Shown: piece by piece, positions 1-36,764 of the stretch
Position numbering within the stretch: the first letter of the stretch is position 1
Layout of the letters: each line of letters opens with the position of its first letter
NCBI GenBank assembly: GCA_012798895.1
Contig: JAAZMI010000112.1
Span: 1 to 36,764, forward strand
DNA length: 36,764 nucleotides
From: Bacillota bacterium
GTDB lineage: Bacteria; Bacillota; Dethiobacteria; DTU022; UBA8154
Direction: 5' to 3'
Program-made: the position numbers and the translations under genes
The notes under the pieces: generated by a model
Told to the model about the DNA's origin: nothing
What the model saw: only the letters and a program-made list of their open reading frames with translations
Databases searched by the model: none

Positions 1-24
1 AGCTCTGGGAAGATTGGGGTAATG

Positions 25-113
25 AGCACAGGGGGACGGTTCGTTTGTGTACCGCTTTTTGGTACACAAAAGAACCGTCCCCCTGTGCTACAAAAGAACC
101 GTCCCCCTGTGCT
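25..113. repeat. REP/MITE-like inverted repeat: two 29-nt arms plus an extra direct copy of the right-arm core
   Basis: Arm 25-53 agcacagggggacggttcgtttgtgtacc and arm 61-89 ggtacacaaaagaaccgtccccctgtgct are reverse complements with one mismatch. A second copy, acaaaagaaccgtccccctgtgct, lies at 90-113. Confidence 0.85.
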
Positions 114-129
114 ATTTTTGGGGAGTATG

Positions 130-1476
130 TCAAACGGATTTTCTCCCCACTCTTGCTGCAAGGAGAACCGGATCGTAGACTGGGGCAAAGGGAGGGGCGT
201 AGGCTAAATCCAGATTGAAGATATCATCCAGCGTCATCTTGTTATGGATGGCTGTTGCGTAGACATCTATTCTTTTTATAGCGTCGATGGGCCCCGCAAG
301 CTGGGCGCCAAGAACGATTCCGGTGTTTTTTTCGGCGATGACGAGGGAAAAAATATTTTCCGATCCGGGGTAGTAGCGCGCTCTACTCCAAGAGTTTATA
401 GTAATTTTTACTGCGTTAAAATTGTGCCTGGTGGCTTCTTCGTAGGTTAAACCGGTTCTGGCAACGCCAAGGTTAAAGCATTTCGTTATGGCTGTGCCCA
501 GAACTCCTCGAAACGGTGTTCTGATGCCGGCTATATTCATCCCGGCCAGCATCCCTTCTTTGTTGGCTTTTAAGGCCAAGGGGGTGTATACGGGTTTTCT
601 GCTTACCATGTGTACCGCCTGGACGCAATCTCCGGCGGCATAGATATAGGGGTAGTTTGTTTGCAGGTATTCATCTACTTTAATGGATTCCTTTACGCCA
701 AGTTCTATGCCGCTTTCGACGGCCAACTTAGTGGCGGGGACGGCCCCCAGTCCTAAAAATACAAAGTCGTACTCCAGATCGCCTCTGTCTGTGGACACGA
801 TGATATTTTCGCCTTCTTCTTTGATCTCCTTTATTGCTGTCTTAAGGTTTAAAACTACGCCATTCTGGGACAGCTCTTTTTTTATCAGATCCGATACTTC
901 CACCTCAAAAGTTCTGGCCAGGTCTGTCCTCCGGTGTATAAGATGTGTTTCAATTCCCCTCGATTTAAAGGCTTCGGCCATCTCTATCCCGATATATCCT
1001 CCGCCTATTACGGCACATCTGCCGGGGGAGTTTTTCCGAATAAACGCATCAATTTTTTCCATATCGTCCAGGTTTTTTAGCACAAAAGCTTTATCCGATT
1101 TCTGGCAATTTATGCCGGAAGTCTGGGGTCTAGAACCTGTGGCGATCAGCAACAGATCAAAACTTTCCTCGTGTTCGCCCTCTTCGTTTTTTACTGTTAT
1201 TTTTTTGTCCTGCGGGTCAATTTTTACTACTTCGTGTTTAAGCCGCAGGTCGATATTTCTTTTCTTGACGGCAGTTTCGGGTGTAAGTTCGATGAGGCGT
1301 TCTTTATCCGGGATAAGGCCCTCGATATAATACGGCATACCGCAGGCGGCATAAGATATATAACCGGTTTTTTCGAAAACAACGACATCCCAGGCGGGTC
1401 TCAGCCTTTTAACCTGGCTGGCACCGCTCATCCCGGCGGCGTCACCACCGATTACTACCAACTTTTTTTTACTCAT
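130..1476 (-). CDS. CoA-disulfide reductase / NADH oxidase-type FAD-dependent pyridine nucleotide-disulfide oxidoreductase
   Basis: 448 aa. N-terminal dinucleotide-binding motif VVIGGDAAGMSGA, single active-site Cys motif SYAACGMPYY, second NAD-binding motif CAVIGGGYIGIEMAEAF, FAD motif YIYAAGDCVQ. Confidence 0.85.
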   Translation of the reverse strand: MSKKKLVVIGGDAAGMSGASQVKRLRPAWDVVVFEKTGYISYAACGMPYYIEGLIPDKERLIELTPETAVKKRNIDLRLKHEVVKIDPQDKKITVKNEEGEHEESFDLLLIATGSRPQTSGINCQKSDKAFVLKNLDDMEKIDAFIRKNSPGRCAVIGGGYIGIEMAEAFKSRGIETHLIHRRTDLARTFEVEVSDLIKKELSQNGVVLNLKTAIKEIKEEGENIIVSTDRGDLEYDFVFLGLGAVPATKLAVESGIELGVKESIKVDEYLQTNYPYIYAAGDCVQAVHMVSRKPVYTPLALKANKEGMLAGMNIAGIRTPFRGVLGTAITKCFNLGVARTGLTYEEATRHNFNAVKITINSWSRARYYPGSENIFSLVIAEKNTGIVLGAQLAGPIDAIKRIDVYATAIHNKMTLDDIFNLDLAYAPPFAPVYDPVLLAARVGRKSV

Positions 1477-1744
1477 GTTTTTTTATCTCCTTTGCCCTTT
1501 TCTCTCTCCTGATCTTCCTTATAAAAGTATTATAACAGAATATTCTTCCTTTGCATAAAATTTAAAGTGGGTGTCGTGCCGGATTCGTTTTGTGGTAGCG
1601 GAACTGCCTGTATTGCTGTATAAGGTGGGTTGATAATTTGCTGAAAACAATTTTTATGCGGCCCGGCGTATTCTTGGCCCATAAGCGTATTCAAGAAAGA
1701 ACGGGTTGTAATAGAGAAATAAGGCCAACTATTCTAAACATTCC

Positions 1745-1774
1745 TTGACATACCGGCCCATGATTTATTATAAT
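1745..1774 (+). promoter_or_regulatory. Candidate sigma-A promoter of the molybdenum hydroxylase operon
   Basis: TTGACA (1745-1750), 18-nt spacer, TATAAT (1769-1774). Confidence 0.6.
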
Positions 1775-1785
1775 AGATGGTAGTT

Positions 1786-1802
1786 ACTAACCGGTCGGTA
1801 GA
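1786..1802. promoter_or_regulatory. Candidate TetR-type operator (ACTAACCGGTCGGTAGA)
   Basis: Partial dyad ACCG-GT-CGGT (1790-1799) with flanking CTA/TAG, about 12 nt downstream of the -10 box of the operon that ends in a tetR gene. Confidence 0.35.
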
Positions 1803-1913
1803 AAACAGTTCCCGTTTAAAATACAGACATCTGAAGCTTATGCGGAATATGCTTTGGAGTTGGCAAAACTTCAAAGGAATTTCCGCTGATTATCATAACG
1901 AGGAGGGTTAGAT

Positions 1914-2918
1914 ATGCGATTGTTGGAATTTGATTATTTTGAACCGAGAAATTTGGAAGATGCAGTTACCAAAGTAAGGGAATTTGATGGCAACTACCAG
2001 ATTATTGCCGGGGGAACGGATCTGCTGACAGCCTTAAAGCAGAGGTTATCCGCCCCGGCCGGCCTGGTCAGTCTCGATCATATCTCATCTTTAAAGGATA
2101 TCTGGGAAGAAGATGACGTGATTACTATTGGTGCGATGTGTACTCTGGAGGATGTTCTTAGTTCGAGCTTGATTGCGGAGAAACTCCCGGCACTAAATCA
2201 GGCGGCCTGGGATGTTGGCTCTCCGCTTTTGCGCCCCTTGGCTACGATCGGTGGGAATATCTGCCTAAATACGCGTTGCCGTTTCTACAATCAGTCTTCG
2301 TTCTGGCGCTCTTCGCGGGATACGTGTTATAAGGCCGGGGGCAATATCTGCCACGTTACCAATAAGCGGGATAGCTGTGTGGCGACTTTCTCTGCCGATA
2401 TCCCGCCAGTTTTAATTGCTCACGGTGCCAGGGTTAGGCTGGCCGGCCCCAAAGGGGTAAGAACGCTCCCTCTGGAACAATTTTATACCGCTGACGGCCG
2501 TTTTCCGCACGTTATTATGGCGGGCAGCGGGGAGATACTGCAGGAGATTGAAGTGCCGCTACCGGCACCGCAGGTCAGCTGTGTTTATCATAAATTCAGG
2601 ATGCGGGAATCGATTGATTTTCCGGTACTGGGGGTTGCTGTGATGCTTAAACTGGGCGAAAAAAAATCCGGAAAATATTGTGAGGATGCCTGTCTGGTGA
2701 TCACCGGTGCCGAACCGGCGCCGGTGGAGGCCGTGCAAGCCCGGGAAGAGCTTCTGCACCGAAGGCTGGAACCGGGATTGCTGGCCAGGGTGGCAGAGAT
2801 AGCTGCTTCTGAGATACATCCCATTAAAACATCCCTTATTTCGCCGCGCTACAAGCGGGAAATTGCCAAAATAATTGTAACGGATGCTCTGAAAAAAGCG
2901 GGAGGGATTGAAGAGTAA
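1914..2918 (+). CDS. hcrB: FAD-binding subunit of molybdenum hydroxylase, 4-hydroxybenzoyl-CoA reductase beta-subunit type (extra [4Fe-4S] loop)
   Basis: FAD motifs IAGGTDLL and ATIGGNICLNTRC. Insertion CRFYNQSSFWRSSRDTCYKAGGNICHVTNKRDSC with four cysteines (CX15CX7CX8C). RBS gaggaggg upstream. Confidence 0.82.
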   Translation: MRLLEFDYFEPRNLEDAVTKVREFDGNYQIIAGGTDLLTALKQRLSAPAGLVSLDHISSLKDIWEEDDVITIGAMCTLEDVLSSSLIAEKLPALNQAAWDVGSPLLRPLATIGGNICLNTRCRFYNQSSFWRSSRDTCYKAGGNICHVTNKRDSCVATFSADIPPVLIAHGARVRLAGPKGVRTLPLEQFYTADGRFPHVIMAGSGEILQEIEVPLPAPQVSCVYHKFRMRESIDFPVLGVAVMLKLGEKKSGKYCEDACLVITGAEPAPVEAVQAREELLHRRLEPGLLARVAEIAASEIHPIKTSLISPRYKREIAKIIVTDALKKAGGIEE

Positions 2919-3376
2919 TGGAAAAGACGATCCGGTTAACAGTAAACGGTGAGGAGAAGACCCTCAAGATCGGTGTTCAACAGACGCTTTTAGAGGTGCT
3001 GCGGGAGGATCTGGGGCTGACGGGGACTAAAAAGGGGTGTAACCAGGGAGAGTGTGGGGCCTGCACGGTCCTTTTGGACGGCAAGCCGGTCAGCTCTTGT
3101 CTGCTTTTGGCGGTCAAGGCTGACGGGAAAACGGTGTTAACGATAGAAGGGCTGGCGCAGGCCGGGGAGCTGCATCCCATGCAGCAGGCTTTTAATGAAA
3201 AAGGGGCTATTCAGTGTGGTTTTTGTTCGCCGGGGATGATTTTGGTAGCAAAGAGCTTGCTGGAACGAAACCCCAACCCGTCAACACAAGAGATTAAGGA
3301 GGCGATCGCCGGAAACATCTGCCGTTGTACCGGTTACCTGCAGATTATAGAGGCGATCCGCTCGTTTGTTTCTTAA
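2918..3376 (+). CDS. hcrC: [2Fe-2S] subunit of molybdenum hydroxylase (4-hydroxybenzoyl-CoA reductase gamma-subunit type)
   Basis: 152 aa. Plant-type cluster CNQGECGACTVLLDG and second cluster CGFCSPGM...CRCTGY. Translationally overlaps the preceding gene (shared base 2918). Confidence 0.85.
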   Translation: MEKTIRLTVNGEEKTLKIGVQQTLLEVLREDLGLTGTKKGCNQGECGACTVLLDGKPVSSCLLLAVKADGKTVLTIEGLAQAGELHPMQQAFNEKGAIQCGFCSPGMILVAKSLLERNPNPSTQEIKEAIAGNICRCTGYLQIIEAIRSFVS

Positions 3377-3461
3377 CCGGGTTCTAAAGCTCTACAAGGT
3401 TTAGCCGCAGACAACCGGGTTTGCTGTTCACAAATTATCAAAGTGCAGGTGATGTTTTCTT

Positions 3462-5843
3462 ATGAACGATTATAATTACATTGGTAAAGAAATCCCGCGG
3501 GTCGACGGGCCGGCCAAGGCTACGGGCCAGGCCGTCTACACGGTCGATGTCAAGTTGCCGGAGATGCTTTATGGTAAGATACTGCGCAGCCCGCATCCAC
3601 ATGCGAGGCTGCTTAAGGTGGATACCAGCGCTGCAGAGCAGTTGCCGGGTGTAGAGGCTGTAATTACTGGTGAAGATCTGCAAGAAGTGCGCTATGCTTT
3701 TGTCGATACACCCCGCTACCCTGCGGATGAACAACCGCTGGCTACAGAGAAGGTAAGGTACATCGGGGATGAAGTGGCGGCGGTAGCCGCTGAAAGCGAA
3801 GCGATCGCCGAAAAGGCGCTATCCTTGATCAAAGTGGAGTATGAAATTCTACCGGCTGTCTTTGATCCCGAAAAAGCAATGCAGGAAGGGGCACCGGTAA
3901 TCCATGGTGAACAATCTGCCAGCACCTCCTTCTGGGAAGATTGGGGAGTCGCTCAACAAAAGAAGACTGTCCAGGAGGATCCCTCCATCAACAATTTAAG
4001 CGGGCACACCTTTGTCAGCTTCGGCGATGTGGAACAGGCTTTCCAAGAGGCGGATTACAGCCGCGAAGATCGTTTCGAGCTGAAACCTACGGCACATTGC
4101 CAGATGGAACCTCATGCTGCCGTAGCCAGCTATAATCCCCTGGAGGATAAGCTGCACGTCTGGTTATCTACGCAGGGCATCTTTCTAAAGAGGCTTTTTT
4201 TGAGCAAGACGCTGGGCCTGCCGGCAAGTAAGATCAGGGTGCATCACAGCTTCGTGGGTGGGGCTTTCGGCGGGAAAATAGATCTCTTCCCTTATGAATT
4301 TTGTGCAGCATATCTCTCCATAAAGACGAGGCGGCCGGTCAAAATCGAACTGGACCGGGAAGAAGTGTTTATGACAACTCGCCAGCGGCACCCGATCATC
4401 GTTAAAATCAAAACAGGGGTAAAAAAAGACGGCACGATCTTGGCCCAGGATATCAGGGTGATCGCCGATAACGGCGGTTACCGGGGGTCCGGCCCGGTGG
4501 TTATCTTCCTCTGCCATGGTTTCAGCTTTCCCGTTTACAATGTGCCCAACTACCGTTATGAAGGATTTTCCATCTATACGAATAACGGTATCCGCGGCCC
4601 GCAGCGCGGCCACGGCGCACCCCAGATCCGTTTTGCCATCGATTCGCATCTGGATCTGATCGCCCGGGATCTGGATCTCGATCTGCTGACGATCATGCAT
4701 AAAAACGTGCGCCAAGAAGGGGATGTCCTTCCGAATGGCGATCGCCTGGACAGTTGCGGTTTGACGGAATGCCTGATGGGGGCTGCCGGGGCCATCGATT
4801 GGCAGAAAAAAAGGGAGCAGAGTCATCTTCAAGCCAACGGCAACCGCTACCGGCGCGGCGTGGGAATCTCTCTTTGTTCCATGTTCAGCGGGGCGATGTA
4901 TTATCCCTTTGCTTCTGCCGCTGTGGTGAAGATGCATGATGATGGCTCGGCGACGCTGTTTACCGGTGCCCAGGATATCGGCCAGGGCAGCTATACGACT
5001 ATGAGCCAGGTTTTGGCCGAAGAGTTGGGTATCGGCATCGAGGATATCTGTGTTGTGGCCGGCGATACGGAACTTTGCCCCATTGATCTGGGGAGCTTTC
5101 TAAGTTGCACGGCTTTAGTTACCGGCAACGCTGTGAAAAAAGCTGCTGCGGACGCCAAGCGCCAGATGTTGGAGAGCGCTGCAGACCTGCTGGGATTGGC
5201 TGATCCCGCAGGCTTAAAAACGCAAAACAAGATGATCTATTTAGAGGATGATCCCCAAAAATCGGTCTCTTTCGCCCAGGCCATCCAGGCCAGTGTTTTA
5301 AAGAGAGATGGCAACCCCATCATCGGCCGGGGTTCTTTTAAGGGCTACCCGCGCACAGAGCGTTACCCCAGCTTGGCCAAAGCCAAGGGGCTCTTTACCG
5401 GGGCTTATGGTTTTGCAGCCCAGGCTGCTGAGGTAGAGGTGGATACCCTTACGGGCCTGGTGAGGCTGGTTAAGGCGGTTACTTTTCACGATTGTGGCTT
5501 CCCCCTGAACAAGACCGTCGTAGAAGGACAGATTCATGGTTGCGTCTCCATGGGAGCGGGGCAAGCCCTCTCAGAGGAGGTGCATCTGGAAAAAGGGCAA
5601 CTGTTCAATCCCTCTTTCCTTCACTATCAGTTGCCTATTGCGCTGGATACCCCGGAATCTGCGGAGGGTCTGGTGGCGACGATCGAGCCCAGCGGCCCCT
5701 TTGGTGCCAAGGAGGTTGGCGAGGGCTGCGTTGCCGGAATTTTGGGGGCCATCGCCAACGCCGTGCACGATGCGATCGGCGTGCGCATCTACAGCCTGCC
5801 CATCACCCCCGAAAAGGTGTTGCGTGCCCTGAAGAAAATATAA
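3462..5843 (+). CDS. hcrA: Molybdopterin-binding subunit of xanthine oxidase-family hydroxylase (4-hydroxybenzoyl-CoA reductase alpha-subunit type)
   Basis: 793 aa. [44 protein letters not shown], and active-site Glu motif [10 protein letters not shown]. Confidence 0.82.
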
Positions 5844-5860
5844 CCGGGAGAAGAGAAGAT

Positions 5861-6448
5861 ATGAGTTTAACCAGGCAGAAAATCATCGACGCCGCGACCA
5901 CCTTATTTAATGAGAAAGGGTACTCCATCACCAGCGTGCAGGATATTGCAGAAAAGCTTAACGTAACCAAGGCCGCTTTGTATTATTATATATCCAGCAA
6001 AGAGGAGATCCTTTATGCCATCTTCGATCAGACTATGACCACGGCAGAAAAACGGTTGGAAAAATTGCTATCAGAGGAGATGACTGTAGAGGAAAAAATC
6101 AGGGGGGTCATCTATAACCACATTATGGCTGTCTTCGATGAAGCTCCACGCATCGCCATTTTTTTTACGGAACAGGCCCATCTACTACCGGAAAATCTGG
6201 CATCTATCCGGAGACGGCAGAGGGACTATGAAGAAAGGGTAGCTGGCGTGATCGGGGAAGGGATGGAGAAAAACATCCTCCGAAAAATAGAAATCCTTCC
6301 TACTGTCTATGCCATACTGGGCATGTGCAACTGGCTGTATCACTGGTACGAACCCACCGGGCGGGTTAAACCGGCAGATTTAGCCGATCTCTATGCCGGG
6401 ATTGTTCTATCCGGGATACTCCGAAAACCTGTAACCGGCTGCCCCTAA
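5861..6448 (+). CDS. TetR/AcrR family transcriptional regulator
   Basis: Internal ATG at 5861 of the 5492-6448 ORF, preceded by RBS gggagaagagaag. N-terminal [48 protein letters not shown]. Confidence 0.88.
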
Positions 6449-6464
6449 GTGCAGCCACGATTTC

Positions 6465-6492
6465 TAGCTGTCAATGTCTTCATTGACAGCTA
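6465..6492. promoter_or_regulatory. Perfect palindrome (12-bp arms, 4-nt spacer) overlapping the -35 box of the rpsU promoter
   Basis: TAGCTGTCAATG-TCTT-CATTGACAGCTA; the right arm contains TTGACA (6483-6488). Confidence 0.75.
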
Positions 6493-6511
6493 AACGGCCA
6501 AAAGGTATAAT
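6483..6511 (+). promoter_or_regulatory. Full-consensus sigma-A promoter upstream of rpsU
   Basis: TTGACA (6483-6488), exactly 17-nt spacer, TATAAT (6506-6511). Confidence 0.8.
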
Positions 6512-6582
6512 AAGTTGAACGGTTTTCCGTCATCCATGGGGCCTTTTTATAGCAGGCTGGGTTGTGAGGGGAGGGAAGCTGA

Positions 6583-6777
6583 TTGTCAAAGGTAAAGGTT
6601 GGTCGAAACGAAAGCTTTGATAGCGCCTTAAGGCGGTTTAAAAGGAAGTGTGCCCGGACAGGCATACTCTCCGAAATACGCAAAAGGGCGCATTACGAAA
6701 AACCAAGCGTCCGTCGCAAAAAGAAATCTGAAAGAGCGCGCAAGGTGCGCAAAAGAGGAAGAAGGTCTTATCGCTAA
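6583..6777 (+). CDS. rpsU: 30S ribosomal protein S21
   Basis: 64 aa. [54 protein letters not shown] is typical S21. TTG start. Confidence 0.93.
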
Positions 6778-6923
6778 CTAAATTCAAAAAATACCGGCAG
6801 GGTCTTTTTCCAATCTATCTGCTGTTAGGGTTTTATCATGATTTCCAGCTTTCCCCCTGAATCTTCGCAGGCAAAGGAAAACCGGGGCATGTAATAAAAA
6901 AAATCAGTTAAAAATGTTACCTT

Positions 6924-6952
6924 AGTAAAACTTGGTGCAACCAAGTTTTACT
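6924..6952. repeat. Perfect inverted repeat (13-bp arms, 3-nt spacer) upstream of nfeD
   Basis: AGTAAAACTTGGT-GCA-ACCAAGTTTTACT. Confidence 0.8.
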
Positions 6953-7005
6953 ATTCTCCATGGGTTCAGATCGTCCCGGTCTGCCCTTACGGAGGTGAAG
7001 AGGCA

Positions 7006-8379
7006 TTGATGCTTTCCAAGATACGACGGTGCAAAAAAGAACACATTTTGCTCTGCCTATTAGTTGCATTTTTTCTTGTTCTTACCTCTGTGCCCGGTGT
7101 ATCTGCCGGTTCTATATCTGCTGCCGCGCCGGTTTATGTCATCCCCGTGAAAGGGGAGATTGAACCGGGGTGGCTGGTTTTCTTTGAACGTTCTCTAGAA
7201 GAAGCCGCAGATGCCGGTGCTGTCTGTGCCATTCTGGAGCTGGATACCCCCGGGGGATATATCGACACGGCTATTAAGGCCCGCAAGCTTATTAATGAAG
7301 CGCCTTTCCCTGTTTATGGTTATGTGCAATATCACTCTCTCTCCGCCGGTGCTTATCTGGCCCTTAGTGCGGAGAAATTTTTTATGGTTCCCGGAGCAAC
7401 TATCGGTGCTGCCGAGCCAAGGCTTATGGGCGGTGAGAAGACTGATGAAAAATATCTGTCTTCCTGGGAAGCTGAGATGCGCGTGGCGGCTGAAAAGCAG
7501 GGTAAGGATCCCCAATTGGCCGCAGCGATGGTGCGCAAAGAGATCGCCATCGAAGATGTGGTTGAAGCGGGAAAACTGTTAACGCTTACCGCTCAAGAGG
7601 CTGAAAAGCTGGGGTTTAGCGATGGAACGGTCGATAAATTATCTACATTGTTGGCCAGACTTGATCTTGAGGGATCCCGTCTTGTTCGGGCAACGCCGAC
7701 ACAGTGGGAGCTCCTCAGCGGGTGGCTGATTAAGCCGGCAGTTGCTACGCTGCTTCTCTCTGCAGCTCTCCTTTTTTTGATCGTGGAAGTGCTTACGGCG
7801 GGCTTTGGTATATCCGGGCTGTTAAGCATACTCTGCTTCGGCCTCTATTTCGGAGGGCATTTTTTCACCGGGATAAGTGGCTGGCCGGCTGTTTTTCTCT
7901 TTGCCTTCGGGCTTGTCCTATTGCTCGTGGAGGCTTTTATACCGGGATTCGGCATCTTCGGGGTCGGGGGGCTAGTCTGTGTCTCTGCCTCCATTGTATT
8001 GACCGCCGCCACCACCGCCCTGGGTTTGAAAATGCTCTTTATTTCTTTTCTGCTCTCTTTTTTAGTCGGGTTTTTTGCTTTTAAGTATTTCCAGCGCAGG
8101 GGTACGCTCAGGCGTTTTATCTTGATGGAGGCCGCTACCAGGGAGAAAGGTTTCAGCTCTTCGACGGATCTATATCATCTGGTGGATAAAGTTGGCCAAA
8201 GTATTACCCCGCTCCGGCCCTCCGGCATCGTAGAGATCGACGATGCTAGGTACGATGTGGTCAGCGAAGGTTCTTACATCTCCACGGGGGCTGCTGTAAA
8301 GGTCATCAAGGTTGAAGGCAGGCGCATAGTGGTGCGCGCTTGCCGTGCCGGCGAAACCGGTGAAGAGGAAAAAAATTGA
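7006..8379 (+). CDS. nfeD: NfeD-family membrane-bound serine protease (ClpP-class long NfeD)
   Basis: Signal peptide, ELDTPGGYIDTAIKARKLI, SLSAGAYLALSAE, several TM segments, C-terminal OB-like NfeD domain. Followed by floA. Confidence 0.9.
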   Translation: MMLSKIRRCKKEHILLCLLVAFFLVLTSVPGVSAGSISAAAPVYVIPVKGEIEPGWLVFFERSLEEAADAGAVCAILELDTPGGYIDTAIKARKLINEAPFPVYGYVQYHSLSAGAYLALSAEKFFMVPGATIGAAEPRLMGGEKTDEKYLSSWEAEMRVAAEKQGKDPQLAAAMVRKEIAIEDVVEAGKLLTLTAQEAEKLGFSDGTVDKLSTLLARLDLEGSRLVRATPTQWELLSGWLIKPAVATLLLSAALLFLIVEVLTAGFGISGLLSILCFGLYFGGHFFTGISGWPAVFLFAFGLVLLLVEAFIPGFGIFGVGGLVCVSASIVLTAATTALGLKMLFISFLLSFLVGFFAFKYFQRRGTLRRFILMEAATREKGFSSSTDLYHLVDKVGQSITPLRPSGIVEIDDARYDVVSEGSYISTGAAVKVIKVEGRRIVVRACRAGETGEEEKN

Positions 8380-8472
8380 CTGTTATTTTTTGAATGCCTT
8401 AATTTTTTCGGTATATTTTTGCTGTTGCGTTTGCCGGATGTGTTTTTATGAACCTAATTTTATGTAGAAGGG

Positions 8473-9486
8473 GTGGGTATATTGCCTGGCCTGTTGCCTT
8501 TTTTAATGTTGCTCGTGCTTGTCATCATCGGTTTCTCCATTTTGTTCAGTTTTATACCCTTAAGGCTATGGATCGCTGCTCTGGCTGCCGGTGTCCGGAT
8601 CAGCATTGTTACGCTAATTGGTATGCGCTTGCGGCGCGTCATCCCCGCCAGGGTGGTCGAACCTCTGATCAAAGCAATTAAAGCCGGATTGGAGTTAAAT
8701 GTGAACAAGTTAGAGGGTCATTATCTGGCCGGGGGCAACGTAGATCGGGTTGTTAATGCCCTGATCGCTGCCCAGAGAGCAAATATTGAGCTGGGTTTCG
8801 AACGGGCGGCGGCGATAGATCTCGCCGGCAGGGATGTCCTGCAGGCGGTGCGGATGAGCGTTAATCCCAAGGTGATCGAAACTCCCGTGATTGCGGCGGT
8901 GGCCAAAAACGGTATTGAGGTCAAAGCCAAGGCCCGGGTTACGGTACGGGCTAACATCGATCGCCTGGTCGGTGGTGCCGGGGAAGAAACGATCATCGCC
9001 CGGGTGGGAGAAGGGATCGTGACCACGATCGGTTCTGCAGAGAGTCACGAAGAAGTCTTAGAAAATCCCGATCGGATCTCTCACACGGTGTTGAACAAGG
9101 GCCTCGATGCCGGTACAGCCTTTGAAATCCTCTCCATCGACATTGCAGATGTGGATGTGGGCAAAAACATCGGCGCGGAATTGCAGACTGATCAGGCTGA
9201 AGCCGACAAACGCATTGCCCAGGCCAAGGCTGAAGAAAGGCGGGCCATGGCTGTAGCCAGAGAACAGGAGATGAAAGCCTCTGTGCAGGAGATGCGCGCC
9301 AAAGTTGTGGAGGCGGAAGCAGAAGTGCCTCGGGCTATGGCGCAGGCCCTGCGTGAAGGCAAGCTGGGTGTGATGGATTATTACAACCTGCAAAACATCT
9401 TTGCCGATACCCAGATGCGCGATTCCATCTCCAAATTAGGTCAGGATGGCGATGACGAAGAGGATGAGCGGGGACGTGAAAGTTAA
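8473..9486 (+). CDS. floA: Flotillin-like protein FloA
   Basis: N-terminal hydrophobic hairpin, [59 protein letters not shown] typical of FloA/YqfA. GTG start. Confidence 0.93.
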
Positions 9487-9569
9487 AAACCGGTAAGACC
9501 GGGACGGCAAATAATTAAAGCCATATTGTTGCTCCTTTAATTTTAAGGTTTCTATCGCCGGGAAGGGGT

Positions 9570-10124
9570 GTGTGCGGTCGCATGGAACTGATTATTATTT
9601 TAATTGTCCTAAGGGTTATCTATTCTATTTTCCAATTCTTTCAGGGTAAGGGGGGGGAACCGCGTTCGCCGCAGAGGCCCCGTAGGCCTACTGTGCCTTC
9701 CCCGCCTTCGGAGGTCGAAGACCCCCCCGGGAAGATGCTTACAGATTTCTGGGAAAAGCTGAAAGAGCCGGATGAAAAACAGCTTGCGGCCGGGCCCGCA
9801 ACCAAACCGGCCCTGCAGCCTAAGTTTGTGGAAGCTGAAGAAAAGCCCTGGCGGCAAATGAGAGCTAAAATCGGGAAAACTGCTCAGCATGACCTGCCCT
9901 CGACCAGAGATATTCGTCGTTCCCACACGGCTGTTTCCCGGCGGAAAAAAGTTGGACGGCGGGAACAAAGATATGTATCCTCTGTACCTGCACCTTCGAC
10001 GCTGTTGAAAAAAGATAACCTGATCTGGGGAATGATTGCCTTAGAGGTGCTCTCCCCGCCACGGGCTCGAAACCCTTTTCTCTTTGATCGCCGAAAGAGG
10101 CAGAAAAGCCAAAGGGGGGTGTAG
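9570..10124 (+). CDS. Hypothetical protein with one N-terminal TM segment and a Pro/basic-rich remainder
   Basis: ORF in the gap between floA and yqfC. MELIIILIVLRVIYSIFQFF then low-complexity Pro/Lys/Arg. The start may be ATG at 9582. Confidence 0.6.
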   Translation: MCGRMELIIILIVLRVIYSIFQFFQGKGGEPRSPQRPRRPTVPSPPSEVEDPPGKMLTDFWEKLKEPDEKQLAAGPATKPALQPKFVEAEEKPWRQMRAKIGKTAQHDLPSTRDIRRSHTAVSRRKKVGRREQRYVSSVPAPSTLLKKDNLIWGMIALEVLSPPRARNPFLFDRRKRQKSQRGV

Positions 10125-10353
10125 GCGCCCCGTAGATCTTTTAAATATCGTCTTTTACTAATATATCCGACACGCTGTAACCGGCCGGCCGAAGCACCCC
10201 CTTCCTTAAACGGTTCTTCAAAACGCTTTTTTTAATTACGGCGTGTTTTGCTTTTTCTGCTTTTGTTTTCTGCCCCGGTTTTTGCGGGCATAACCAAGTT
10301 TTTTTAGCATAAAGTTTAATGAACAGGAGACCGGGAACAGGAGGCGCTGTTTT

Positions 10354-10644
10354 TTGGAAGGCAAGGAATCCGCGAGGAAAAAGAAAAAATGGCCGGAAAA
10401 CCTGGCCGATTTTTTTGAACTGCCCAAAGAGCTCCTTTTAAACCTGCCCCGGATGACGTTGGTTGGCAATATCCAGTTCTATTTGGAAAATTATGGTGGC
10501 ATCATTGAATACAGTGCAGAGCTCCTGCGTTTGAAGATTAGGGGCGGGGAGATCATCGTAAGGGGTAGAAACCTGGCAATAAAACATTTTATCGGTGATG
10601 AAATTTTTATTGAAGGGGAGATCAGTTCCCTGGAATTTCAATGA
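10354..10644 (+). CDS. yqfC: Sporulation protein YqfC
   Basis: DLPKELLLNLPRMTLVGN-type motif (ELPKELLLNLPRMTLVGNIQFYLENYGGI) and immediate neighbour of yqfD. Confidence 0.87.
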   Translation: MEGKESARKKKKWPENLADFFELPKELLLNLPRMTLVGNIQFYLENYGGIIEYSAELLRLKIRGGEIIVRGRNLAIKHFIGDEIFIEGEISSLEFQ

Positions 10645-10666
10645 CCGGGCATGGGGGGCTGAACTT

Positions 10667-11890
10667 TTGGCTGTGCTGGAACAGAGGGGGCTCTGGCCGG
10701 GTTACCTGCTTATCTCCCTGCAAGGGCCGGGGGTGGCCAAACTTCTTAATTTAACAGTAGAAAACCGGATTTTTTTCTGGGATCTCCACTACAAAGAGGA
10801 TACAGTTACTGTAAAAATTAGGCCGCGAGATTTTAAACGCCTGCGCCCCCTTCTCAAAAAAACTGGTTGCAGAGTTAAGATTCTGCAGAAAAAAGGAACG
10901 CTGTTTATCTTGCTGCAAGGTTGGCGACGCAAGGGGTTGTTGGCCGGTATTATTCTTATTCTATTGTTACCCTGCTTGCTCTCGCAATTTGTCTGGCAGA
11001 TCGATATTCGGGGAAATAATGCGGTGGAAACCAAAGAGATCTCTAATATTTTGGGAAACAGCGGCGTGCACAAGGGTATGTTGAAAAATAAGGTCGATCT
11101 TTCAGGTTTGGAAAGAGAGCTTCTTTTGGAGCTTAAAGAACTGCAATGGGTGGGGATCAGCCTGGACGGTGTCCGCCTCGATATCCGGGTTGTAGAACGG
11201 CAGGGCGAACCGCCCTCCCCGGCGGCAATCGACAGCTTAGTTGCCGCCAAAGATGGGCTGGTTACGAATATTCTGGTTCTATCCGGAGAAGCTTGTGTGG
11301 ATGTGGGGGATACTGTACAGAAGGGCCAGGCGCTTATTGCAGGCAAGATAACGCACGCCGAGGAATACAACGACGAGATCGTAGAAGAAGAGATCGAGGT
11401 GCAACCGAAGGGGAAGGTTACCGCTCTCGTCTGGTACGAAAGCTATGCCGAAGCACCTCTTTACAGGGTTTTAAAAAGAAAAACGGGCAGATGTTCCCGT
11501 TTTTATGCCCTGCGCCTCAAAGAACAAGAATTTCCTTTGGGGGGTACCCGGGAATCTCCTTACCGTAATTATGAACTGGAAAAAATTAAACGGCATTTTG
11601 TATGGAGGAATCTCTACCTGCCTGTCGAACTACTAAATAATAACTATTGGGAATTTGAGGTAGAAACACAGCCGATCTCTTCGCGGGATGCTTTGCAGCA
11701 GGCTAAAAATGAAGCCTTGCAGAAAATTGAGGCCCTGCTTTCAAAGGAGGCCGTTATCAAAAAAAGAACGGCCGGCGAGTATTATTTTCACGAGCTTGGA
11801 ACCGTCGGCTGCCGGCTGATGATTGAGGCACTTGAAGATATCGCTGTTCCGCAAATACCTGCAGATAAAGGAAGGGAGTTCATTTCTTGA
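10667..11890 (+). CDS. yqfD: Sporulation protein YqfD
   Basis: GYLLISLQGPGVAKLLNLTVENRIFFWDLHYKED, DFKRLRPLLKKTGCRVKILQKKG, TM segment, then WVGISLDGVRLDIRVVE. The ORF is open from 10595; TTG at 10667 with GGGGGG upstream is a plausible start. Confidence 0.88.
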   Translation: MAVLEQRGLWPGYLLISLQGPGVAKLLNLTVENRIFFWDLHYKEDTVTVKIRPRDFKRLRPLLKKTGCRVKILQKKGTLFILLQGWRRKGLLAGIILILLLPCLLSQFVWQIDIRGNNAVETKEISNILGNSGVHKGMLKNKVDLSGLERELLLELKELQWVGISLDGVRLDIRVVERQGEPPSPAAIDSLVAAKDGLVTNILVLSGEACVDVGDTVQKGQALIAGKITHAEEYNDEIVEEEIEVQPKGKVTALVWYESYAEAPLYRVLKRKTGRCSRFYALRLKEQEFPLGGTRESPYRNYELEKIKRHFVWRNLYLPVELLNNNYWEFEVETQPISSRDALQQAKNEALQKIEALLSKEAVIKKRTAGEYYFHELGTVGCRLMIEALEDIAVPQIPADKGREFIS

Positions 11891-12858
11891 CGGAGGAGTA
11901 TGAAGAATGTAAGCTTTATTTAAAGGATATGGATGAAGTTTTTCCTCTGCTCGGAAAATTTGATGAGCATATCTCTTTAGTAGAGGAAAGCTTTGCTGTG
12001 AGGATTATTCCCCGGGGAGACGAGCTTTCTTTCCAGGGGAAAAAGGAAGATGTAGAGAGGGTCCATGCACTTTTTGAGGAGCTTTTAGCGGTGATTAGGG
12101 GAGGGCACTTTTTAACCACGCCGGAATTCATCTATGCCCTAAAACTGGCCAAAGGGGGACAAGGCCGGGAGATCGAAACTCTTTTCAACGATCTGGTTTT
12201 GATCACCGATCGGGGTAAAAAAATTCGTCCCAAGACGTTGGGCCAGAAAAAATATGTGGAGGCTTTGCGTGCTTTCGATATCGTGTTTGGCATCGGCCCG
12301 GCAGGAACCGGTAAAACCTACCTGGCGATGGCTGCGGCGGTTTTTGCCCTAAAAAATAAAATTGTGCAGAGGATGGTTTTAACCAGGCCCGCCGTAGAAG
12401 CAGGAGAACGTCTCGGTTTTCTACCGGGCGATCTGCATGAAAAGGTAGACCCCTACCTGCGCCCCCTTTATGATGCCCTCTACGATCTGATGGGTGCCGA
12501 AAACTATCTGAAGTATAGAGAAAAAGGGGTTATAGAGGTTGCCCCGTTGGCTTATATGCGGGGAAGAACGTTGGATGATTCTTTTATTATTTTGGACGAA
12601 GCACAGAACACAACTCATGAGCAGATGAAGATGTTTTTAACGCGGATGGGTTTTGGCTCCAAGGCTGTAATTACCGGTGATATTACGCAGATCGATCTTC
12701 CAGGGACGCAGTTATCCGGTTTAGTGGAGATCATGAGTATACTGGAAAATATTCCGGAGATAGCTTTTATTCACCTTACCGATCAGGATGTGGTCCGCCA
12801 CAATCTGGTGCAGAAGATCATTAAGGCTTACGAAAAATACCAGAATGGAAAAGGTTAA
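11887..12858 (+). CDS. phoH: PhoH-like ATPase
   Basis: GPAGTGKTYLAMAAAV (Walker A), VLTRPAVEAGERLGFLPGDLHEKVDPYLRPLYDAL, FIILDEAQNTTHEQMKMFLTRMG. Confidence 0.95.
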   Translation: MTEEYEECKLYLKDMDEVFPLLGKFDEHISLVEESFAVRIIPRGDELSFQGKKEDVERVHALFEELLAVIRGGHFLTTPEFIYALKLAKGGQGREIETLFNDLVLITDRGKKIRPKTLGQKKYVEALRAFDIVFGIGPAGTGKTYLAMAAAVFALKNKIVQRMVLTRPAVEAGERLGFLPGDLHEKVDPYLRPLYDALYDLMGAENYLKYREKGVIEVAPLAYMRGRTLDDSFIILDEAQNTTHEQMKMFLTRMGFGSKAVITGDITQIDLPGTQLSGLVEIMSILENIPEIAFIHLTDQDVVRHNLVQKIIKAYEKYQNGKG

Positions 12859-12872
12859 GGGATTAGAATATA

Positions 12873-14981
12873 ATGTTCAATTTATGGGCAAATATTAAAA
12901 TATTATTTAAAAATTTTATTTCTCTGCTTGGAAAAAAAGGGGGCCGGAGGTTCTTTTTGGGGGCGGGCCTTTTTGTTTTTATCTATGTGTTTTTGCTGTT
13001 TTCTATTATGCCCCTCGGGGTCTCCGTAGAATTGGGGAAGCCCAGCCCGCAACGGATTATTGCCCATAAGGAAGTTATCGATACTTTTCTCACAAATAGA
13101 ATGCGGGAAGAAGCTGTTGCTGCCGTGCCGGCGGTTTTCGATTATGTTCCGGGCGTGTGGGAAGAGGGGAAGGCTTTTCTCGGCCACTTTTTTACTGAAA
13201 TTAAGAGGGTTCAAAATTTAAAAGAGGAGGCGGGGGAAAGAGCAGACTTGTTTTACGAGGACAACCCCGATTTCCCGTTGTCGAAGGAGCTGCTCCCCGT
13301 TTTCCTGGTGCAGAAACAGGACGACCTGGATAAGCTGCAGACCGAGATGGAAAAAATCCTGGAAGAGACCCTATCCAAGGGTATCCGGGAGGAAGGGCAG
13401 CAGGCGGCTTTAAACCAGGTTTTGCAGAAGACGAGCAGCCTTCCTTACAGCCCGGAGGTTAAACAGGGTCTGGAAGAGCTACTTGCCCCCCTTGTGCAGC
13501 CGAACATGATCTTTAACACTACTGCTACCAAAACCAATCAGGAGGCGGCCAAACAGGCAATTGAACCGGTGCTGATTTTGAAAAAGTCTCTAATCGTGCA
13601 AGAGGGAGAAGAGATTACGGAGAAGCACATTGCCCAATTAAAAGATCTGGGGCTGTTGGGATCGCGCCTAAACTATGGGGGCTATGCCGGACTTTTTTTT
13701 ATACTTGCCATTGTCTTTATCATCGTCATTCTCTATCTCTATCTCTTTAACAAGGATATCTACGACAGCTTTAGCGCCCTCTTCTTACTGGGCCTGATCA
13801 TCGCCCTGACGCTCGTGCTCGGTCTTGCCGTGCGTTATTTTTCCGGCTACCTGATGCCCGTGGCCATGTGTACAATACTGGTTACCGTTCTCTTCGAGCC
13901 ACGCCTGGCGGTGCTGCTTACGATCGTTTTGGCACTGCTTTTTGGTTTTCTGGTCGATGGTGAGTTCACTTATATAATTGTCTCCTTGTGCAGCGGGCTG
14001 GTGGCGATATGCAGTGTCTCCCGTTTGCAGAAAAGATCCGATCTTACCAATGCCGGAATCTATGTCGGCATCGTTAATATCCTGTGTATAACCTCTCTCT
14101 TGCTGCTCAATAGAGGTTTTCAGTTGGAGTACGATTTCTTAAGGGAGTTCAGCATCGCCATCCTGGCCGGCCTGGGCAACGGCCTGTTTTCCGCGGTAAT
14201 GGCTATCGGCTTGTTGCCCTACCTGGAGAGCGCATTTGGCCTCACAACTGCCGTTACACTTTTGGAACTGGCCGATCCAGGGCACCCTTTGCTGCGCAAA
14301 TTGCTGATGGAGACCCCCGGCACCTATCATCACAGCATCGTGGTCGGCAACCTTGCAGAGGCTGCTGCAGAGGCGGTTGGAGCAGATCCCCTTCTCTCCC
14401 GAGTGGCGGCTTTTTATCACGATATAGGCAAGATCAAACGCCCTTATCTCTTTGTCGAAAACCAATTTACCAGCGATAATCCCCATAACAAGATCTCTCC
14501 CTATCTTAGCGCGCTTGTGATCCGCTCTCATATCAAAGACGGGGTGGAGTTGGCGCGGGAGGCGAGGTTACCGCTGCCCGTGATCGATATCATCCAACAG
14601 CATCATGGGACAAGTTTGATCTCATATTTTTATCATCAGGCGGCAGAAAATGACAAAGGGATTCTGGTTCCAGAAGAGGAATTCCGCTATGAGGGCCCTC
14701 TGCCGCAGACCAAAGAAGCAGCTATCATTATGTTGGCCGATGCTGTAGAGGCAGCAGTGCGTTCCTTGTCACGTCCGGTTGCCGGGAGAACCGAAGGAAT
14801 GGTCAGAAAGATAATTAAGGAGAAACTAAGCGATGGGCAACTGGATGAAGCACCCTTGACCTTGCAGGATCTGGATAAGATCGGAGATACTTTTGTGCAT
14901 ATTCTCGCCGGGGTTTTCCACCAGAGAATTGAATATCCGGAGCGGGAGCTGAAAGCGGATCTGGAGAGGGGGAAAAAATAG
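12873..14981 (+). CDS. yqfF: YqfF/PgpH-type 7TM-HD phosphohydrolase (c-di-AMP phosphodiesterase family)
   Basis: Extracellular 7TMR-HDED region, TM segments, HD domain ETPGTYHHSIVVGNLAEAAAEAVGADPLLSRVAAFYHDIGKIKRPYLFVENQ. Confidence 0.92.
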   Translation: MFNLWANIKILFKNFISLLGKKGGRRFFLGAGLFVFIYVFLLFSIMPLGVSVELGKPSPQRIIAHKEVIDTFLTNRMREEAVAAVPAVFDYVPGVWEEGKAFLGHFFTEIKRVQNLKEEAGERADLFYEDNPDFPLSKELLPVFLVQKQDDLDKLQTEMEKILEETLSKGIREEGQQAALNQVLQKTSSLPYSPEVKQGLEELLAPLVQPNMIFNTTATKTNQEAAKQAIEPVLILKKSLIVQEGEEITEKHIAQLKDLGLLGSRLNYGGYAGLFFILAIVFIIVILYLYLFNKDIYDSFSALFLLGLIIALTLVLGLAVRYFSGYLMPVAMCTILVTVLFEPRLAVLLTIVLALLFGFLVDGEFTYIIVSLCSGLVAICSVSRLQKRSDLTNAGIYVGIVNILCITSLLLLNRGFQLEYDFLREFSIAILAGLGNGLFSAVMAIGLLPYLESAFGLTTAVTLLELADPGHPLLRKLLMETPGTYHHSIVVGNLAEAAAEAVGADPLLSRVAAFYHDIGKIKRPYLFVENQFTSDNPHNKISPYLSALVIRSHIKDGVELAREARLPLPVIDIIQQHHGTSLISYFYHQAAENDKGILVPEEEFRYEGPLPQTKEAAIIMLADAVEAAVRSLSRPVAGRTEGMVRKIIKEKLSDGQLDEAPLTLQDLDKIGDTFVHILAGVFHQRIEYPERELKADLERGKK

Positions 14982-15428
14982 GTGGCGGTCCTCGTTGCCG
15001 ACATTCAGGAAAAAATTGTGATACCGGAAAATATTATATCTCTACTGGAAGAATCGGGCAATCTGCTTCTGCGCCTGGAGGGGCAGCCCCAGGAATGTGA
15101 GGTCAGCGTTATCCTGGTGGATAACAGCTATATCCGGGAATTAAACCTTACTTACCGGGGGGAGGATCGCCCCACAGACGTTTTGGCCTTTAACTTGGCA
15201 GATGAGTTTGTAGAACCGGATGCAGAAAGGATTCTGGGGGATGTGGTTGTCTCTGTGGAAAAAGTGCAGGAACAGGCCTGTACTTATGGGCATTCTTTTG
15301 CGCGGGAGATTACATTTCTGACGCTGCATGGCATATTGCACCTTTTGGGATACGAACACGAAACAATAGATGCGGAGCAGGAGATGCTGGAAAAAAAGGA
15401 ATTGGTTCTTAAAAAATTCGAATTGTAG
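14982..15428 (+). CDS. ybeY: Endoribonuclease YbeY (rRNA maturation factor)
   Basis: Zn motif HGILHLLGYEH, YRGEDRPTDVLAFNL. GTG start immediately after yqfF. Confidence 0.95.
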   Translation: MAVLVADIQEKIVIPENIISLLEESGNLLLRLEGQPQECEVSVILVDNSYIRELNLTYRGEDRPTDVLAFNLADEFVEPDAERILGDVVVSVEKVQEQACTYGHSFAREITFLTLHGILHLLGYEHETIDAEQEMLEKKELVLKKFEL

Positions 15429-15439
15429 TAAGGGCAGGG

Positions 15440-15811
15440 ATGATGAAACACAAAGTTTTTTTGCACAGCTTGAAGAATGCTTTCCGGGGTATCTGTTCCG
15501 CCCTGCGCAGGGAAAGAAACATGCGCTTGCATCTCATCGGTGCAGCCCTAGCCCTGGCGGCCTCTTTTTATTTTAGGATAGAAAAGTATGAGTTTCTTTT
15601 CGTCCTGGCGGCAATTGCGCTGGTTTTAATCTCCGAGATGTTAAACACGGCCCTTGAGGCAGCCGTTGATCTAAAGACTTTAGAATTTCACCCGCTGGCG
15701 CGCCTGGCCAAAAATGTGGCTGCCGGGGCCGTTTTATGCGCAACCCTGTTTGCCCTTATCGTCGGCTGCATTGTTTTCGCCGGCAGGTTGAAGGATTTTT
15801 TTATCCCCTGA
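15440..15811 (+). CDS. dgkA: Diacylglycerol kinase / undecaprenol kinase family protein
   Basis: SLKNAFRGICSALRRERNMRLHL, LISEMLNTALEAAVDL, ARLAKNVAAGAVL. Confidence 0.93.
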   Translation: MMKHKVFLHSLKNAFRGICSALRRERNMRLHLIGAALALAASFYFRIEKYEFLFVLAAIALVLISEMLNTALEAAVDLKTLEFHPLARLAKNVAAGAVLCATLFALIVGCIVFAGRLKDFFIP

Positions 15812-15844
15812 ATGTTTTCTGTTGAAGGAGGCAATCTCGTTAAG

Positions 15845-16906
15845 ATGAAACCGGGTTTTGGCCATGTTATCGTCGATAGGAAAATACTGGTCCTGGTGGC
15901 CGCGGTGCTCATTTTAAACACAGCCCTGGCCGGGTTTAATTTGAATATCCTCTACAAGCATTTTGCGGATATTAATGAAGAAGAGGAAGGGGAAGCTGTC
16001 GTCCCCAAGCAGGTTATGGTGGAAGATATAGTCGAATATAATAAGCGCCTGGCACAGGATCTGGGCGTACAGGGTCGCACCTCTGTTAAGGAGAAGTTGG
16101 CCACTTTTTGTTATGAACTGGATCTGGCTGAGGACAGCGCCGACCTTGCGCGTCTGCTTTTTACCCGGGGCCGCCAGGTTCAGGAGACAATTTTAAAAGA
16201 GTGGGATGCACTTTTGCGGGAAGAGATATTAAAACTTGTTGACCGGGACAAAAACTTGCAAAGGCAACCGGGAAAGATTCAGTTTACCCTGCAAGTTTCA
16301 TCCGAAAACGGGGTCTTGGCCGATCCGCCGGTGTTGCATGAAGATTCATTAGAGAAGATCTGGGATCATTACCAGGAGGGAAGCATAGCCCAGGAGCGCA
16401 TTTTCCGTATAGAGGTGGAGGAGGGTCGCAGCCGCATGTTAATGCCCTACAATCCTTTGGATTATGTGCAGACTTTAAGCGAGGAGCTGGATTCTTTGCG
16501 CGTCAGCATGCATGAGCTGCGCACCACTGCAGGTTTGGCGGAGATGTCCGGGCCGGGGGTGTTGATCAAACTTTATGATAACCAGAACGGTTATGCCGTC
16601 GGCGATCTGATCCACGATACCGATGTCCGCGATGTGATCAATGAGCTCTTTGCCGCGGGGGCGAAGGGGGTGGCCGTGGGCGGAGAGCGCCTGGTTGCTA
16701 CTTCGCCGATTCGCTGTGTAGGCCCGGTAATCCGGGTGAATCAGAAAGAGATCACGGCTAACCCGGTGCTCATCGAGGCGGTGGGCGATCCAGAAGTTCT
16801 GGCCAGCGGTCTCGATATCATCCGTTTTTCTTTAGAATTTCACCGCGATTTTCGGGTGGAGGTTGAAAGAAAGGAAAACATAGTATTGCCCCAGTACCGG
16901 GGTTGA
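15845..16906 (+). CDS. DUF881 family protein
   Basis: N-terminal TM; VQTLSEELDSLRVSMHELRTTAGLAEMSGPGVLIKLYDN...VGDLIHDTDVRDVINELFAAGAKGVAVGGERLVATSPIRCVGPVIRVN is typical of DUF881. The ORF is open from 15812. Confidence 0.88.
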   Translation: MKPGFGHVIVDRKILVLVAAVLILNTALAGFNLNILYKHFADINEEEEGEAVVPKQVMVEDIVEYNKRLAQDLGVQGRTSVKEKLATFCYELDLAEDSADLARLLFTRGRQVQETILKEWDALLREEILKLVDRDKNLQRQPGKIQFTLQVSSENGVLADPPVLHEDSLEKIWDHYQEGSIAQERIFRIEVEEGRSRMLMPYNPLDYVQTLSEELDSLRVSMHELRTTAGLAEMSGPGVLIKLYDNQNGYAVGDLIHDTDVRDVINELFAAGAKGVAVGGERLVATSPIRCVGPVIRVNQKEITANPVLIEAVGDPEVLASGLDIIRFSLEFHRDFRVEVERKENIVLPQYRG

Positions 16907-16928
16907 GAAATGGGAGGAGTTTTAAAAA

Positions 16929-17321
16929 ATGGATGTGGATAAGCTGCTTGAGTCTGCCCGGGAGATGCTCCCTTTTGCTTATGCCCCCTATTCCGGTTAC
17001 CGGGTGGGGGCTGCGTTATTGACTACAGAAGGAAAAATATTTAAAGGGGTTAATGTCGAAAATGCTTCTTTGGGATTGACGATGTGTGCAGAGAGGGTTG
17101 CACTCTATGCAGCTATTGCCGCTGGTTACCGTTCTTTTTCGCTTCTTGCCCTTGTGGCCGAAGGTGAAAGCAGGCCTCTGCCCTGCGGTGCTTGCCGGCA
17201 GGTGCTCGGGGAATTTTCCCGCGGGCTGAGGGTGGCTGTGGCCGGGGAAAAAGGTGAATCCAAGATTTTTACTTTGAAAGAGCTGTTGCCCCATCCTTTT
17301 GTCTTGCAGGGTAGAAAATAA
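16929..17321 (+). CDS. cdd: Cytidine deaminase
   Basis: ARREMLPFAYAPYSGYRVGAAL-type N-terminus, NVENASLGLTMCAERVAL, PCGACRQVLGEF. Confidence 0.94.
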   Translation: MDVDKLLESAREMLPFAYAPYSGYRVGAALLTTEGKIFKGVNVENASLGLTMCAERVALYAAIAAGYRSFSLLALVAEGESRPLPCGACRQVLGEFSRGLRVAVAGEKGESKIFTLKELLPHPFVLQGRK

Positions 17322-17467
17322 AACGATGATCGCTTGGGCGGCGTATTTGAATAATCGGCGATCTATAACCGTTCGGTTACCGCGTGGTGCTGTACAAAGC
17401 AAAAAAAAGAATATAGAAGCGGTTTTTTGCCGACAGGCGTTCGGATTTTTAGGGGAGGAGGAGACTT

Positions 17468-18232
17468 TTGAAGCTTTTAAAGACCAAGGCGCTTGTATTA
17501 CGCTCCCGTCCCCTGGGGGAGAGGGATCGTCTTTTAAGTCTTCTGACCTTGGAGCAGGGCAAGTTGTCTGCCGTTGCTCCCGGGGCCCGCAAAATAAAAA
17601 GCAGGCTGGCGGCAGGGGTGGATTACTTTACCTATGGGGATTTTCTGCTTTACAAGGGCAGATCATTATATACGGTAAATCAACTGGAGGTCGAAATGAA
17701 TTTTGCCCGCATCAGGGGGGATATCCGTGCCTATGCCTGCGGGATGTATCTCTGTGAGCTTGTCGCCAGGCTGGTAGAAGAAGGCCAGCCCGTGCCTCCT
17801 GTTTTCAACCTTCTTTTAGAATGCCTGTTCTGTTTAAATAAAAAAAAAGTGGACGGAGAAATTTTGGTGCGGTTTTTTGAATTAAAATTGCTCTCGCTGT
17901 TGGGTTATCGACCTTATCTAACAGGTTGCCTTAAATGTGGGGACGAACAGGGCCCTTTTTTTTGGAACAATGAAGAGGGGGCTATTTTTTGCAGACGCTG
18001 CTGTCCCCGCACCGGGGAAATTTTCCCTTTTGCAAAAGGCACTCTGGCCCTGGCAAATTTTTTGTTGGAGGCAAGCCCGGAGCGGATTGGAAAGATTAGA
18101 GCGGGGGTAGAGCAGAAAAAGGAGCTGCAACATTTTACCGAAAAATTTATACAGTATTGGACAACAGCCGGTTTTCTACGGGGTCTCGCCTTTTTAGAAG
18201 AGGTATACAGTTATTCCCGGCATAAAAGTTAA
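17468..18232 (+). CDS. recO: DNA repair protein RecO
   Basis: KTKALVLRSRPLGERDRLLSLLT; Cys4 zinc motif GCLKCG...FCRRCC. TTG start with RBS ggaggagg. Confidence 0.92.
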   Translation: MKLLKTKALVLRSRPLGERDRLLSLLTLEQGKLSAVAPGARKIKSRLAAGVDYFTYGDFLLYKGRSLYTVNQLEVEMNFARIRGDIRAYACGMYLCELVARLVEEGQPVPPVFNLLLECLFCLNKKKVDGEILVRFFELKLLSLLGYRPYLTGCLKCGDEQGPFFWNNEEGAIFCRRCCPRTGEIFPFAKGTLALANFLLEASPERIGKIRAGVEQKKELQHFTEKFIQYWTTAGFLRGLAFLEEVYSYSRHKS

Positions 18233-18278
18233 ATTATGGCGCAAAATATGAAAGAGCGTAATCTAATAGGGAAAGGAA

Positions 18279-18515
18279 TTGTTCAATATGCCGGCAATTT
18301 CTCAGGAAACACCTGAAAGTTTCGAAAATCTTTGGCAAAAGATCCTTAAAAAAAGTGGGGAGGCCCAGATCAAGGTAAACAGGGGGCGGGGCACCTTGCT
18401 TCGCATCCCATTAATCCTGGGCGTTTTCGGCACAGCAGCTTTTCCCCGCCTGGCCTCCTTTAGTGCATTGGCTCTGCTTCTGGCACGTTGTTCCCTGGAG
18501 GTAGAGTGGCGCTAG
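18279..18515 (+). CDS. Small DUF4342-like protein
   Basis: 78 aa: ESFENLWQKILKKSGEAQIKVNRGRGTLLRIPLILGVFGTAAFPRLASFSALALLLARCSLEVE. Confidence 0.65.
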   Translation: MFNMPAISQETPESFENLWQKILKKSGEAQIKVNRGRGTLLRIPLILGVFGTAAFPRLASFSALALLLARCSLEVEWR

Positions 18516-18656
18516 TTCGAGCCGGGGGCAGTTCCCGGCCTGAATAAAGAATATAAAATACTTATCGATCCCTTGCAGCCAAACGGGGTTTCACTTTTTA
18601 ATTTCCATTGCCACTTCAAATCAATAACATCCCCCGGTTTGATTTTGCTCATAAGC

Positions 18657-18685
18657 TTGACACCTTTCTATTTTTTTGTTAGTTT
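18657..18685 (+). promoter_or_regulatory. Candidate promoter of the T-box/glyQS transcript
   Basis: TTGACA (18657-18662), 17-nt spacer, weak -10 TAGTTT (18680-18685). Confidence 0.4.
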
Positions 18686-18689
18686 AAAA

Positions 18690-18890
18690 AGAAAAGGATG
18701 TTGGGTTTGGAAAAAGTAGCCCGGGCGTTAGCAGTCCGTTGCAGAGAGCCGGAAAAGGTGGAAACTGGCCGGGCCGGCCGGGCGAAAGGGTTTCCAAAAA
18801 ATACCCCTTAAATCTTAAGAGCCCTTCGTGGGAAATAGGGTGGAACCGCGGGAAAACACTCCCGTCCCTAAAGAAAGGGTTTTTTTTATT
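18690..18890 (+). ncRNA. T-box leader riboswitch upstream of glyQS
   Basis: Canonical T-box sequence AGGGTGGAACCGCG at 18837-18850, CGTCCCT at 18863-18869, then AAAGGG plus a T-tract. Located directly upstream of glycyl-tRNA synthetase genes. Confidence 0.88.
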
Positions 18891-18909
18891 TTTATAAGGA
18901 GGTTTTCAG

Positions 18910-19827
18910 ATGACTTTTCAGGAATTGATTCTTAGGTTACAAGATTTCTGGGCCAAACAAGGTTGCCTGCTTTGGCAGCCCTACGATGTGGAAAAGGGCG
19001 CCGGAACGATGAACCCGGCCACATTTTTACGGGCATTGGGGCCCGAGCCGTGGAGGGTGGCCTACGTGGAACCTTCGCGTCGCCCGGCGGACGGCCGTTA
19101 TGGGGAAAACCCCAACCGCCTCTATCAACATACCCAGTACCAGGTTATTCTCAAGCCGGCACCGCCGGATATTCAGGATCTCTACCTGGAAAGTCTTCTA
19201 AAGATCGGCATTAACGGGCAAGAACACGATATCCGCTTCGTAGAAGATGATTGGGAATCCCCAACTTTGGGGGCCTGGGGGCTGGGTTGGGAGATCTGGC
19301 TGGATGGGATGGAGATCACCCAGTTTACTTATTTCCAGCAGGTGGGAGGTTTCGATCTGGAGGCCGTTCCCGTAGAGCTGACTTATGGCTTGGAACGTAT
19401 AGCCATGTTCATCCAAAAATGCGATAATGTCTTTGATCTTAAGTGGACGCCGCATTTGAGATATGGCGAGATCTTCCAAAATGCAGAGCGGGAACATTCC
19501 AGCTACAGTTTTGAAGAGGCCGATACCGATCTTTTGTTGCGGCTTTTTACGCTCTATGAGAAAGAGGCCGGGCGTGTTCTGAAAAAGAAATTAATTTTGC
19601 CTGCTTATGATTATATTTTGAAATGTTCGCATGTTTTTAATCTGTTGGATGCGCGCCGGGCGATCAGCGTTACGGAGAGGACCGGCTACATCGCCCGCAT
19701 CAGGGAATTGGCCCGGCAGTGTGGGAAACACTACCTCGAACAGCGGGCGGCGGCGGGTTTTCCATTGGCAGGCGGCGATAGCGATGCACCGGGGAAGAAC
19801 AATTCCGTGCGGGAGGGGAACGCATAG
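18910..19827 (+). CDS. glyQ: Glycyl-tRNA synthetase alpha subunit
   Basis: [83 protein letters not shown]. Confidence 0.97.
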
Positions 19828-21924
19828 ATGGCCGTGCATGATCTGTTATTAGAAATTGGTTGCGAGGAGATTCCGGCACGCTTCATGAACGGGGGATTGA
19901 AGCAGTTGCAGGAGAAAGCGAAGAAGCTCTGCCGGGAATACAGGCTTGATTTTGGAGATGTATCGGTCGCGGGAACCCCGCGCCGTCTTGTTCTGTTCAT
20001 TAAGGATCTGGTTGCAGAACAGCGTGATAAAGAAGAGAAAATTCGGGGCCCGGCCCGGCATGTGGCCTTTGACCAGGCGGGAAAGCCCACTAAAGCTGCA
20101 CTGGGATTTGCCCGCAAGTTTGGCCTTGGCGTGGAGGAGCTCCACCTCGAAAAAACGGAAAAGGGCGAGCACCTTTATGCCATTAAAAAAATATCCGGTG
20201 AAAAAACGGCAGAGATTTTAAAAGAACTCCTGCCTGTTCTACTTAAAAGTCTTGCCTTTCCCAAGAATATGTCTTGGCCGGGAAGCAAGATCAGATTCCC
20301 GCGGCCGATCCGCTGGCTGCTCTGTTTGTACGGGACGGAGATCGTCCCCTTTACCTGTGATGGATTAACGGCCGGCAACCAGACGAGAGGACATCGTTTT
20401 CTGGCCCCCGGTTTGTTTACAATCGAAAGACCCGCAGACTATCTTTCCGCCATGGAAGCGGCCGGCGTGTTGGTCGATCCGGAGCACAGGCGGGAGATGA
20501 TTAGGAAAAATGTGCAATCTATTGCGGCAGAACGGGGATTAAAGGCCAATATCGATCCGGAACTGTTGGAAGAGGTTACCTTTCTCGTGGAAAAACCGGA
20601 ATTTTTGTTCTGTTCTTTCCCAGAAAATTACCTACAGTTGCCGGACGAGGTTCTGATTACGACAATGCAAAGCCATCAGCGCTATTTTCCCCTTGCGGAT
20701 GCGCAAGGGAAGCTCTCCCCCTTTTTTGTCGCTGTCTCTAACAATGGCGCCGCTTCCGCGTCTACCGTTTGCAGCGGGAACGAGAGGGTTTTGAAAGCCC
20801 GGCTGGCCGATGCACGCTTCTTTTATAACGAAGATTTGAAGATTCCTTTACATAGCAGGGTGGAGGAGCTGAAGAAGATCCTTTTCCAAGAAGAGCTGGG
20901 CAGCCTCCATGCAAAGACAGAACGACTTGCGACCATCTGTAAATTTTTGGCGGAAAAGTTGGGCATCAGCACCGTGGAACAGAAAGTTGTTCTGCGGGCT
21001 GCCCAGCTCTGTAAAACGGACCTGGCCACCGACATGGTTGGGGAATTTCCGGAGCTGCAAGGGATCATGGGCCGGGAGTATGCCCTTCAATCTGGGGAGG
21101 GGGAAGCCGTGGCCGAAGCAATTTTTGAACATTATCTGCCTCGTTTTGCCGGGGATGAACTTCCCCGCACGAAGCCGGGGGCTTTGGTCGCGCTTGCCGA
21201 CAAGGCGGACCATCTGGCCGCTTTCTTTGCTTTGGGCTTGCGCCCGACGGGTTCCCAAGATCCCTATGCCCTGCGGCGCCAATGCCTTGGGATTCTGCAG
21301 ATACTTTTAGTGCATGATTTTCCATTGGCATTCACAGATCTACTCAAGGAAACTTTGAGCCTGTATGGGAAGGATGAGATAATATCGGGTGGACCACGGG
21401 AAGAGTTGCTTGGCCAGATAAGAGAATTTGCCTGGCAGAGGCTGCGCCATCTTTTCCAGGAGCGGGGCCCGGATCACGATTTAATTGAGGCTGTTCTGCA
21501 TACGCCCCGCGCTGAGATCGGCTCCCTTTGGCGCCAGGTCTCCTTTCTGCAAAAAAGCCGCCGGGATGAAAACCTGGCTTTGGCTGCGGCTGCCTATAGG
21601 CGCGTTTCTAACCTGGCCCGGCAGGCTGTGCCCGGGGTTGAATTAAAGCCGGAGCTTCTACAGGAAAAGGGGGAAAAGGAGCTCTACCGACAATATAGAC
21701 GCGCCGGGGAAGAGGCGGATGCCGGCTGGGCCGACAGCGATTTGGCAAGGGTGCTTGCTGCCCTCTCCGCCTTGAAAGAGCACCTGGATCTATTTTTTGA
21801 TGAAATATTGGTGATGGTGGAAGAAGAAGAGATTCGCACTAACAGGTTGGCCCTGTTGTCGGCGATCGAGAATCTCTACCTGCAGATGGCAGATTTTTCT
21901 AAGATCAACTTTCCCGCCGAATAG
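19828..21924 (+). CDS. glyS: Glycyl-tRNA synthetase beta subunit
   Basis: DLLLEIGCEEIPARFM, GTPRRLVLFIKDLVAEQ, QSHQRYFPLADAQGKLSPFFVAVSN. Confidence 0.97.
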   Translation: MAVHDLLLEIGCEEIPARFMNGGLKQLQEKAKKLCREYRLDFGDVSVAGTPRRLVLFIKDLVAEQRDKEEKIRGPARHVAFDQAGKPTKAALGFARKFGLGVEELHLEKTEKGEHLYAIKKISGEKTAEILKELLPVLLKSLAFPKNMSWPGSKIRFPRPIRWLLCLYGTEIVPFTCDGLTAGNQTRGHRFLAPGLFTIERPADYLSAMEAAGVLVDPEHRREMIRKNVQSIAAERGLKANIDPELLEEVTFLVEKPEFLFCSFPENYLQLPDEVLITTMQSHQRYFPLADAQGKLSPFFVAVSNNGAASASTVCSGNERVLKARLADARFFYNEDLKIPLHSRVEELKKILFQEELGSLHAKTERLATICKFLAEKLGISTVEQKVVLRAAQLCKTDLATDMVGEFPELQGIMGREYALQSGEGEAVAEAIFEHYLPRFAGDELPRTKPGALVALADKADHLAAFFALGLRPTGSQDPYALRRQCLGILQILLVHDFPLAFTDLLKETLSLYGKDEIISGGPREELLGQIREFAWQRLRHLFQERGPDHDLIEAVLHTPRAEIGSLWRQVSFLQKSRRDENLALAAAAYRRVSNLARQAVPGVELKPELLQEKGEKELYRQYRRAGEEADAGWADSDLARVLAALSALKEHLDLFFDEILVMVEEEEIRTNRLALLSAIENLYLQMADFSKINFPAE

Positions 21925-22008
21925 TAGCAGCCTATAAAGGATTATTTTGTCATGAGTAGAATAAAATTAAAAAAAGAATAGATTTTTTTTGGAGGTGTTA
22001 TCCCGGCC

Positions 22009-22839
22009 TTGTCTAAAAAAAGAAAACCACTTGTATATATCGTCTCCGATTCTATCGGAGAAACAGCCGAATTTGTCGTTAACGCTGTGGCCAGCCAGTT
22101 TAATTCGGGGCAGGTAGAGCTGCACCGGGAGCCTTTTTTAACTGATATGGATCGAATGCAAGAAATAGTTAGGGAGGCCGCAGAACGCAACGGCATGATT
22201 GCTTATACACTAGTTCTGCCACATTTAAGGCAGGCCATCTGTCAAGAAGCGCGGAAATACAACCTGCCTATCGTCGATGTCATGGGGCCCATGCTCGATG
22301 CTTTTTCCAAGATCCTTCCTGGAGATCCCCGTTTGGAACCCGGTCTAATCCGGCGCATGGACGAGGATTATTTTCGACGAGTGGGAGCGGTCGAATTCGC
22401 TGTTAAATATGATGATGGCAAAGATCCGCGCGGCTTATTGCAGGCGGATGTGGTTCTCATCGGGGTATCGCGCACCTCCAAAACGCCTCTAAGCATGTAC
22501 CTGGCCCATCGCAAACTGCGGGTGGCCAATCTGCCCCTTGTGCCCGAGGTGGAACCGCCTTCAGAACTTTTCTGGCTGTCTTCCCGCAAAATAATCGGCT
22601 TAACGATCGATCCGGTTATCCTGCGGGAGATTCGCCTGGAGAGGTTGAATACCCTGGGTTTAAAAGCCAAGGCAAATTATGCAAATTTAGATCGAATTCT
22701 GGAGGAGTTGGATTATTCACGCCTGATCATGCGTCGCCTACGCTGCCTGACTTTTGATGTCTCCAATAAGGCGGTGGAGGAAGTGGCCAGTAAAATATTA
22801 AATGCAGTCAAGGAGGCGGAGAAAAATGAGCAGATCTAA
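22009..22839 (+). CDS. ppsR: Pyruvate, phosphate dikinase regulatory protein (DUF299, PPDK kinase/phosphorylase)
   Basis: VYIVSDSIGETAEFVVNAVASQF, VLIGVSRTSKTPLSMYLAHR. Overlaps ppdK. Confidence 0.94.
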   Translation: MSKKRKPLVYIVSDSIGETAEFVVNAVASQFNSGQVELHREPFLTDMDRMQEIVREAAERNGMIAYTLVLPHLRQAICQEARKYNLPIVDVMGPMLDAFSKILPGDPRLEPGLIRRMDEDYFRRVGAVEFAVKYDDGKDPRGLLQADVVLIGVSRTSKTPLSMYLAHRKLRVANLPLVPEVEPPSELFWLSSRKIIGLTIDPVILREIRLERLNTLGLKAKANYANLDRILEELDYSRLIMRRLRCLTFDVSNKAVEEVASKILNAVKEAEKNEQI

Positions 22840-25480
22840 ACAAGTTTATATGTTTGCCGAAGGGAACATGGGGATGAAGGAGCTATTGGGAGGAAAAGGG
22901 GCCAACCTGGCCGAAATGACCCGTTTGGGGATGCCGGTGCCCCCCGGTTTTACCGTTACCACGGAGGCCTGCAATGAATATTACCGGCAGGGAGAGACTC
23001 TTTCCAAAGAATTTAAAGACGAAGTTTTTAATGCCCTTAAGAAATTGGAACGGCAAACAGGCAAGGTGCTTGGCAACCCGGAGAATCCTCTGCTACTTTC
23101 GATCCGTTCCGGTGCCTATTTTTCTATGCCCGGCATGATGGATACCATTTTAAATTTGGGCCTGGACGAAAAAACAGTGGAATCCCTGGCTGCTTCCACG
23201 GGTAACAAGGCGTTTGCTTTGGATTGTTACCGGCGTTTCCTGCAGATGTACGGTGATGTCGTCCTTAAAATTGAACATAACCGTTTTGAGATGATCCTTG
23301 AAAATTGCAAACAAGATTTTCAGGTGCAAAGAGATCAACAGTTGCCCCTTGCCGGCTGGGAAAAGGTGGTGTCACGTTATCAACAGATCGTCAAAAAGGA
23401 AGGTGATGGTGTATTCCCCCAAGATCCCCACGATCAACTTCTGGAAGCAATTAAGGCTGTTTTTGCTTCCTGGAACAACCCACGGGCTGTTGTCTATCGT
23501 CGTTTAAATCAGATCCCGGATCACCTCGGTACGGCAGTCAACATCCAGGCGATGGTTTTTGGCAACCTGGGGGAAGACAGTGGTTCCGGGGTGGCTTTTA
23601 CCAGAAATCCAGCGACCGGCGAAAAGCAGCTTTACGGCGAATTTTTGTTCAATGCTCAGGGAGAAGATGTCGTGGCCGGGATACGCACGCCCTTACTTAT
23701 CTCCGCCTTAAAGGATAAATATCCCCATATATATGAAGAATTTGTATCTATCTGCGATGCCCTGGAGAAACATTACGGCGATATGCAAGATATAGAGTTG
23801 ACGATGGAGGGAGGCAAGCTCTATATCCTGCAAACGAGAAATGGGAAGAGAACGGCCGAAGCAGCCGTGAAAATTGCCGTGGATTTTGTGCAGGAAGGCC
23901 TCTCTACAGAGGAGGAAGCCCTTTTAAAGATCGATCCTGCACAACTGGTTCAGTTATTACACCAGCGTATCGATCCGGCCACGGAGACAGAGGTGCTGGC
24001 CAAGGGGTTGCCGGCCTCGCCCGGGGCGGCCGTGGGCAAGGTTATTTTTGATGCCGATGCGGCCGAAAGGAAAAACGAGGAAGGGGAACGGGTCATCCTC
24101 GTGCGCCCGGAGACCACTCCGGATGATATTCACGGCATCGTTGCCTCCCAGGGTGTGTTGACCAGCCGGGGCGGGATGACCAGCCATGCCGCTGTTGTAG
24201 CACGGGGCATGGGAAAACCCTGTATCAGCGGTTGTGAAGCCCTCAGGATAGATCTACAGGCCGGATTGTTTCAGGTAGGCGATCAGATTATCCATGCCGG
24301 GGAGACGATCTCCATCGACGGCACCGCCGGCCAGGTTTATTTAGGCGAAGTACCATTGATCCCCCCCACGCTCAGTCCGGAATTCAAATTGTTGCTCGCC
24401 TGGGCCGATGAAAAACGAAACTTGCAGGTCAGGGCAAACGCCGATACCCCGCGAGATGCCCGTAAAGCCAGAGAGTTTGGGGCGGAGGGGATCGGGTTGT
24501 GCCGGACGGAACATATGTTTATGGAACAAAAAAGGCTGCCGGTTGTCCAGCAGATGATCCTGGCCGAGACGGCAGAAGAAAGAAAAGAGGCTCTTGATGC
24601 GCTTCTGCCCATGCAGCAGGGCGATTTTGAGGGGATACTGCGTGAGATGAAGGGGCTGCCGGTTACGATCCGCCTTTTAGATCCTCCTTTGCATGAATTT
24701 CTGCCTAATTTGGAAGAGCTCATGGTAGAGGTGGCCTGTGCGCTGGAGCGGGGAGAAAAAAGCAAGCAACTACATGAAAAAGAAATTTTGCTGAAAAAGG
24801 CGCACGGGCTGGCGGAGGCGAACCCCATGCTCGGGCAGAGGGGATGCCGCCTTGGATTGGTTTTCCCGGAGATCTACCGGATGCAGGTTAGGGCAATCTG
24901 CCAGGCTGTGGCTACTTTGAAAAAAGAAGGCTTAGATGTTAGGCCCGAAATCATGGTTCCCCTGGTGGGACATGCCCGCGAATTAGAGGTTATGCGTGCT
25001 ATGGTGGAAGATGAGGCCGCGCAGGTAATGCAGGAGACAGCTATGGAATTCAGTTTTTCCATCGGCACGATGATCGAGCTGCCCCGTGCCTGTATTACCG
25101 CTGATGAGATCGCCGCGCACGCCGACTTTTTCTCTTTTGGGACCAACGATCTGACACAGACAGCTTTCGGCTTTAGTCGCGATGACGCTGAGGGGAAGTT
25201 TTTACCATATTATATCCAGCAGAAAATTTTGCCGGAAAACCCCTTCGTGGTTTTAGACCGGGAGGGGGTGGGCGAACTGGTGTCTTTGGCAGTAGCCAAG
25301 GGCCGCCAAACGAAACCCCGCCTGCAGTTGGGCATCTGCGGGGAACACGGAGGTGAACCGCAGTCTATCGAATTCTGCCACCAAGTTGGCCTTGATTATG
25401 TAAGCTGCTCGCCTTTCCGTGTAGCCATTGCCCGTTTAGCGGCAGCCCAGGCGGCAATTAAAGAGAAGAAAAACAGCTAA
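22826..25480 (+). CDS. ppdK: Pyruvate, phosphate dikinase
   Basis: GNMGMKELLGGKGANLAEMTRLGMPVPPGFTVTTEAC, GGMTSHAAVVARGMGKPCISGC, FFSFGTNDLTQTAFGFSRDDA. ATG at 22826 is preceded by ggaggcgga. Confidence 0.97.
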   Translation: MSRSKQVYMFAEGNMGMKELLGGKGANLAEMTRLGMPVPPGFTVTTEACNEYYRQGETLSKEFKDEVFNALKKLERQTGKVLGNPENPLLLSIRSGAYFSMPGMMDTILNLGLDEKTVESLAASTGNKAFALDCYRRFLQMYGDVVLKIEHNRFEMILENCKQDFQVQRDQQLPLAGWEKVVSRYQQIVKKEGDGVFPQDPHDQLLEAIKAVFASWNNPRAVVYRRLNQIPDHLGTAVNIQAMVFGNLGEDSGSGVAFTRNPATGEKQLYGEFLFNAQGEDVVAGIRTPLLISALKDKYPHIYEEFVSICDALEKHYGDMQDIELTMEGGKLYILQTRNGKRTAEAAVKIAVDFVQEGLSTEEEALLKIDPAQLVQLLHQRIDPATETEVLAKGLPASPGAAVGKVIFDADAAERKNEEGERVILVRPETTPDDIHGIVASQGVLTSRGGMTSHAAVVARGMGKPCISGCEALRIDLQAGLFQVGDQIIHAGETISIDGTAGQVYLGEVPLIPPTLSPEFKLLLAWADEKRNLQVRANADTPRDARKAREFGAEGIGLCRTEHMFMEQKRLPVVQQMILAETAEERKEALDALLPMQQGDFEGILREMKGLPVTIRLLDPPLHEFLPNLEELMVEVACALERGEKSKQLHEKEILLKKAHGLAEANPMLGQRGCRLGLVFPEIYRMQVRAICQAVATLKKEGLDVRPEIMVPLVGHARELEVMRAMVEDEAAQVMQETAMEFSFSIGTMIELPRACITADEIAAHADFFSFGTNDLTQTAFGFSRDDAEGKFLPYYIQQKILPENPFVVLDREGVGELVSLAVAKGRQTKPRLQLGICGEHGGEPQSIEFCHQVGLDYVSCSPFRVAIARLAAAQAAIKEKKNS

Positions 25481-25493
25481 AATTGTATTCCGG

Positions 25494-27293
25494 ATGAGGA
25501 TGTGGAAAATGTCACAGGAAAACCTTATCGACACAGCCCTGGGGTTAATCACCCCCGATCTCTATCTCAAGGGTGGCAACGTTATAGATGTCTACTCGGG
25601 GGAAAAATATGAGGCGGATATTGTCATCAAGGACGGGCGCATCGCTTATGTCGGCAAGGAACATGTTAGCACTTTAGCCGGCGGTTGTGATGTGATCGAT
25701 GTCAGCGGTTTTAACTTGCTGCCCGGGTATATAGAACCGCATGGGCACCCGCTGCAGATCCATAGTTCTGTAGAATATACAAGGGTTGCCTCCCGGCACG
25801 GCTTAACCGCTATCGTAGCTGATTCTTATAAAGTATTGAAAGCGCTGGGCGTTAAAAAATTTATCGCTTATACCGAAGAGATCAAAAAAAGAACCCCCGT
25901 TAAGATATATTGGTTCTTGCGCATCTTGGCCATGGAATATCCTCCGCCGGAGGAAACATTATACTCTGTGGACGAGCTGCAGGAACTCATCAACCAGCCT
26001 CAGATACTATGTATCGGCGAGACGACCAAGTGGACGGCTATCCTGCAAAAAAGTACGTTTCCGTTGCAGGCTATCAGTATGTTCCAGGCTGCCGGCAAAC
26101 GCCCTGACGGGCATACATCGGGAGCCGCCGGGAAAAAAATCGCCGCGCTTGCCGCGGCCGGGATAAGCGGTTGTCATGAAAGCATAACCGCAGAAAATGT
26201 TATGGACCGCCTACGAAATGGCATGTACGTTATGCTGCGCCACAGCTCCCAGCGCCCCGATATTGATAATTTTCTAGACATTTTGAGGGATAAAAATGTC
26301 GATCTAAGCCGCTTTATGCTGACTACTGACGGTACAAGCCCGGCATTTATTGAACAAAACTGGAACATCGCCAGTATTGCGGAGCAGTTGATTACTAAAG
26401 GTATCGATCCTTTTACAGCAGTGCGGATGCTCACTTCGAACCCTGCTGCTTATTTTCGGATCGATCACGATAGCGGTTCTCTGACCCCGGGCCGTGCGGC
26501 GGATATCGTTGTAACCAAAGGTTTTAACCTGAGCCATCCTCAGATGGTTCTCATCGACGGCAAGGTGGTCTACAATAGCGATGCAACTGCTGAAGAAAAC
26601 AGGGCACCTTTTAGATCTTCTCCCCTTACGGGTATGCGCAAAACATATTTTGCCTCTGGCTGGCGGGTTACGCCGGAGATGTTTGCTGTCTCCGTTCCGG
26701 AGGGGAAAGGGAAAACCAAAGAAGGGGGAGAGATTCTATTTCCTGTCATAGAGATGGTTAATTCTATAATCACCAGGCGATTGGATCTGTTGCTTCCGGT
26801 TGCTGACGGGGTGATAACGGCAGGTGATGCCAATCCTGGGCTATTAAAAGTTGCTCTCTTGGATATGCGAAGACGCCGCATCGGCACGGGTTTCATTAAA
26901 GGGCTGGCCCATGATCTGGAGGGGTTTGCCAGTTCTACATGCTGTAACTTGGGCGTAATAGTAGTTATCGGCAGCAGCGACAGGGCAATGGCCCTGGCTG
27001 CCAACCGCGTCCTCGAAATGGAAGGCGGGATGGCCGTGGTTGAAGATGAGAGCATTACATGGGAGATCGGGCTGGAGCTACCCGGCGAACTGACGAATCT
27101 CTCCTTTGCGGAGGTGGCACGCCTGTCCGAAGAACTGGAGGTGCTTGCCCGCCAAAAGGGGTATTCTTGGGGGGATTTTTTCCATTCGATGCATTTTTTG
27201 CCCTGTGATTTCTTACCCTACATACGGATTAGCACGGAAGGCATCTTCGATGTCTTGCGCGATGAAATAATTTGTTCCAGTAGCAGGGGTTAG
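25494..27293 (+). CDS. YerA/adenine deaminase-like amidohydrolase
   Basis: LYLKGGNVIDVYSGEKYEADIVIKDGRIAYVG, GYIEPHGHPLQIHSS, GCHESITAENVMDRLRNGMYVMLRHSS, LTTDGTSPAF, Ade-like C-terminal domain. ATG at 25500 or 25509 is also possible. Confidence 0.82.
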   Translation: MRMWKMSQENLIDTALGLITPDLYLKGGNVIDVYSGEKYEADIVIKDGRIAYVGKEHVSTLAGGCDVIDVSGFNLLPGYIEPHGHPLQIHSSVEYTRVASRHGLTAIVADSYKVLKALGVKKFIAYTEEIKKRTPVKIYWFLRILAMEYPPPEETLYSVDELQELINQPQILCIGETTKWTAILQKSTFPLQAISMFQAAGKRPDGHTSGAAGKKIAALAAAGISGCHESITAENVMDRLRNGMYVMLRHSSQRPDIDNFLDILRDKNVDLSRFMLTTDGTSPAFIEQNWNIASIAEQLITKGIDPFTAVRMLTSNPAAYFRIDHDSGSLTPGRAADIVVTKGFNLSHPQMVLIDGKVVYNSDATAEENRAPFRSSPLTGMRKTYFASGWRVTPEMFAVSVPEGKGKTKEGGEILFPVIEMVNSIITRRLDLLLPVADGVITAGDANPGLLKVALLDMRRRRIGTGFIKGLAHDLEGFASSTCCNLGVIVVIGSSDRAMALAANRVLEMEGGMAVVEDESITWEIGLELPGELTNLSFAEVARLSEELEVLARQKGYSWGDFFHSMHFLPCDFLPYIRISTEGIFDVLRDEIICSSSRG

Positions 27294-28513
27294 AAAATAT
27301 TATGCCAGGTTTTTGTTATTAACCGCCAGAGGCCGCCTGGGAGGCCGCCGATAAGGCGGAAAAACCGGACAAAGATACCGGCCTTTTTAACATTTTCCGC
27401 AGCTTGTAGAGGTGCTCTGGCCAGGGCTTGTCCATCAAGCATTACCTTAACGCTGCCCAATGAGTCCCCTTTCTGCACGGGTGCCGGCGTATTTTCAGGG
27501 ATTTCAAATTGAATGTCGAGGTCAGCCTGGCGATCATAGGGGATTACTGCCGTTAATGGTTTGGTCAGATGTAGATCAACGGTGCGTTCCTTACCGCTTT
27601 TTACATTGGCTGTGGCGATTACTTCGCCGGCCTGGAAAATCTGGTGCAGCGCATAATTGCGAAAAGCATAATTCAGGAGTGTTTCGGTGTCCCTGAATCT
27701 CTCTTCAGGGTCGGAAGCGTCCATAATTACTGTGATAAAACGCAGGCCTCGCTGTTCAGCGGTTCCGATCAGGCAGTGGCCTGCCTCGTCGGTATGCCCT
27801 GTTTTAAGTCCATCGGCGCCGTTATAACGTCCTAAAAGAGGGTTGCGGTTGTACTGGGTGATATCGTTGAAAGTAAATTCTGTTTGGGAATGCATCTCGA
27901 GGCTTTCCGGAAAATTTCTAAGCATATAATGAGCCAGCCGGGCCATATCTTCGGCACTGGAGTAATGATTAGGATGCGGCAGCCCCGAAGAATTCTGGAA
28001 CATTGTATTCTTCAGACCCAGTTCCTGTGCTTTTTTATTCATCTCTTGGACGAAGACTGCTTCCGAATCGTAAAGGTGTTCGCTTATTGCCACGCAGGCA
28101 TCATTGGCGGAGATGGTGGCAATACCCGTTAAAAGTATATTGAAAGGCACTTTTTGCCCTATCTCCAAAAACATCTGTGAACCGCCTGTTTCCCAGGCTT
28201 TCTGGCTGACAGTAACTTCTTCAGACCAGGCAACCTTACCTTGCTGCAGGGCTTCATGGGCCAGGATTAGAGTCATGATCTTAGTGAGGCTGGCGGGGCA
28301 GAGTCTTTCAGCACCATTTTGGGAAAAAAATATCTTCCCCTGTGAAGACTCCATCAATACTGCAGCATGCGAACTAATTTCGGGTAGGGAATCTGCTTTG
28401 GGGGCGGCCCCGACAACCCTTTTTTCAAGAACAGACAGCGGTGAAACATTTAATAGTAAGACCAACATGAAAGCTGCTACTAACCTTTTTTTCCCAGTTC
28501 TGCTCATCGGCAA
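27290..28513 (-). CDS. D-alanyl-D-alanine carboxypeptidase (DacF/PBP5-type, serine-type)
   Basis: Signal peptide, SLTKIMT (SxxK), SANDACVAI (SxN), GLKTGHTDEAGHC (KTG). Confidence 0.92.
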   Translation of the reverse strand: MPMSRTGKKRLVAAFMLVLLLNVSPLSVLEKRVVGAAPKADSLPEISSHAAVLMESSQGKIFFSQNGAERLCPASLTKIMTLILAHEALQQGKVAWSEEVTVSQKAWETGGSQMFLEIGQKVPFNILLTGIATISANDACVAISEHLYDSEAVFVQEMNKKAQELGLKNTMFQNSSGLPHPNHYSSAEDMARLAHYMLRNFPESLEMHSQTEFTFNDITQYNRNPLLGRYNGADGLKTGHTDEAGHCLIGTAEQRGLRFITVIMDASDPEERFRDTETLLNYAFRNYALHQIFQAGEVIATANVKSGKERTVDLHLTKPLTAVIPYDRQADLDIQFEIPENTPAPVQKGDSLGSVKVMLDGQALARAPLQAAENVKKAGIFVRFFRLIGGLPGGLWRLITKTWHNIF

Positions 28514-28622
28514 AGCTCCTTTAGTGTTATTGGGGTGGATGGATTACAGATCTCCATCATTTTCTCATATAATGTGTGATAATTTCAAGAGTAAATTTAG
28601 GAAAACAAGGAGGGAATAAAAA

Positions 28623-29231
28623 ATGTTGATTATCGGATTGAACGGCAGCCCCAACAGAAAGGCAAACACAGCTTATATTTTGGAAGCAGCTTTGGATGCT
28701 GCGGCACAGTTGGGGGCCAAAACAGAGACGTTGTTTTTACGGGGGATTGTGGAGGAACAAAAAAATCCTTTCTGCATCGCTTGTGAAACCCCCTGCCAGG
28801 GCAGATGTTACAAAGGCACGGAGTTGGAGAATGCTTTGGAAAAAATAGCTTCTGCAGACGGCCTGCTTCTGGCCAGCCCGGTTTATTTCGGGAGCGTTTC
28901 GGCTCAGATCAAGGCTTTTTGGGATAAAACCCGCCGTTTGCGCCGGAGTAAAAGGCTTTTGAATACCGTAGGGGGGGGCTTAAGCGTCGGTGCAGCTCGT
29001 TTCGGCGGGCAGGAAACTACTTTGCGTGCCCTGCATAGCATGATGTTGGTTCAAGGCATGATTCTGGTGGGGGACAGCCATGAAAAAAGCGCGGGCCACC
29101 ATGGTACTTGTGTCGGGGGCGCCGCAGAGGAGGATCAAAATGCCCTGAAAAGGGCCTTTATGCTGGGTCAAAGGGTGGCGCAGGTCTGTAAGGCCACTGC
29201 TTCTCTAAGAGCTGATCGCCCCGGGGGGTAA
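28623..29231 (+). CDS. NADPH-dependent FMN reductase / iron-sulfur flavoprotein-like protein
   Basis: GLNGSPNRKANTAYILEAALDAA, compact cysteine motif FCIACETPCQGRCYKG, ADGLLLASPVYFGSVSAQIKAFWDKT. Confidence 0.85.
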   Translation: MLIIGLNGSPNRKANTAYILEAALDAAAQLGAKTETLFLRGIVEEQKNPFCIACETPCQGRCYKGTELENALEKIASADGLLLASPVYFGSVSAQIKAFWDKTRRLRRSKRLLNTVGGGLSVGAARFGGQETTLRALHSMMLVQGMILVGDSHEKSAGHHGTCVGGAAEEDQNALKRAFMLGQRVAQVCKATASLRADRPGG

Positions 29232-29237
29232 ATTAAA

Positions 29238-30236
29238 TTGTATTTTCGCCATGAATTGGAAGAGAACGAAAAGCGTCTTTTATCACCCCTGGCTGTCTGT
29301 AGCAAAGACAGCCGTGGCAGGAGACGTTGGGAAAAGCCCTGTGATGTGCGCACAGCATTTCAAAGGGATCGCGATCGCATCATCCATTCCAAATCCTTCC
29401 GGCGTTTAAAGCACAAAACACAGGTTTTTATCGCTCCGGAAGGGGATCACTACCGCACCCGTCTCACTCATACCATAGAGGTTTCCCAGGTGGCCCGCAC
29501 GGCGGCCCGGGCTTTACAGTTGAATGAAGATCTGACGGAAGCCATTGCCCTGGGGCATGATCTGGGTCATACGCCCTTCGGTCATGCCGGAGAAGAGGCA
29601 CTGAATGAACTTTTCCCCGGGGGATTTAAACATAACGAACAAAGTTTAAGGGTTGTCGATTACCTGGAGGGGGAGGAGGGTTTGAATTTAACCTGGGAGG
29701 TACGGGACGGTATTTTAAACCATACCGGTGCCGGTAAACCCTCCACCTTGGAAGGGCAGCTCGTGAGGGCCTGTGATCGCATCGCCTATATCAACCACGA
29801 TATTGATGATGCTCTGCGCGGCGGTATAATAAGGTCTGAACAGTTGCCGCCACAAGGAATTGCTTCTTTGGGCCAGACTGGCTCGGAGAGGTTAAACACG
29901 ATGATCCGTGATCTGATCTGTAACAGTTGGAACAAACCGGAGATCTCCTTAAGTAAGAATCTCTACGAAGTAACTGAAAACCTCAGGCATTTTCTATTTC
30001 AAAATGTCTATATTGGATCTGCAGCCAAAAGCGAAGAACAGAGGGCAAAATTTATCATTAAAACGCTCTACAATTATTATTTGGAAAAACCGGATGCGTT
30101 GCCGCGGGAGATCCGAAAACAAATGGAAAAGCAGGATCTGCATCGCTCCGTTTGCGATTATATTTCGGGCATGACAGATCGCTATATTATTATGATTTTT
30201 GAAAAAAAATTTATTCCCAAACCCTGGGAGGGTTAA
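29238..30236 (+). CDS. dgt: Deoxyguanosinetriphosphate triphosphohydrolase-like protein (HD superfamily)
   Basis: RDRIIHSKSFRRLKHKTQVF, HYRTRLTHTIEVSQVARTAARAL, ALGHDLGHTPFGHAGE. TTG start. Confidence 0.93.
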   Translation: MYFRHELEENEKRLLSPLAVCSKDSRGRRRWEKPCDVRTAFQRDRDRIIHSKSFRRLKHKTQVFIAPEGDHYRTRLTHTIEVSQVARTAARALQLNEDLTEAIALGHDLGHTPFGHAGEEALNELFPGGFKHNEQSLRVVDYLEGEEGLNLTWEVRDGILNHTGAGKPSTLEGQLVRACDRIAYINHDIDDALRGGIIRSEQLPPQGIASLGQTGSERLNTMIRDLICNSWNKPEISLSKNLYEVTENLRHFLFQNVYIGSAAKSEEQRAKFIIKTLYNYYLEKPDALPREIRKQMEKQDLHRSVCDYISGMTDRYIIMIFEKKFIPKPWEG

Positions 30237-30439
30237 CCTAAAACAGTTCTTAAAGAATAGAAAATAGGAATTAGTATATAATATAGCCATGACCCTGCAG
30301 TAATAGCTAAGAGCCCTGTATAACATTTTTTCGCCAAGGAGCAGGAATATATTTACGTACTAGCGAATATAATACTTAGATTTGGAGTTATAATTAAAGC
30401 TTAAAGCAGAAGCATCAGTTTAATGGAGATTGCAGGTCA

Positions 30440-30577
30440 GATATCGTGGTTAAGATAGCAGATTGGGGTATGAGAGGGGGGCTTCTCAAACGGAGCAATG
30501 TCGGAAGCGTTCAGGTGGAAGAAGAAGATCTGAACAGGGGCGTTATACCTCGTCTCTTCCGGGATGAGGTTTTTTGT
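30440..30577 (+). ncRNA. Candidate structured RNA/leader ending in an intrinsic terminator, upstream of dnaG
   Basis: Consecutive potential stems GCTTC/GAAGC (30481-30485/30504-30508), GTTCAG/CTGAAC (30509-30514/30530-30535), ACCTCGTC/GATGAGGT (30547-30554/30563-30570) followed by a T-tract. No supported ORF in this gap. Confidence 0.4.
30547..30576 (+). terminator. Rho-independent terminator upstream of dnaG
   Basis: ACCTCGTC-tcttccgg-GATGAGGT followed by TTTTT. Confidence 0.7.
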
Positions 30578-30616
30578 CATTAAATTTATCAAGTAAAAAA
30601 TCCGGAGGCAGTTAAA

Positions 30617-32434
30617 ATGGGGTACATTCCCGGAGATGTAATTGAGGATATCCGCGGTCGCTTTGACCTTGTGGAAGTAGTCTCCTCTTACATCGATCTA
30701 CGCAAAACCGGAAAAAATTATGTGGGCCTTTGTCCTTTTCATTCCGAAAAGACTCCGTCTTTCACTGTATCCCCGGAAAAACAAATATTTTATTGTTTTG
30801 GATGCCAAAATGGGGGCAACGTTTTCTCCTTCATCATGCAGATGGAGGGATTCAGTTTTCCGGAAGCTGTTCGCCATCTTGCCCGGCGTGCGGGGATAGA
30901 TATCGATCCCCATCCTTCTTCTCCGCTAGAACGGGAAAACAGGCGTCGCCGGGAGATGCTATTGGCAATGAATTCCCTGGCGCAAAAATATTATCAAAAA
31001 TTATTGTGGGAAACACTTGCCGGGAAAAAAGCATTGGAACATCTTTTTCAACGGGGGTTGAACGAGCAGACAATTCAAGATTTTGGATTGGGTTATGCTC
31101 CACATAGCTGGAAAGGATTGATAGGCGAGCTGCGTAAAAAAGATTATGATCTTAAATTGGCAGCAAAAGGGGGGTTGGTTGGTGAAAAGCCACCGGGCCG
31201 TTTCTACGATTACTTTCGAGAACGCCTGATCTTCCCGATAGAGGATGCCCAGGGTCGTGTGATCGCTTTTGGCGGCCGCATTCTGGGCCGGGGGGAGCCC
31301 AAATATCTGAATACGCCGGAATCACCCCTTTTTAATAAACGACGGATTCTCTATGGTTTTCACCGGGCCTTACCGGAAATTAGGAAAAAGAAAGAGGCTC
31401 TGCTGGTTGAAGGTTACATGGATGTGCTCACCCTTTACCAGCATGGCATAACGGAGACGCTGGCCACCATGGGGACTGCACTGACAGATACGCAGTTTTC
31501 CCTGCTAAGAAGCCGTCTTGATAGAGTTATTCTCGTTTTTGATGCGGATACCGGTGGAGAGGCGGCCGCCCTGCGCGGGTTGAAACTACTCAAAAATGAA
31601 GGTTGTCAGGTGCGGGTGGCTCAGTTACCCCCGGGGTACGATCCGGCCGATTTTGTGCTTAGATACGGGGAAAAATCTTTTCGAGAAGATATTTTATCAT
31701 CAGCCAAATCCTTAACCGGCTACCGCCTGGCTATGGCTAAAAAACAGCATAATCCGGATACAAAGGAAGGACGGATCAACTATTGGAAAGAAGCACGGGA
31801 TATTCTTAAAGAGGTTGAAGAAATCCTGGAAAGGGAAGAATATTTAAAGATAATTGCCGGGGAAATCAATGCATCCCTAGAGGTATTACGGGAAGATTTG
31901 GAGAATAAATTACGAAGCTTTCACACACAAAATAAAAATACTGTTATAAAAGCGGTTAAAGATAATAATGTTTCCCTCCGCGAAAAAGTTGAAAGGGAAC
32001 TTTTATCCTGTGTGATCCGCTTTCCCCGGTATCTTGAACGGTTGCACGCGCAGGAGATTGGTATTGATAGTTTTACGGCTGGCCCCCACCGGGAAATTGC
32101 CCGGTGCTTGTTTGATTCTCATCAGAAGGGTCAGGAGATAAGCGTGGCTGAATTGTTAAGTTACTTTTCTAAGCAGGAGATGCATAAATTGATTATATCG
32201 ATGGCCATGACCTCCAACCCTGCAGAAGAGACCAGGGTTGATAAGATCGTAAAAGATTGCTTGCGAAGAATAAAAACCCTGCATTGGGCCGCCGAAAGAG
32301 AGAAGCTGATTAAATCCTTAAGAGAAAATAACAACAGGGAAAAAATCGGTGCGAAGCTGAAGCGTATTCACGATTTGAAGAGATGGGAAGAGGAGCTTTA
32401 CCGCTCCGGGGAAGGAGAGGATTTTGATGTCTAA
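30617..32434 (+). CDS. dnaG: DNA primase
   Basis: [69 protein letters not shown] zinc finger; [23 protein letters not shown]. Confidence 0.97.
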
Positions 32435-33533
32435 AGAAGTGGAGAAAAAAACCTCTTTACAGGAAATCCAACATTCCCTCCTTGAAAAGGGTAAAAAAAA
32501 GGGTAATCTCACCTACAAAGAGATACTTGATGCACTGCAGGATTTCAGCCTGAACGCGGAAGTGATCGATGAGTTCTATGAAAAACTTTCCCAACAGGGC
32601 GTCGAGGTGATGGATGAGACGGCAGATGTCGACACTGGTGGCAAAGAAAATAATGCAAAAGCTACCCCGAAAAAAAGCGTCGGTACCGCCGTGCCCGAGG
32701 GAATTAGTATCAACGATCCTGTACGCATGTACCTTAAAGAAATAGGAAAAATCCCCCTCCTGACGCCGGAGGAAGAAGTAGAGCTGGCTAAAGGTATGGA
32801 AAGAGGCGAAGAGATAGCGAGAAGAAAGCTGGCAGAGGCAAATTTGCGCCTCGTGGTTAGCATTGCCAAAAAATATGTTGGCAGGGGCATGCTCTTTTTG
32901 GATCTAATTCAGGAGGGCAACCTGGGTTTGATCAAAGCCGTAGAAAAATTTGATTACCGCAAAGGATACAAATTTAGCACCTATGCAACCTGGTGGATCA
33001 GGCAGGCTATCACACGGGCAATTGCGGATCAGGCACGCACGATTCGTATCCCCGTGCACATGGTGGAGACGATCAACAAACTGATCCGGGTTTCGCGCCA
33101 ACTCGTGCAGGAACTGGGCCGCGAACCTCTACCGGAAGAGATCGCCCAGGAGATGGATACCAATGTGGATAGGGTCAGGGAAATTCTTAAGATTGCGCAG
33201 GAACCAGTTTCCCTGGAAACTCCGATCGGGGAAGAGGATGACAGCCACCTGGGGGACTTTATCGAAGATCAGGAAGTTCAGGCGCCTGCAGAGGCTGCAG
33301 CTTTTGAACTTTTACGGGAACAGTTGGAAGATGTACTCGATACATTAACCCCTCGCGAACAAAAGGTATTACGCTTGCGATTCGGTCTTGACGATGGGCG
33401 CACCCGCACCCTGGAAGAAGTGGGGCAGGTTTTTGGGGTGACCAGGGAGCGCATCAGGCAGATTGAAGCCAAGGCTTTGCGTAAGCTGAGGCATCCGATG
33501 CGCAGCAAGAGGTTAAAGGATTATCTTGAATAG
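32427..33533 (+). CDS. rpoD: RNA polymerase primary sigma factor (RpoD/SigA)
   Basis: [106 protein letters not shown] at 32427, overlapping dnaG. Confidence 0.98.
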
Positions 33534-33629
33534 TGGCGGTGAAGGATGTAGTGATGGAAAGGATATAGAAGAATAAACAGGGGAAAGATGTAAAATGGGA
33601 AATTTAAATAAAAAACGGCGGCAGGCCCC

Positions 33630-33658
33630 TTGACTGAAACAGGCTAATCCGTTATAAT
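33630..33658 (+). promoter_or_regulatory. Promoter of the tRNA cluster
   Basis: TTGACT (33630-33635), 17-nt spacer, TATAAT (33653-33658), about 20 nt before the first tRNA. Confidence 0.75.
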
Positions 33659-33678
33659 ATGAATTGCCCTAAAGGCAT

Positions 33679-33753
33679 TCCTCAGTAGCTCAACGGTAGA
33701 GCAACCGGCTGTTAACCGGTGGGTTGCAGGTTCGAATCCTGCCTGGGGAGCCA
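33679..33753 (+). tRNA. tRNA-Asn (GTT)
   Basis: Acceptor TCCTCAG/CTGGGGA, anticodon loop ctGTTaa, GGTTCGAATCC T-arm, encoded CCA. Confidence 0.95.
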
Positions 33754-33760
33754 TTTTTGT

Positions 33761-33836
33761 GGGCCCATAGCTCAATTGGCAGAGCTACCGGCTCATAACC
33801 GGTTGGTTCTAGGTTCGAGTCCTAGTGGGCCCACCA
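33761..33836 (+). tRNA. tRNA-Met (CAT)
   Basis: Acceptor GGGCCCA/TGGGCCC, anticodon loop ctCATaa, GGTTCGAGTCC, encoded CCA. Confidence 0.95.
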
Positions 33837-33842
33837 TTTTTT

Positions 33843-33918
33843 GGCCCCTTCGTCTAATCGGTGAGGACACCAGCCTTTCAAGCTGGCAGCAGGGGTTCAA
33901 ATCCCCTAGGGGTCACCA
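33843..33918 (+). tRNA. tRNA-Glu (TTC)
   Basis: Acceptor GGCCCCT/AGGGGTC, anticodon loop ctTTCaa, GGTTCAAATCC, encoded CCA. Confidence 0.95.
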
Positions 33919-33923
33919 CCAGG

Positions 33924-33998
33924 GGGCGAATAGCTCAGTGGGAGAGCACCTGCCTTACAAGCAGGGGGTCCGGCGTTCAAATCGCCGTTCGCCCACCA
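33924..33998 (+). tRNA. tRNA-Val (TAC)
   Basis: Acceptor GGGCGAA/TTCGCCC, anticodon loop ctTACaa, CGTTCAAATCG, encoded CCA. Confidence 0.95.
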
Positions 33999-34007
33999 CA
34001 ATAGAAT

Positions 34008-34035
34008 CGGGATCCTCGTGATCCCGGTTTTTCTA
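34008..34035 (+). terminator. Rho-independent terminator of the tRNA cluster
   Basis: CGGGATC-ctcgt-GATCCCG followed by gTTTTTcTaTTTT. Confidence 0.85.
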
Positions 34036-34190
34036 TTTTCCCCGAAAGTTCCTGCAATTTTCCCCGGTATTTATCATTTCTGCCGTAAAACCCCCGGATT
34101 TATCCGTAGGGAGTATGTCAATATATAACAATTGCCAGGCATAAATTAGCACCCCCGGGTCTAGTATAATTTAAGAAGGTGGGTGGTCTC

Positions 34191-34748
34191 ATGTTTTCAC
34201 GCAATAAAAAAATATTGGCACGCAAAAAGTATATCTCCCCCCAAAATCTGATATTTTTTTGTACGGGAATCATGGTTGGTTTTCTATCTCTTCTTATTAT
34301 AATGCTGGTTTTTACTTTAAAAAATCAAGATGGTATCAACGTTTATCTTCGCGGGGAGACAATTCTTGGCTTTGTCAGCCAGGAAGTAGAGCGTCAGATA
34401 CAGCAGGAATACCCGGTTTACATGGCAGAACTGAAAGCAGATATCCCTTCTTTGGTGGAAAAATATACACAGAATTTCATCTCCATCGGTAAGTTGGAGA
34501 TCGGGGGCTATACGGTGGATCTACCAGCACAATTTATACGCGAGTTGGAAGATGATCTGCGCCGCGATGTAACATTCTACGTTTTAGAGATCTTTAAAAA
34601 CCTGGAAGAGCAGGGTTTTGTGGAAGAATTTAGTCATAATATTACGAAAAATATTGTGAGCACCTTGTTGACAGATTTAAATGGACAGGTCATCAATATT
34701 CCTCTAACAAGGTACCATTCCCTGCCGGTTACTGTTTGGTTGCATTAA
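34191..34748 (+). CDS. Hypothetical membrane-anchored protein
   Basis: MFSRNKKILARKKYISPQNLIFFCTGIMVGFLSLLIIMLVFTLKNQ: basic N-terminus plus one TM, then a soluble domain. ATG preceded by aagaaggtggg. Confidence 0.7.
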   Translation: MFSRNKKILARKKYISPQNLIFFCTGIMVGFLSLLIIMLVFTLKNQDGINVYLRGETILGFVSQEVERQIQQEYPVYMAELKADIPSLVEKYTQNFISIGKLEIGGYTVDLPAQFIRELEDDLRRDVTFYVLEIFKNLEEQGFVEEFSHNITKNIVSTLLTDLNGQVINIPLTRYHSLPVTVWLH

Positions 34749-34795
34749 ATAATAATGACTTGGTTGTGATAATACCTGTGCCCGTTTTTTGAATA

Positions 34796-34824
34796 TTGAC
34801 ATTTGTGGAAAGGTCTTATACAAT
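34796..34824 (+). promoter_or_regulatory. Candidate sigma-A promoter for the acyl-CoA synthetase
   Basis: TTGACA (34796-34801), 17-nt spacer, TACAAT (34819-34824). Confidence 0.6.
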
Positions 34825-35015
34825 ACTCTATAGCAGGGGAAAAATGTGCTCAATTACAAACTGTAATCTAAGGGACAAAAGATAATTTTTGCCAGGATTT
34901 TACGCGAGCCAGCCCTAAGAACGTTAATTTATGCATACTTTTCTGTCGGAGGCGGATCTTCCTGACATTGTAGCTGCCACGAAACTCCACTATTAAATGG
35001 GGGCTGTTCCCCTTC

Positions 35016-35042
35016 CGTAATGTTGCTACCGGCAATATTACG
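35016..35042 (+). repeat. Leader hairpin upstream of the acyl-CoA synthetase
   Basis: CGTAATGTTGC-taccg-GCAATATTACG, 11-bp stem with one G-T wobble, 38 nt before the ATG. Confidence 0.65.
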
Positions 35043-35079
35043 TAGAGATTATAATAATGTGCAGGGAGGAGACCTCAAA

Positions 35080-36669
35080 ATGTACAATGTGCAAGTCCAC
35101 ATCGGTGAGATGCTGGCGAGAAATGCCAGGATGTATCCGGATAAGGTGGCATTAGTGGAGAGGGTTCCTGCAGAAAACAAGCGCATCGCAATCACCTGGC
35201 GTGAATTTGACAGGGATGCCAACAAGTTTTCGCAGGTTCTCCGGGAGATGGGAATTGAAAAGGGTGACAAGGTTATGCATCTTATGTTCAATTCCATAGA
35301 CTGGCTGGTAGCTTACTTTGGTATTATTCGCACTGGCGCCTGGGTAGTTCCTCTTAATTTTAGGTTTACCGCCGAGGATATAAAATACAGTGCAGATGTA
35401 GCCGAGCCTCAGGTGTTTATCTTTGGTAATGAATTTGCAGACAGGGTGGAGACTGTAAAAGATACACTTGATTATGTGGAAAAATTTATCTGTGTGAGCG
35501 AAAACGATGAAGAAATTCCCTCTTTTGCACAATCCTATTCTGCGTTGCTCTCCGGAGCCAACTCCGATCCCTTAGATGTTGACATTGCTTTTGAAGACCC
35601 CTGTGGCCTTTATTTTACGTCCGGAACCACGGGGCGGCCAAAGCCGATCCTTTTAACACATAAAAACATGGAACACGTCTGTATCTCTGAAAACAGACAT
35701 CATCTACAGACGATAGATGATGTTTTTGTTCTTATTCCGCCGCTCTATCATACCGGCGCAAAGATGCACTGGTTTGGAAGCCTTATCGTTGGCGGATCGG
35801 CAGTACTTTTGAAAGGAGTATCGCCGGAATGGGTATTTGAGGCTGTAAGTGAGGAAAAAGGAACAATAGTCTGGTTGCTTGTTCCCTGGGCACAGGATAT
35901 ATTATTGAAGCTGGATAGCGGTGAATTGAAGATAGAAGATTATGAACTCTCCCAGTGGCGCCTGATGCACATCGGAGCCCAACCTGTTCCTCCTTCTCTG
36001 ATTGCTCATTGGAAACGCTATTTCCCGGAGATGGATTATGATACAAATTATGGTCTTGCCGAGGGCACCGGCCCGAATTCTGTTCACCTGGGAATGGAGA
36101 ACATTCACAAAATCGGGGCGATCGGCCGGCCCGGTTTTAACTGGGAAACCCGCATAGTCGATGGAGACGATCGGGATGTTACCCCCGGTGAACCGGGAGA
36201 GCTGCTTTTGCGCGGGGGCGGCGTGATGAGGGAATACTATAAAAATCCTGAAGAGACGGCGCTGGCATTAAGAGGAGGATGGCTCCATACCGGCGATATT
36301 GTAAGACAAGATGAAGACGGTTTTATCTACATTGTAGACCGGAAGAAAGATGTAATTATTACCGGCGGGGAGAATGTGTACCCCGTAGAAGTCGAAAACT
36401 TTCTGCATACACACCCTGCTGTAAGGGATGCGGCAGCAATCGGTATACCCGATGAACGGCTGGGTGAAATAGTGGCCATCGTTGTGGAATCAGTGCCCGG
36501 TAAAGAGATTACAGAAGAAGAGATTATGACTTTTTGTGAGGAACTGCCAAGGTTTAAGAGGCCCAGGAAGATATTTTTCGGTGAAATCCCCCGCAATCCT
36601 ACCGGCAAGATTGAAAAACCAAAATTGAGGAGAAAGTATACCGGTACAGAGGGTGCTCTCGGTTTTTAG
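35080..36669 (+). CDS. AMP-dependent acyl-CoA synthetase/ligase
   Basis: YFTSGTTGRPKPILLTHKN (P-loop), GGWLHTGDIVRQDEDGFIYIVDRKKDVIITGGENVYPVEVE, catalytic Lys NPTGKIEKPKL. ATG at 35080 with RBS gggagga. Confidence 0.93.
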   Translation: MYNVQVHIGEMLARNARMYPDKVALVERVPAENKRIAITWREFDRDANKFSQVLREMGIEKGDKVMHLMFNSIDWLVAYFGIIRTGAWVVPLNFRFTAEDIKYSADVAEPQVFIFGNEFADRVETVKDTLDYVEKFICVSENDEEIPSFAQSYSALLSGANSDPLDVDIAFEDPCGLYFTSGTTGRPKPILLTHKNMEHVCISENRHHLQTIDDVFVLIPPLYHTGAKMHWFGSLIVGGSAVLLKGVSPEWVFEAVSEEKGTIVWLLVPWAQDILLKLDSGELKIEDYELSQWRLMHIGAQPVPPSLIAHWKRYFPEMDYDTNYGLAEGTGPNSVHLGMENIHKIGAIGRPGFNWETRIVDGDDRDVTPGEPGELLLRGGGVMREYYKNPEETALALRGGWLHTGDIVRQDEDGFIYIVDRKKDVIITGGENVYPVEVENFLHTHPAVRDAAAIGIPDERLGEIVAIVVESVPGKEITEEEIMTFCEELPRFKRPRKIFFGEIPRNPTGKIEKPKLRRKYTGTEGALGF

Positions 36670-36711
36670 ACATAAGGCAGTAGTTAAACAGAAACATGCA
36701 AGATCAATAAA

Positions 36712-36747
36712 AGAGCCGGGCTGTAAGCAGACAGCACGGCTCTTTTT
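36712..36747 (+). terminator. Rho-independent terminator after the acyl-CoA synthetase
   Basis: AGAGCCGggctgtaagcagacagcaCGGCTCTTTTTT, with inner CTGT/ACAG pairing. Confidence 0.85.
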
Positions 36748-36764
36748 TGTGTGCCCGGCATGGG

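Follow-up and report, generated by a model that had tools for sequence, protein, structure and literature searches.

The window, that is the whole 36,764-nt stretch of DNA analysed here, carries a cluster of genes for an xdh-type molybdenum hydroxylase which ends in a regulatory gene, tetR, and adjoins rpsU, the gene of ribosomal protein bS21; the features of this region are compiled in Table 1. Between tetR and rpsU, beginning 17 nt past the tetR stop codon, lies a perfect 12-bp inverted repeat, TAGCTGTCAATG-TCTT-CATTGACAGCTA, the arms of which are 100% complementary around a 4-nt loop and predicted to form a stable stem-loop (stem energy −17.3 kcal/mol, 39% GC). Its right arm encloses the −35 element of the rpsU promoter, which, with TTGACA, a 17-nt spacer and TATAAT, matches the sigma-A consensus at 12 of 12 positions, is the only such match within positions 5700-7200, and is separated from the TTG start by 71 nt. 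Both the repeat just 3' of tetR and the full-consensus promoter with its −35 in the right arm had been pointed out in a preliminary description of this DNA, and both stand.

Table 1. Features of the tetR-rpsU region and related elements (positions refer to the window unless a contig is named)
Feature	Position	Strand	Remark
Short copy related to the GGGGACGGTTCTTTTGTG repeat family	44-70
Probable operator of TetR, ACTAACCGGTCGGT	1786..1799	+	directly 3' of the xdh promoter −10
xdh-type molybdenum hydroxylase genes (FAD, [2Fe-2S], Mo subunits)	1914..5843	+	upstream of tetR
tetR (TetR_N + TetR_C_24)	5861..6448	+	last gene of the xdh cluster
Left arm, TAGCTGTCAATG	6465..6476	+	found in the present genome (G000) only
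Loop, TCTT	6477..6480	+	end of homology with the rpsU upstream region of the same-genus genome G001
Right arm, CATTGACAGCTA	6481..6492	+	identical in G001
−35 of the rpsU sigma-A promoter, TTGACA	6483..6488	+	from promoter scan and comparison of rpsU loci
−10 of the rpsU promoter, TATAAT	6506..6511	+	17-nt spacer (6489-6505); conserved context AAAAGGTATAATAAGTTGAA
Extended Shine-Dalgarno sequence of rpsU, GAGGGGAGGGA	6566..6576	+	invariant in 20 family loci
rpsU (bS21)	6583..6777	+	TTG start
Palindrome TAGTAAAACTTGGT-GCA-ACCAAGTTTTACTA	6923-6953		between rpsU and nfeD
GGGGACGGTTCTTTTGTG repeat family	L089 1671-1733; L091 4197-4261, 7966-8028; L094 58-124, 9894-9944

Hairpin statistics were computed on about 199 kb of sequence of the present genome, for which a simple base-composition model predicts ≈ 0.07 perfect stems of at least 12 bp with loops of 3-8 nt; the repeat is thus not a product of chance and calls for an explanation. 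The remaining long perfect palindromes in this sample comprise a repeat family, a terminator and a conserved hairpin ahead of nfeD. The members of the repeat family, long perfect palindromes with GGGGACGGTTCTTTTGTG or a close variant and arms of 22-31 bp, are scattered in the genome. The palindrome between rpsU and nfeD has a core, AAACTTGG...CCAAGTTT, which is single-copy in the present genome; its occurrence after rpsU extends to five or more genera of the family and to one genus of a different family. The arms are constant in sequence, but the CTTGG-CCAAG interval ranges between 4 and 10 nt, a pattern more in keeping with an RNA hairpin than with the operator of a dimer.

The history of the promoter can be followed in related genomes. 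The rpsU gene was located in 90 of 100 of them. Among 30 loci whose upstream DNA was examined, 26 have TTGACA and TATAAT without mismatch, 16-18 nt apart, ahead of rpsU; the four exceptions come from two further families within the order. A perfect-consensus promoter ahead of rpsU is a trait common to this group. In 20 loci of the family the surrounding sequence is conserved as well, with YTTCRTTGACAG, AAAAGGTATAAT, TTGAA and the Shine-Dalgarno sequence in this order, and at the rpsU promoter of G001 the right arm is found exactly. Judged by these loci, the rpsU promoter is an ordinary, strong and old one, conserved among relatives and probably constitutive. A second dyad over the −35 and the spacer, TTGAC-N9-GTCAA, occurs in G001 and in five g2 genomes, is broken in the present genome and is absent from other genera. 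For the rpsU leader RNAalifold gave no conserved structure, and an Rfam search returned four tRNAs and nothing else. A divergent promoter reading from the left arm was considered and discarded, the minus-strand copy of the −35 having CACTTA at a distance of 17 nt and no −10. The extended Shine-Dalgarno sequence of rpsU occurs once in the window; in Flavobacteriales, bS21 ribosomes and an extended rpsU Shine-Dalgarno sequence are linked in gene control (PMC9976891).

The left arm has no such counterparts. Within 60 nt, its best match at the G001 locus covers 6 of 12 positions, and 5-9 of 12 are reached at the other promoter-bearing loci. At up to three mismatches, the palindrome was found at rpsU in none of 99 related genomes, which hold a single match elsewhere, with three mismatches and in an unrelated place. 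Followed leftward from the −35, the present genome and G001 agree through TTCATTGACAG and are unrelated beyond, so that the break in homology falls in the TCTT loop. The preliminary description had named a lack of conservation of the palindrome as an outcome that would count against its own reading, and this holds for the left arm, while the right arm with the promoter is conserved. The gene neighborhood differs, too: a TetR orthologue is lacking in G001 (best E value 8e-7, as compared to 1e-80 to 1e-93 where an orthologue is present), and in searches run without positive control xdhL was not found in G001, nor VanZ in the present genome. In other members of the family rpsU lies apart from xdh and tetR; among the genomes compared they adjoin it only here, and the left arm sits at the junction. 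From this comparison of sequences, the two halves of the hairpin are of different history, the right arm being old promoter and the left arm new.

It has been described that template switching can create perfect hairpins in one step (PMC8794818). The left arm is the reverse complement of the adjacent −35 region and is missing in the sister genome; an inverted duplicate of this kind, made from neighboring DNA in a single step, is the form expected of fold-back template switching. The break in homology, located with one same-genus genome as the sole comparison, falls in the loop. By our own simple estimate, the chance of a perfect 12-mer complement arising near the fixed right arm is about 9 x 4^-12, that is improbable. 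We therefore consider it probable, with some reservation, that the −35 region of a conserved rpsU sigma-A promoter was recently copied in reverse complement, in this lineage only, and that the operator of TetR lies elsewhere. The left arm would date from the event that brought xdh-tetR next to rpsU or from a later time, and its simplest origin would be fold-back template switching in which the strand turned back at the loop. On the DNA this would have altered neither the −35 nor the spacer nor the −10 of the promoter, whereas in the RNA the tetR message would gain a 12-bp stem-loop soon past its stop codon, which may at most trim, stabilize or partly end this message. As the left arm is perfect despite being under no promoter constraint, either the event was recent or the pairing has been maintained. 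The latter, in the form of selection for structure or for a bound dimer, would speak against this reading as a whole, as does the reliance of the comparison on one same-genus genome.

In this context one has to weigh the possibility that the stem-loop has been selected to terminate or insulate the xdh-tetR operon, using the promoter −35 as its 3' arm and sparing rpsU from read-through. The short distance from the tetR stop codon and the stability of the stem agree with such a role, and the tetR orthologue of G005 is directly followed by a 15-bp stem and ATATTTTTG, a canonical terminator, so that the stem at the corresponding place here may have a terminating function, a point which also weighs against the reading as a recent copy. 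On the other hand, there is not one T in the 8 nt past the stem (AACGGCCA), the terminator scan did not list the hairpin, the orthologues of G011 and G016 lack a comparable stem after tetR, and the inverted repeat of G007 lies just ahead of the next gene. The preliminary description had already cautioned that the hairpin lacks a T-tract, and this is borne out on both strands, the sequences that follow being AACGGCCAAA and GAAATCGTGG. As no U-tract adjoins the stem, a canonical intrinsic terminator is rejected, the hairpin is at most a 3'-end stem-loop of the tetR message, and a selected terminator or insulator appears unlikely, if still worth keeping in mind.

A further reading takes the palindrome as the operator of some other repressor, gained in this lineage only. 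Its 28-bp perfect dyad is a plausible site for a dimer, but the 12-mer has no further exact copy in the window, and the genome-wide search suggested in the preliminary description gave no second match to the core at fewer than three mismatches in the 211 contigs; at three mismatches 8 matches per strand face 5 for a reversed-pattern control, which is near control level. We see only a slim chance for this reading, and the same slim chance for the broader proposal that any repressor, be it the xdh-linked TetR or another, occupies the new palindrome and silences rpsU. If true, one template-switch mutation would have turned a −35 element into an operator and placed a ribosomal protein gene under metabolic control.

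The neighboring TetR itself is an even poorer candidate for such a repressor. The preliminary description had envisaged a repressor that occludes sigma-A at the −35, and a dimer of TetR on the palindrome would tie the synthesis of S21 to the substrates of the xdh enzyme; the perfect dyad over the −35, near a promoter and beside the tetR gene, is in line with this. The palindrome is absent, however, from the promoter-bearing relatives, including G005, G007, G011 and G016, whose TetR orthologues, at 64-71% identity, have nearly the same HTH with an unchanged VTKAALYYY helix, and in these four genomes tetR and xdh are unlinked to rpsU. Furthermore, the palindrome is unlike the probable operator at the xdh and paaK-xdh promoters. 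In the present genome GTTACTAACCGGTCGGTAG comes after the xdh promoter (TTGACA...TATAAT), and at the same place after the −10 the paaK-xdh promoter of G007 has ATACTAAACGGTTAGTAA, with the site ACTAAACGGTTAGT. The site of the present genome is single-copy there. At up to one mismatch, the shared motif ACTAAMCGGTYRGT has a single occurrence in the present genome, at the xdh promoter, and none in G001; its sites in G007 and G016 include the tetR contig. As the controls for the other genomes give counts close to the real ones at one mismatch, only promoter-placed sites carry weight. On these grounds ACTAACCGGTCGGT is the probable operator of the xdh-linked TetR, and the analysis yields a testable candidate, while occupation of the palindrome by TetR is rejected by the comparison of orthologous loci and has, in our estimate, very little likelihood.

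A search of the genome_contigs collection with TetR gave only a distant Paenibacillus match, and among its closest solved relatives is the TetR-family structure 3vpr, which we take to be PfmR. In G007 (L067) and G005 (L068) the xdh FAD subunit gene is preceded by a gene whose sequence, judged by eye, resembles phenylacetate-CoA ligase, together with a conserved small ORF of ≈ 70 aa; these neighbors hint that the xdh-type enzyme may act on an aromatic acyl-CoA. The best NCBIfam match of the Mo subunit is 4-hydroxybenzoyl-CoA reductase, below the cut-off. Finally, an assembly or amplification artefact is hardly credible: fold-back chimeras do yield inverted copies and the genome is fragmented, yet arms of just 12 bp are bordered by natural sequence on either side, tetR reaching its normal end and promoter and rpsU being intact.

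Returning to the reading of an old promoter with a recent inverted copy, a palindrome over a promoter that looks like an operator or a terminator can consist of two halves of unequal age, one an ancient promoter and one a recent inverted copy, and symmetry alone is no basis for calling a repressor site. With the template-switch hairpins of Monttinen and Löytynoja (2022, PMC8794818) the present one shares the perfect stem in which one arm is the reverse complement of ancestral sequence next to it; it differs in its place over a promoter at a gene junction and in being seen against one sister genome, with no ancestral reconstruction. An intrinsic terminator likewise has a stem-loop soon past a stop codon, whereas the present hairpin has a GC content of 39% and no U-tract on either strand. 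The consensus sigma-A (sigma-70) housekeeping promoter is recognized in TTGACA, 17 nt and TATAAT, kept upstream of rpsU in the majority of loci; the present locus stands out by its perfect 12/12 match and by the hairpin over the −35. With respect to the PfmR/TTHB023 operator of Thermus thermophilus, for which the consensus TACCGACCGNTNGGTN is taken as quoted in PMC7022988, the palindrome shows no resemblance, while the site at the xdh promoter, TACTAACCGGTCGGTA, matches at all but two of the specified positions.
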